64,000 bases of DNA from Mycobacterium sp. OAS707 (GTDB taxonomy: Bacteria; Actinomycetota; Actinomycetes; Mycobacteriales; Mycobacteriaceae): NCBI RefSeq assembly GCF_014873705.1, contig NZ_JADBDS010000001.1:1-64000 (forward strand), given 5' to 3'. Below, piece after piece: positions 1 to 64,000 of the stretch. The position numbers and the translations under genes are program-made. How positions within the stretch are numbered: position 1 is the stretch's first letter; every line of letters begins with the position of its first letter. Below the pieces are notes generated by a model that was not told where the DNA came from, made no database searches, and saw nothing but the letters and a program-made list of their open reading frames with translations.

Positions 1-330
1 ACCCCCCAAACGGGAAAAAAGAGGGCGGCAAAAACAACAACAAACAAAAACCACCAAACACACTATTGAGTTCTCAAACAACACACCCGCGCTGCCGCGC
101 AACGAGCCCGCGGCCAAAAGGCCGCGGACAAGTAGTGCGGACAATCAGGAACCCAACCGAAGTTGGGGCTTCCCTCTGGGAGCCGCCGCGCTCTTCGGGC
201 CAGGCCCGTGTCGCAGCGACTCCGATAAGTTACGTGAGGGATAACTCGGAGTCAAATGGGCTGATAGGGCGTGTCTTTCGGGTTACGGCCTATCGTGCGC
301 ACAAGGTACGTCGACTCCAACAAGTGGTCT
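1..330 (-). promoter_or_regulatory. rRNA operon leader (rrnB position), 16S gene lies left of the window
   Basis: Read on the minus strand, 61-80 gives the mycobacterial pre-16S leader motif TGTTTGAGAACTCAATAG, and 20-60 gives the T-rich stretch that normally precedes 16S rRNA. Upstream of that motif is a perfect hairpin at 108-127 (8-bp arms, AAAA loop), a boxB-like element before the boxA-like motif, and two more hairpins at 152-167 and 167-184. In rapid-growing mycobacteria one rRNA operon follows murA and the other follows tyrS, so this is inferred to be the tyrS-linked rrnB. The 16S gene itself is outside the window. Confidence 0.85.
227..255 (-). promoter_or_regulatory. rRNA promoter
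   Basis: On the minus strand, TTGACT (250-255) is followed after 17 nt by TAACTT (227-232), a good SigA-type match. It lies about 115 bp downstream of the tyrS stop codon and just upstream of the structured leader. The start point would be near 219-220. No second promoter of comparable quality was seen, which fits the single promoter usually described for the tyrS-linked operon. Readthrough from tyrS is also possible because no clear tyrS terminator is visible. Confidence 0.7.
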
Positions 331-369
331 AACGCACAACGGCAAGACTTTGTTCCCGAAGCCGACAAA

Positions 370-1644
370 TCAGCCCACTCGCTCGACTCCGGCGATATTC
401 CGCTTACCGCGTCGGAGGACCAACCAGCGGCCGTGGAGGAAGTCCGACGGCTGCGGCACCCACTCCTCGCTGTCGATCCGCGCGTTGTTGACGTAGGCAC
501 CGCCCTCGCCAATGGTTCGTCGCGCGGCGCCCTTGCTGTTGGACAATCCGCTCGCCACCAGCAGGTCAGTGATGGTTTCGGGACCGCCTGGCTTGAGTTC
601 GGCCACGGATGCTTCACGCAGCGCGGCCGCCAGCGTCGGCTCATCGAGCTGGGCCAACTCCCCTCGTCCGAACAGCGCTTGGCTGGCGTGTTCCACTCCT
701 TCGGTCGCGGCCTCGCCGTGCACCAGGTTGGTCAGCTCGCGGGCCAGTCGACGCTGCGCCGCTCGTTCGTGCGGCCGCTCCTGCGTCGCCTGCTCGAGGT
801 CGGCAAGCTCGTCCTGGGAAAGGAAAGTGAACCAGCGCAGGTACCGGATGACATCGGCGTCCGCGGTGTTGATGAAGTACTGGTACCAGGCGTACGGACT
901 GGTCATGTCCGGGTCGAGCCAGAGGCTGCCGCCGCCCGTCGACTTCCCGAACTTCTTGCCTTCGGAATCCGTCACCAGCGGAGTTGTCAGCGCGTGCACC
1001 GTCGCGTTCGCGATCTGGCGCACCAGTCGGACCCCGGCGATGATGTTGCCCCACTGATCGGAGCCCCCGATTTGAAGCGAGCATCCGAACCGCCGGTGCA
1101 GCTCCACGTAGTCGTTGGCTTGCAACAGCATGTAGCTGAACTCCGTGTAGGAGATGCCGTCGCCCTCCAGGCGGCGCCGGACGGTTTCGCGGTCGAGCAT
1201 CACGTTGACCGAGAAATGCTTGCCGAGGTCGCGAAGGAACTCGATTGCGGAGAGCTCGCTTGTCCACGACAGGTTGTCCTGCACGATTGCGCCCGTCGGC
1301 GAGTCATCGAAGTCGACGAACCGCTCCAGTTGCCCACGTATCCGGTCGGCCCATTCGGCCACGGTGTCCGCCTTGTTGAGCGTCCGCTCACCGGTCTCGC
1401 GCGGGTCGCCGATCATTCCGGTGGCGCCGCCGGCCAGCACGATCGGCCGATGCCCCGCCTGCTGAAACCGTCGCAGTGTCAACAGCGGGATCAGATGTCC
1501 GGCGTGCAGGCTCGGCGCAGTGGGGTCGAAACCCGAGTACACGGTGACGGGTCCGGTTTCCAGCTCGGCGGCCAACGCATCTCGGTCGGTGGACTGCGCA
1601 ATCAGCCCACGCCATTCCAACTCGTCGAGGATCGACGTACCCAT
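370..1644 (-). CDS. tyrS: Tyrosyl-tRNA synthetase
   Basis: Class I aminoacyl-tRNA synthetase that charges tRNA-Tyr in the cytosol. The 424-residue protein has the family's usual length. Visible signatures are the HIGH-type motif HAGHLIPL near residue 47, the tyrosine pocket motif GGSDQWGNI, and the KMSKS-equivalent KFGKST. The C-terminal ~70 residues form an S4-like RNA-binding domain ([11 protein letters not shown] region). It starts with ATG at 1644, only 24 bp from the divergent DUF5990 gene. The rRNA leader follows on the same strand. A 610-codon opposite-strand frame across this gene is a high-GC shadow. Confidence 0.98.
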
Positions 1645-1668
1645 GCGCTTGATCTTCCCCTACCGTCG

Positions 1669-2103
1669 ATGCCGATGTTGTTGCAGATCCAGGGTCATCA
1701 CCTGCCGGGCCGCGTCTGGCGGTCCCGCGACGAGTACTACGACAACGTCCATGTCGGCATTCAAGTCGGTAAGGAGCCGCGCGACCTGGTCCGCGCCGAC
1801 GCGGAGTCGCCGTCCTGGACTGTCCCCATCGACGTCATCTTTCGCGGTGACGGTCTGGACTTCCGCGGCGCCGCCGTGCAGGGCAAGCCTGGCGCCCGGT
1901 TTGTGTATCTCACTTGGGGTGACGTCGGCGACGACGGCTCCTTTGCGATGTTCCGACGGGCCAAGCTCATGCTCGCCGACCTCACACCTCTGGTCGCTGA
2001 GACGCAAAAGGTGATCGCGAGGGTCGACCTCACCGACGAGTGCGGCGGGCCGCGGTGCGCACGGCTCGCGCCGCCGGCGTTGACCCTCGAGCGGTCGGGT
2101 TAG
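1669..2103 (+). CDS. DUF5990 family protein
   Basis: A 144-residue protein of the actinobacterial DUF5990 family, recognised from [13 protein letters not shown] at the N terminus, the central NVHVGIQ segment, and FVYLTWGDV followed by FRRAKLML near residues 88-110. Function is unknown. The start at the first ATG (1669) precedes the conserved MLLQIQG; a second ATG is at 1675. It lies head to head with tyrS (24 bp apart) and tail to tail with mpg (stop codons overlap by about 3 bases). No ribosome-binding site is obvious, so it may be leaderless. Confidence 0.8.
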
Positions 2104-2711
2104 TCGCTTTCGCCGGGAGCCGGCGCCCGCGGACTCCTGCGGTACAGCGACACCTCGGGGCGACCAGCCAGCCAGAACCGCCACGGTCGGTCGGCTGCCT
2201 TACTGACGCCAACGCGCGGGCCCTCGACGCCATCATGCTCCTCGTTGAGCGTCACCCGGACCGGGCTCTCGACATCGAACAGGTTAATCCCGTTGTCGTC
2301 CATGGTGATTCCGAGCGCTGAGCACAAATTGCCGGGCCCGCGGGCCAATGCGACCGGCCTGGTCAACTCCCCGCGCCGTGACCGGGCCTCATCGATGCCG
2401 GCTTCCACCGCCGCGGCCCGCAACAGCACCGCGGCAGCGACTCCGTCCGTCGCGCACACGACGTTCGCACACACATGAATGCCGTGGCTCCGGTAGGTGT
2501 AGAGCCGCCCTGCGGGGCCGAACATCACCTTGTTGCGACCGGTCGGACCGCGAAACGAGTGCGCCGCGGCGTCCGGCCACGGGCCGTCCGGCGGCCCCCC
2601 ATACGCCTCCACTTCGACGATCATCGCGCTGACGCCACGCCCGGTCAGCGCGGCACCGAGCAGCCGCCGCGCCGCGGTCACGGGGTCCACGGACAACAGC
2701 TCGGAGCTCAC
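2100..2711 (-). CDS. mpg: 3-methyladenine DNA glycosylase
   Basis: Base-excision repair glycosylase of the AAG/MPG fold that removes 3-methyladenine and related alkylated purines. Family signatures are [40 protein letters not shown] (active-site region) and [10 protein letters not shown], which binds the substrate pocket. The GTG start at 2711 gives 203 residues, matching the family; an upstream ATG at 2747 would add 12 unconserved residues. It is divergent from the ABC transporter gene and converges on the DUF5990 gene. Its position next to tyrS is conserved in mycobacteria. Confidence 0.93.
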
Positions 2712-2734
2712 TCGCCCGATTCTGCCTGCGGCCC

Positions 2735-2794
2735 TTGACACCCCCATCGGCGGGGAGGACTATTCATCACATGATGAGTTCATCGAGCGATGAA
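2735..2794 (+). promoter_or_regulatory. Leaderless promoter with two tandem palindromes at the ABC operon start
   Basis: TTGACA (2735-2740) and GACTAT (2758-2763) are spaced by 17 nt. Directly after this lie two perfect dyads: TCATCA-CA-TGATGA (2764-2777) and TTCATCG-AG-CGATGAA (2779-2794). Their centres are 16 bp apart. The first dyad overlaps the start codon(s) at 2771/2774. Two related dyads at a start site, in an operon that ends with its own TetR gene, look like an autoregulatory operator pair. The regulator assignment is inference. Confidence 0.6.
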
Positions 2795-3535
2795 TTACTT
2801 CGCAACGGGGCAGAGCCTGCCATCGACATCCAGAATCTGCGGGTAGTCCGCGGTAAGCGGGTCGCGCTGGACAACATCTCGGTGCAGATCGCGCGCGGGA
2901 CGATCACCGGCCTGCTCGGCCCGTCGGGCTGCGGCAAAACCACGCTGATGCGCTGCATCGTCGGCACCCAGATCATCGACGAGGGGACGGTCGCGGTGCT
3001 GGGCCGCCCGGCCGGGTCGGCTGATCTGCGGTACCGCGTCGGCTACGTCACCCAAGACCCCACCATTTACAACGACCTGCGAATCGTCGACAACGTGCGC
3101 TACTTCTCGGCGCTGTATGGCACGGACTCGCAAGCTGCCGACGAAGCGATCGCGGCCGTCGGCCTGGACGATCACCGAACTGCCTTGTGCGGCAACCTAT
3201 CCGGCGGCCAGCGAACGCGCGTGTCGTTGGCCTGCGCGCTGGTGTCCCGTCCCGAGCTGCTCGTCCTCGACGAGCCCACTGTGGGCCTCGACCCCGTGCT
3301 GCGGGTCGATCTGTGGGATCAATTCCACCACCTCGCCAAACGTGGAACGACATTGGTGGTGTCGAGCCACGTGATGGACGAGGCAGACCACTGCGGCGAC
3401 CTGCTGCTGATGCGCGAGGGCCATCTGCTGGCCCACAGCACACCTGAGAAACTACGAGAGGACACGGGATGTCAGTCACTGGAGGAAGCGTTTCTGTCCG
3501 TCATCCGGCACAGCACCGCAGCCGCAGCCGGCTGA
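2771..3535 (+). CDS. ABC transporter ATP-binding protein
   Basis: Nucleotide-binding subunit of an ABC-2 type exporter. It shows Walker A GPSGCGKTT, the Q-loop region GYVTQDPTIYNDL, the signature LSGGQRTRVSLA, Walker B LLVLDEPTVGLDP and an H-loop SSHVMDEAD. The ATG at 2771 (or 2774) gives about 254 residues, with GGGAGG 12 nt upstream; a TTG at 2735 would place the promoter inside the gene. The next gene (permease) starts 67 bp before this one ends, so they are co-transcribed and probably translationally coupled. It resembles the Rv1687c-Rv1686c-Rv1685c operon of M. tuberculosis. The substrate is unknown. Confidence 0.92.
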   Translation: MMSSSSDELLRNGAEPAIDIQNLRVVRGKRVALDNISVQIARGTITGLLGPSGCGKTTLMRCIVGTQIIDEGTVAVLGRPAGSADLRYRVGYVTQDPTIYNDLRIVDNVRYFSALYGTDSQAADEAIAAVGLDDHRTALCGNLSGGQRTRVSLACALVSRPELLVLDEPTVGLDPVLRVDLWDQFHHLAKRGTTLVVSSHVMDEADHCGDLLLMREGHLLAHSTPEKLREDTGCQSLEEAFLSVIRHSTAAAAG

Positions 3536-4287
3536 GCCCGCAGGCCTACTTCGCCACCACCGGGCGAATCCTGCGGCAGCTCGCCGCCGATCACCGCAGC
3601 GTCGCGATGATCCTCGTCGTGCCCAGTCTGATCATCACGCTGATGTATTTCATGTTCCAGAACGCTCCGCATCGGCCTGGTGCGCCGTCGCCGTTCAACA
3701 ACGCGTGCCTGATCATGCTCGGCGTGTTTCCGCTGATTGTGATGTTCCTGATCACCTCGATAACCATGCAGCGAGAACGGGTTTCGGGGACCCTGGAACG
3801 CATCCTGACCACTCCCCTGCGCCGGCTCGACCTGCTGGCCGCCTACGGCACCGCGTTCTCGATAGCGGCCGCGGCGCAGGCCACGCTGGCGTGTCTGGTG
3901 TCCTATCTTTTCCTCGGCCTGGACACCAAGGGCAGCCCGATTCTGGTGTTCACCATCGCGATCATCAACGCGGTGCTGGGTGTGGGACTCGGTCTGCTGT
4001 GTAGTGCCTTCGCCCGCACCGAGTTTCAGGCCGTGCAGTTCATGCCGGTGGTCATCGCTCCGCAACTGCTGTTGTGCGGCATCATCGTGCCTCGCGACGT
4101 CCTGCCGGACTGGCTGCAATGGATCAGCAATGTGCTTCCCGCAAGCTACGCTCTGGAAGCGTTGCAACAGGTCGGCGCATACTCGGAGCCGACGGCGATC
4201 GCCGTGCGTGACATCGCCGTTGTGGTCGGCTTCGCGATAGTCGCGCTGTGCCTGGCCGCGGCAACGCTTCGACGAAGGACTCCATAG
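3469..4287 (+). CDS. ABC-2 type transporter permease
   Basis: Membrane subunit pairing with the preceding ATPase. The 272-residue protein has about six hydrophobic segments: roughly 45-62, 80-100, 127-150, 157-180, 190-212 and 245-265. The signature RERVSGTLERILTTPL of the drug/polysaccharide ABC-2 exporter family lies between the second and third segments. The ATG at 3469 overlaps the ATPase gene by 67 bp. The stop is followed one base later by the TetR gene. It probably exports a lipophilic compound or drug; the substrate cannot be told from sequence. Confidence 0.9.
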   Translation: MSVTGGSVSVRHPAQHRSRSRLSPQAYFATTGRILRQLAADHRSVAMILVVPSLIITLMYFMFQNAPHRPGAPSPFNNACLIMLGVFPLIVMFLITSITMQRERVSGTLERILTTPLRRLDLLAAYGTAFSIAAAAQATLACLVSYLFLGLDTKGSPILVFTIAIINAVLGVGLGLLCSAFARTEFQAVQFMPVVIAPQLLLCGIIVPRDVLPDWLQWISNVLPASYALEALQQVGAYSEPTAIAVRDIAVVVGFAIVALCLAAATLRRRTP

Positions 4288-4288
4288 C

Positions 4289-4903
4289 TTGACAGCGGAA
4301 CTCGAACGCAAACGTCCAGGTCGTCCGCCAGGGACATCGGACACGCGCGAGCGCATCCTGGAGAGCGCTCGTAATCTGTTCGCCCGCAATGGCATTGACA
4401 AGACATCGATCCGTGCGATCGCCAAGGACGCGGGCGTCGACCCCGCGTTGGTGCATCACTACTTCGGTGCCAAAACCCAGCTGTTCGCCGCGGCCATCCA
4501 CATTCCGGTCGATCCCATGGATGTCATCGGTCCGCTTCGCCAAGTACCGGTGGAACAGATCGGCTACGTCCTGCCCCGAATTCTGCTCGCGCTGTGGGAT
4601 TCCGAAATGGGCAAGGGTTTCATCGCGGAGTTGCGATCGTTACTGGCAGGCAATGACGTCACGCTGATTCGCTCCTTCTTGCAGGAAGTGATCACCGTCG
4701 AGGTCGGCAGCCGCGTCGACAACCCTCCTGGCAGCGGACGAATCCGCGTGCAGTTCGTCGCATCGCAGTTGGTTGGCATCGTGATGGCCCGCTACATCCT
4801 GGAATTGGACCCGTTCAAGTCGCTGCCTGTGGAGCAGATCGCCGAAACGATCGGGCCCAACCTGCAGCGTTATCTGACCGGTGACCTACCCGGACTCACC
4901 TGA
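4289..4903 (+). CDS. TetR-family transcriptional regulator
   Basis: A 204-residue repressor with a TetR helix-turn-helix near residues 20-60 (RERILESARNLFARNGIDKT then IAKDAGVDPALVHHYF). The C-terminal ligand domain is unclassified. Translation probably begins at TTG 4289, with GAAGGA about 10 nt upstream inside the permease gene end. It is the last gene of the ABC operon and most likely senses the exporter's substrate and represses at the tandem palindromes at 2764-2794. Its 3' end overlaps the opposing Trm112-like gene by 18 bp. Confidence 0.92.
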   Translation: MTAELERKRPGRPPGTSDTRERILESARNLFARNGIDKTSIRAIAKDAGVDPALVHHYFGAKTQLFAAAIHIPVDPMDVIGPLRQVPVEQIGYVLPRILLALWDSEMGKGFIAELRSLLAGNDVTLIRSFLQEVITVEVGSRVDNPPGSGRIRVQFVASQLVGIVMARYILELDPFKSLPVEQIAETIGPNLQRYLTGDLPGLT

Positions 4904-5101
4904 GGCGCGGTCCAGCAGTCGCTGATGTTCGGCATCGTCGGTCACCGCGACGGCCTCGTCGACGAGAAGAACCGGGATGCCGTCGTCGATGCGATACGCG
5001 CGGCGCAGTCGCGGGTTGTAGAGAAACTCGTCATCGACCAACAGCAACGGCCCGCGGTCTTGCGGGCACACGAGAATACTGAGCAGTTTTTCGTCGACCA
5101 C
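4886..5101 (-). CDS. Trm112-like (UPF0434) small protein
   Basis: A 71-residue protein of the Trm112/UPF0434 family, with LLSILVCPQDRGPLLL at the N terminus and the typical YRIDDGIPVLL motif near residue 40. Eukaryotic and archaeal Trm112 proteins activate methyltransferases through a zinc site; here only one cysteine remains, so a zinc site is not expected. It starts at GTG 5101, five bases after the upstream exported-protein stop codon, so it is likely the last gene of that transcript. It overlaps the TetR gene tail to tail. Confidence 0.85.
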   Translation of the reverse strand: MVDEKLLSILVCPQDRGPLLLVDDEFLYNPRLRRAYRIDDGIPVLLVDEAVAVTDDAEHQRLLDRASGESG

Positions 5102-5106
5102 GGCCG

Positions 5107-5661
5107 CTAGCCGACGCCGATGAAGACGCCCTGGTTCTGACCCGGCTCCACCGGAACACCCGGGGGCACAGCCGGTGCCATGCCGGGGGGCGCCTGACCG
5201 ATACCGAAGTTGTAACCGGGCTGCTGGGTGTTACCCGCGTTCTGCTGAAGCGCCTGCATCTTGTGCTGATAGGCCAGCGTGTCTTTCAACGCCTCGATCA
5301 GTGGTTGCTGGTTCGGTCGGTAGTCGAGTGCCTTGACGATCGCGTCCGTGTTCGCCTTCGAGGGCTTGAAGCCCAGCGCGCGTAGTTTCAGCACGTCGTG
5401 AATCAGGCCGGACAGCTGACCGCCGCCCGCGCCGGTGTCGTAATCCTGGTCGATGATGGCGAGCACCTGATCGGCCGTCATCGCCGGCGCGGCGGGAGTC
5501 TGCGCGTTCGGGGTCGCCGGATCGTTCTTGGCGCACTCGGCCCCAGTGCAGCTTTCAACGGGGTCGGCGAAGGCCGTCGCCACACCGAAACCGCCGAGAA
5601 GAGACACGGCCATCGCGCTGCCTACAACTGCACGCCGCAGATTACTGGTCTGCAATGTCAT
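5107..5661 (-). CDS. Exported Pro/Gln-rich protein of unknown function
   Basis: The N terminus is a typical Sec signal peptide: a basic n-region (SNLRR), a hydrophobic core to about residue 30, and an AFADP cleavage site. The mature part has a Cys pair (ESCTGAEC), a Pro/Thr linker, a helical middle region and a C-terminal Pro/Gly/Gln tail. I do not recognise a family. AGGAGG lies only 2 nt before the ATG at 5661 but 8 nt before an in-frame TTG at 5655, so TTG may be the true start (182 residues). It follows the fused hydrolase/ligase gene by 40 bp and precedes the Trm112-like gene. Confidence 0.8.
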   Translation of the reverse strand: MTLQTSNLRRAVVGSAMAVSLLGGFGVATAFADPVESCTGAECAKNDPATPNAQTPAAPAMTADQVLAIIDQDYDTGAGGGQLSGLIHDVLKLRALGFKPSKANTDAIVKALDYRPNQQPLIEALKDTLAYQHKMQALQQNAGNTQQPGYNFGIGQAPPGMAPAVPPGVPVEPGQNQGVFIGVG

Positions 5662-5701
5662 CTCCTCCTGCCGACAGCGGGAGCCTAACAGTGAACTCGG
5701 C

Positions 5702-8671
5702 TCACTGTTGAGCGCCAGCGATCTCGGTGCGGACTGCAACAGTCAACCGCTTGTACCGATTCTCATCGGGATCCAGGTACCAGGCGTTACGAGACGGCTT
5801 GGGGATGCCCTCGGACTTCAGCGGGCCGACAAGCGGCCGGTAGGTCGCGCTGAGCTGCATCTCCGGCACGACATGCACGATGTCGGGCGGGTTGCCGACG
5901 GGCAGATCGGCCAGCGCCTCGTTCAGATCCGCCGATGGGATGCTGCCGCCGGGACGCAGCGCCAATGCCGTCACGGCCAGCTGGTGGCCGTTGGCGTCGA
6001 CGCCGTATGTCACGGCCAGATCCACCGCACCGAGGCGGCCGACGGCGTCGTTGACGGGCGACGAGTAGACCGTGCCGCGCTCGGTGTGGATCACCGCGCC
6101 GCGGTTGTCGACGAGCCAGTAGTCGCCGTCCTCGTCGCGCCGGAACAGGTACTCCGTCGACACCCAGGTGTCGGCCGGGGCGAACACGCCGCGTTTCACC
6201 GACGCCGTCGGATCTACTGGGCCGCGCGGGTGGGCGAGCAGCACACCGACTTCGTTCACGTCGGCCCTGCGCACGAATCCCTGCTCGTCCTCGAGGATCA
6301 GGTCGTCCTCGGCGTCGTAGGCCGCGAGCTCGACTTCGCCGCCGCCAGGGAGCGCCCTGCCCTTGCTGCCCGGCTTGGCGCCCGAAACGTTGGCCAGCAC
6401 CGCTTGCCCGTCGGTGGTGGCGAAGAACTCAACGATGTGCGCGGGCTCGAAAACCTCGCACACCCGCTTCCACAGGCCCGTCGGCATGCCCGATCCGATG
6501 AACAGCCGCACGGGATGGCTTCCGGTCAGCGAGAAGGCCGGGTCGTCGATGACCTCCCGCAGCATCGCCCAGGTGTAGGACACCACGGTCACGCCGTATT
6601 GGCGGATCTCCTGCAGGAACCGGTCGGGGCGTAACTCGCGCGACAGCGCGATGCGGGATCCGCCGACGACCGCGCCGCCTAGGCTCACCAGAAGCCCCGA
6701 CTGATGATGCAGCGGCGTCAGGCAGTAAACCGTGTCGGCGCGGCCCAGGTTGGCTGCCGACGCGGTGCCGAACGCTGACAGCGCCCAGCGGTAGTTGGTG
6801 ATCTGGCGGGCGACGAGTTCGCCGCCGATGTTGCTGAACCCGACGAACGCCAGGTCGCGCGCGAGCCCGGGGTTGGGCCGGTACCAACCGGGCAAGTCGA
6901 CGACGTCGGGGTTGATCTTCTCCATATCTGTGACGTCTGCGTGCTCGGGCAGGTCCAGGTCGCGGGCTTCGCCGCCGCCGAGTACCAGCACCCGTGTGCC
7001 GAGCCCGCGGGCCGCGTCCAGGTGGCTCGGATCGGCGATGATCTCTGACACCCCGCCGAGCCGAGCGGCGGCGGCCAGGTCGACGTCGGGCGGCATCAGC
7101 ACCGCCACGGCGCCGAGACGCGACAGCGCGGCGATCGCGACGAGCGCACTGGGCCGGGTCTCCATCAGCACCCCGACGCGGGCGCCCTGGCGCACGCCCA
7201 CGTCGATCAGGCCACGGACGACGTTGTTGATCCGGCGGTCCACGGCCTCGTAGGTGTGGACGCGGCCGTCGAACAGCAGGCATTCGCCTTGGGGTACATC
7301 GCGGGCCTGCTCGGACATGATGCGCCCGAGCGAGATGCGGGTGTGGTCGTTGATCTGGCCGAGGCGCGCGAGCCGCGGCAGCGTGCGATACGTCTCGACG
7401 GCCAACGTGCGCGCGGACTTGTTGGCCGCGACGAAGGCGTCGGCCGCAGTGCGCGCGAGGCTGAACGCCAGCTCGGTCGCGGCGGCGGTGGTGTGGGCGA
7501 CGCGGGAGGTGAACGAGACACCGCTCTCGTTGTGCTCGGCGGGCTGCAACGCCATTGGGTTGACGCCGTCGGGCTGAGCACCGCTGCCGTCGATCCACTT
7601 CACCCACTGCGCAACGGTCGGCCACGTCTGGCTGGCCGCCTTCGATCCCACGACGAGGCCGAAATGCCCTGCGCGGATGAGGAATTCGTAGACATCAGCC
7701 TTGGGCGCGGCGCGCTTGATGCCACGCACAGATGCGGGCTGACCGATGTCGTCGACCTCGCCGATAACGGCGAGCACCGGGCAGTCGATGTCGGACAGCG
7801 TGACCAGATCGCCGTGGATGGAGAAGCCGCCGCTCATCATCCGGTTGTGGGCGATGAACTGCTTGAGAAGCTCAGCGATGGCGGGGCCCGACCACGCGAT
7901 CCAGCCTTCCGAGGCGAGGAACCGGCGCTGCTGTTCGCGCGGCAGCAGGGCCTCGCGGTCGTGCAGCTGGCGCAGGAATTCCAGTCGCGACTGCGCGGTC
8001 TTGATGGGGTCGAGCATTTGGAAGCCGGTGCGTGCCAGCCAGCCGGGAATGTCGATGCGGCTGAACACGTGATCGGCCATGAAGTCGGCCGCCGCGGGCG
8101 CCAGGCTGGCCGGCATGTTCATCGGCAGCGCGGCCAGGGTGTCGACGGGCGAGCCGAACGCGACGATGCTGGCCAGGTCTTTGGACCGGCGGTAGGCCGC
8201 GCTCTGGTAGGCGAACATGCCGCCCTGCGAGTAGCCGGCCAGGTGCACGTCGCGGCCGGTGACCTCCTTGACGGTGTCGATCGCTTCGCTGAGTGCCACC
8301 ACGTGGTCGGCGAGGTTGCGGTCCATGCCGCCTTCGACCTTGTCGGGCGAGCCGAAGTCGATGACCCATGGGTCGACGCCGGCGTTGTGCAGGATGCCGA
8401 CGGCGCCGTCGTCGCGGGTGACGTCCCACATGTCGGCCGACATCATCATCGGATGCACCATCAAAACCGGGGGTCCCGGCCGTTTTGCGCTTGGACGCGT
8501 GTCGGGAGGGAAGTAGCGCCGCAGCCGGTACATCGGAACGCTCTCGATGATCTGGAACGGTGACGGTACGGCGCCGGTTTCCAGGCCGCCGTAGCGCAGC
8601 ACCTCCAGCCCGTTCTGCGCGGTGGCCACCAGCCGCCCGACCGGCCTGGTAATCGCCGAAAGGTCCACCAC
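5702..8671 (-). CDS. Fused alpha/beta hydrolase and acyl-CoA synthetase-like protein (Rv1683-type)
   Basis: A 989-residue two-domain protein. Residues 1-360 are an alpha/beta hydrolase of the PHA-synthase/lipase type, with nucleophile motif GYSQGG (Ser148), an acid in GEVDD (near 307) and His336. Residues 450-989 resemble a very-long-chain acyl-CoA synthetase (FATP-like), including a FATP-type C terminus (WYLDPDENRYKRL). The usual phosphate-binding loop is degenerate (GFSNIGGELVARQ, near 611-623) and the catalytic lysine motif is not clear. The M. tuberculosis counterpart is linked to triacylglycerol metabolism and lipid droplets. The start is GTG 8671 (GGGGAG 6 nt upstream); GTG 8668 is possible. 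Confidence 0.9.
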   Translation of the reverse strand: MVDLSAITRPVGRLVATAQNGLEVLRYGGLETGAVPSPFQIIESVPMYRLRRYFPPDTRPSAKRPGPPVLMVHPMMMSADMWDVTRDDGAVGILHNAGVDPWVIDFGSPDKVEGGMDRNLADHVVALSEAIDTVKEVTGRDVHLAGYSQGGMFAYQSAAYRRSKDLASIVAFGSPVDTLAALPMNMPASLAPAAADFMADHVFSRIDIPGWLARTGFQMLDPIKTAQSRLEFLRQLHDREALLPREQQRRFLASEGWIAWSGPAIAELLKQFIAHNRMMSGGFSIHGDLVTLSDIDCPVLAVIGEVDDIGQPASVRGIKRAAPKADVYEFLIRAGHFGLVVGSKAASQTWPTVAQWVKWIDGSGAQPDGVNPMALQPAEHNESGVSFTSRVAHTTAAATELAFSLARTAADAFVAANKSARTLAVETYRTLPRLARLGQINDHTRISLGRIMSEQARDVPQGECLLFDGRVHTYEAVDRRINNVVRGLIDVGVRQGARVGVLMETRPSALVAIAALSRLGAVAVLMPPDVDLAAAARLGGVSEIIADPSHLDAARGLGTRVLVLGGGEARDLDLPEHADVTDMEKINPDVVDLPGWYRPNPGLARDLAFVGFSNIGGELVARQITNYRWALSAFGTASAANLGRADTVYCLTPLHHQSGLLVSLGGAVVGGSRIALSRELRPDRFLQEIRQYGVTVVSYTWAMLREVIDDPAFSLTGSHPVRLFIGSGMPTGLWKRVCEVFEPAHIVEFFATTDGQAVLANVSGAKPGSKGRALPGGGEVELAAYDAEDDLILEDEQGFVRRADVNEVGVLLAHPRGPVDPTASVKRGVFAPADTWVSTEYLFRRDEDGDYWLVDNRGAVIHTERGTVYSSPVNDAVGRLGAVDLAVTYGVDANGHQLAVTALALRPGGSIPSADLNEALADLPVGNPPDIVHVVPEMQLSATYRPLVGPLKSEGIPKPSRNAWYLDPDENRYKRLTVAVRTEIAGAQQ

Positions 8672-8751
8672 GACCCACTCCCCTTATGCCGCTCCAGTCC
8701 CCCGACCGTCGACGTCATCATGGCATGTCGTCCGCATATCATCGGCGGCTG

Positions 8752-10503
8752 ATGGCGAATCTGATCAACGTCGAGCGGGCGACCGTCGGCTATGGCACCC
8801 GCACGCTGTTGGACGCGGTCAGCCTCGGTGTCGAGGAGGGCGACGCGATCGGCGTCGTCGGGCGCAACGGCGACGGCAAAACGACCCTGCTGCAGGTGCT
8901 GACCGAAACCAGGCCCCCCGATTCCGGCCGGGTCACGCATACCTCCGGACTCTCGGTCGGCTATCTGCGACAGGGCGACGAGCTCCTTGGCGCCACCGTG
9001 CGGGAGGTGATCGTCGGCGGCCGGGCCGACCATGTGTGGGCCGCCGAGCCGGAGACCCGCGAGGTCGTCTCGCATCTGTTGTCCGGTGTGGATCTGGATG
9101 CTGAAGTCGTCCGGCTCTCCGGTGGTGAGCGTCGCCGGGTGGCGCTTGCCGAGGTGCTGCTCGCCGGCCACGACGTACTGGTGCTGGACGAGCCGACCAA
9201 CCATCTCGACGTCGAGGTGATCGGGTGGCTGGCGGGCTACCTGCGCGGACGACGCACCAAGGCGTTGGTTGTGGTGAGCCACGATCGCTGGTTTCTCGAC
9301 GAGGTGTGCACGCGGACGTGGGAGGTGCACGGCGGCGCGGTCGACGCGTACGACGGCGGGTATGCGGCCTACGTTCTTGCTCGCGCGGAGCGGATGCGAC
9401 TGGCCGCGGGGACCGAGGCGCGCCGACGCAATCTGATGCGCAAGGAACTGGCCTGGCTTCGGCGCGGGCCGCCGGCACGCACGTCGAAACCCAAGTTCCG
9501 GATCCAGGCCGCCAACGACCTGATAGCCAACGAGCCGCCGCCCCGCGATTCGCTTGTGCTGCAACGCTTTGCGACGACGCGCCTTGGCAAGGACGTGTTC
9601 GATCTGCACAGGGTTGTGTTGGAAGTGGCCGATCGGGTGATCTTGGACCGGGTGGACTGGTCCATCGGGCCGGGTGCCCGCATCGGGTTGGTCGGGGTGA
9701 ACGGCACGGGCAAGACGTCGGTGTTGCGGCTGCTGACCGGCGAGTTGCAGCCTTCGGCGGGCACGATCAAGCGCGGCACCACGCTTCGGATCGGCTATCT
9801 GAGCCAGGCGCTGGTTGAGTTGGACAGTGCGTCGCGGGTCTTGGATGCCGTCGAGAACCGGCGCCGGGTAACCGAATTGGCGGGTGGACGCGAGATCACG
9901 GCCGACACCTTGCTGAAGGACTTCGGCTTCACCGGCGACAAGTTGACCGCGCGGATTGCGGACCTGTCCGGTGGCGAGCGGCGTCGGCTGCAGTTCCTGC
10001 GGCTGTTGCTCGACGAGCCGAACGTGTTGCTACTCGACGAGCCGACAAACGATCTCGATATCGACACGCTGACGGTGATCGAGGACTACCTCGACGGCTG
10101 GCCGGGAACGCTGATCGTCGTCACGCACGATCGGTATTTCCTCGAGCGCGTCAGCGACGTGACGTATGCGTTGACCGGCGGCGGCCGATGCGACATGCTG
10201 CCCGGCGGAATCGAGCAATACCTCGCGGACCGAGTAGCGGCGGCTTCCGGTGAGACGAAGGCATCTGCGCCGGTGCGGGCGTCCGAGTCGGCGTCGGCCC
10301 GCGAGCGACGGGCAGGCAAGGAGATGGCCCGGATCGAAGGGCAGCTGCAGAAGCTCGACGGTCAGATCGCGGCGTTGCATGACTCGATGGCGGAGGCGGC
10401 CGCCGATCATGTGCGGGTCGGCGAGCTCAACGTCCAGCTTCAGGAGCTGTTGGAGCGCAAGGAATCGCTGGAAGAGGCGTGGCTGGCGGCGGCCGGGGAC
10501 TGA
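8752..10503 (+). CDS. ABC-F family ATPase
   Basis: Two fused ABC ATPase domains without membrane segments (583 residues), typical of ABC-F proteins that act on the ribosome in translation control or antibiotic resistance. Domain 1 has GRNGDGKTT, LSGGERRRVALA and VLDEPTNHLD; domain 2 has GVNGTGKTS, LSGGERRRLQFL and LLDEPTNDLD. The inter-domain linker contains the family segment LRRGPPARTSKPKFRIQ. A C-terminal coiled-coil-like extension covers the last ~70 residues. The start at ATG 8752 comes just before the conserved domain; TATCAT at 8736-8741 suggests a near-leaderless transcript. Which ABC-F subfamily it belongs to is uncertain. Confidence 0.9.
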   Translation: MANLINVERATVGYGTRTLLDAVSLGVEEGDAIGVVGRNGDGKTTLLQVLTETRPPDSGRVTHTSGLSVGYLRQGDELLGATVREVIVGGRADHVWAAEPETREVVSHLLSGVDLDAEVVRLSGGERRRVALAEVLLAGHDVLVLDEPTNHLDVEVIGWLAGYLRGRRTKALVVVSHDRWFLDEVCTRTWEVHGGAVDAYDGGYAAYVLARAERMRLAAGTEARRRNLMRKELAWLRRGPPARTSKPKFRIQAANDLIANEPPPRDSLVLQRFATTRLGKDVFDLHRVVLEVADRVILDRVDWSIGPGARIGLVGVNGTGKTSVLRLLTGELQPSAGTIKRGTTLRIGYLSQALVELDSASRVLDAVENRRRVTELAGGREITADTLLKDFGFTGDKLTARIADLSGGERRRLQFLRLLLDEPNVLLLDEPTNDLDIDTLTVIEDYLDGWPGTLIVVTHDRYFLERVSDVTYALTGGGRCDMLPGGIEQYLADRVAAASGETKASAPVRASESASARERRAGKEMARIEGQLQKLDGQIAALHDSMAEAAADHVRVGELNVQLQELLERKESLEEAWLAAAGD

Positions 10504-10516
10504 GCCGCAACCGTCG

Positions 10517-13223
<2,707 letters not shown>

Positions 13224-13224
13224 C

Positions 13225-15798
<2,574 letters not shown>

Positions 15799-15802
<4 letters not shown>

Positions 15803-16667
15803 GCCGGTACCACCTTGGTGCCCGTCCCTTCGTCGGTGAACAACTCGACCAGTACGCAGTGTTCGACGCGGCCGTCGATGACGTGTGCGCTCGGCACCCC
15901 GCCCGACACCGCGCGCATGCACGCCTCGATCTTGGGCACCATGCCCGACTCCAGTTTCGGAAGCAGTTGCGTCAGCGCCGCGGTGTCGATCTCGCTGACC
16001 AATGAATCTCGGTCGGGCCAGCTGGTGTAGAGGCCTTCGACGTCGGTCAGCACCACGAGCTTCTCGGCGCCGAGCGCCTCGGCCAGCGCGGCCGCCGCGG
16101 TGTCGGCGTTGATGTTGTGCACGACGCCCTCGGCGTCGGGAGCGATCGTCGAGACCACCGGAATACGGCCTGCGGCAATCAGATCCATCAGTGCCGCGGC
16201 ATCGACACGCTCGACGTCGCCGACCAGCCCGATGTCGGTCGCGACGCCGTCGACCGTGACGCTGCGGCGCACCGCGGTGAACAGATGGGCGTCCTCGCCG
16301 GTGATGCCGACTGCGTACGGGCCGTGTGCGTTGATCAGGCCCACCAGCTCGCGGCCGACCTGTCCGAACAGCACCATGCGTGCCACGTCCAGCACCTCGG
16401 GTGTGGTGACACGGAAGCCGCCCTTGAAATCGCCTGCGATGCCGAGGCGTTTGAGCATCGCACTGATCTGCGGTCCACCGCCGTGCACGACGACCGGATG
16501 GATGCCGCAGTTGCGCAGGAACACCATGTCGGCAGCGAAAGCGGACTTGAGCACGTCGTCGGTCATTGCGTTGCCGCCGTACTTGATGACCACGATCTTG
16601 CCGTGCATTTGCTTGAGCCACGGCAGCGCCGCGGCGAGCACCTGCGCCTTCAGCGGCGTAGCGAGCG

Positions 16668-16671
<4 letters not shown>
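15799..16671 (-). CDS. argB: Acetylglutamate kinase
   Basis: Phosphorylates N-acetylglutamate. The 290-residue amino-acid-kinase-fold protein shows KYGGNAM (ATP), [10 protein letters not shown] and the substrate-binding [12 protein letters not shown]. In the family, enzymes with an N-terminal helix are arginine-inhibited; the segment [20 protein letters not shown] before the first motif fits that type. The ATG at 16671 matches the family start; frames extending to 17082 run into argJ. It overlaps argJ and argD by 4 bp on either side. Confidence 0.97.
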
Positions 16672-20244
<3,573 letters not shown>

Positions 20245-20245
20245 C

Positions 20246-22743
20246 CTAGGCGCGTTGGACGGCGCCGACGCGGTCTGCGGCGGCCCTTACGGCGGCCTCG
20301 CGGGCGGCGCTCGCCTCGTCCTCTGTCAACGTCCGATCGGCGGCACGGAATCTCAGCGCAAGCGTCAGTGACTTGCGGCCATCTCCGATCTGCGGGCCGG
20401 TGTAGACGTCGAACAGCCGAACATCCTCGAGCAATTCGCCTGCGCCATCGCGCACGGCCTCGACGACATTCTGCGCGGCGACATCCTCAGCGACGATCAG
20501 GCTGACGTCCTGGAAGACAGCGGGGAACGGCGAAACCCGCGGGGCGGGCAGCCGATCAGACAGCGGGATCGAGTCGAGGTTCAACTCCACCGCGCAGGTC
20601 CCCTTCGGCAGGCCCGCACGTTCCACGACCGCCGGATGCAACTGTCCGGCGTATCCGACGACCAACGCGTCCTGGCCATCACCGATGACTACCTCGGCGC
20701 ACCGGCCCGGGTGCCATGGCAGATATTGCGTACCTCGCAGCGTCACCTCGACGCCTGCGGCACGGCCGATTACACGCACCGCCTCGAACGCGTCGGACGC
20801 GTCGACAGGCCGGCCGGGTCCCCATGGACCCGCCGGTTCACGCTGGCCCGCAAGCACAATGCCGACGTGCTGGGGTTGGTGCGGCAGCGAGGCATCGAGC
20901 GTGGCGACCTCGTCGTCGGTGGGCCTGCGATTGTTCGGAATGCGTTCGACGGCGCGGATTTCCGACGTGGGCTCGACGACTTGCTGAATCGCGTAAAGCG
21001 CAACGTCGACGGCACCTCGGGATACGTTGCGCACCAAGGCTTCCAGCAGCCCCGGCAGCAGCGTGGTCGCCAGTTCGGGACGGTCGGATTCGAGCGGATT
21101 GAGCACCTTGGTGGTGTTGCGTCGCGGATCCTCGGCCTGCAATCCCCACTGATCGAAAACGCCCGCCGGCAAGAACGGCGTCGGCAGTATCTCGACATAG
21201 CCGTTGAGCGCCAACGACTTTCCGATCGCGCGGCGGCGCTTCTGCACGGGCGTGAGACCGCGTCCCGCCGGGGCCTGCGGCAGCACGGACGGGATGATCT
21301 CAAGGCCTTCCAGCCGCAGCACCTCTTCGACGAGGTCTGCCGGCTCGCGCAGGTCGGGCCGCCAACTCGGTGGGGTTGCCGTCACCAGGTCGCCGTCGGT
21401 CGCGACGTCGGCGCCGATCTGTGTCAACCTGCGCTGCGTGGTGCCCTCGGCGTAGTCGACGCCTGCGGTGCGGGCGGGCAGGTCGGCCGGCATGCTCACC
21501 GGCGCCGGGGACCAGTTGTCCCGCGGTGGATCACCACGCCAGTCAGTTAGCGTGGGTTCGATTGTGCCGCCTGCGATATCGGCCAGCAGCGTGGCGGCCC
21601 GGTCCAGGGCCGCGATGGACACGGCAGGATCCACAGTGCGCTCGTAACGACGGCCCGACTCGCTGGTCAGGTGCAGCCGCCGTTGGGTCCGCGACACCGC
21701 GGCGGGATCCCACACCGCTGCCTCCAGCATCAGGTCGGTGGTGGTGTCACGCACCTCGGTGGTGCCCGCGCCCATGATGCCGCCGATGGCCGCGGTCGCG
21801 ACGTCGTCGACGATCAAAACATCGCGGGGGTCGAGCTTGCGCTCGACGTCGTCGAGCGTGACGACCGTCTCCCCCGGCTCCGCGAAACGCACCTTGAAGC
21901 CGCCCGTGATCAGGCTGCGGTCGTGGGCATGCATCGGGTGACCGAGTTCGAGCATCACATAATTCGTCACGTCGACAGCGGGTGAGATGGCGCGGATCCC
22001 GGACAGCAGCAGTCGCCGCTGCATCCACCACGGCGACACCGCTTTCGGGTCGATACCCGTCACCGGCCGCAGCCCGAACCGCAGTACACCGGTGCCGGGT
22101 TGAATCGTGACGGGCAGGGCGTCGCCATCGGCCGGCAGTGGCGGCACATCGGCGGGGTCGACGTAGTCGAGGTCGTAGGCGCAGGCGATCTCACGGGCCA
22201 TACCGCGCACCGACAGGCAGTAGCCGCGGTCCGGCGTGATGGCCAGGTGGAACACGACGTCGTCGAGTCCGAGCACGTCAGCGGCGCACGTGCCGGGTTC
22301 CGCCGTGCCCCCAGGCAGCACCAGAATGCCGGAATGGTCGGTGCCCAAATTGAGTTCGGACGTCGAGCAGATCATGCCGTCCGAGGTGCGGCCGTACGTC
22401 TTTCGAGTCGCGATGGTGAAGTCACCGGGCAGCACCGTTCCGGGCAGTGCCACGACCACCAGATCGCCGACTGCGAAGTTGGTTGCACCGCAGACGATGT
22501 CGCGAGGTTCGGTCTCGCCGACGTCGACCTTGACCGCTCGGATCGGCTTCTTGAACTCGGTGAGTTCCTCGAACTCGGTGACGCGGCCCACCGTCAGCGG
22601 GCCAGTGACGGGCCCGACGGGAATGATCTCCTCGACCTCGTGGCCGATCCGGATCAGGGTGTGCTCGAGCTCATCTGGTGACACGTCCCACCCGGGAGCC
22701 CCGGCCTGCACGACGTCGCGCAGCCAGCTGTACGGCAGCCGCA

Positions 22744-22744
<1 letters not shown>
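20246..22744 (-). CDS. pheT: Phenylalanyl-tRNA synthetase beta subunit
   Basis: Beta chain of the alpha2-beta2 enzyme charging tRNA-Phe. The 832-residue protein has the usual bacterial order: N-terminal B1 domain ([12 protein letters not shown]), an EMAP/tRNA-binding fold around residues 45-155, the B3/B4 editing region, B5 domains and a C-terminal ferredoxin-like anticodon-binding domain. The ATG overlaps the pheS stop by one base (TGATG), so translation is coupled. Confidence 0.97.
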
Positions 22745-24595
<1,851 letters not shown>

Positions 24596-25468
24596 CTATG
24601 CGCCGGCGGCGTCATCCTCGTCTTGTTCAGCACCTGGCAACTGCCTGCGAGTTCTCAAGCGGTACATGGCGAGGTCGGCGGGGACGCCGTCCTGTTTGGC
24701 CGTAAAGACTTGCCTGCGAAGCCGTTTCGCCGTCACGCCCAGAGTGGCGAAGTCCTCGTCCGGAATTCGCTCAAGCGTCGCCCCTGACACGACCAGTTCG
24801 CCCTTGGTGGCTCGCTCCATCACCCGCGCGGCGATGTTGACGTCCACCCCGAGCCAGTCCGAACCGATCCGCTGCGGGCGGCCGGTGTGGACGCCAACTC
24901 GCATCCGCGGCGTATAACCTTCCACCTCAACAGTTTTCACCGCCTCGCGAGCGGCGATCGCGGCCCGCACGGCGGTGATGGGCTCGGCGAACACCGCCAT
25001 GATGCCGTCGCCCATCCGCTTGACGATCTGGCCGCGCGACTCGAGCAACGGTGGTTCGACCACCTGAGAAACCCGGCGCAACAACTTCAGCGTCGCCTCG
25101 TCGCCGGCACTCAACGACCACGACGAAAAGCCCACCAGGTCCGTAAAGACCAGCGTCACCTCACGATTCGCCGGCTTTCCCGACACCCGCTCCGTCAGCG
25201 CCTGCCACACCTGCAATGCGCCAAGGCTGACTTCGCGCGAGGCGGCCTCCCGCTCCAGGAGACGATCAGCGGCCCGCGCCGCCGCACGCGGGCCCCCAAC
25301 ACCGTCGGCTGACAGCGGATCTCCGAAATCGGGATCACCGGGCAATGCCCGTCGCGCCCGGCGCAGGAACGCGATGACAGCCGGGTTGTGATTGGTGCCC
25401 TTCAGCCAACCCCTCGGGCCGGATGATTGTGGGACGGGTCGCTCGTCGATCGACTCGACATCATCCAC
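24596..25468 (-). CDS. Class III adenylyl cyclase (Rv1647-type)
   Basis: Makes cAMP from ATP. The catalytic domain lies at about residues 100-265. Metal-binding Asp110 (VFTDLVGF) and Asp154 (KRMGDG), adenine-selecting Lys150, and the transition-state pair Asn211/Arg215 (VNIAAR) are all present, so it should be active. The N-terminal 95 residues form a helical cytosolic region with no membrane span. It heads the operon cyclase, rhomboid-like, pheS, pheT; the same order exists in M. tuberculosis, where Rv1647 is a characterised cyclase. Confidence 0.92.
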   Translation of the reverse strand: MDDVESIDERPVPQSSGPRGWLKGTNHNPAVIAFLRRARRALPGDPDFGDPLSADGVGGPRAAARAADRLLEREAASREVSLGALQVWQALTERVSGKPANREVTLVFTDLVGFSSWSLSAGDEATLKLLRRVSQVVEPPLLESRGQIVKRMGDGIMAVFAEPITAVRAAIAAREAVKTVEVEGYTPRMRVGVHTGRPQRIGSDWLGVDVNIAARVMERATKGELVVSGATLERIPDEDFATLGVTAKRLRRQVFTAKQDGVPADLAMYRLRTRRQLPGAEQDEDDAAGA

Positions 25469-25577
25469 AGCCGTCAGCCTAATGGAGGCAGATTCGATGG
25501 CTAAACATCCTGGTCACAGGCGTGTGGCGCGGCGATGGAGGGTGAGTAACGCTGTGCCGCCACGCGCCGTCAAATCG

Positions 25578-25612
25578 TAGACAACGTGTGTTGTCAACAT
25601 TATCGTTGGACT
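25578..25612 (+). promoter_or_regulatory. Leaderless promoter with 16-bp palindrome
   Basis: TAGACA (25578-25583) and TATCGT (25601-25606), spaced by 17 nt, place the start point on the GTG at 25613. The spacer carries a perfect dyad GACAAC-GTGT-GTTGTC (25580-25595). This looks like a repressor operator overlapping the -35 and spacer. The regulator is not encoded next door. The rest of 25469-25612 shows nothing else. Confidence 0.6.
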
Positions 25613-26635
25613 GTGCGCTCGACGACGACCGCAAACGACGGCAACCCTCTCGGCCCCGACTCGCTGACGTGGAAGTACTTCGGCGATCTGCGCACCGGCA
25701 TGCTCGGCGTGTGGATCGGCGCGATCCAGAACATGTATCCCGAACTGGGCGCCGGCGTCGAAGATCATTCGATCCTGCTGCGCGAGCCGCTGCAGCGGGT
25801 CGCCCGCTCGGTGTACCCGATCATGGGCGTCGTCTATGACGGCGAGCGCGCTCCCCAGACCGGCGAGCAGATCAAGAGCTATCACAAGACGATCAAGGGC
25901 ATCGACGCCGAAGGTCGTCGCTATCACGCGCTGAACCCAGAGACCTTCTACTGGGCGCACGCCACGTTCTTCATGCTCATCATCAAGACCGCCGAGTATT
26001 TCTGCGGCGGACTGACCGAGGCCGAGAAGCGTCAGTTGTTCGACGAGCATGTGCAGTGGTACCGGATGTACGGCATGAGCATGCGGCCGGTGCCCACGTC
26101 GTGGGAGGAATTCCAGGAGTACTGGGAACGCAAGTGCAGCGAGGAGCTCGAGATCAACAAGGCCACCCTCGACATCTTCACGATCCGCATCCCCAAGCCG
26201 TGGTTCGTGCTGATGCCGACCCCGGTGTGGGACCAACTGCTGCGCCCGATGGTCGGCGCGCAGCGCTGGATCGCCGCCGGATTGTTCGACGAAGCGGTGC
26301 GGGAGAAGGCAGGCATGCGCTGGACACCCGGTGACGAGGTGCTGCTGAGGCTGTTCGGCAAGCTCGTCGAGCTGGCGTTCGTCGCCGTTCCGGACGAGAT
26401 CCGGTTACATCCGCGGGCGTTGGCGGCCTACCGGCGCGCGGAGGGCCGACTGCCCGCCGACGCGCCGCTGGTCGAGGCGCCCGCGTTCATGGCCCCGCCA
26501 CGCGACCGGCACGGTCTGCCCATGCACTACCAGCCGCAGCGCAAGTCTCTGCTCGATCGAGCCGGGTCGCTGGTGCACACGACGTTCTCGTTGGCAGGCC
26601 TGCGCCCCGCGCGTGGACGCGGTAAGGCAGCCTGA
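25613..26635 (+). CDS. Oxygenase MpaB family protein (DUF2236; Rv1645c-type)
   Basis: A 340-residue protein of the MpaB/latex-clearing-protein superfamily, in which a histidine-bound heme or metal supports oxygenase activity. Typical features are LTWKYFGDLRTGMLGVW near the N terminus, a HALNPETFYWAHATFF segment, YRMYGMSMRPVPTSW and a C-terminal LHPRALAAYRR. It begins at GTG 25613, the predicted start of a leaderless transcript. The acyl-CoA dehydrogenase gene follows 4 bp after its stop, suggesting a two-gene lipid-catabolic operon. The substrate is unknown. Confidence 0.88.
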   Translation: MRSTTTANDGNPLGPDSLTWKYFGDLRTGMLGVWIGAIQNMYPELGAGVEDHSILLREPLQRVARSVYPIMGVVYDGERAPQTGEQIKSYHKTIKGIDAEGRRYHALNPETFYWAHATFFMLIIKTAEYFCGGLTEAEKRQLFDEHVQWYRMYGMSMRPVPTSWEEFQEYWERKCSEELEINKATLDIFTIRIPKPWFVLMPTPVWDQLLRPMVGAQRWIAAGLFDEAVREKAGMRWTPGDEVLLRLFGKLVELAFVAVPDEIRLHPRALAAYRRAEGRLPADAPLVEAPAFMAPPRDRHGLPMHYQPQRKSLLDRAGSLVHTTFSLAGLRPARGRGKAA

Positions 26636-26639
26636 AGGC

Positions 26640-27878
26640 ATGCTCGAATGGTCTGATGTCGATGTTGCTGTGCGCGATGCCGTGCGCGAGTTCGTCGACA
26701 AAGAGATTCGTCCGCACGTCGACGCGCTGGAAAGCGGCGAGATGGAGCCCTACCCCATCATCCGCAAGCTGTTCGCGACGTTCGGCATCACAGAGATGGC
26801 GCGCGACTCGCTGAACAAGCGGCTCGCAAAACTGCGCGAGGGTGGCGCGTCGTCGGGCAAGACGTCCTCAGGCGGCGGCATGTTCGGTGAGGGCTCAGGC
26901 GGAATGGGCTTCGTCGTGGTCAGCGAGTTGTGCCGGGTGTCGATGGGCATCGTCACCGGCATGGGTGTCTCGCTGGGCCTGACGGTGCCGACGATCATGG
27001 GCCGCGGCACGCTGGCGCAGCAGGAGCGTTGGCTGCCCGATCTCGTCACCTACGACAAGATCGGCGCGTGGGCGATCACCGAACCCGACTCCGGTTCGGA
27101 TGCCTTCGGCGGCATGAAGTCCTACGTGGTGCGCGACGGTGACGACTACATCCTCAACGGGCAAAAGACATTCATCACCAACGGGCCCGACGCCGACGTG
27201 GTGGTCGTGTACGCGAAACTCGACGAGGGTGACGGCGTCCCCAAGCGCGACCGCAAGGTGTTGACATTCGTCCTCGATCGCGGCATGGAGGGCTTCGTCC
27301 AGTCAAAACCCTTCCGCAAGATGGGAATTCACAGTTCGCGCACCGGTGAGTTGTTCTTCAACAACGTCCGGCTCGGTCGGGATCGGCTGCTCGGTGAGAC
27401 CGAGGACGCGGCGGGCGACGGGCGGGCCAGTGCGCGGTCCAATTTCTCGGCCGAACGGATCGGGGTCGCGGCGATGGCACTCGGCGTCATCGAGGAGTGT
27501 CTGCGGCTGTGCGTCGACTACGCGAAGAGCAGGACGCTGTGGGGCCAAGAGATCGGTCAGTTCCAGCTGATCCAGCTCAAGCTCGCGAATATGGAAGTCG
27601 CGCGAATGAACGTGCGCAACATCCTGTTTCGGGTCATCGAGTCAGCGCAGACGGGCGTGTCGATTTCATTGCCTGAGGCGTCGGCGATCAAGTGGTACTG
27701 CTCGCAGGCCGCCACCGACGTCGCGATGGACGCGGTGCAACTGTTCGGCGGCAACGGCTACATGACCGAGTACCGGGTTGAGCAACTGGCGCGCGATGCG
27801 AAGTCGTTGATGATCTACGCCGGCAGCAACGAAGTGCAGATCACGCACGTCGCCAAGGGGCTGTTGAGCGGCGGCTAG
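26640..27878 (+). CDS. Acyl-CoA dehydrogenase
   Basis: FAD-dependent alpha,beta-dehydrogenation of an acyl-CoA. The 412-residue protein has the WAITEPDSGSDA and FITNG motifs and FGGNGYMTEYRVEQLARDAK near the C terminus. The usual catalytic Glu of the YEGT motif is Ala394 here (YAGSNEVQ); the base is more likely Glu272 (AERIGVAA), as in isovaleryl-CoA-type enzymes. A Gly/Ser-rich insertion (about 68-90) interrupts the N-terminal helical domain. ATG 26640 follows the MpaB gene by 4 bp. Confidence 0.93.
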   Translation: MLEWSDVDVAVRDAVREFVDKEIRPHVDALESGEMEPYPIIRKLFATFGITEMARDSLNKRLAKLREGGASSGKTSSGGGMFGEGSGGMGFVVVSELCRVSMGIVTGMGVSLGLTVPTIMGRGTLAQQERWLPDLVTYDKIGAWAITEPDSGSDAFGGMKSYVVRDGDDYILNGQKTFITNGPDADVVVVYAKLDEGDGVPKRDRKVLTFVLDRGMEGFVQSKPFRKMGIHSSRTGELFFNNVRLGRDRLLGETEDAAGDGRASARSNFSAERIGVAAMALGVIEECLRLCVDYAKSRTLWGQEIGQFQLIQLKLANMEVARMNVRNILFRVIESAQTGVSISLPEASAIKWYCSQAATDVAMDAVQLFGGNGYMTEYRVEQLARDAKSLMIYAGSNEVQITHVAKGLLSGG

Positions 27879-28201
27879 GCAGTACGCGGCGGGCGGGCAG
27901 ACAGCGACAAGCCAGCGACTTTGCCATGTAATTCCTGAACGCGCTTGTAGATCCGTTCCTCGGTGGACCGCGGCATGTATCCGGGAAGGTATCGGCCACG
28001 TTCGGGTCGTATCACCCGATCGTGGGCGATCTCCCGACGCAGAGCCTCGGAGACCGCCTTCGACGCGCGTCCGGCGGTGCGGAAGCCGTGATAGGCCAGC
28101 GCGTCGACCAATTCATCCACGGTGGCCGGGCCATGGTCGAACAGGTACGCGGTGACGAGGTAACGGAGATCGGTACCCCTGACCTGTAGCGAGTCGCTCA
28201 T
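27875..28201 (-). CDS. Small winged-helix-like protein of unknown function
   Basis: A 108-residue basic protein. Residues 8-60 resemble a winged-helix fold (RYLVTAYLFDHGPATVDELV then FRTAGRASKAVSEALRRE), followed by a Tyr/Arg-rich stretch RGRYLPGYMPRSTEERIY. I do not recognise a named family; a DNA- or RNA-binding role is only suggested. ATG 28201 was chosen because the upstream extension is unconserved-looking Cys/Val-rich sequence. It overlaps the acyl-CoA dehydrogenase stop by 4 bp, tail to tail. Confidence 0.65.
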   Translation of the reverse strand: MSDSLQVRGTDLRYLVTAYLFDHGPATVDELVDALAYHGFRTAGRASKAVSEALRREIAHDRVIRPERGRYLPGYMPRSTEERIYKRVQELHGKVAGLSLSARPPRTA

Positions 28202-28241
28202 GGGCAGACAATGGCACGCGGGTACGACAGAAACGCACTGT

Positions 28242-28298
28242 CGAGTGGCCACTTGTTGGTCGCTTTTCGGCGATTTGCGTGGCATAACTGGCCACTCG
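28242..28298. repeat. Inverted repeat downstream of tsnR
   Basis: Perfect 10-bp arms CGAGTGGCCA (28242-28251) and TGGCCACTCG (28289-28298), separated by 37 bp. It fills the spacer between the tsnR stop and the small winged-helix gene. Each arm contains the sub-palindrome TGGCCA. It may act as a transcription terminator or as paired protein-binding sites; no T-tract is present. Confidence 0.55.
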
Positions 28299-28302
28299 GC
28301 GC

Positions 28303-29046
28303 CTAACGTCGGTGCGCGCGTGCGCTCTGGTACAGGCATATCGAGGCGGCGGACGCGACGTTGAGGCTCTCCGCACTGCCCGGCATCGGAATGTGCACCC
28401 GATGCGTCGCCATTGCCGCCAATTCGCTTGGCAGACCGTGCGCCTCGGGCCCGAACAACCATGCCGCAGGCGGCGAAAGGTCGGCGTCGTCGAGGCTGAG
28501 CTCGCCGTCGACGGTCGTGGCCAACACCTGCAGGCCCGCGCCGAGCAGCGCACCGACGGCGGCACCGGCATCATCGTCGGAGACCACGGGGATCGAGAAG
28601 ATGCTGCCCGCCGAGGCCCGTAGGCACTTGCCGTTGTAGGGATCGACGCTGTGCCCGGCCAGCACCACCGCGTCCGCGCCCATCGCGTCGGCGATGCGGA
28701 TCAGCGTGCCCGCATTACCGGGCTCAGAGATCTCCACCGCGACAGCCACCAGCCTCGGCGAATCGGCAAGCACGTCGTCCAGCGTCGTCTCAGGCACCGA
28801 ACACACCGCCACCAATCCGACCGGAGTCACGGTGTCGGACAACGCTTTTGCGGCACGCTCCGTCACCAGATGCACCGGGGTGTCGGCGAGCATGGCGCCG
28901 AACCTGCTCATCGCGGATTCGGTGGCGAATACCTCAGAAACGAGTCCGCGCCGCAACGCTGCCTCGACGAGATTGGGACCCTCGGCGAGAAAGCGTGCGG
29001 CGCGGCGTCGTCCGATGTGGCGGTTCAGCTTGACCGCGGCCGCCAC
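28303..29046 (-). CDS. tsnR: TrmH/SpoU-family RNA 2'-O-methyltransferase
   Basis: A 247-residue SPOUT methyltransferase. The N-terminal substrate-binding domain includes RFLAEGPNLVEAAL. The knotted catalytic domain carries the three SpoU motifs: EISEPGNAGTLIRIADAMG, WLFGPEAHGLP and IPMPGSAESLNVASAAS. It is expected to methylate a ribose in rRNA or tRNA; the exact target is unknown. GTG 29046 lies 24 bp after the rplT stop. It is the last gene of the infC operon, as in M. tuberculosis (Rv1644). Confidence 0.92.
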   Translation of the reverse strand: MAAAVKLNRHIGRRRAARFLAEGPNLVEAALRRGLVSEVFATESAMSRFGAMLADTPVHLVTERAAKALSDTVTPVGLVAVCSVPETTLDDVLADSPRLVAVAVEISEPGNAGTLIRIADAMGADAVVLAGHSVDPYNGKCLRASAGSIFSIPVVSDDDAGAAVGALLGAGLQVLATTVDGELSLDDADLSPPAAWLFGPEAHGLPSELAAMATHRVHIPMPGSAESLNVASAASICLYQSARAHRR

Positions 29047-29069
29047 CCGTGCGGAGCGCTCGGTGAGCG

Positions 29070-29459
29070 TCAGGCGGCCTCGCCGGATGGCGCATTCACG
29101 TCACTGGGCAGCGCGCCCTTGGCGACCTCGACCAGCGCGGTGAACGCGGCCGGGTCGCTGACCGCGATCTCGGCGAGGTTCTTGCGGTCCACCTCGACAC
29201 CGGCGGCCTTCAGGCCCTGGATCAACCGGTTGTAGGTGATGTCGTTGGCGCGGGCCGCCGCGTTGATCCGGGAGATCCACAGTTTGCGGAACTCACCCTT
29301 GCGGGCACGCCGGTCGCGGTAGGCGTAGGTCAACGAATGCAGCTGCTGCTCTTTGGCTTTGCGATACAGCCGCGACCGCTGACCGCGGTAGCCCTTGGAT
29401 GCCTTGAGTACTGTGCGCCGCTTCTTCTGAGCGTTCACTGCGCGCTTGACGCGTGCCAT
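29070..29459 (-). CDS. rplT: 50S ribosomal protein L20
   Basis: A 129-residue ribosomal protein that binds 23S rRNA early in assembly. It shows the classic [15 protein letters not shown] start, [13 protein letters not shown], and [21 protein letters not shown]. In other bacteria L20 represses its own operon by binding the mRNA leader; a structured leader precedes infC here too. It lies 42 bp after rpmI. Confidence 0.98.
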
Positions 29460-29501
29460 GGGAGATTCCTAATCGTCGGGGGTCGTACAGGGCTGGGCTA
29501 C

Positions 29502-29696
29502 TTAGCCGTTCAGCAACTTCTTGATGCGCTTGGTGTCGTTGGCCGCCACCTCGGTGCGACCGTCCAGGCGACGGGTGCGCTTGGTCGGCTTGTGCTCGAG
29601 CAGGTGCCGACGGTTGGCCTTCTGGCGCACGACCTTGCCGGTGCCGGTCAGCCGGAACCGCTTGGAAGCGCCGCTGTGGGTCTTCGCCTTTGGCAT
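29502..29696 (-). CDS. rpmI: 50S ribosomal protein L35
   Basis: A 64-residue basic protein with [18 protein letters not shown] at the start and [11 protein letters not shown] in the middle, both diagnostic of L35. GAGGA lies 5 nt before its ATG. It follows infC by 10 bp and precedes rplT, the normal infC-rpmI-rplT order. Confidence 0.98.
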
Positions 29697-29706
29697 GTGT
29701 CCTCTT

Positions 29707-30333
29707 TCAGTTCTGCGTTACGTCTGGAGCTTCTGGTGGTGCCGCCGCGGGGGCCGGGGCCGGCTCTGCGCGTTGCGCGGGCGGGGCATCTGCGTCGTGC
29801 GCCGCCTTGGCGCGAGTCTTCGCGCCGCGGTGCGGAGCCAGCACCATCGTCATGTTGCGGCCGTCCTGCTTGGCCGAGGTCTCGACGAAGCCGTAGTCGG
29901 CGACGTCGGCGCCCAGCCGCTGCAACAGTCGGTAGCCCAGCTCGGGCCTCGACTGCTCGCGTCCGCGGAACATGATCGTCACCTTGACCTTCGACCCCGC
30001 TTGCAGGAAGCGGACCACGTGGCCCTTTTTGGTCTCGTAGTCGTGTGGGTCGATCTTGGGTCGCAGCTTCTGTTCCTTGACGACGGTCTGCTGCTGATTC
30101 TTGCGAGACTCGCGTGCCTTCTGAGCCGTCTCGTATTTGAACTTGCCGTAGTCCATGATTTTGCAAACCGGCGGTTTGGCATCCGGGGCTACTTCGACAA
30201 GGTCGAGATCGGCATCCGCGGCGACGCGGAGGGCGTCTTCGATGCGCACAATGCCTACCTGCTCGCCGCCTGGTCCGATCAGGCGGACTTCAGGGACTCG
30301 AATGCGCTCGTTGACGCGGGTCTCAGTGCTGAT
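29707..30333 (-). CDS. infC: Translation initiation factor IF-3, starting at AUC
   Basis: IF-3 binds the 30S subunit and checks start-codon pairing. The gene reads in frame from ATC at 30331-30333, encoding [19 protein letters not shown] and the following [10 protein letters not shown], the conserved family N terminus. AGGAGG lies 4 nt upstream (30338-30343). No ATG, GTG or TTG exists before GTG 30249, which would delete 28 conserved residues. A non-canonical start is a known infC hallmark (AUU in E. coli) and allows autoregulation. The 208-residue product has the [12 protein letters not shown] motif and an Ala/Pro-rich tail after residue 178. Confidence 0.93.
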
Positions 30334-30549
30334 GGGGCCTCCTATGTTGTCCTCGAGGAGCCCACGCCATCAGCCACTCTGCTCAATCGAACAGAAAAGC
30401 CCTGCTCAAAGCAGGGCCCAAAGCCGACCAGGACAGGCACGGATGCCTGTGACCGGACCGCTGAGCCGGTATGGTCAGCGGTGGGAGTGGGACTCCACTT
30501 GCTGTCCCTGGCGTACGCCGGGACGGTCGCGCATGCGAGTCTAGCAGGC
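30334..30549 (-). promoter_or_regulatory. Structured 5' leader of infC-rpmI-rplT with terminator-like hairpin
   Basis: Read on the minus strand, the spacer holds three strong hairpins: CCGCTGA/TCAGCGG (30458-30481), ACAGGCA/TGCCTGT (30433-30450) and GCCCTGC/GCAGGGC (30399-30417). The last is followed by TTTTCTGTT, as in an intrinsic terminator, 60 bp before the infC ribosome-binding site. Alternative pairing of GACC (30451-30454) with GGTC (30473-30476) is possible. This suggests attenuation control, analogous in position to L20 leaders of other bacteria. The promoter of the divergent DUF1844 gene must also lie here. Confidence 0.6.
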
Positions 30550-30885
30550 ATGACCGACGTTCCTAACATTCGTGAGCTGGCCGAAATTCCTGCTGTCGAG
30601 GTCATCACGCGATCGGCGGTCATGCTGATGAGCGCCGCCGCGGAGAAGCTAGGGCTTTCGGCGGACGACCCTGACGAGAGTCCGCAGCGCGATCTCGACG
30701 AGGCGCGCCGGCTGATCACCGCGCTGGCCGGGTTGGTCACCGCGTCCGCGGAATACCTCGGTCCGCACGCCGGGCCGGTGCGTGACGGGCTGAAGACTCT
30801 GCAGTTGGCGTTCCGGGAATCCAGTGCCGCGCCAGACGAACCCGGGCAAGGTCCGGGCGAGAAGTACACGGGCCCGGTCTGGTAG
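30550..30885 (+). CDS. DUF1844 domain protein
   Basis: A 111-residue acidic protein of the DUF1844 family, recognised from IPAVEVITRSAVMLMSAAAEKLGL and then DLDEARRLITALAGLV and LKTLQLAFRESSA. Function is unknown. It starts at ATG 30550 and is divergent from infC, sharing the 216-bp leader region, then precedes lysX by 51 bp. An in-frame extension upstream is the antisense shadow of infC and rpmI. Confidence 0.85.
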   Translation: MTDVPNIRELAEIPAVEVITRSAVMLMSAAAEKLGLSADDPDESPQRDLDEARRLITALAGLVTASAEYLGPHAGPVRDGLKTLQLAFRESSAAPDEPGQGPGEKYTGPVW

Positions 30886-30936
30886 CCGGACGCAGTCACA
30901 ACATTTTCTGAGTTTGAGCGAATATCCTCGCGCCCT

Positions 30937-33900
30937 ATGACCGCCACGTTGACGCGCCCGGCCTCCCGGTACTCCTGGGTGCCCGCGGCAGCCGGCTGGA
31001 CGGTCGGCATCATCGCCACGCTGTCACTGATCGCGAGTGTGTCCCCAGGCATCCGCTGGGTCATCAAGCAGCCCCGCGAGTTCGTCAACGACTACATCTT
31101 CAACTTCCCCGACACCAGCTTCGCGTGGGCCTTCGTGTTGGCGCTTCTCGCGGCGGCGTTGGCGGCGCGCAAGCGGATCGCCTGGTGGATCCTGCTCGGC
31201 TACATGGTCGCGTCGATCGTATGGAACATCGGCGGGCTGGTCACCAGCCCGAAATCGGTGGCCGACGACATCGGCGAAGTGATCGGGCTGGTCTTCCACG
31301 TCGCGTCGATCCTGGCTCTGCTGCTGGCCCGAAAACAGTTCTGGGCGAGGGTTCGCCGTGCGGCGTTGCTCAAGGCGGCGGCAACGCTCGTCGTGAGCAT
31401 GGCCATCGGCACACTGGTCGGCTGGGCGCTACTGGAGTTGTTCCCGGGCAGCCTCGCCCGTGAAGACCGTTTCTTGTACGCGCTCAACCGGGTGAGCGCC
31501 TTCGCAGGCGCCTCCTCGGAGTCGTTCTCCGGCCATCCGCATGTCTTCGTCAACGCGCTGCTCGGCCTGTTCGGCGCCCTGGCCCTGATGGTCACCGCGA
31601 TCGTGCTGTTCCAGTCGCAGCGCGCCGACAACGCGCTCACCGGCGAGGACGAATCGGCCATCCGCGGGCTGCTCGAACTGTTCGGCAAGAACGACTCGCT
31701 CGGCTATTTCGCCACCCGCCGCGACAAGGCCGTCGTCTTCGCGCCCAACGGCCGGGCCGCCATCACATATCGCGTCGAGGTCGGCGTCTGCCTGGCCAGC
31801 GGCGATCCCGTCGGCGACCCGAAGGCATGGCAGCAGGCCATCCACGCGTGGCTGGGGTTGTGCCAGACCTACGGCTGGGCGCCCGGCGTGATGGGCGCCA
31901 GCTCGACGGGCGCTGAGGCATTCCGCCAGGCCGGGCTCAACGCATTGCAACTCGGCGACGAGGCCATCCTGTATCCGGACAACTTCCGGCTCTCCGGGCC
32001 CGATATGCGTGCGGTGCGCCAAGCCGTGACGCGGGCGCGACGGGCAGGCGCCACGGTGCGAATCCGGCGCCACCGCGATCTTTCCAGCGAAGAAATGGCC
32101 AAGGTCGTCGAGCGTGCCGATGCATGGCGGGACACCGAAACCGAGCGCGGCTTCTCGATGGCACTCGGCAGGCTCGGCGACCCCGCGGACGGCGACTGCC
32201 TGCTGGTGGAGGCCATCCAAGACGATCAAGTGGTTGCGATGCTGTCGCTGGTGCCGTGGGGCAACAACGGCGCGTCACTCGACCTGATGCGCCGCTCACC
32301 GCAATCCCCCAACGGCACCATCGAACTGATGGTCAGCGAGCTGTGCATGCAGTCCGAAGGCATTGGGGTGACCCGGATCTCGCTGAACTTCGCGATGTTC
32401 CGAACGGCGTTCGAGCACGGCGCGCAGCTGGGCGCCGGGCCGGTCGCAAGGTTGTGGCGTGGCCTGCTGGTGTTCTTCTCCCGGTGGTGGCAGCTCGAGA
32501 CGTTGTACCGGTCGAACATGAAATACCAGCCGCAGTGGGTGCCGCGGTACGCCTGCTACGAGGACGCCCGTCTTGTCCCCCGCGTCGGCGTCGCCTCGGT
32601 GATCGCCGAGGGCTTCCTGGTGTTGCCGTTCTCGCGCCGCGCCGAGCAACCGCACACCGGCCATCACATCTCGGCTCCCGAAAACCTCGTCGCCACAGGG
32701 GTTTTGCGCCATGACGGCAGCGCGCCCGACCTCGGCGAGCTGGAAGCCGACCTTCCAGAGGCCGACGAAGGCCCGCGACTGCCCGAGCAGGTGCGCGTCC
32801 GGATGGCCAAGCTGAAGTCGCTGCAGGACAACGGCGTCGACGCATACCCCGTCGGCGAGGCGCCCAGCCACACCATCGCGCAGGCCATCGACTCCGAGGG
32901 CGCAGGCACCGTGACCGTGGCGGGGCGGGTGCTTCGCATCCGCGATTACGGCGGCGTGCTGTTCGCGCAGTTACGCGACTGGTCAGGTGAAGTCCAACTG
33001 CTGCTTGACAATTCGATCCTGGACCACGGCACCATCGCGGATTTCACCGCGGCCATCGACCTCGGTGACCTGATTCAGGTGTCCGGGACCATGGGCTACA
33101 GCAAGAAGGGCACCCGCTCGCTGCTCGCCCTCAGTTGGCGGTTGATCGGCAAGTGCCTGCGACCGCTGCCCGATAAGTGGAAGGGGCTGACAGACCAGGA
33201 GTCACGGGTACGGGCCCGTTATGTCGACCTCGCGATCAACACCGAGGCGCGCGAATTGATCCGCGCGCGCAGCGGGGTGCTGCACGCGATCCGCGAAACC
33301 CTGGTCGACAACGGGTTTTTGGAAGTCGAGACGCCGATACTGCAACAGATCCACGGGGGCGCCAACGCCAGGCCGTTCCTGACCCACATCAACGCCTACG
33401 ACCTCGACCTGTATCTGCGCATCGCTCCCGAGCTGTATCTCAAGCGGCTGTGCGTCGGAGGTGTCGAACGGGTCTTCGAGCTCGGTCGCGCGTTCCGCAA
33501 CGAGGGTGTGGACTTCAGCCACAACCCCGAGTTCACGCTGCTCGAGGCCTATCAAGCGCACGCCGACTACAACGTCTGGATCGGCGGCTGCCGCGAGCTG
33601 ATCCAAAACGCCGCGCAAGCCGCCAACGGCGCACAGGTCTTCTTGCGCCCCCGCGAGGACGGCACGCTGGAACCCGTCGACATCTCCGGGGAATGGACCG
33701 TGAAGACCGTGCACGGCGCGGTGTCAGAGGCACTCGGCGAGCAGATCGGACCTGACACGGATCTGGTTGTGCTGCGCAAGCTTTGCGATGCGGCGGGCAT
33801 CCCCTATCTGACGCACTGGGACGCAGGCGCGGTGGTGCTCGAGCTCTACGAGCGGCTGGTCGAGGAACGGACCACGGAACCGACGTTCTACAAGGACTTC

Positions 33901-34233
33901 CCGACGTCGGTCTCGCCGCTGACCCGACCGCATCGCAGCATCCCCGGCGTGGCCGAGCGCTGGGACCTGGTGGCATGGGGCGTCGAGTTGGGCACCGCAT
34001 ACAGCGAGCTGACGGATCCCGTCGAGCAGCGCCGCCGGCTGCAGGAGCAGTCGTTGCTCGCCTCAGGCGGTGATCCCGAGGCGATGGAGCTCGACGAGGA
34101 TTTTCTGCAGGCGATGGAGTATGCGATGCCGCCGACGGGCGGACTCGGTATGGGCGTCGACCGGGTCGTCATGCTGATCACCGGGCGCAGCATCCGCGAA
34201 ACGCTGCCGTTCCCGCTAGCCAAACCGCGTTAG
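30937..34233 (+). CDS. lysX: Bifunctional lysyl-tRNA synthetase / lysyl-phosphatidylglycerol synthase
   Basis: A 1098-residue membrane fusion protein. Residues 20-235 contain about six to seven hydrophobic segments; 250-590 are the MprF-like DUF2156 transferase; 650-750 an OB-fold; and 770-1098 a class II LysRS core with [20 protein letters not shown] (motif 2) and [13 protein letters not shown] (motif 3). It makes lysyl-tRNA and transfers the lysine to phosphatidylglycerol, lowering surface charge and protecting from cationic peptides, as known for LysX of M. tuberculosis. ATG 30937 follows an AT-rich 50-bp gap (GAATAT at about 30920). Confidence 0.96.
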
Positions 34234-34281
34234 CAGGTCGCTCACAGGCACCGCCAAGGAAATACGTCCACGATTGTTGCC

Positions 34282-35700
34282 GTGACGTTACCCGGGCCGT
34301 TTCGCCACCACCTCTCGCTCATGCACGGCTGGCTTCCCCTCACGGTGCAAGTCATCGCGGGTCTTCTGCTGATCGCCGCGATCGGCTGGCGCAACCGCCG
34401 CTGGCGTGTGGTGTGGCTGCCGTGGGCGGCGCTGGTCGGGGTGGCACTCGCGGTTGCGTCGTACTGGTACATCGCTTCGCAGGGGCTGAGCGACGACTCC
34501 AATCCCGCTCCGAATTCGCTGTGGATCTGGATCGGGCTGACCGGTGTGGCCGTCGGCGTCCTCATCGCGGGTTGGCGCGGTGCACGCTGGTGGCGGCGCG
34601 GCGTTTCTGCAGTGGCGGTGCCGGTTTGCCTGCTGTGTGCGGCGCTCGCACTGAATCTGTGGGTCGGCTACTTCCCCACCGTGCAGACCGCCTATAGCCA
34701 GCTGACCGCGGGTCCGCTGCCCGATCAGACGGACACCGGGACCGTGGTCGCGATGCAGAAGCGGCACGCGATTCCCCCGAAGGGCACCGTGGTGCCTGTC
34801 AACATTCCCGATGCCGGGTCAGGCTTCAAGCACCGCGGTGAGCTGGTCTACCTTCCGCCCGCCTGGTACGCGACCGACCCACCGCCGCCATTGCCGACCG
34901 TGATGATGGTCGGTGGCGAGTTCAACACGCCGGCCGACTGGTTGCGCGCGGGCGGCGCGGTCAAGACGATCGACGACTTCGCGGCCGCGCACGGCGGCAA
35001 CGCACCGGTCTTCGTGTTCGTCGACTCCGGCGGCGCCTTCAACAACGACACCGAATGCGTCAACGGCACGCGCGGAAACGCCGCCGACCACTTGACCAAA
35101 GATGTTGTGCCATTTATGGTTTCGAGCTTCCACGTGTCGGCCAAGCGTGCTAACTGGGGCGTTGCCGGATGGTCGATGGGCGGCACATGCGCGGTCGATC
35201 TGGCGGTGATGCATCCGGACATGTTCAGCGCGTTCGTCGACATCGCAGGCGATCTGACACCGAACTCGGGAAACAAGGCGCAGACCATCGCGCGCTTGTT
35301 CGGTGGCAATGCGGCCGCGTGGGCGGCGTTCGATCCGACGACGGTCATCACCCGCCATGGCCCGTACACCGGGGTGGCCGGCTGGTTCGCCATCAACGGG
35401 AACCCGTCGGCGCAGCCGCATGTGGTCAATGCCGCAGCCAGCGTAGGCGACCAGACCGCGGCGGCGAATTCGTTGTGCGCGACAGGTAGCGCCAACGGCA
35501 TCAAATGTGCGGTGGTGATGCAGCCCGGCAAGCACGACTGGCCGTTCGCAGCGCATGCGTTCGCTGCAGGGTTGCCGTGGCTGGCCGGCCAGCTGGGCAC
35601 CCCGGGCACGCCCGTCCTGCCACTGCCCCCGTCATCGCAGCCAATCGCGACGCCCGCACCACTGCACGCCGGGCCGAATCTGCAGGCGGCGGCGAAGTAG
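34282..35700 (+). CDS. Membrane-anchored esterase-like protein (Rv1639c-type)
   Basis: A 472-residue protein with four N-terminal hydrophobic segments (about 18-34, 42-62, 76-94, 106-125) and an extracytoplasmic alpha/beta-hydrolase domain. The nucleophile elbow is GWSMGG; a later HDWPF gives a likely catalytic His. The fold resembles esterase D/antigen 85-type acyltransferases. A Pro-rich tail ends the protein. GTG 34282 is used; ATG 34321 is an alternative. It follows lysX by 48 bp in the same direction, as in M. tuberculosis, suggesting a shared envelope-related transcript. Confidence 0.85.
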   Translation: MTLPGPFRHHLSLMHGWLPLTVQVIAGLLLIAAIGWRNRRWRVVWLPWAALVGVALAVASYWYIASQGLSDDSNPAPNSLWIWIGLTGVAVGVLIAGWRGARWWRRGVSAVAVPVCLLCAALALNLWVGYFPTVQTAYSQLTAGPLPDQTDTGTVVAMQKRHAIPPKGTVVPVNIPDAGSGFKHRGELVYLPPAWYATDPPPPLPTVMMVGGEFNTPADWLRAGGAVKTIDDFAAAHGGNAPVFVFVDSGGAFNNDTECVNGTRGNAADHLTKDVVPFMVSSFHVSAKRANWGVAGWSMGGTCAVDLAVMHPDMFSAFVDIAGDLTPNSGNKAQTIARLFGGNAAAWAAFDPTTVITRHGPYTGVAGWFAINGNPSAQPHVVNAAASVGDQTAAANSLCATGSANGIKCAVVMQPGKHDWPFAAHAFAAGLPWLAGQLGTPGTPVLPLPPSSQPIATPAPLHAGPNLQAAAK

Positions 35701-35718
35701 ACCGGTAGCGTTGGTGGT

Positions 35719-35979
35719 ATGCCCGACGACCCCACGCCCCCGGAGCCCGTAGAACCGGCCGAGACCGGCTACACACCCGGCGGCGTGCCCACATTCGATT
35801 CGGTGCGGGAGAAGATCGAGACGCGTTACGGCACCGCCGTCGGCGCGTCCGAATTGGCCGCGGAGACTCCTGAGGGTCGCACCGTCGAGGAGCAATACGA
35901 CGCGCGCCAGCGCGCCGCCGCCGAACGGCTGGCCGAGATTCGCAAGTCGATGCACCCCGACGAGGGCGAGGGTCAGTAA
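35719..35979 (+). CDS. Small conserved hypothetical protein (Rv1638A-type)
   Basis: An 86-residue acidic soluble protein: Pro-rich first 25 residues, then a charged helical segment (EEQYDARQRAAAERLAEIRK). Function unknown. ATG 35719 lies 18 bp after the esterase gene, so it is probably co-transcribed with it. It overlaps the opposing 360-residue gene by 7 bp. In M. tuberculosis a similar small gene lies next to uvrA; here about 5.8 kb of other genes separates them. Confidence 0.75.
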   Translation: MPDDPTPPEPVEPAETGYTPGGVPTFDSVREKIETRYGTAVGASELAAETPEGRTVEEQYDARQRAAAERLAEIRKSMHPDEGEGQ

Positions 35980-37055
35980 TCCGACTCCGCGGCCAGCACT
36001 TCAGCCAGGAACGCGTCGCCGCCGGGGGCCCGCAGTCGCGCCCGTGCGAATTCCCTGATCCGCTCGCGCGTCTGCGGTGACTCCTCGACGTCGGCCCCGA
36101 CCGTCACTGCGGTCGACCGCCAATCATGGTCCCACGCAGCCGATTCCGCGACCGGGTGCGGCCCGTCGAGGATCGGGAACCTCGCGACGCCGTTGGCGTC
36201 GAGCACGCCGGCACCCCTGAAGTCACCGGACCGCAGCCGCACGTTGATGCCTGCAGCCAGCCCAGGGCCCGATAGGTCAACGCGCACAATCGCTTTCGCT
36301 GACCCGTCGGCCGCCTCGAGCTGCCAATGGATGGTGTCCTCAGCCGCATCGAAGATGCCCGGTGGCACAGCACCCCAATTGACCGAGCCGGTTCCTGTTG
36401 CGATCGAGCCTGCGCCGCGTCCGTCGCCGTCCGCCCCGGCGGCCAGCGCGTAGTCGTCGCGTCGCACCGCGACGCTGTCGGCCTCGGCGAACGCAACTCC
36501 GAGGTCGTCGGCGAGATCGGCACAGCTGCGCACGAGTTCGACGGCGCGGGGGTCACCGCCCTGCAGGTGTGCGCTCAGTGCCGCGGTGTGCGGCCGCAGC
36601 AGGGCAGCCACGTCGGAATCGAAGGTGTCGTCGGTGAAGAACTCCTCGGCCCCTGCCGTGAGCATCGCGATCTCCGCGTCGAGCAGCGCGGCGTCGAGCG
36701 CCGCGATGCCATTGCGCTGGCTGGTCGGCCACCACCGGCGCAGCCAATGACCCAACGCCAGCCGGCGAAGCGGCTCAAGGGTTTCGGGCTTCAGGTCGAC
36801 ATCGGCGAGTTCGACGGCCGCTTCGGGCGTCCCTTCGTGTAGCGCGGTGGCCAATGCGATGTGTCCCGGTTCGCCGAGCACCCGCCACAGCCAGTCCGCG
36901 TGGTCGAGATCGGTGAAGGTGATCTGCGCGGCGTGTGCGGCGTCGTCGACGGTCCACGACAGCACCGCGCCGCTGACCTCCAGCACCGCGACGAGTTGCG
37001 CTTGGGCGGGTTGTCGGCCCGTGCTCCACAAGCCGGAATCGGCCACGAGTCTCAT
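35973..37055 (-). CDS. Unknown protein B of the CHAT/TPR cassette (360 aa)
   Basis: I do not recognise a family. It is soluble and acidic with mixed alpha/beta character: an N-terminal beta-rich part (LVAVLEVSGAVLSWTVDD), a helical middle (about 85-175), and a second beta-rich part (about 215-320) reminiscent of a C2- or immunoglobulin-like fold. It has no signal peptide or membrane segment. Its ATG overlaps the stop of the 441-residue gene by 4 bp (ATGA), so the two are coupled and probably form a complex. Codon use matches the neighbours. Confidence 0.7.
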   Translation of the reverse strand: MRLVADSGLWSTGRQPAQAQLVAVLEVSGAVLSWTVDDAAHAAQITFTDLDHADWLWRVLGEPGHIALATALHEGTPEAAVELADVDLKPETLEPLRRLALGHWLRRWWPTSQRNGIAALDAALLDAEIAMLTAGAEEFFTDDTFDSDVAALLRPHTAALSAHLQGGDPRAVELVRSCADLADDLGVAFAEADSVAVRRDDYALAAGADGDGRGAGSIATGTGSVNWGAVPPGIFDAAEDTIHWQLEAADGSAKAIVRVDLSGPGLAAGINVRLRSGDFRGAGVLDANGVARFPILDGPHPVAESAAWDHDWRSTAVTVGADVEESPQTRERIREFARARLRAPGGDAFLAEVLAAESDY

Positions 37056-38377
37056 CCCGCCACCTGCAGCTCGAGCATCGACTTGATCCGTTGCCGGTGA
37101 TCGAGGCTGACCGACCTCGCGACGCCCTCCAGCAGCGCCCGTACATCGTCGACGTCGTCACAGGGCTCCTGCCAGACGTCGCGACCGTGCAACCGGGCCC
37201 ACAATCTGCTCAGATACGGGCGGGCGAAGGAGGCCAGGTCGTCGATCACCTGCTGTTGTCGGGGATGCATCGGTGCGCCGCCGTCGGCGAGATAGCGACG
37301 GGCGTGCAGCACATATGCTTCCTTGCGCAGCCGGGCCTGAATCTGTGCGGCCAGTTCGTAGCGGGTATCGACGGATTCGGCCAGCGGTGCCAGGCACGCG
37401 CCGACTTCGATCCCCGCGATCAGCGTGGCCTGCTTGTCCTCGGCCATCAGGCCCCACGGCGCACACGACCGGTCGACCTCTTCGGCGCACAGCGTCGGGA
37501 TGTCGGGCAATTCGTCGCGGCCCATCGCGCGCCGCAGCGTCGCCCGCACCCGGTCGACGACGCTTCGGTTCAGCGGACGCTCGGTTTCTGAACCGCTGAC
37601 GATGTCCGGTGGCGCTTGCGGCTCAACGGAACTCAAGCCAAGGGCGGTGATCGACCACGGCAGCTCCCCCGCACGACCACGCGCTTTCGCGCCGAGGTTG
37701 TACGGTGTGGCGTCGGCGATCAGTGCCGACCACACCCGCTGCCGCGCGATCGCGGCATTGTGGCCGTCGGCGGGCCCGAGCACTGTGGTGAGGCCCGCGA
37801 GGAACGGGGTGGTGATCTCGGGGCCCGCCTGCACGTCGCTCCAACTGCGCCGCAGTTGATCGGCCAGCGCGGCCACCACATCAGGATCCGTCACGTACTG
37901 GTTGAGCACCTCGATCGCGGTCCGGTCGCGGTCCCCGTGAACCTCCCGCAACACCAACTCGGCGGACCCGTCATCTTGTTGCGCTGGTGCACCTTTCGTC
38001 ACAGCAAGCTCGAAACAGACCGGGAAGTACAACTCCTGCGCGTTGCCGGTGGTAATGCGCAGGCGGCGGCGCTCACGCTTGAGCAGCTCGAACCACGCTG
38101 CGGCAGAGCGCAATTGGGGGGCGTGGCTGACGATCAGCTCGTGCATCGCCACCGCGGTGTCCGCGTCGACGAAGGGCGCAGAGTACTGGGTGTTGGAGCG
38201 CAGCCTCAGCACCAGCGGGTCGAGAATCCGTTTGACGGTGCGACGCAGCGGGCCGCCGTCGTCGCCGCTGAGCACCTCGACACCGGGACCGATGGCCCGC
38301 CATGCGCGATCGATCACCGCGCGGCGAGGTTGGCTGACGGCAACAGCCGACGTAACCGTCTCGAATCCCGCGCTCAT
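37052..38377 (-). CDS. Unknown protein A of the CHAT/TPR cassette (441 aa)
   Basis: No family recognised. It is predicted mainly helical and soluble, with Arg-rich stretches (LLKRERRRLRITTG, LRRAMGRDELPDIP) and three Cys residues, two in CAEEVDRSC near residue 335. The ATG at 38377 is chosen because a -10 element TATGCT (38384-38389) lies exactly 6 nt upstream, predicting a leaderless mRNA; the frame remains open to 39166 only as a shadow. It is divergent from the membrane-anchored protein (54-bp gap) and overlaps the 360-residue gene by 4 bp. Confidence 0.7.
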   Translation of the reverse strand: MSAGFETVTSAVAVSQPRRAVIDRAWRAIGPGVEVLSGDDGGPLRRTVKRILDPLVLRLRSNTQYSAPFVDADTAVAMHELIVSHAPQLRSAAAWFELLKRERRRLRITTGNAQELYFPVCFELAVTKGAPAQQDDGSAELVLREVHGDRDRTAIEVLNQYVTDPDVVAALADQLRRSWSDVQAGPEITTPFLAGLTTVLGPADGHNAAIARQRVWSALIADATPYNLGAKARGRAGELPWSITALGLSSVEPQAPPDIVSGSETERPLNRSVVDRVRATLRRAMGRDELPDIPTLCAEEVDRSCAPWGLMAEDKQATLIAGIEVGACLAPLAESVDTRYELAAQIQARLRKEAYVLHARRYLADGGAPMHPRQQQVIDDLASFARPYLSRLWARLHGRDVWQEPCDDVDDVRALLEGVARSVSLDHRQRIKSMLELQVAG

Positions 38378-38383
38378 CGGTCC

Positions 38384-38389
38384 AGCATA
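38384..38389 (-). promoter_or_regulatory. -10 element of the unknown-protein pair
   Basis: TATGCT on the minus strand, 6 nt before the ATG at 38377, the spacing expected for a leaderless transcript. The -35 is weak (TTGTGC with a 19-nt spacer). The same -10 to start-codon spacing is seen at the TPR gene (41747). Confidence 0.5.
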
Positions 38390-38431
38390 AAGTTGGGTTC
38401 GGTAGCCGGCACAACGGCTGACCCTATTGGC

Positions 38432-38926
38432 ATGTCCACAGCATTGTTGCTCGGATTCGCCGCCGACCAGCTCGTCAATGTCGTCTTCTTCGGCTTCCTC
38501 CTCGCAGGCAGCACTGCCACACTGCTCGCTCCCGCCCGGGTCTCCGCCGGGCCTGTCCCCGAGTCCGACGAGGGTGACGAGCGTCTTCTCACCGCCGCGG
38601 ACATGCTGGTGGTCCGCGCGGAGTTCGAGGAGATGCTGGTGCGAAAAGGACTGCTCACCGGTGATCAACTCGACCTGATTCGCAACGGCACCAAGTCGCA
38701 CGCGGTCGTGACCGGCATGCGTCCCACCGGCGCCTCTCGGGAGGACCATCGGGAAGTCGTGCTCGACGTGATGGTGAGAAAGCCGGGTGGCGGCCAGTTT
38801 CCGGCTCACGAGACGGCGCTGATCCCCGCCTCGTCGTTGGCGAAAGTCTCCCCCGGCAGCATCATCGACACTTACTACCTGGCGGGAGACGAATCGGCAG
38901 TGGCCGTGTGCGTGCCGCCCAGCTGA
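38432..38926 (+). CDS. Small membrane-anchored protein of the CHAT/TPR cassette (164 aa)
   Basis: Residues 3-30 form one strong hydrophobic segment (LLLGFAADQLVNVVFFGFLL and following), then a soluble domain with an acidic linker (ESDEGDE) and a beta-rich C-terminal half (EVVLDVMVRKPGGGQF to VAVCVPPS). No family recognised. A short Pro/Val-rich linker joins anchor and domain. It is divergent from the 441-residue gene and its stop lies 5 bp from the CHAT gene stop. The part before ATG 38432 is shadow. It could tether the system to the membrane. Confidence 0.65.
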   Translation: MSTALLLGFAADQLVNVVFFGFLLAGSTATLLAPARVSAGPVPESDEGDERLLTAADMLVVRAEFEEMLVRKGLLTGDQLDLIRNGTKSHAVVTGMRPTGASREDHREVVLDVMVRKPGGGQFPAHETALIPASSLAKVSPGSIIDTYYLAGDESAVAVCVPPS

Positions 38927-38931
38927 GGTGT

Positions 38932-40125
38932 TCATCGGGCACCGTCGACCGCGAAGGTGGCCAACGCGGCCCAATACAGCGGGCTCGCAGTGTTGTCGCC
39001 GTCGCGCCAGCGCCGCATCTGCTCGCGCTGCCAGGTGTTCACGGCGCGTCCCGCATCGGCTTCTTGGTGGGCGCGGTCTACGGCGATGATCGCCTCTGCC
39101 ATCGGATCGTGATCGGCCGCGGCGGGCGCGAACTGGCGATAGCCGGCGGCGGTCGGTAGCGACCACAGCGTGGCGGTGACGAGTTGCGCGCCGCCGAGGA
39201 TCATCGCGGCCACCAAGCCCGTGGCTTCGTCGAACTGGTAGTCACCACCGGACGCACACGCGATCATCGCGATTCGCGGCGGCATCGGCAGTTTGGCCGT
39301 CATCAGATCCGATGCTGTGAGGGCTCTTTCGTCCGCGAGGTGGAGCGCGGCCTGGTCGGCGTGGCCGACGTCGCCGTCGGCGGCGGTCGCGTGCCCGACG
39401 TACAGCAGCCTGCTCGGTCGCCGGTCGAGTTGACGGCCCAGCCACGGCCGGTCGGCGTCGGTGCGGCGGAACAGCTCGACGGCGCCTGCGACGTCGGGCA
39501 GTACCTCACGTCGCTGCATCAGCTCCGTAAAATGCTGTGCCAGTGCGGTTTCGGCTGACGGCCTACCGAGAACGGAGCCCAGCGCCGAGTCGGGCCGCTG
39601 ACCGGGCACGCGCGGGTCGAGTATCAGCAGAGGCGGACCATCGCGGCGATCGTCCCAATATGCCGCTGTCCGGCCGGAATTCACGATGTTCGACGGCGCG
39701 GCCATCAGCACATCGGCGAGTTCCATCAGCCGGAAACCGTCGTCGCCGGGCATCGCGAGCAGCCCCCAGGGCACCCGCGCCAGCCGGGAACTGGGCGACA
39801 CGAACAGCGCGGCCCGCGGTGACGTGACGCTGTCGATCAGCAGCTGCCAGGCCTCAGGCGACAACAAGCTTTCACCCAACGTCGTTGCGATCGTCAACTC
39901 GGAAGCCGGTGCCGCGAAAGGACCTGAGACGACGGCTCGCTGGACCGCATCTCGCCGCGTCTCGGATGCCAAGGGATCCGGCAGCGCGGTGGACAGTTGG
40001 TCGCGCGCCGCGACGACATCGGCCTCGCGCACGACCCAGGTGATAGTTCGCTCGGGCTCTCCGATCGCTCGGAGGCTGGCATAGGTGGCTACGCCGACGT
40101 CTGCGTAGCGAAGAACGAGGGTCAC
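38932..40125 (-). CDS. CHAT-domain protease
   Basis: Caspase-like (clan CD) cysteine protease of the CHAT family, 397 residues from GTG 40125. The core covers about 105-395: VPWGLLAMP (118-126), catalytic His245 in LLYVGHA, catalytic Cys290 in MIACASGG, TATLWSLP near 320, and the C-terminal SPLYWAALATFAVDG typical of CHAT. Residues 1-100 are a separate N-terminal domain. GTG 40125 overlaps the TPR gene stop (GTGA); GTG 40131 and 40140 are alternatives. CHAT proteases usually act with TPR partners and cleave a specific effector, as in TPR-CHAT (Craspase) systems. The substrate here is unknown. Confidence 0.9.
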   Translation of the reverse strand: MTLVLRYADVGVATYASLRAIGEPERTITWVVREADVVAARDQLSTALPDPLASETRRDAVQRAVVSGPFAAPASELTIATTLGESLLSPEAWQLLIDSVTSPRAALFVSPSSRLARVPWGLLAMPGDDGFRLMELADVLMAAPSNIVNSGRTAAYWDDRRDGPPLLILDPRVPGQRPDSALGSVLGRPSAETALAQHFTELMQRREVLPDVAGAVELFRRTDADRPWLGRQLDRRPSRLLYVGHATAADGDVGHADQAALHLADERALTASDLMTAKLPMPPRIAMIACASGGDYQFDEATGLVAAMILGGAQLVTATLWSLPTAAGYRQFAPAAADHDPMAEAIIAVDRAHQEADAGRAVNTWQREQMRRWRDGDNTASPLYWAALATFAVDGAR

Positions 40126-41747
40126 GGCCACGTTGACCACGGGGCCTCGTCGGCGGTCACCGCACATCCGTACCGCTCGAACGCCAGTGTGCGATAGCGA
40201 CTCATGATCGGCCCCTTCGTCGGGTCCATCTGCAGCGGCGGCAGCGGGCCGAGCCGGGTCAGCGCCGCGCCTCCCGGTATCGAAGGCCCGGCGGCGACGA
40301 GGGCGTACTCGTCGATGGTTTCGAAGGGCACCGCCGCCGTCGCGGTCTCCGTCCAATCGGCGGACTGAGCGTCCGGCTCGGTGCTGAAACTGCCACGCGC
40401 GCTGTGGTATTCGACGAGTTCGCTGACGAGTTCGGTATTGCCCCACTCCCACGCGACGGCGAACGCGCCTGCCAGGATTCGGGCGGACACGTGGTTTGCC
40501 CACCGCATGCGCGCGTCGGCGTCGGTCATCGCGTGCCGCACCGAGTCGACGGCCAGTGCCGCGGGGACCTTGAGCTCGGCGGCCTGCTCGAACTTGGCCG
40601 CCGCGTTGTCGGGGTCGGCCAGCGCCTCCGCACGCAGGATGCTGCCGAGGTGGTCATCGAGCCGGGCGTACTGCAGCCAGCTGTGCCTGGGCCAGGCGTC
40701 GAGCAGCGCACGGGCCTCGGTGGTGCGTTCCTTGGCCGCGGCGAAGTCGCCCCGGAAGATGTCGACCCAGCTGCGCTGCAACAGAATCCGGTGAATGTGC
40801 AAGGGCTTTTCGACTTCGCGCCAATGCCGCTCGGCATGCCCGAACCGCTCGTCGGCATCGTCGAGCATTTCGATCGACAGGCTGAGCAGGCCGAAGTACA
40901 GCCAGCATCGCGACACGTCGTGAGCACGGTAGCCCTCGGCGATGGCGGGGTACGCCTCATGCACGAGGCGTTGGCACTCGACTCGATCACCGGCCGCCCA
41001 GCGGGCGGTGGAACGTTCGAATTGTGTTCTGGCCGTTGCCAACTTCCATCCGCGTTTCTGGGCACGAGCTCCGGCGCGGTGCAGCCAAGGCTCGGCCTCC
41101 GACAGCCGTCCCGTCTCGACGCAGAACCGGCCGTATGCGGTGCCGGCCTGGACCAGCAGAAAGTCGTCGAATTCTCCGTCCCCGCTGGAGGTTTCGATCG
41201 TCTTGAGCACGTCCTCCCACAACGGAACGGAGCGCACGTGCAGGTCGTCGTCACAAAGTGCGGTAGCGCAGAGAATGCGCGCATAGGTGATCAGAAATGC
41301 GTGTTCGGCCGCGAGGTCGGGAAACGCATTCGAGGTGTCGCCGGTAAGCACCAGCAACCCGGCCTCGGCCGCCTCATGGTCACCGTGCGCGGCGGCGGCA
41401 AGGCCGGTTCGCAGAAACTGCGCCCGCCGGGAATACCGGCAGATCATGTGGTCGACGTCGACGTCGGACATCGTGACCTGGGTGGCCGCTTCGGGGTTGC
41501 TGCCTGCCCGAATCGACTGGTAGATGTCGAGGCAGTCGGTGATACGGCGGAGGCACTCCTCGACGCCGTTGTAGGCCGTGCGAACCAGGTAGATCTCGCC
41601 GAGTTGGGCATAGACCTCGAGCAGCAGATCATCGCGGTCGGCCTTTTCGATCGGCTCGTCGAGTGACAGCAGCAACTGCTTCGCCGCTTCTTCGTCCGCG
41701 GCGAAGATCAGCCGCCGTGCGCGCTCCAAGTCGCTGACAATCGTCAC
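40122..41747 (-). CDS. TPR-like helical protein partner of the CHAT protease (541 aa)
   Basis: Almost entirely helical, with repeated TPR-like pairs, for example EVYAQLGEIYLVRTAYNG (about 44-60), AQFLRTGLAAAAHGDHEAAE (about 107-126), GRFCVETGRLSEAEPWLHRA and RSWVDIFRGDFAAAKERTTE. The last ~80 residues (after about 460) look like a separate non-repeat tail. No membrane segment. GTG 41747 is the predicted start of a leaderless mRNA (TACAAT 6 nt upstream). It overlaps the CHAT gene by 4 bp, so the two products are made in fixed ratio. The likely role is a sensor or scaffold controlling the protease. Confidence 0.8.
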   Translation of the reverse strand: MTIVSDLERARRLIFAADEEAAKQLLLSLDEPIEKADRDDLLLEVYAQLGEIYLVRTAYNGVEECLRRITDCLDIYQSIRAGSNPEAATQVTMSDVDVDHMICRYSRRAQFLRTGLAAAAHGDHEAAEAGLLVLTGDTSNAFPDLAAEHAFLITYARILCATALCDDDLHVRSVPLWEDVLKTIETSSGDGEFDDFLLVQAGTAYGRFCVETGRLSEAEPWLHRAGARAQKRGWKLATARTQFERSTARWAAGDRVECQRLVHEAYPAIAEGYRAHDVSRCWLYFGLLSLSIEMLDDADERFGHAERHWREVEKPLHIHRILLQRSWVDIFRGDFAAAKERTTEARALLDAWPRHSWLQYARLDDHLGSILRAEALADPDNAAAKFEQAAELKVPAALAVDSVRHAMTDADARMRWANHVSARILAGAFAVAWEWGNTELVSELVEYHSARGSFSTEPDAQSADWTETATAAVPFETIDEYALVAAGPSIPGGAALTRLGPLPPLQMDPTKGPIMSRYRTLAFERYGCAVTADEAPWSTWP

Positions 41748-41753
41748 AGCTGG

Positions 41754-41799
41754 ATTGTAGGAAGCGGCGGACGCTCCAGCGGCGCCCGCCGCTTCCTAC
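41754..41799 (-). promoter_or_regulatory. TPR-CHAT promoter embedded in a 14-bp-stem hairpin
   Basis: Perfect inverted repeat GTAGGAAGCGGCGG (41757-41770) and CCGCCGCTTCCTAC (41786-41799) with a 15-nt loop. It lies 9 bp after the lipoprotein stop and can terminate that transcript. On the minus strand the -10 TACAAT (41754-41759) overlaps the distal arm by three bases, and its 6-nt spacing puts the start point on the GTG at 41747. No good -35 is seen. Confidence 0.6.
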
Positions 41800-41808
41800 T
41801 CCGGCCGA

Positions 41809-42276
41809 TCAGCTGCAGGTCACCTTGACGGTGAACGGCTTGGTGATCATGCCTGCCATCGGGTTCTTGATGTCGGCGCCCGAAGCTTCACCGGTGATGG
41901 TGTAGGTGCTGCCGTCGACCTTCGCCTCGGCCTTGCCGACCTGCGCACCGCCCATGCTGCTGACGGCGAGGGCATTGCCGTCGACAGACATGGCCACAGA
42001 CTCGACGGTCGGCGGGTTCGCGTCGGTCATCACGACCGCAAGACCGGCCTGACCGTTGATCGCACCGCTGGCGACGTTGATCTTGCCGCCCTGCTTGACG
42101 CAGGTCACCGACTTCATATCCAGACCGGAGAGATCTTTGCCGTCGACCTTGACCTCGGCGCTACCACCTGTGCTGGCCGTTCCGCCGCCCGGGAGCGAAG
42201 CCTTGTTGTCCGAACAACCCACCATGAAAGCTGCGGCGGCGGCCAGTCCGGCCACACCCACGACAACCTTGTTCAT
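41809..42276 (-). CDS. LpqH-type (19-kDa antigen family) lipoprotein
   Basis: A 155-residue secreted lipoprotein. The signal peptide ends in the lipobox MVGC (Cys21), so the mature protein should be lipid-anchored. The mature domain shows the family layout: a Gly/Ser/Thr linker, LDMKSVTCVKQGG, and the closing FTVKVTCS with a second Cys, giving a probable disulfide. The ATG at 42276 has an AGGGAAAG ribosome-binding site. It resembles LpqH/LppE proteins, which are surface antigens of unclear function. It is separated from the TPR gene by a strong hairpin. Confidence 0.88.
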   Translation of the reverse strand: MNKVVVGVAGLAAAAAFMVGCSDNKASLPGGGTASTGGSAEVKVDGKDLSGLDMKSVTCVKQGGKINVASGAINGQAGLAVVMTDANPPTVESVAMSVDGNALAVSSMGGAQVGKAEAKVDGSTYTITGEASGADIKNPMAGMITKPFTVKVTCS

Positions 42277-42394
42277 CGATCTTTCCCTTCGTTGCGCGTC
42301 GCCCTGATGGCGTCCGTCGTGGCCTCAGTCAAGATCGGGGCAACGGCTACCGATCCCAACCTTTGTCGGTCTGCGCAGGTACGGTTCCTCGGCG

Positions 42395-43558
42395 ATGAGG
42401 TCATTCACTGTTGAGGAGCGACGGGCCAGGCTCGCGCGGCGGCATTTCCTTGCCGATCCGACGGATTCACTCGATCGCGTGGTGGCAGACCTGATCGGGC
42501 TGCACGCCACCGACCCGGCCACGCCTTATCTATCGCTGTGGGCGCGGATGGCCGGTTTCGCCGTCGCTGACCTCGACGCCCAGTTGTACGAGCGCCGCAC
42601 CCTGCTCAAACATCTGGCGATGCGCCGCACGCTGTGGACGGTGCAGGCAGAGGATCTGCCGTTGATTCAGTCGGCCGCCAGCGACCGGGTGGCAGACAGC
42701 GAGCGCAGGCGGTTGGTCGCCGATGCCCAGAAAGCGGGGGTGGCCGCCGACGGCGAACGATGGCTGGACACAGCCGGTGCTGCGGTGTTGCGGCATCTCG
42801 CCGAACATGGCGCGGCGAGCGCCAAGGAACTACGCGAGGCGCTGCCCGAGCTCGCCGGCCGCTACGACTACGCGCCCGGCAAACGGTGGGGTGGCGAGAC
42901 ACCTTTGGCGCCAAGGGTTTTGACGGTGCTATCGGTGCGCGGCGATATCGTCAGGGGTCCCAACGACGGCGCGTGGACCATCTCGCGTCCGCGATGGACG
43001 CCGATGGGTGCTTGGCTGCCGGCTGCACCGGAGTCCGCCGAACCGGAGGTGGCCCGCGCCGAATTGGTGCGCAGGTGGCTGCGGGCATTCGGCCCGGCGA
43101 CTGAGACCGACATCAAATGGTGGTTCGGCAACACGCTGACATGGACGCGGCATGCGCTGCGCGACATCGATGCGGTCCAGGTGGACCTTGGTGGCACACC
43201 GGGTTTCGCGTTGCCCGACGACTTGGACGTCGAACCGGAGGTCGAGCCGTGGTGCGCGCTGCTGCCGGGCCTCGATGTCACGACGATGGGGTGGTACGGC
43301 CGGGACTGGTATCTGGGCGAGCATCGCGACCAGGTGTTCGATACCAACGGCAACGCGGGGCCGACCGCGTGGTGGTGCGGCCGGATCGTCGGCGGATGGT
43401 GGCAAGACGCGGATGGTCGCGTAGAAGTGCAGCTGCTCGAGAACGTGGGCCGCGACGCGAAGCGAGCGTTGAAAAGGCGCGCGGACGAGCTGACGGCATG
43501 GCTGGACGGTGTGCGGGTCAGCCCGCGGTTCCCGTCGCCGCTGTCGAAACTGCGGTGA
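42395..43558 (+). CDS. AlkZ-like winged-helix protein (HTH_42 family)
   Basis: A 387-residue member of the family that includes AlkZ/YcaQ DNA glycosylases. The order is as in the family: N-terminal ARRHFLADP, the GLHATD motif (about 35-40) followed by YLSLWARM, RRTLWTV, a winged-helix middle, and the C-terminal WWCGRIVGGWW. AlkZ-type glycosylases have QxQ or QxD at the GLHATD position; here it is HATD, so catalysis may differ or be absent. GTG/ATG alternatives were not needed: ATG 42395 fits. It is divergent from the lipoprotein gene (118-bp gap, nothing else clear) and converges on uvrA. Confidence 0.85.
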   Translation: MRSFTVEERRARLARRHFLADPTDSLDRVVADLIGLHATDPATPYLSLWARMAGFAVADLDAQLYERRTLLKHLAMRRTLWTVQAEDLPLIQSAASDRVADSERRRLVADAQKAGVAADGERWLDTAGAAVLRHLAEHGAASAKELREALPELAGRYDYAPGKRWGGETPLAPRVLTVLSVRGDIVRGPNDGAWTISRPRWTPMGAWLPAAPESAEPEVARAELVRRWLRAFGPATETDIKWWFGNTLTWTRHALRDIDAVQVDLGGTPGFALPDDLDVEPEVEPWCALLPGLDVTTMGWYGRDWYLGEHRDQVFDTNGNAGPTAWWCGRIVGGWWQDADGRVEVQLLENVGRDAKRALKRRADELTAWLDGVRVSPRFPSPLSKLR

Positions 43559-43612
43559 GATCGCGAAATCGAAATCGATCGCGATCTGTAGGCAGTTTCG
43601 GCGAATGAAACT
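43559..43612. terminator. Convergent hairpins between the AlkZ-like gene and uvrA
   Basis: Two hairpins fill the gap: GATCGCGA/TCGCGATC (43559-43566 and 43579-43586) starting one base after the stop codon, and AGTTTC/GAAACT (43594-43612), which reaches into the uvrA stop. Neither has a T-tract, as is common for mycobacterial terminators. They may serve both directions. Confidence 0.45.
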
Positions 43613-46520
43613 AGGCGCTGGCCTTGCTCGCCTTGCGGGCGTTGCGCTTTGCCGGCTTGGGCCGCGGCACGTCGAGAATCTCGGCCAGGAAGTGCCCGGT
43701 GTAGCTGTCGGGGTTCACGGCGACGTCCTCGGGGGTACCCGACGCGACCACTGACCCGCCGCCCGCTCCCCCCTCGGGACCCATGTCGACGATCCAGTCC
43801 GACGTCTTGATCACGTCGAGGTTGTGCTCGATGACGATGACCGTATTGCCTTTGTCCACAAGGCCGTTGATCACACCGAGCAGCTTGCGGATGTCCTCGA
43901 AGTGCAGACCCGTCGTCGGCTCGTCGAGTATGTACACCGTGCGACCCGTCGACCGCTTCTGCAGCTCGGACGCCAGCTTCACGCGCTGCGCCTCACCGCC
44001 GGACAGCGTCGGCGCCGGCTGGCCCAGTCGCACATAGCCGAGCCCGACGTCGACCAGCGTCTGCAGATAGCGATGAATCGAGCTGATCGGCGCGAAGAAC
44101 TCCGCCGCCTCCTCGATCGACATGTCCAGCACCTCGGCGATGGTCTTGCCCTTGTAATGCACTTCGAGCGTTTCGCGGTTGTACCGGGCGCCGTGGCACA
44201 CCTCGCACGGCACGTACACGTCCGGCAGGAAGTTCATCTCGATCTTGATGGTGCCGTCACCCGAACACGCCTCACACCGGCCGCCCTTGACGTTGAACGA
44301 GAACCGGCCAGGCTGATAGCCCCGCACCTTCGCTTCTGTGGTGGCGGCGAACAGCGTGCGGATCTTGTCGAACACCCCGGTGTAGGTGGCGGGATTCGAC
44401 CGCGGTGTGCGGCCGATCGGCGACTGGTCGACCCGCACCAGCTTGTCCACCTTGTCCAGCCCGGTGACCCGGGTGTGCCGACCGGGCACCTGCCGCGCGC
44501 CGTTGAGCTTGTTGGCCAACACCGACGCCAGGATGTCGTTGACCAGCGTCGACTTGCCCGAACCCGAAACACCCGTCACCGACGTCAGCACCCCGAGCGG
44601 GAACGACACATCGATCTCCCGCAGGTTGTGCTCGCGTGCACCCACCACCGTGAGCTGACGCTTGTGGTCGGCCGGGCGCCGAATTGCCGGCACGTCGATC
44701 TGCTCCTTGCCCGAAAGATACGCTCCGGTAAGCGAATTCGGGTTGGTGAGCAACTCGTCGTACGGGCCGCTGTGCACGATGCGGCCGCCGTGCTCGCCAG
44801 CATAGGGACCGATGTCGACCACCCAGTCGGCGTGGGCGATGGTGTCGAGGTCGTGCTCCACCACGATCAGCGTGTTGCCCAAATCCCTCAGCCGGATCAG
44901 GGTTTCGATCAGCCGGCGGTTGTCGCGCTGATGCAGGCCGATGGACGGCTCGTCGAGCACATAGAGCACGCCCACCAGACCCGACCCGATCTGCGTGGCC
45001 AGCCGAATACGTTGCGCCTCACCGCCGGACAGCGTGGCCGCCGCCCGCGAGAGCGAAAGGTACTCCAGGCCGACGTCGAGCAGGAAGCCGAGCCGCGACT
45101 GAATCTCCTTGAGTACCTGTCCCGCGATCGCCTGCTCGCGGGTGCCGAGCGTCAACCCGTTGAGGAACTCCGCGCACTCGGCAATGGAGAGCTCGGCGAC
45201 CTCGGCGATCGACTTGTGCTTGCTGTCCGCGGCGAGGGTCACCGCGAGAATTTCCGGCTTCAGCCTGGTGCCTTCGCACTCCGGGCACGGCACGTCGCGC
45301 ATGAAGCCCTCGTAGCGCTCCTTCATCTGCTCGGAGTCCGTCTGCTCCATCTTGCGTTGAAGGAAAGCCATCACGCCTTCGAAATCGGCGTAGTACGAAC
45401 GGGTTCGGCCGTAACGGTTGCGGTACCGCACGTGCACCTGCTCGTCGCAGCCCTCGAGAATCGCCCTGCGCGCCTTGGCGGGCAGCTTCTTCCACGGGGT
45501 GTCGACGTCGAAGCCGAGCTGATCGCCCAGCCCTGACAACATCCGGGTGAAGTACTCGGCCGTCTGGCCCATCGACCACGGCGCGATCGCGCCCTCGGCC
45601 AGCGTCAGCTCCGGATCGGGCACCACGAGTTCGGGGTCGACCTCTTTCTTGATGCCGAGACCGGTGCACTCAGGGCAGGCGCCGTACGGGGAGTTGAACG
45701 AGAACGACCGCGGCTCCAGGTCGTCGACGGCCAGCGGGTGACCGTTCGGGCAGGCCAGCTTCTCGGAGAAGCGTTGCTCGCGGTGCGGGTGGTCGTCCTC
45801 ACGGTCGACGAACTCCAGCACGACGATGCCGTCGGCGAGATTCAGCGCCGTCTCCACGGAATCGGTAAGCCGCTGCTTGGAGCTTGCCTTGACGGTCAGC
45901 CGGTCGACGACCACCTCGATGTCGTGCTTCTCCTGCTTCTTCAGCTTCGGCGGATCGGTAAGCGAATGCACCACCCCGTCGACCCGCACCCGGCTGTAGC
46001 CCTGCGAGTTGAGCTTGTCGAACAGGTCGACGAACTCGCCCTTGCGGGTGCGCACCACCGGCGCAAGCACCTGGAACCGCAGGCCCTCATCCATCGCGAG
46101 TACCTGGTCGACGATCTGCTGCGGGGTCTGGCGCGCGATCCGCTCACCGCACACCGGGCAATGCGGGGTGCCTGCCCTGGCATACAGGAGGCGCAGGTAG
46201 TCGTACACCTCGGTGATGGTGCCCACGGTCGACCGCGGGTTCCGGTTGGTCGACTTCTGGTCGATGGACACCGCAGGCGACAAGCCCTCGATGAAGTCGA
46301 CGTCGGGCTTGTCCATCTGGCCGAGGAACTGCCGGGCGTAGGCCGACAACGACTCGACATAGCGGCGCTGGCCCTCGGCGAAGATCGTGTCGAACGCCAG
46401 CGACGACTTGCCCGAGCCGGACAGACCGGTGAAAACGATCAGCGCATCGCGAGGTAGTTCGAGGTCGATGCTTCGCAGGTTGTGCTCCCGCGCACCCTTG
46501 ATGATCAGGCGCTCAGCCAA
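43611..46520 (-). CDS. uvrA: UvrABC excinuclease subunit A
   Basis: Damage-recognition ATPase of nucleotide excision repair, 969 residues. It has two ABC cassettes: Walker [10 protein letters not shown] near residue 33 and GVSGSGKST in the second half, two signature LSGGEAQR motifs, and [10 protein letters not shown] and [10 protein letters not shown]. The zinc-binding [14 protein letters not shown]...CEVC module lies in cassette II, with another CPVC/CPEC set in the first half. TTG 46520 is preceded by GGAGG at 7 nt. No LexA box was found in the 83-bp gap to the divergent MBL gene. Confidence 0.98.
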
Positions 46521-46603
46521 GTGTTTCCTCCCGCAGCACAGAGTTCATGCCCATGCTATGTCCACCCACCGACAACGTCGCGAGCGCTTGTACGGTGAGA
46601 GCC

Positions 46604-47284
46604 ATGACCGTCGTCGACGACAACTACACCGGCCACGTCGAACCCAGGACCGCGGCGCGACGCAACCTCCCCGGGGCATCCATCGTCAAGGTGTCGGTGG
46701 GCCCGATGGACAACAACGCCTACCTGGTCACGTGTTCCCAGACAGGCGAAACGCTACTCATCGACGCCGCCAACGACGCCGAGATCCTGCTCGAGCTCAT
46801 CGAGCGGCACGCACCCAAGCTGTCGCTGATCGTCACCAGCCACCAGCACCAGGACCACTGGCTGGCCCTCGAGCAGGTCGCCAAAGCCACCGGGGCGCCG
46901 ACGGCCGCGCATCAACTCGACTCCGATCCGCTGCCGGTGAAGCCCGCGCGGACGCTGGCCCACGGCGACACCGTCAAGATCGGCGAGCTGACCTTCGATG
47001 TGATCCATTTGCAGGGCCACACTCCCGGCTCGGTGGCCCTGGCCCTGAACGGCGCCGACCCAGAAACCGGAGCGACGCACCTGTTCACCGGTGACTGCCT
47101 GTTCCCCGGCGGTGTCGGCAAGACGTGGAAGGAAGGCGACTTCGAGCAACTTCTCGGGGGCGTCACCAGCCGGGTGTTCGACGTCTACGGCGATTCGACC
47201 GTCGTCTACCCGGGGCACGGCGACGACACGACGCTCGGAACGGAACGCCCGCATCTCGACGAGTGGAGACAGCGCGGCTGGTAG
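46604..47284 (+). CDS. MBL-fold metallo-hydrolase (Rv1637c-type)
   Basis: A 226-residue metallo-beta-lactamase-fold protein. Two-metal ligands are visible: HQHQDH (HxHxDH), the His of GHTPGS, the Asp of FTGDCLFPGGVGKT, and the final His in YPGHGDD. The pattern fits glyoxalase II-like thioester hydrolases, but the substrate is unproven. ATG 46604 follows GGTGAG; upstream codons to 46547 look unconserved. It is divergent from uvrA, as in M. tuberculosis, and ends 7 bp from the opposing CYP124 stop. Confidence 0.9.
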   Translation: MTVVDDNYTGHVEPRTAARRNLPGASIVKVSVGPMDNNAYLVTCSQTGETLLIDAANDAEILLELIERHAPKLSLIVTSHQHQDHWLALEQVAKATGAPTAAHQLDSDPLPVKPARTLAHGDTVKIGELTFDVIHLQGHTPGSVALALNGADPETGATHLFTGDCLFPGGVGKTWKEGDFEQLLGGVTSRVFDVYGDSTVVYPGHGDDTTLGTERPHLDEWRQRGW

Positions 47285-47290
47285 TTCCGC

Positions 47291-48598
47291 TCAGGCTCCA
47301 GGCGTCCACTCGACGGGCAGCCGTTTGATGCCGTGGATGAACGCCGAGTGCAGTATCGCGGGCTCCTCGACCGCCACCACATCGGGAATCTGTCGGTAGA
47401 GCTCGTCGAACAGCACCCGGATCTCGCGCCGGGCCAGGTTGGCGCCGAGGCAGAAGTGCGCCCCGCCTGCGCCGAAACCGATGTGCGGGTTGGGTTTTCG
47501 GGTCACATCGAACAGCCAAGGATTCGCGAACTTGGACTCGTCCCGGTTGGCCGAGTTGTACCACATGGAGACCTTGTCGCCTGCCTTCATCTCGATGCCA
47601 CGCATCGTGATGTCCTCAGTGAGATTGCGCCGCATGAAGATAACTGGCGACGCCCACCGTACGATCTCCTCGACCGCGGTGCCGGCCACGCCGTCGAAGT
47701 CTCGCCACCAGACGTCGCGCTGTTCGGGATAGCGGGTGAGCGCAACCATGCCGTGGCTGATCGCATTTCGCGTCGTCTCGTTGCCTGCTGCCGACAACAG
47801 GATGAAGAACGACGCGATCTCGGCTGAGGTCAGCCGCTCACCATCGACCTCGGCCTGCACGAGATTGGTCGTCAAGTCGTCGCCGGGCCGCGCCCGTCGT
47901 TCCTCGGCCAGTGCGACGCCGTACTCGGCGCTTGCCATGACCACCTTGACGACCTCGTCGAACTCACCGGACTGCTCGGCATCCCCAACCCCCAGCATCA
48001 CATTCGTCCAGTGGAAGACCTTCTGCTCGTCGGATTCCGGGATGCCCATCATGTCGCAGATGATTTGAAGCGGCAGTGGGCCCGACACCTCAGCGACGAA
48101 GTCCGCGCGCCCATCGGGATGGTTGGCGATCATCTCCGCCACCAATGTGCGCGCCCGTTCGCGGACGCTGTCTTCGATGCGCGCAACCACCTTCGGCGTG
48201 AACGCGCGGTTGACGATCTTGCGCAGGCGAACGTGACGCGGGTCGTCGAGGCTGATCATCGAGCCGGAGAACTGGGCGATCTCGGCGGGCACGTCGGTGA
48301 GCGACGTGCTGGTCGGGATCGAACTGAAAATCTCGGGGTGACGGCTCGCGTGGTGCACGTCGTCATACGTCGTCAGGGCCCAGTGACCCGCGCCAGGCGG
48401 AAACCCCGCGACCTCAGGGACTTGGAAAAAGGCAATCGGTGACTCGCGTCGCAGTGTCGCAAACGCGCCATCGCGCAGGTCGTCGTCCCGCTCCCAGAAC
48501 TCCAGCGTGCCAAGGTCGATCTCGGTGAGCGGGACGTCCGGCGGCGGGACGCCGTTTCTGCGAGGAGCGATCCCCGACTTGCGGATTGTTGCCGTCAT
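47291..48598 (-). CDS. cyp124: Cytochrome P450, CYP124 family
   Basis: A 435-residue P450 very close to remembered CYP124A1: PPPDVPLTEIDLGTLEFW near the N terminus, GHWALTTYDDV, the I-helix AGNETTRN, EEIVRWASPV (ExxR) and the heme loop FGAGGAHFCLG. CYP124 enzymes omega-hydroxylate methyl-branched lipids such as phytanate and cholesterol side chains. The ATG at 48598 matches the family; the frame upstream is shadow of the aldolase gene. The divergent gap to the aldolase (66 bp) has a weak dyad CTGAC/GTCAG at 48601-48616. Confidence 0.88.
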   Translation of the reverse strand: MTATIRKSGIAPRRNGVPPPDVPLTEIDLGTLEFWERDDDLRDGAFATLRRESPIAFFQVPEVAGFPPGAGHWALTTYDDVHHASRHPEIFSSIPTSTSLTDVPAEIAQFSGSMISLDDPRHVRLRKIVNRAFTPKVVARIEDSVRERARTLVAEMIANHPDGRADFVAEVSGPLPLQIICDMMGIPESDEQKVFHWTNVMLGVGDAEQSGEFDEVVKVVMASAEYGVALAEERRARPGDDLTTNLVQAEVDGERLTSAEIASFFILLSAAGNETTRNAISHGMVALTRYPEQRDVWWRDFDGVAGTAVEEIVRWASPVIFMRRNLTEDITMRGIEMKAGDKVSMWYNSANRDESKFANPWLFDVTRKPNPHIGFGAGGAHFCLGANLARREIRVLFDELYRQIPDVVAVEEPAILHSAFIHGIKRLPVEWTPGA

Positions 48599-48664
48599 CA
48601 CTGACCTCTCCGTCAGCCTGAGTTTCGCACCAGTAGATTGCCTGATGGAGAGGAAAGGGCGGAA

Positions 48665-49549
48665 ATGAACACCGAGCAGTTCGAGAAGGCAAAGAATGGC
48701 GCCGGCTTCATTGCGGCACTTGACCAGAGCGGCGGCAGCACGCCCAAGGCGCTGAAGCTGTACGGCATCGGCGAGGATGCGTACTCCGGCGACGAGCAGA
48801 TGTTCGATCTGGTGCACGAGATGCGGACCCGCATCATCACCAGTCCGGCCTTCGACGGCGACCGCATCATGGGCGCGATCCTGTTCGAGATGACGATGGA
48901 CCGCACCATCGACGGCCGGCCGTCGGCCGACTACCTGTGGAACGTCAAGAACGTCGTGCCGTTCCTCAAGATCGACAAGGGTCTCGCCGACGAGGACCAG
49001 GGCGCACAGGTGATGAAGCCAATGCCGGGCCTCGACGCGCTGCTGGACCGCGCCGTCGAGAACGGGATCTTCGGCACCAAGGAACGTTCCGTCATCAAGC
49101 TCCCCGGCGCCGGTCTTGACGCCGTCGTCGACCAGCAGTTCGAGGTGGCCCAGCAGGTGCTCGCGAAGGGGCTCGTGCCGATCATCGAGCCCGAGGTCGA
49201 CATCCACAGCCCGCGCAAGGCGGAGGCAGAGGATCAACTGAAGGCCGCCCTGCTCGACGGCGTGAACAAGCTGGCCGACGACCAGGCGGTGATGTTGAAG
49301 CTGACACTGCCCGACACGGACAACCTGTACAGCGAACTCGTGGCGCACCCCAAGGTGGTCCGCGTGGTTGCGCTGTCCGGCGGATACAACCGGGAACAGG
49401 CGTGCGAGAAGCTCGCCCGCAACAACGGTGTGATCGCGAGCTTTTCGCGCGCGCTGACCGAAGGGCTCACGGCGCAGCAGAGCGATCAGGAATTCAACGC
49501 GACACTCGATGCCGCGATCGCCGAGATCGCGAAGGCCTCTAGTACCTGA
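48665..49549 (+). CDS. Class I fructose-bisphosphate aldolase
   Basis: Schiff-base aldolase of glycolysis/gluconeogenesis, 294 residues. Signatures are [16 protein letters not shown] at the N terminus, [23 protein letters not shown] and the Schiff-base lysine in [10 protein letters not shown], then [14 protein letters not shown]. Mycobacteria normally rely on a class II enzyme, so this is probably a second aldolase. ATG 48665 is preceded by a purine-rich GGAGAGGAAAGGG. It is divergent from CYP124. Confidence 0.93.
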
Positions 49550-49555
49550 GGCGCA

Positions 49556-50002
49556 TCAAGGAGTGGTGTGCACGATGAGCACGTCGGTCTTGGACCGGCG
49601 TGCGACGTTGGCAGGCACCGAGCCCAGCAGTCGCCCGGCGATGGTGCTCAGCCCGACGTTGCCTACGACGAGCAGATCGGCGTTGACTTCCTCGGCCAGA
49701 TCGACAAGTGCGTCGACCGGCGCGCCAACGACGGCCTTCTCTTCGACGTCGCCGGCCCCGGCAGCCTTCGCCCGGTCCCTGGCCTCACGCAGGATGGCGT
49801 AGATCGGCGCGTTGCCTGCCATCTTGTAGCCCTCGTCCTTGAGCACATCGGCGGCGCGCTGATCCTCGCTTTGAGGGAAGTACGCGGTCGCGACGACCAC
49901 CTTGGCACCCGACCCTGCGGCGATCTGGCCGGCCTTGTCCACCGCCCGCAGTGACGAATCCGATCCGTCCGTGCCGACGACGATGGTCTGGTAGCCGCTC
50001 AT
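49556..50002 (-). CDS. Universal stress protein (Rv1636-type, cAMP-binding family)
   Basis: A 148-residue single-domain USP: VVGTDGSDSSLRAVDKA at the N terminus, VVGAPVDALVDLAEE, and the nucleotide-binding VVGNVGLSTIAGRLLGSVP. Its M. tuberculosis counterpart Rv1636 binds cAMP more tightly than ATP. ATG 50002 has GGGAGGG upstream; the frame continues to 50116 without support. It is divergent from the GT-C gene, as in M. tuberculosis. Confidence 0.93.
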   Translation of the reverse strand: MSGYQTIVVGTDGSDSSLRAVDKAGQIAAGSGAKVVVATAYFPQSEDQRAADVLKDEGYKMAGNAPIYAILREARDRAKAAGAGDVEEKAVVGAPVDALVDLAEEVNADLLVVGNVGLSTIAGRLLGSVPANVARRSKTDVLIVHTTP

Positions 50003-50317
50003 CCATTCCCTCCCAGTGTCAGTTGCAACGCCACCCGAGACAGTAACCTGTTGCCCGTTGACCAGGGGCGCAATTGGAAACACCCGATGGTAACGGCGGT
50101 TCGGCCGTTCGCGCACCTTAAGTGATGGACGCTACGTCGTTGCTACCAGAACGTCCGTGTCGCAACGGCATTGCCGACGTGATCCAGCTCAACCTGTGTG
50201 AACCCACCACGGCCGCAAGGAAAGTCGGCGCCGATCCCGACGACGACGTCAAATATGCGGCCGTAGCGGGCTTTCCCGAGCGCGCAGCGTAGAGACGGGT
50301 TACGGTTTTGCCGTCAC
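50003..50317. promoter_or_regulatory. Divergent intergenic region between the USP and GT-C genes
   Basis: 315 bp without a gene. It contains the ribosome-binding site of the USP gene, a possible -10 TACTGT for it (minus strand, about 50042), and a short dyad AACGGC/GCCGTT at 50092-50109. No RNA gene or clear operator was seen. Confidence 0.4.
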
Positions 50318-51877
50318 TTGAGGGGGCAGACCGAGCACGTGGATCTTTCAACTAGACCGCTACGCGTCGCGCGCGTCCAACCGCTTGAGCGGGTTCGGGC
50401 CGGCCGGTTCGATCCCGCAATGGTGGCGGTGTTCGCCGTCGCGGTATCCGCCGCGGGCGCCGCCAGGCCGTCGCTGTGGTTCGACGAAGCGGCGACCATC
50501 TCCGCTTCGACTCGATCCGTGCCCCAGCTGTGGCAGCTGCTGCACAACATCGATGCGGTGCACGGCCTCTACTACCTGGTCATGCACGGCTGGTTCGCGA
50601 TCTTCCCCGTGACCGAATTCTGGTCTCGGCTATCCAGTTGTCTGGCCGTCGGGCTCGCTGCTGCCGGCGTTGTCGTTGTGGCCAAACAGTTTTCGACGCG
50701 AACCGTGGGCGTTTGCGCTGGAGTGATCTTCGCGATCCTGCCGCGCATCACATGGGCAGGCATCGAGGCGAGGTCGTACGCGCTGACGGCCGCTGCCGCG
50801 GTGTGGTTGACAGTGTTGGTGATCACCGCCGCCCGACGAAACACCGCGGCGCTGTGGCCGCTGTACACGCTGGCGTTGATGATGTCGACGCTGCTGAACG
50901 TGTTTGCGGTGCTGATGGTCTTGGTGCACGCCGCCGTGGTGGCGGTGGTGGCCAAGAACCGGGCCGCGGTGATGAGGTGGGCCGCGGCCGCGGCGGTCGC
51001 CGTGTTGACGGTCGTGCCGTTCTTGATGTTCTGCCGCACCCAGATCGCACAGGTCAGATGGATTTCGCCGCTTCAGCCCGCGACGTTCTTGGAGATCGTC
51101 CAGCAGCAGTACTTCGACCACAGCGTGGGGTTCGCGCTGCTGGCCGGTGTGGTGCTGGCGGCACCGCTCGTGCTGCGCAGGCCGTGGCCGACGGGTAACC
51201 GTCAACTGGCAGGCATCGCGGTGGCGTGGATCGTCCTGCCGACCGCCGTGCTGCTGCTGTATTCGGCGGTGCAGCAACCGATCTACTATCCCCGCTACCT
51301 CTGCTACACCTCCCCCGGGATGGCGTTGCTGCTGGCGGTTTGCCTGGCGGCGTTGTTCCGAACCCGCGAACGCGTCACCGCGGTCGTGGCCGCGTTCGCC
51401 CTCGTCGCCACTCCCAACTATCTCCTCGGGCAACGCGGCCCGTATGCCAAGGAGGGCATGGACTTCAGCCAGGTCGCCGACGTGATCACCGCGCACGCAT
51501 CGGCAGGCGACTGCCTGATCCTCGACAACACGGCCGCGTGGAAGCCTGGCCCGATCAGGCCGCTGACGGCGGCCAGGCCCGCCGCCTACGCAAAACTCGT
51601 CGATCCAGGCCGCGGCTTGCGCGGGGCGCAACGCAACTGGTTGTGGGACCAGCACCTCGGCATCTGGGGCGTCGCCGACCGCGTTCAGCGCTGCACGGTG
51701 CTGTGGACGGTGTCCGAACGCGACACCACGGTGCCCGATCGCCAGAGCGGCCAGGCGTTGGATCCAGGACCGCGCCTCAAGCGCGCTCCCGCGTACCAGG
51801 TGCCGCAGCGCATGGGCTTCCACATCGTCGAACGCTGGCAGTTCAGCTTCGCGCAGGTGGTGAAGTCAACCCGATAA
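50318..51877 (+). CDS. GT-C membrane glycosyltransferase (Rv1635c-type, possible LAM mannose-capping enzyme)
   Basis: A ~519-residue polytopic protein with about ten hydrophobic segments from residue 33 to 385 and a C-terminal extracytoplasmic domain. The GT-C catalytic DE motif is in the first loop (LWFDEAATIS, Asp56-Glu57), followed by YYLVMHGWFAIF. In M. tuberculosis Rv1635c adds the first mannose cap to lipoarabinomannan using polyprenyl-phosphomannose and likewise lies beside the Rv1636 USP gene. The start is uncertain: TTG 50318, GTG 50339 or ATG 50420. Assignment to capping is by family and position only. Confidence 0.8.
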   Translation: MRGQTEHVDLSTRPLRVARVQPLERVRAGRFDPAMVAVFAVAVSAAGAARPSLWFDEAATISASTRSVPQLWQLLHNIDAVHGLYYLVMHGWFAIFPVTEFWSRLSSCLAVGLAAAGVVVVAKQFSTRTVGVCAGVIFAILPRITWAGIEARSYALTAAAAVWLTVLVITAARRNTAALWPLYTLALMMSTLLNVFAVLMVLVHAAVVAVVAKNRAAVMRWAAAAAVAVLTVVPFLMFCRTQIAQVRWISPLQPATFLEIVQQQYFDHSVGFALLAGVVLAAPLVLRRPWPTGNRQLAGIAVAWIVLPTAVLLLYSAVQQPIYYPRYLCYTSPGMALLLAVCLAALFRTRERVTAVVAAFALVATPNYLLGQRGPYAKEGMDFSQVADVITAHASAGDCLILDNTAAWKPGPIRPLTAARPAAYAKLVDPGRGLRGAQRNWLWDQHLGIWGVADRVQRCTVLWTVSERDTTVPDRQSGQALDPGPRLKRAPAYQVPQRMGFHIVERWQFSFAQVVKSTR

Positions 51878-51894
51878 GCGGGTAACCGGCCCGT

Positions 51895-52542
51895 GTGAGC
51901 GCCGCCGATTTCGTCCCCGACAGCCAAGACCTCGACACGCTGACCGAGGCCGCGCACGGGTGCAAGGGGTGCGACCTGTACCTGCACGCGAATCAGACGG
52001 TGTTCGGCGCAGGCGCGGCGGACGCCGCCATGATGCTCGTCGGTGAACAACCCGGCGATCAGGAGGACAAGGCAGGTGCCCCGTTCGTCGGGCCTGCGGG
52101 CAAGCTGCTCGACAAGGCGCTGATCGAGGCTGGGGTCGACCGCGACCGGTTGTACGTCACCAACGCGGTGAAGCACTTCAAGTTCACGCTGCCCGAACGC
52201 GGTAAGCGCCGCATCCACAAGACCCCCAGCCGGACCGAGGTGGTGGCGTGCAGGCCATGGCTGTTCGCGGAGATGATGTCGGTTGAGCCCGACGTGGTCG
52301 TGCTGCTCGGTGCTACGGCAGCAAAGTCGTTGATGGGCAACGACTTTCGATTGACCGCGCATCGGGGCGAGGCATTGCACCTGCCCGCCATCGACGAGCT
52401 GGCCGATCTCGACTTCGACCCGCAGGTGGCCGTCACCGTTCACCCATCGTCCGTGCTGCGTGGACCGCCGGAGGACAGGGCCAAAGCATTCGACGGGCTG
52501 GTGTCGGATCTGCGGTTCGCCGCCGGGTTGGTGACCCGTTGA
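51895..52542 (+). CDS. udgX: UdgX, uracil-DNA cross-linking glycosylase
   Basis: A 215-residue uracil-DNA glycosylase-superfamily protein. The hallmark KRRIH loop is at 104-108; in M. smegmatis UdgX the His of this loop becomes covalently bound to the abasic site left after uracil removal. Other features are motif A GEQPGDQED (50-58), iron-sulfur Cys23, Cys26 (CKGC) and Cys119, and the motif B HPSSVLRG. GTG 51895 lies 17 bp after the GT-C gene in the same direction. It adds to the repair genes in this window. Confidence 0.95.
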   Translation: MSAADFVPDSQDLDTLTEAAHGCKGCDLYLHANQTVFGAGAADAAMMLVGEQPGDQEDKAGAPFVGPAGKLLDKALIEAGVDRDRLYVTNAVKHFKFTLPERGKRRIHKTPSRTEVVACRPWLFAEMMSVEPDVVVLLGATAAKSLMGNDFRLTAHRGEALHLPAIDELADLDFDPQVAVTVHPSSVLRGPPEDRAKAFDGLVSDLRFAAGLVTR

Positions 52543-52557
52543 GACATGATCGGCTAG

Positions 52558-53418
52558 ATGCAGCCCGCAGTCGATCGCATCGTCCGGCTGCTGGACGGAC
52601 GGTCGGTTAGCTACGCGCAATACGGCCAACCCGATGGCTTTCCGATCGTCAACGCACACGGTGGGTTGGCCTGCCGCCTCGATGTGGCTGCCGCAGACGC
52701 CGTTGCGACAGCCGCTGGTATCCGGCTGATCTCCCCCGACCGGCCGGGTGTGGGGCGGTCGGATCCGCAACCCGGTCGCACCGTCGACGACTGGGCGCAA
52801 GATGTCGCGGGACTGCTCGACCTGATCGACGTCGACCGGTTCGCGGTGATGGGCTGGTCGATGGGTGGGCAGTACGCCGCGGCCGTGGGCCATGCGCTAC
52901 CGAATCGGGTGACCCGGGTAGCGATCATCGCCGGCGCGTTGCCTCTGACCGAGCCCGGCGTGTTTGACGAACTGCCTGCGATGGACCGGACGCTGACCCG
53001 CCTCTCCCAGCGCGCACCGTGGCTTGCGGCGCAGTGGTTTCGGATCATGGGATTCGCGGCGGGCGCCGCACCGACGTTGTACGGGCGACTGGCCGCGCGC
53101 GAGCTCGGCCAGGCCGACGGAGCGGTACTCCACGACGAGGGCTTCCCGGCGTTCGCGCGGATGACGCGCGAGGCGTTACGGCAACCGGCAGGCGCGGTTG
53201 AGGAGTACCGGGCGTGGATGCGACCGTGGGGTTTTGCTCCAGAGGAGCTGACGGTGGCAGTAGATGTGTGGGCTGGAACGGGTGACCAACTCGTCAACGA
53301 AAGCTGGCCGCACCGGTTGGCTTCGCGAATCCCCAACGCCACCTTGAATATTCGCGACGGCGGCCATTTCATGGCGCACCTGCACTACCGCGATATCTTC
53401 GCTGCGCTGAGGCGCTAG
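52558..53418 (+). CDS. Alpha/beta hydrolase
   Basis: A 286-residue alpha/beta-hydrolase-fold protein: HGGLACR oxyanion segment, DRPGVGRSD, nucleophile elbow GWSMGG (Ser102), an acid in WAGTGDQLV and catalytic His in GGHFMAH. No signal peptide. Substrate unknown; epoxide hydrolase, esterase or haloperoxidase-like activities are all possible. ATG 52558 follows udgX by 15 bp, suggesting co-transcription. Its stop overlaps the nitrilase gene tail to tail by 4 bp. Confidence 0.9.
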   Translation: MQPAVDRIVRLLDGRSVSYAQYGQPDGFPIVNAHGGLACRLDVAAADAVATAAGIRLISPDRPGVGRSDPQPGRTVDDWAQDVAGLLDLIDVDRFAVMGWSMGGQYAAAVGHALPNRVTRVAIIAGALPLTEPGVFDELPAMDRTLTRLSQRAPWLAAQWFRIMGFAAGAAPTLYGRLAARELGQADGAVLHDEGFPAFARMTREALRQPAGAVEEYRAWMRPWGFAPEELTVAVDVWAGTGDQLVNESWPHRLASRIPNATLNIRDGGHFMAHLHYRDIFAALRR

Positions 53419-54212
53419 TACAAGTCGACGCGCCGGTCGTCGAACAGGTGGACGTGCTCGGTCAGGGTCTTGTCGTGGGTGAGGGCCAGGTCGATGTCGG
53501 CGACGGCCATCGCAGTACCGGGACCTGCTGCGGCGGCGATCCAGCCGTCCGGATCGACGATCACGGTGCCTTCCGTCCACTGTTGGCCACGCTCGACGCC
53601 AGCCCGGTCGCACGCCGCCACGGCGACTTTGTTCGTCCTTGCCGTCGACATCGCGGTGATGACCTCGCCAGGGCGTTCGCCCTCTGGCCGGGGAAACAAC
53701 GGCCAGTTCACCGGCGCGGCGATCAGCTCTGCGCCGTGCACCGCGATGGGGCGAGTGAGTTCGGCGAACTCGAGGTCGTAGCAGACCATCACGGCGATCG
53801 CGCCGTGCTTCGTCTCGACCACCGAGGGCAGCGTGTCGCCCGGGGTGAAGATCAACTTCTCGCGGTCCCACAGATGCGTCTTGCGATAGGTGGCGATCAC
53901 GCCGGTGGCGTCGACCATCACCGCGCTGTTGTACAACCGGGTATCGTCGCCGAGTTCGCAGAAGCCGCCGATGACGATCGAATCGCCCGCGGCTGCAGAC
54001 CAATTGGCGAATGCCGCAGCTCCCGGCGTGAGCGCCGCCGCCCGCGCTTCATCGGCATCGGCGAACATGTATCCGGACGTGGCGAGCTCGGGCAGCACAA
54101 TCACGTTGGCGCCTGCCGCGACCGCCTGACGGATGTTCTCCTCGATCAACTCGGCGTTGGCGGCCAATTCGCCGATCGTCGGGTCGATCTGGCAGCACGC
54201 GATCCTGACCAT
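53415..54212 (-). CDS. Nitrilase-family carbon-nitrogen hydrolase
   Basis: A 265-residue member of the nitrilase superfamily with the full Glu-Lys-Cys triad: Glu in VLPELATSGY, Lys in YRKTHLW and Cys in MVCYDLEF. A second Glu lies in PEGERPGE. This type hydrolyses amides; the substrate is unknown. ATG 54212 follows the SRPBCC gene by 48 bp on the same strand, so it may be the third gene of that operon. Confidence 0.9.
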   Translation of the reverse strand: MVRIACCQIDPTIGELAANAELIEENIRQAVAAGANVIVLPELATSGYMFADADEARAAALTPGAAAFANWSAAAGDSIVIGGFCELGDDTRLYNSAVMVDATGVIATYRKTHLWDREKLIFTPGDTLPSVVETKHGAIAVMVCYDLEFAELTRPIAVHGAELIAAPVNWPLFPRPEGERPGEVITAMSTARTNKVAVAACDRAGVERGQQWTEGTVIVDPDGWIAAAAGPGTAMAVADIDLALTHDKTLTEHVHLFDDRRVDLY

Positions 54213-54260
54213 GGTGCAACGGTACGGGACCGGTGTCGCTCCGATCGAGCGGCCGGAACG

Positions 54261-54692
54261 TCAGCCGTACAGTTCTTCGAACCGCTGGATCGACCGTTCG
54301 ATGTCGCCCTTGACGGCGCGCGCGGCGGCCGCTCCGATCGGCCCGAACAAGGGCCTGCCACCCAGTTCGAGGTTGAACGTGAACGCGGAGCCGGTCTCGG
54401 TCGGCGAGACCGTCATCCGCAGCGCGTACTTGGTGCCGCCGACACCGTCGCCGGTCATGTGCAGCAGCCGGGGCGGGTCAAGCTCGCGCACGGTCCAGGT
54501 CACTCGATTGCGTAACCCCTTCGCGCCTGCGACGCCGACGAGGGTCGCACCCGTCGTCAGTTCCGCCGGTACCTCGCCGCGCCAGCCCTGGTGCATCACC
54601 AGCCAGTCGCCGAGCTCGGCCAGATTCGAAGCATGGGCCCAGGCGTCTTCGGGGGACAGCGACAGCTCGCGGGACAGCTCGAGTTTGGCCAC
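54261..54692 (-). CDS. SRPBCC (START-like) lipid-binding protein
   Basis: A 143-residue protein with the SRPBCC/polyketide-cyclase pattern: LELSRELSLSPEDAWAHASN at the start, LDPPRLLHMTG in the centre and a long C-terminal helix (VKGDIERSIQRFEELYG). It likely binds a hydrophobic ligand in a helix-grip pocket. GTG 54692 lies 2 bp after the methyltransferase stop, so it is coupled to it. Confidence 0.85.
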   Translation of the reverse strand: MAKLELSRELSLSPEDAWAHASNLAELGDWLVMHQGWRGEVPAELTTGATLVGVAGAKGLRNRVTWTVRELDPPRLLHMTGDGVGGTKYALRMTVSPTETGSAFTFNLELGGRPLFGPIGAAAARAVKGDIERSIQRFEELYG

Positions 54693-54694
54693 GG

Positions 54695-55738
54695 CTACCA
54701 GGCTGCTTTCTGATACACAAGCCAACGCATTTCGATGGGCGATTCTTCGCGCGGCAGGTCGAACACGTCGCGGCCGCTGACCCAGTCGGCATACCAACTC
54801 GTCTGCGGCCAGGCGCCCTGCGGCAGATGCGCCATCTCGTAGTCGTACACGGAATCGTCGGACACCAGGTGAAGCGCCGAACCGGCGGCCGCCGTCGACA
54901 ATTCCTGGGCGGTGAAAATTGTTGTGTAACACTGCTGTCCGAGTTCGCGCGCGGCGTCATCCGGTGTGTAGCCGGGCTTCGCGAGGAACGCGTTGAACAC
55001 CAGGTGGCCGCCAGGGACAAGGCACTGGCCGGCGAGTTCGAAAACCGCGCGCAGCTGCTGCGCCGTGCGGAAATCCGAAACCACCTCGGACAGCAGGATC
55101 AGCTCATAGTCGTGCCGCAGGTCGTCCTCGGTGGCGAAGATGTCCCGCTCGATCACGCGCACGGTCAGCGATTCCCGTTCGGCGTCGGTACGAATGATCT
55201 CCGCGAACTTCGGCGTCATCTCCACCACGTCGACGGGGTGGCCGCGCCGCGCCAGCGCCAGCGTGTTGCGCCCGGTTCCCCCACCGATGTCCAGAATCCG
55301 GAACGCTCTGGGGTCGAGCGCGAGGTTGGCCAACGCCAGTACTCGGGCGTCCGGTTCGGTGCCGAACAGCGGCGGCTCGCGGGTGCTGATCCAGTTCTCG
55401 TAGGCGCCCTCGACCGTCCACCATTCGGCCTTGACGTGATAGTTCAACGTCGTGCCGACCGGGGCGTCGTAGGAGATGACGATGTTGGAGCGCGGCGAGT
55501 TGGCGTATGCCTCCGCGAGTTGGCCCTCCAGCACCTCTCTGACGTGGGCGAGCTGTTCATCGCTGAACGGCCTACCCAGGGTCGCGAACAGCGACTCGCA
55601 CATCGCTACGTACTGATCGATCATCCCCGGCACCGCGGGCACGGTGATTTTTCCGGTGACAACCGATCGGCGCTGCAGTCGCCTGGCCATTGCGTCGCGC
55701 ACTGCTGGATTGACCGAGCGCAGGGGTGGATTGTCCAT
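54695..55738 (-). CDS. Class I SAM-dependent methyltransferase
   Basis: A 347-residue protein with an N-terminal helical domain of about 130 residues and a Rossmann methyltransferase domain: motif I LDIGGGTGRNTLALA (about 150-165), the acidic VVEMTPKF loop, and ILLSEVVSDF (motif IV-like). The substrate is not evident; the large N-terminal region and SRPBCC partner suggest a small-molecule or lipid substrate. It begins at ATG 55738, just downstream of the tRNA-Cys gene, and heads a methyltransferase, SRPBCC, nitrilase gene set. Confidence 0.88.
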   Translation of the reverse strand: MDNPPLRSVNPAVRDAMARRLQRRSVVTGKITVPAVPGMIDQYVAMCESLFATLGRPFSDEQLAHVREVLEGQLAEAYANSPRSNIVISYDAPVGTTLNYHVKAEWWTVEGAYENWISTREPPLFGTEPDARVLALANLALDPRAFRILDIGGGTGRNTLALARRGHPVDVVEMTPKFAEIIRTDAERESLTVRVIERDIFATEDDLRHDYELILLSEVVSDFRTAQQLRAVFELAGQCLVPGGHLVFNAFLAKPGYTPDDAARELGQQCYTTIFTAQELSTAAAGSALHLVSDDSVYDYEMAHLPQGAWPQTSWYADWVSGRDVFDLPREESPIEMRWLVYQKAAW

Positions 55739-55797
55739 CGGTGCAAACGTTAGGTAAGCCGCGGCACCCGCGCACGACTATTACCCAACGTGTCGCG

Positions 55798-55868
55798 AGC
55801 GAGTGACGGGATTCGAACCCGTGTAGACGGCTTTGCAGGCCGGTGCCTAGCCACTCAGCCACACCCGC
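55798..55868 (-). tRNA. tRNA-Cys (GCA)
   Basis: A 71-nt cloverleaf on the minus strand. Acceptor arms GCGGGTG and CACTCGC pair over 7 bp (one G-T). The anticodon loop CTGCAAA gives anticodon GCA, and the T loop GGTTCGAATCC is canonical. The discriminator base is T, the expected identity element for cysteine. The 3' CCA is not encoded. Confidence 0.96.
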
Positions 55869-55929
55869 AACAGGACAAGATCCTGCCGGCCGGCCCGGCA
55901 CCGGCCCAGGCTTTGGATCGCCGTGATCG

Positions 55930-56688
55930 CTAGTCGTCCATCGGCACGCCGACTGCGTCGGTGCCTTGTGGCCAACCGGCAGGCGAGTCTTCCCACTTCT
56001 CCTGGCGGCCATACGGCGTCAGATCGAGGAAGGGATATCCCGGCGCGGAGTGGTCGAGACCGCGCGCGAACGCCGAATACGTGTGGAACACCTCGTCTTC
56101 GCGTCGGAGGAAGACGCTGGCACCCGGCCAGTCTCCGCGCAGCACATCATCGGTCAGTCCGTCGGCGTGCAACTCGTCGACGGATTTGTAGTTGTACTCG
56201 ATCGGCGCGCGCGCCGGGTCCAAGGTGACGTGGTAGTCGTAGGTGAAGTCGTTGTCACGCGACGAGTACCACGGAAACGTCCATCCGTGTTCGGCCTGGT
56301 AGCGCGCGATGCTGGCATACGGCGCTCTCGACACCGCCGCGAACGTCACGCCCTTGGCATGCAGCAGTCCGCGGTCCCGTTCGGTGAACGTGAGATCCGC
56401 TGCCATCGTGCAACTCGGGCAGCCCCTGTCGGTGGCGTCGATCCACATGAAGTGGTGGATGTACAACTGTGGGCGGCCGTCGAACATGTCGACCAAGCGC
56501 AGTTCGCCGTCGGGGCCCTCGAACACGTAGTCCTTGTCTACCTTCACCATCGGCAGCCGGCGTCGCTCCGCATTGACGGCATCTCGCAGATGGGTGACTT
56601 CGCGTTCGCGCGCCAGTAGCTTCTTGCGGGCGGCGAGCCATTCCTCGCGACTGGTGACGTCGGGATAGCCGGCGGCAGTTGTGGGCAT
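55930..56688 (-). CDS. DUF899 family thioredoxin-like protein
   Basis: A 252-residue protein of the DUF899 family, recognised by SREEWLAARKKLLAREREVT, YVFEGPDGE, LYIHHFMWIDATDRGCPSCT with a CxxC, and WYSSRDNDFTYDYHVT. The fold is thioredoxin-like and the CPSC motif could be redox active; cellular function is unknown. ATG 56688 has AGGAGA 7 nt upstream. It is divergent from the MgtC-like gene and lies 61 bp upstream of tRNA-Cys on the same strand. Confidence 0.9.
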   Translation of the reverse strand: MPTTAAGYPDVTSREEWLAARKKLLAREREVTHLRDAVNAERRRLPMVKVDKDYVFEGPDGELRLVDMFDGRPQLYIHHFMWIDATDRGCPSCTMAADLTFTERDRGLLHAKGVTFAAVSRAPYASIARYQAEHGWTFPWYSSRDNDFTYDYHVTLDPARAPIEYNYKSVDELHADGLTDDVLRGDWPGASVFLRREDEVFHTYSAFARGLDHSAPGYPFLDLTPYGRQEKWEDSPAGWPQGTDAVGVPMDD

Positions 56689-56791
56689 CGCGCATCTCCT
56701 AACCAATAGGCACTGGCAACATGGGCTGCAAATATGGACTATGCGGCGCGCCGAAAGTCATCGGTCCTGCCCCGGGGTTAATTTGTTTCCC

Positions 56792-57520
56792 ATGCAGGTG
56801 TGGCTGGCCGATCCGCCGTTCTTCGGTGGCCCGGGACAGGGCACGCGACAGATCGTCGAGCTGTTCGTTGCGTTCGGCCTGACGTCGTTGATCGGCCTCG
56901 AGCGCGAGATCCAGGGCAAGAGCGCCGGGGTGCGCACCCAGACCATCGTCGGCACCGCCGCCGCCCTGATCCTGCTCGTCAGCAAGTACGGCTTCTCCGA
57001 CGTGCTGCAGGACGGTCTGGTGGTCGTCGACCCGTCCCGTGTCGCGGCCCAAATCGTCTCGGGCATCGGCTTTCTCGGTGCCGGCATCATCATCTTCCGG
57101 CGTGGCTCAGTCCACGGACTGACGACGGCAGCGGCCGTGTGGGAGTCCGCGGCCATCGGCATGGCGGCGGGCTCGGGCCTTCTGCTGTTGGCGGTCACGG
57201 TGACCGCGATGCACTTCCTGATCATCGTCGGCTTCATGCCGCTGGCGAAGCGACTGTCCGCCCGGCTTGCCGGCTCGGTCACCATGCACGTCACCTATGA
57301 CGAGGGCCGCGGCGTGATGAGTCGGCTACTGCAGGCGTGCGACAAGAGGCAGTGGCAGCTCACCGATCTGTCGGCCGACGCCGCAGGCGAGCGCATCGCC
57401 GCGGGCAGCGCCGGTGTACTACTCACGCTGTCGGGCAGGGGCATTCTCGCCGCGCCGACGGTGCTGGCGTCCATCGACGGGGTGACGGCGATCCGCCAGC
57501 TCGACGACGAATCCGACTAG
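56792..57520 (+). CDS. MgtC/SapB family membrane protein
   Basis: A 242-residue inner-membrane protein with about five hydrophobic segments in residues 20-155 and a soluble ACT-like C-terminal domain (about 160-242). Family motifs are LIGLEREIQGKSAGVRTQTIVG and VSGIGFLGAGIII, then LTTAAAVWESAAIG. MgtC proteins support growth at low magnesium and in host cells and inhibit F-ATPase in some species. ATG 56792 is chosen by the family start. No M-box riboswitch is visible in the 103-bp gap before it. The nucleosidase gene starts 12 bp after its stop. Confidence 0.9.
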   Translation: MQVWLADPPFFGGPGQGTRQIVELFVAFGLTSLIGLEREIQGKSAGVRTQTIVGTAAALILLVSKYGFSDVLQDGLVVVDPSRVAAQIVSGIGFLGAGIIIFRRGSVHGLTTAAAVWESAAIGMAAGSGLLLLAVTVTAMHFLIIVGFMPLAKRLSARLAGSVTMHVTYDEGRGVMSRLLQACDKRQWQLTDLSADAAGERIAAGSAGVLLTLSGRGILAAPTVLASIDGVTAIRQLDDESD

Positions 57521-57532
57521 TCATACTGCGGT

Positions 57533-58249
57533 GTGACCATCGGACTGATCTGTGCGATTCCGCAGGAACTCGCACACCTGCGCGCCATCCTCGCCGACGC
57601 CCGCAGCACGGAAGCCGCGCACACCGTCTTCGACAGCGGCATGATCGACGGGCATGACGTCGTGCTGGTTGGTTCGGGCATGGGCAAGGTCAATGCCGCG
57701 CTCGTGACGACGCTTCTGGCCGACCGATTCGGTTGCCGCACAATTGTTTTCACCGGCGTGGCCGGCGGCCTGGACCCGGGGCTGGCCATCGGTGACATCG
57801 TCGTCGCCGATTTCTTGATCCAGCACGACGCGGGCGTGGTGGAAAACGGACGCGTACGGACGTATCAGCCCGGCTACGTACCGGTCATCAACCCCACCGA
57901 TCGACTCGGCTATCCAGTGGATGGCGAACTGCTGGACCGGGTCAGGGAGCGGCTGGCGGACGTCTCGATTCCTGGCCAAATCGTCTACGGCACAGTGCTA
58001 TCCGGTGATCAGTACCTGAACTGCGAGACCACCCGCGACCGACTGCGCAGTGATCTCGGCGGGCAGGCGATCGAGATGGAGGGCGGTGCGGTCGCGCAGG
58101 TGTGCGAGTCGTTCGGCATCCCCTGGCTGGTGATCCGGGCGCTGTCGGACCTCGCCGGCGGCAATGCGCTGTTCGACTTCACCGCGTTCGTCGATCAGGC
58201 CGCCGAGTCCTCGGCGACCATCCTGCGCCGGCTGCTGCCAGTGCTCTGA
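57533..58249 (+). CDS. mtnN: 5'-methylthioadenosine/S-adenosylhomocysteine nucleosidase
   Basis: Cleaves the adenine from MTA and SAH in SAM recycling. The 238-residue protein shows [10 protein letters not shown] at the start, [19 protein letters not shown], the substrate-binding [12 protein letters not shown] and the catalytic Asp in [12 protein letters not shown] 57533 follows the MgtC-like gene by 12 bp. Its 3' end overlaps the opposing MFS gene by 55 bp, an unusually long tail overlap. Confidence 0.92.
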
Positions 58250-59646
58250 GGACGCCCGCTTCTCGTCGACGCGAGCACACCGACCGCGGCCAGCACCGCG
58301 AACGTCGAGAAGAGCCAGCGCGCCTGCGTCGCGCCCCCGCTTTCGGTCAGGTTGACCACCACTCCGGCGAGCCCGGCACCGAAGGCACCGCAGATCAACT
58401 GCACGGTGTTGATGGCGGCTGCGGCCGCTGGGCCTTCGGCTGGATCGTCGACTCGACTCATCGCCCATGCGGAAAGATGTGGCCACGCAATACCGACCCC
58501 GATGCCGGTGATCAGCAGTGCCACCGCCCACACCGCGACAAGCCCGAACGACGCCCGCTCGTATTGCGTGGCCGCGGCCAATGCCAGCCCGGTGGCCATC
58601 ACCAGCGGCGCGACGGCCACCGTCCACCTGATCGCCCGCTCGCTGTGCAGCGATGCGCTGCTGATCTCGCCGACGGTCCAGCCGATGGCAAGCCCCGCAC
58701 CGAGGAACCCCGCGGCAACCGGTGTCAGATGCGCCAATCGTTGACCGAAGAGCGGCACATACATGTCGGCCATCGTCGCCGCCATCAACAACCCGAGCGT
58801 CAGGTAAATCCATTTCAACGGGCCGGCGCCAAAGGTGCTCGGCGGCAGCACCGCCGCGGGCAGCCGCCGGTCGACGTAGAGAAACGCGGCCACCAGTACG
58901 GCGCCGAGCGCCAACAGCGCCGCGGTCGCGCGCCAATCGTGCGGAATGCCGGCCACGCTCACCACGAGGGCCGCGGTGCCAAGCAGGACCAGTGACCAGA
59001 TGGGGATCGGGCTGCGCGGGTCACCCACTTCGGCGTCGCCGCGCGCAGGCAGGGCGACGGGCACCAGGGCCGCCATCACAGCCGTCAGAATCACCAGGAC
59101 ACCGAAAGCCCAACGCCAAGAACCGAATTGGGCGAAGAGCCCGCCGGCGGCCGGCCCCACCAGCGTGCCAACCCCCCACATCGCCGACACCAGTGCAGAG
59201 GCCTTGGTCCACAACGAACTGGGCAGCGCGGTGTTGATCACGGCATATCCGAGACCGGCGAGCAGACCGCCGGCCGCGCCCTGGACCACGCGGCCTGCTA
59301 GCAAAATCTCCATCGTCGGCGCCGCCGCGCACGCCAGACTGCCGATGCCAAACACGCTGAGCCCCAACAGGTATGCCCAGCGTGGGCCCAGCCGCAACAG
59401 CAGCGAGTGCACGGTGGTCGCGGCGACCACCGATGCCACCAGGTACACGGTTGTCACCCATGCGTAGTAGCGGTGCCCGCCGATGTCGGCGACCGCGCTC
59501 GGCATCAGGCTGATGGTGAGGAATTCGTTCGTGGCGTACAGCGCGACACCGCCGGCGAGCACGGCCGAGGCCCCGAGGTTCTTGGGGCCCAGCAGCTCAC
59601 GCCAGCTACCGGTGATGATCGCCGGGGTATCGGTCACGCCGCTCAC
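58195..59646 (-). CDS. MFS drug-efflux-type transporter (Rv1634-type)
   Basis: A 483-residue major facilitator superfamily protein of the 14-helix (DHA2-like) kind, with hydrophobic segments spread along the length. The motif between segments 2 and 3 is [19 protein letters not shown] and [20 protein letters not shown] matches motif C-region patterns of antiporters. It is likely a proton-driven exporter of hydrophobic compounds. ATG 59646. The gap to the divergent lipoprotein holds an imperfect dyad (CGTCA/TGACG, 59661-59687). Confidence 0.88.
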
Positions 59647-59722
59647 CGTAAGAGCTCAACCGTCATTGAGGTCAAGTGATTTTGACGTTGGCGATTCTCA
59701 CAATTAGCTGTCTCGGTGGCAC

Positions 59723-59735
59723 TAGCGTGTTCACC
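59723..59735 (+). promoter_or_regulatory. -10 element of a leaderless lipoprotein gene
   Basis: TAGCGT (59723-59728) lies 7 nt before GTG 59736, the expected geometry for a leaderless mRNA. TTGACG at 59682-59687 with TAGCTG is a possible upstream promoter. Confidence 0.4.
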
Positions 59736-60938
59736 GTGGTAGCAAAAGCGCCGATGCAGCGCGGACGGTTGCGGTGGCTCGTCGCTGCGTCGGTGGCGGC
59801 CGTGCTCGCAGCAGGCTGCTCAGGCGAACAGTCCGCGGGCGAAAGCATTGACCTGGCCAAGTTGGATGTGGGCACCTTTCCGACCACGCTGCGCGCGGTG
59901 CCCGGTCAGCCATCACCGCAGGAGGCCACTCTCCTCGAAAGCATTCGGATGGCGGACGCCGTCGCCGATTCGTCGCAATTCGATTCGATGCTGCTGTACG
60001 TGTGGCGGGCCGACCCGATTCCCGACGCAGCCAGTCTTCTTCCGCTTCTCGGCGAAGCGGGCAAAGGGGTCCTCGATCAGCACGGTTGGTTGGCCGGGTA
60101 TCGCGCCGGCTTCGCGGACCGACCCCCGCCCGCAGACAATGCGCCCCCTGAGCCCTACGTCGGGCTGTCGATCACGCTGCTGCGTTTTCCCAACGACGAT
60201 GCGGCACGCGCGGCAGCAGCCTCGCTCGACACCACCAACTGGAAAGACATGGCCAAGACAGTCGCGGTGCCGCTGCCCAAGCATCCGGAAGTCCTGGCTC
60301 GCTACACACCGGGAAACGGCGCGGTGCTCGCAGACACTGCGATGGGGCCGTTCGTCGTGCATCTGATGATCGATGCCCCGCCCGCCGAAGTGGAATCCCA
60401 CATCGGTGACCTCGACCCCGTTGTCGATGCCCAGCGAAAGCTGTTGCAGGACTTCCGTCCCACCCCGCCCGAAGCGATCCCGACGCTGCCCCGGGACCCC
60501 GATGGGTTGTTGAGCCGGATGGTCAGCACCGACCCGGCGCATCCAACACCGGTGTCAGCCCGATTCGGGGTCTACGGACCCACCGGCGCGCTGCATTTCC
60601 AGCCGTCGACGTTCCGCAAGGACAAGCTCTACGAGAAGTGGGGTGTCGACCGGCTGGCGGTCTCCGGCGCCCAAAACCTCTACCGGCTACGAGACCACAA
60701 GTCCGCACTCGAGATGCTCGCCGAGTTCACCGCCGAGGCCTCCGGCCGCGAACACGAGATCGACGCCGATCCGAACGTCCCTGACGAACGCTGCTTCCAG
60801 GTCAACAACTCACCCTCGAACGCATTCGTGTGCCGGATCGTGTTCGAGAACTTCTACACCTCACTGCACGCCGACACCGCGATCAGCGCCAAGCAGAAGT
60901 CGGCCGCGCAGTACGCGCTGCTCGCAGCCGCCACGTAG
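59736..60938 (+). CDS. Mycobacterial lipoprotein (DUF7373-like)
   Basis: A 400-residue exported lipoprotein. A basic n-region (RGRLRW), hydrophobic core and lipobox LAAGC place the lipidated Cys near residue 27 from GTG 59736 (ATG 59754 is an alternative). The mature part has a repeated alpha/beta layout and a Cys pair (DERCF and FVCRI) near the C terminus, probably a disulfide. It looks like a family of mycobacterial lipoproteins with a DUF7373-type domain; function unknown. Confidence 0.82.
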   Translation: MVAKAPMQRGRLRWLVAASVAAVLAAGCSGEQSAGESIDLAKLDVGTFPTTLRAVPGQPSPQEATLLESIRMADAVADSSQFDSMLLYVWRADPIPDAASLLPLLGEAGKGVLDQHGWLAGYRAGFADRPPPADNAPPEPYVGLSITLLRFPNDDAARAAAASLDTTNWKDMAKTVAVPLPKHPEVLARYTPGNGAVLADTAMGPFVVHLMIDAPPAEVESHIGDLDPVVDAQRKLLQDFRPTPPEAIPTLPRDPDGLLSRMVSTDPAHPTPVSARFGVYGPTGALHFQPSTFRKDKLYEKWGVDRLAVSGAQNLYRLRDHKSALEMLAEFTAEASGREHEIDADPNVPDERCFQVNNSPSNAFVCRIVFENFYTSLHADTAISAKQKSAAQYALLAAAT

Positions 60939-60957
60939 CGGTCAGCTTCGGCAGGCC

Positions 60958-63108
60958 CTACTTGAGCCCCGCGGCGTCCATTCCGCGCAGTTCCTTCTTG
61001 AGATCATGGATCTCGTCGCGGATGCGCGCGGCCAACTCGAACTGCAGATCGCGGGCCGCGGCCATCATCTGTTCGGTCAGATCCCTGATCAGGTCGGCGA
61101 GCTCGGCGCGCGGCATGTTCGAGGTGTCGCGACCCTCGATGATTCCGGCGCTGACCGCGCGGCCCGGCTCCCCCTGTGCGCGACGACCGCGCGAGGCGTT
61201 GCGGCCGGAGCCACCGACCTCGACGTCGTCGGCCTCGCGGTAGACCTGGTCGAGAATGTCGGCGATCTTCTTGCGCAACGGCTTTGGATCGATGCCGTTG
61301 GCCTTGTTGTAGGCGACCTGCTTGGCGCGGCGGCGCTCCGTCTCGTCGATGGCCTCCCGCATCGAGTCGGTGATGTTGTCGGCGTACATGTGCACCTCGC
61401 CGGACACGTTGCGCGCCGCGCGGCCGATGGTCTGGATCAGGCTGCGGGTCGACCGCAGGAAGCCTTCCTTGTCGGCGTCGAGGATCGCCACCAGCGACAC
61501 TTCGGGCAGGTCGAGGCCCTCGCGCAGCAGGTTGATGCCGACCAGTACGTCATATTCGCCCAGTCGCAGCTGCCGCAGCAGCTCGACCCGGCGGAGCGTG
61601 TCCACCTCGGAGTGCAGGTACCGCACCCGGATGCCCATCTCCAGGAGGTAGTCGGTGAGGTCCTCGGCCATCTTCTTGGTGAGCGTCGTGACGAGCACGC
61701 GCTCGTCGCGCTCCGTGCGCTTGCGGATCTCGCCGATCAGGTCGTCGATCTGGCCCTTCGTCGGCTTGACCACCACCTGCGGGTCGACCAGTCCGGTCGG
61801 GCGGATCACCTGCTCGACGAACTCGCCTTGCGTCTGACTCAACTCGTACGGCCCCGGCGTCGCGGACAGATACACCGTCTGGCCGATCCGGTCGGCGAAC
61901 TCCTCCCACGTCAGCGGCCGGTTGTCGATGGCCGACGGTAGCCGGAACCCGAAGTCGACCAGGTTGCGCTTGCGCGAGATGTCGCCCTCGTACATGCCGC
62001 CGATCTGCGGCACCGTCACGTGCGATTCGTCGATGACGAGCAGGAAGTCCTCGGGGAAGTAGTCGAGCAGGGTGGCAGGCGCTGAGCCGGCCGGGCGGGC
62101 ATCGATGTGGCGTGAGTAGTTCTCGATGCCCGAGCAGAAGCCGACCTGACGCATCATCTCGACGTCATAGTTGGTGCGCATCCGCAGCCGCTGCGCCTCC
62201 AGCAGCTTGCCCTGCCCTTCGAGCTCGGCCAGCCGCTCTTCGAGCTCCTGCTCGATGGTCGAGATCGCGTGTGCCATGCGGTCTGGACCTGCCACGTAGT
62301 GCGTGGCCGGGAAGATCCGCAGCGAGTCGACCTTGCGAACGACGTCACCGGTCAGCGGATGCAGGTAGTACAGCTCCTCGATCTCGTCGCCGAAGAACTC
62401 GATGCGGACCGCAAGCTCCTCGTAGGACGGGATGATCTCGACGGTGTCGCCGCGAACCCGGAACGAGCCGCGAGTGAACGCCATGTCGTTGCGGGTGTAC
62501 TGAACGTCGACGAGCAGTCGCAGCAGCGCGTCGCGCGGGACTTCCTGGCCGATCTGCAGCTCGACCGAGCGGTCCAGATACGACTGGGGCGTGCCAAGGC
62601 CATAGATGCAGGACACCGACGCGACCACCACCACGTCGCGCCGCGACAGCAGGCTCGACGTCGCCGAGTGCCGCAGCCGCTCGACGTCGTCGTTGATGGA
62701 GCTGTCCTTCTCGATGTAGGTGTCGGTCTGCGCGATGTACGCCTCGGGCTGGTAGTAGTCGTAGTACGAGACGAAGTACTCAACGGCGTTGTGCGGCAAC
62801 ATCTCTCGTAGCTCGTTGGCAAGCTGTGCGGCCAGGGTCTTGTTCGGCGCCATCACCAGCGTTGGGCGCTGCAGGCGCTCGATCAGCCACGCGGTGGTCG
62901 CCGACTTACCCGTTCCGGTGGCACCCAGCAGCACGACATCGCGCTCCCCCGCTCTGATGCGGCGCTCGAGCTCGTCGATGGCGGCAGGCTGATCACCCGC
63001 GGGCGAGTGCGGGCTGACCACCTCGAAGCGGCCGCCCGCCCGCACGACCTCGTCGACGGCGCGATACTCCGAGTGCGCAAGCACGGGGTGTTCGGTAGCG
63101 AAAGCCAT
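60958..63108 (-). CDS. uvrB: UvrABC excinuclease subunit B
   Basis: Helicase-like damage-verification subunit, 716 residues. Walker A GATGTGKS, the beta-hairpin [16 protein letters not shown] (motif II), [17 protein letters not shown] and QTIGRAARN (motifs V and VI) are all present, and the C-terminal UVR domain (about 668-705) binds UvrC. A Gly/Arg-rich linker precedes it. ATG 63108. No LexA box was found in the short upstream gap. Confidence 0.98.
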
Positions 63109-63153
63109 TTCACCAGGGTAGAACCCACCACCGACATCGGCTGTTCCCCAGGC

Positions 63154-63933
63154 TCAGGCCCCGGTGAAGCGCGGCTGACGGCGTTCGACGAACGCCTGGA
63201 TCCCCTCGGCCCCGTCGCTGGTCTTGAACAGGGCGACGACGTCGTCGACGAAGCGGTCCTCGGCGGACCGCTCACCCTCACGGTTGGCACGCTGAGCTGC
63301 GATGAGTGTGGTTCGCACGGCCAGCGGCGCCGATCGTGCGGCGATCCGCTCAGCCAGTTCGACGGCGCGCTCGCGCTGCCGTCCCGGTTCGACAACCTCC
63401 TGCACCAGGCCGATCCGCAGCGCCTCTGCGGCGTCGAATTCGTCAGCGGTCAGCAGCCAGCGCATCGCGTTGCCCCAGCCGGCGTCGCGCGGCAGCCGGG
63501 TGGTGGCCCCGCCGAACGGATAGATGCCCCGCTGGACCTCGAGTTGGGCGAACCGGGTATCGGCGCCGGCGATCCGGATGTCTGCGGCCAGCAGGAGTTC
63601 GATGCCGAGCGTCAGGCACCAGCCGTGGGCGGCGGCGACCACCGGCTTCGTCCACCCCCGGCCGTCATTGCGCCACGGGTTTCGGGCGTCGTCGGGCCAG
63701 TCCAGCGACCCATTCATCAGGCGGGGGCCGACTTCGGCAAGGTCCAGGCCGGCGGTGAAGTTGTCGCCCTCCGCGTACAGCACGCCGACGCGCAGGTTGT
63801 CGTCGCGTTCCAGGCGTTCGTAGGCGCGGCCCAGCTCCTCGAGCATCTCGACGTCGAATGCGTTTCGCTTTGCGGGCCGGTTGAGCCCCATGTGCAGTAT
63901 GTGGTCCCGTTCGTCGACTATGACAGTTGGCAT
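63154..63933 (-). CDS. Enoyl-CoA hydratase/isomerase family protein
   Basis: A 259-residue crotonase-fold protein: LNRPAKRNAFD, the oxyanion-hole segments FTAGLDL and HGWCLTLGIELLLAADI, and RGIYPFGGATTRLPRDAGW. One catalytic-type Glu is kept in FAQLEVQRG; the second usual Glu is not obvious, so it may be an isomerase or have altered activity. ATG 63933 is the outer triplet of the 23-bp palindrome shared with the TetR gene, suggesting local repression. Confidence 0.9.
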   Translation of the reverse strand: MPTVIVDERDHILHMGLNRPAKRNAFDVEMLEELGRAYERLERDDNLRVGVLYAEGDNFTAGLDLAEVGPRLMNGSLDWPDDARNPWRNDGRGWTKPVVAAAHGWCLTLGIELLLAADIRIAGADTRFAQLEVQRGIYPFGGATTRLPRDAGWGNAMRWLLTADEFDAAEALRIGLVQEVVEPGRQRERAVELAERIAARSAPLAVRTTLIAAQRANREGERSAEDRFVDDVVALFKTSDGAEGIQAFVERRQPRFTGA

Positions 63934-63953
63934 AATCTAGAGGCTAGACTATG
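63931..63953. promoter_or_regulatory. 23-bp palindrome spanning both divergent start codons
   Basis: CATAATCTAGAGGCTAGACTATG is a near-perfect dyad: CATA, then TCTAG-AGG-CTAGA, then TATG, with one mismatched pair (A/C). Its left triplet is the enoyl-CoA hydratase start codon (minus) and its right triplet the TetR start codon (plus). A repressor bound here would block both genes. Confidence 0.7.
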
Positions 63954-64000
63954 ATGGATGTCATAGCCAGCGATAGCCGAGACCGGATGATTCAAAGCGC
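63951..64000 (+). CDS. TetR-family regulator, N-terminal fragment (cut by window end)
   Basis: An open frame starts at ATG 63951 (a second ATG is at 63954) and runs to the window edge. It encodes DVIASDSRDRMIQSA, the typical opening of a TetR DNA-binding domain (RDRMIQSA before the first helix-turn-helix). Only about 17 codons are visible. Its divergence from the hydratase gene and the shared palindrome support a local repressor. Confidence 0.65.
   Translation, partial: MMDVIASDSRDRMIQS

Follow-up and report, generated by a model that had tools for sequence, protein, structure and literature searches.

A 64,000-nucleotide stretch of DNA from Mycobacterium sp. OAS707 (hereafter the window) carries a six-gene block that includes a predicted caspase-like protease of the CHAT type. 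Between positions 30937 and 46520, the gene order runs from a LysX-type gene through an esterase gene, an 86-aa ORF with no Pfam match, and the block to an AlkZ-like gene and UvrA. We call the two uncharacterized genes of the block g4 and g5 and the small opposite-strand gene between CHAT and g4 the slot gene, and we refer to TPR, CHAT, g4, and g5 as the four core genes. The features of the block are as follows.

41809..42276, minus strand: lipoprotein of the Myco_19_kDa family, 155 aa, first gene of the block (PF05481, 3.4e-31)
40122..41747, minus strand: TPR protein, 541 aa, predicted CHAT partner (TPR_12 matches in syntenic relatives)
38932..40125, minus strand: CHAT (caspase-like) protease, 397 aa (PF12770, 3.5e-17)
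39391..39393, minus strand: codon of the predicted catalytic His245 of CHAT (invariant, 27 sequences)
39256..39258, minus strand: codon of the predicted catalytic Cys290 of CHAT (invariant, 27 sequences)
38432..38926, plus strand: small slot protein, 164 aa, one hydrophobic stretch, DUF3592-like via a distant homolog
37052..38377, minus strand: g4, uncharacterized, predicted all-helical, 441 aa (weak model, pLDDT 62)
35973..37055, minus strand: g5, uncharacterized, 360 aa, candidate substrate (model pLDDT 85.5)
36420..36476, minus strand: g5 linker, residues 194-212, with a DYALAAG motif at 201-207 (pLDDT under 50)

The original prediction had named five of these genes. The five ORFs, the 4-bp overlaps of TPR with CHAT and of g4 with g5, and the 5-bp distance between the stops of CHAT and the slot gene, which lie on opposite strands, were all as it described them, but it overlooked the lipoprotein gene immediately 5' of TPR (42276..41809), which brings the block to six genes. 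When those five proteins were scanned against Pfam, only CHAT passed the cut-off; the TPR protein, the slot protein, g4, and g5 had no match above it. NCBIfam, PADLOC, and PHROGs returned no match for any of the five at the limits used. The conservation of the block proteins is far above chance expectation.

The CHAT protein matched PF12770 with 63.2 bits (cut-off 24), as did its counterparts in three distant loci (L199, L200, and L204). His245 and Cys290 are invariant in an alignment of 27 sequences and near-invariant (≥95% of rows) once seven distant loci are added. The predicted CHAT-type protease with this residue pair is thus borne out by both the family match and residue conservation. 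A search of PDB sequences with the CHAT profile gave no match at E up to 1. The neighboring gene had been described as TPR-like; the window protein itself scored below the Pfam cut-off, but its syntenic relatives in L199 and L204 reach TPR_12 (3.5e-18 and 6e-9). Its conservation is concentrated toward the C-terminus, with 25 of 27 near-invariant positions at or beyond residue 361. In locus L063, from a genome of another family (G088), TPR and CHAT are fused in one 1001-aa ORF, and the two genes overlap in 27 of 42 loci. The proposed partnership of the two proteins agrees with both observations, and because of them we predict that TPR and CHAT act as one protease.

The g4 and g5 genes, which the original prediction listed as an unrecognized pair, had no match in Pfam, NCBIfam, PADLOC, or PHROGs, and share a 4-bp overlap at 41 of 42 loci. 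We conclude that they are two partner families without a Pfam match. With 80 near-invariant positions (48 rows), g4 is by that measure the most conserved member of the block. These positions include 18 Arg or Lys and 6 Asp or Glu, compared with 53 and 58 in the whole protein (Fisher p 0.003, in a test chosen after the list of near-invariant positions had been seen), a bias that may hint at binding of something negatively charged. The g5 model (pLDDT 85.5) comprises a helical half, the linker at 194-212, a beta-sandwich half at approximately 215-325, and C-terminal helices; a fold search with this model gave no outstanding match. Within the linker, A203, L204, A206, and G207 are invariant (27 rows), and ALAAG is retained in all seven distant g5 proteins. 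A motif common to TPR and g5, picked out by eye in the window TPR protein, is missing from distant TPR proteins and was discarded.

The lipoprotein matched PF05481 with 108.4 bits (cut-off 23), and a lipobox-like motif is present in 40 of 43 block lipoprotein sequences. Its gene lies directly 5' of TPR in 42 of the 44 loci around the block that we read gene by gene; the two others are L068, where the contig edge falls just past TPR, and L082, the locus of genome G005 discussed below. A separate lipoprotein search covered 21 genomes, 5 block-positive and 16 block-negative. The block lipoprotein scored 143-210 bits in four of the five positives and was matched as two pieces in the fifth (G009, 86 + 68 bits), whereas none of the 16 negatives had a match above 83.5 bits. 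Paralogs are present in 13 of these negatives, and the other 3 had no match whatever. Given this gap in scores, the lipoprotein family is wider than the block, but the linked ortholog is confined to it.

By a profile search (cut-off 1e-3), 39 of 43 loci have the slot gene between CHAT and g4, oriented opposite to both; where it is missing, in four loci, the CHAT-g4 gap is 17-73 bp. With the window slot protein alone as query, it was found in 23 of 100 genomes, an undercount given the result of the profile search. Along the window protein there is a single hydrophobic stretch (Kyte-Doolittle 1.95 over 19 residues); 28 of the 39 slot frames have such a stretch, a count that is approximate because frames were taken from stop to stop; the region separating the stretch from the folded domain is variable. 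The description of this protein as membrane-anchored therefore fits the window and most frames but is not universal, 11 of the 39 having no clear hydrophobic stretch. The slot homolog in L199 matched PF12158 (DUF3592; 6.3e-6, 27.2 bits, cut-off 25.3), and the window protein had no PF12158 match in the Pfam scan.

Whether the genes occur together had been set beforehand as the test that could refute the block. We searched a sample of 100 genomes, one per species, comprising 60 from the window's genus (its own genome included) and 40 from elsewhere in the order. TPR was matched in 44 genomes, as was CHAT; g4 and g5 each occurred in 45. All four core genes were present in the same 44 genomes, 43 of the genus plus G088, and none of them in 55 (16 of the 60 in the genus and 39 of the 40 outside it). 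Thus, the four genes occur together in 44 of 45 carriers. The sole exception is G005, an 84%-complete draft in 720 pieces in which neither TPR nor CHAT was matched. One 4.3-kb contig carries both its g4 and its g5, and the 2.2 kb upstream of g4 hold a kinase-like ORF (identified by eye) rather than CHAT. Because this draft is so fragmented, we did not alter our confidence figures for the exception. A g4 profile run over named genomes matched 219 stretches, and the best 80 of the 219, which we examined, are all from Mycobacterium, Mycolicibacterium, or Mycobacteriaceae. Among these best 80, g4 and g5 were found in 80, CHAT in 79, TPR in 78, and the lipoprotein in 73. Six of the seven incomplete stretches end at a contig edge, at or no more than 232 bp from the first gene seen, and the seventh, L181, is the contig of G005 already described. 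We conclude that the reading of the six-gene block as one unit is well supported by these sequences. Their joint presence or absence suggests that the genes likely serve one protease-triggered response, to stress or to phage. On the strength of this co-occurrence, we rejected a reading as two independent gene pairs.

Relatives also occur outside the genus. Among 345 genomes of the class, 27 had a match to a g4 profile; nine of these lie outside the genus, and we examined all nine regions. The six complete ones (L199, L200, L201, L202, L204, and L205) all carry g4, g5, TPR, and CHAT contiguously on one strand, in a core gene order that differs from that of Mycobacterium. L203 is cut past g5, L206 holds only a g4 fragment, and the profiles matched nothing in L207. 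In a plasmid collection, g4 was found in six records, each with a CHAT relative approximately 3 kb away; of the two that we read, a Streptomyces record carries the four core genes and a Nocardia farcinica record all six. Three Rhodococcus plasmids encode a more distant CHAT (30-33%) with no g4 match. The four core genes therefore stay together despite rearrangement in all eight distant regions read through. The lipoprotein accompanies them in only two of these eight loci, one of them L205, and the slot protein in two (L199, where it adjoins g4, and L268). The phage and viral contigs searched held no relative.

In L199, a gene neighboring the block matched DUF4231 (8e-6). DUF4231 is related to predicted two-helix membrane effectors.

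The original prediction had left open an insertion in this genome or a loss in M. tuberculosis. We mapped presence and absence onto a UvrA tree of 59 rows, from which G005, G008, and G025 are absent and in which G003 is 28% filled, and compared it with a 43-row tree of the core proteins. Both are quick trees without bootstrap, and broken, doubled, or cut sequences were omitted from alignments and trees. To account for the block's distribution, the UvrA tree requires 12 changes, of which well-supported branches force 8. Genomes without the block do not cluster on it (a count as low came up in 95 of 500 shuffles). On the core-protein tree, the groups defined by genomic location need 6 changes (minimum 4), and two location groups each form one fully supported branch; location is mostly clade-consistent. 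In several locations, the neighbors are of housekeeping type (some named by eye). In five block-negative genomes (G013, G016, G022, G027, and G055), a small gene, which we take to be Rv1638A, adjoins the AlkZ-like gene at the position that the block occupies in the window; on the UvrA tree, the window genome and G013 are paired. This pattern is most simply explained by an early carrier followed by repeated loss, although the count of changes cannot separate gain from loss. G050 departs from the pattern. Its UvrA sequence falls outside the main body of the genus, but five of its six block genes have their nearest relative in G020, G021, or G049, with g5 marginally nearer the cut G005 protein, and a basal placement of its block is rejected (AU p 0.0037). 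The G050 lineage thus seems to have acquired the whole block horizontally, so the block probably also moves as a whole. Identity of block genes is only loosely correlated with that of UvrA (Spearman 0.20-0.36 across the four core genes, 0.66 for the lipoprotein, and 0.59 for the slot protein), which leaves room for additional transfers. As to insertion or loss, the UvrA tree favors repeated loss within the genus together with at least one transfer of the whole block.

We rejected a reading of the block as cargo of a mobile defense island because of its mostly clade-consistent places and housekeeping-type neighbors.

What might such a unit do? The reading that we favor, at a probability of roughly 0.45, is a single trigger-activated proteolysis pathway in which TPR-CHAT cuts a dedicated partner, most likely g5, leading to an envelope-level response. 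We infer its steps from sequence and the g5 model; the unit itself can be read directly from the genomes. The TPR protein would hold CHAT through its conserved C-terminal part until a trigger, read by g4 with its many invariant arginines or by the TPR repeats, frees the protease. Freed CHAT would then cut one partner. That partner is most likely g5, with the cut falling in the linker that connects its helical half to its beta-sandwich half: the layout of g5, two folded parts around a flexible joint, recalls that of Csx30 and makes it the best substrate candidate. The released part of g5, together with the slot protein and the lipoprotein, would produce the response, which the two envelope proteins would tie to the cell surface; these two proteins point to an envelope effect. 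Under phage attack or envelope damage, the cell would probably stop growing or die. Against this explanation, G005 has the g4-g5 pair alone, 4 of 43 loci lack the slot gene, and only 2 of 8 distant loci yielded the lipoprotein.

The same parts could serve regulated proteolysis with no immune role, in which the state of the envelope is sensed, g5 or g4 is cut, and the lipoprotein and slot protein form an envelope arm without cell suicide. The envelope-type accessory genes, the housekeeping-type neighbors, the mostly clade-consistent locations, and the lack of a relative in the phage and viral contigs searched would all fit, and we regard it as a possible explanation that falls well short of even odds: 12 changes on the UvrA tree and a whole gain in G050 are unusual for a housekeeping pathway, and the envelope genes are mostly missing from the distant four-gene loci. 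Two of these points, the neighbors and the missing phage or viral relative, also speak against defense as such, whereas the scattered absence, the one whole transfer, and the DUF4231 gene beside the L199 block weakly favor it. Given the housekeeping neighbors, we offer defense as a hypothesis.

Two further readings change the roles of the parts. CHAT might instead cut the small slot protein and free its soluble domain from the membrane, with g4 and g5 merely regulating the reaction. In its favor, 39 of 43 loci have the slot gene next to CHAT, and the region separating the hydrophobic stretch of the slot protein from its folded domain is variable. But a substrate that is missing from the other 4 loci, has a match at just 2 of the 8 distant loci with the four core genes, and lacks a clear hydrophobic stretch in 11 of 39 frames makes this unlikely. 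Least probable, in our judgment, are two independent modules side by side, lipoprotein-TPR-CHAT and g4-g5. The slot gene separates the two sets in the window, and in G005 g4-g5 were matched but TPR and CHAT were not; against this, the four genes are together in 44 of the 45 genomes with any of them and in all 8 distant regions after rearrangement, and they moved jointly into G050.

The block could represent a new caspase-type pathway spanning cytoplasm and mycobacterial envelope. In it, g4 and g5, as two undescribed families, would serve a split TPR-CHAT protease as its sensor and its substrate, and a small membrane protein, together with an LpqH-type lipoprotein dedicated to the pathway, would carry the response into a regulated cell-death or anti-phage program. 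We put this fuller picture forward tentatively. Should such a program exist, mycobacteria would own a caspase-type pathway; should the block be an envelope-stress pathway, one branch of the LpqH lipoproteins would gain a function by association. With a predicted protease, candidate substrates, and an envelope link, trigger and target are directly testable, and natural comparison pairs are available because the core is present in 43 of the 60 genus genomes and wholly missing from 16.

Several known systems resemble parts of the block. Its first gene is a PF05481 member, like the LpqH-type Myco_19_kDa lipoproteins, but the block-linked orthologs form a group separate from the paralogs of block-negative genomes. 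The name of the CATRA systems implies a TPR link. They are described as ternary caspase-dependent predicted conflict systems (PMC8195603), and they share with the block a predicted caspase-type protease within a multi-gene set. We rejected membership in CATRA, as neither the window core proteins nor the scanned relatives match CATRA-N (PF20269), a model that we confirmed to be in the library and that likewise had no match in 14 control genomes. In EACC1 and EACC2, the same source describes a constant domain with a caspase, the protease being predicted to be self-activated, and a TPR gene at some EACC2 loci (PMC8195603). The predicted caspase-type protease and the occasional TPR gene are likenesses to the block; their constant domain is fused to the caspase and followed by a variable C-terminal part, whereas the block has no such variable part. 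No EACC-type Pfam match was found among the window proteins and relatives, in a library that may not include EACC models. PADLOC 2.0 matched no model at E up to 0.1 for the five proteins other than the lipoprotein.

A further comparison is with Craspase, the type III-E CRISPR system in which Cas7-11/gRAMP is joined to Csx29, a TPR-CHAT protease whose activity on its substrate, Csx30, is triggered by RNA. Like Craspase, the block joins a TPR part to a CHAT protease and has an adjacent gene for a candidate substrate with a flexible linker, g5. The His/Cys pair of Csx29 (H615/C658; PMC10028731) is spaced in the linear sequence like H245/C290 of the block. Cleavage of Csx30 falls at residues 427-429, close to a linker that spans 377-406 (PMC10028731). 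Craspase cut sites vary between orthologs and are not conserved (PMC11106740), so the conserved g5 motif need not be the cut site and may be a docking site. The block differs from Craspase in that TPR and CHAT are separate genes, fused only in L063, in that g4 and g5 match no known family, and in the addition of the lipoprotein and the small slot protein; no Cas7-11/gRAMP or other Cas-like gene lies among the genes from 30937 to 46520. By this analogy, the block likely works like a TPR-CHAT system, yet we do not class it as Craspase. We conclude that it is a real module, without a description in the literature searched, built around a catalytic core of a known kind.

Within the LysX-uvrA region (loci L064-L106), species differ in which side of a small gene, which we take to be Rv1638A-type, the block occupies: some share the window's arrangement, and others have the block on the opposite side of that gene. 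This placement on either side argues that the block has been inserted or rearranged more than once within the region, as judged from gene order. The gene that adjoins uvrA in the window is an ordinary repair gene:

42395-43558, AlkZ-like DNA glycosylase gene (PF06224, 7e-65)

The gap between CHAT and g4 is widened in locus L074 (genome G029) and contains a gene that is possibly an inserted toxin-antitoxin piece:

L074 6265-6699, PIN-domain gene (PF01850, 4.7e-13)

At L199, a distant locus outside the genus, a homologue of the slot protein adjoins g4 and is followed by:

L199 11143-11691, DUF4231 gene (PF14015, 26.7 bits against a cut-off of 24.7)

Across the 100 genomes sampled, the sole g4-g5 pair without TPR-CHAT was that of draft genome G005, on a contig read as both L082 and L181. 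An ORF named by eye lies 5' of g4 there, and its C-terminal end looks extracytoplasmic:

L082/L181 152-2047, kinase-like ORF

Frames were broken in TPR and g4 of G031 (L095) and in g4 and g5 of G045 (L100), each assembly being a single contig; these breaks may reflect either decay or sequencing error. The block lipoprotein of G009 (L077) is spread over two frames and, because UvrA of the same genome is likewise split, both splits may be assembly errors.

The six-gene block is also present in a 2.66-Mb record titled Nocardia farcinica plasmid 2 (L268, NZ_LN868939.1), which, despite its title, could be part of a chromosome. Three Rhodococcus plasmid records (H13, H14 and H15) had no match to g4. 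Their annotated CHAT proteins share 30-33% identity with that of the window and, by sequence, represent a different but related CHAT group.
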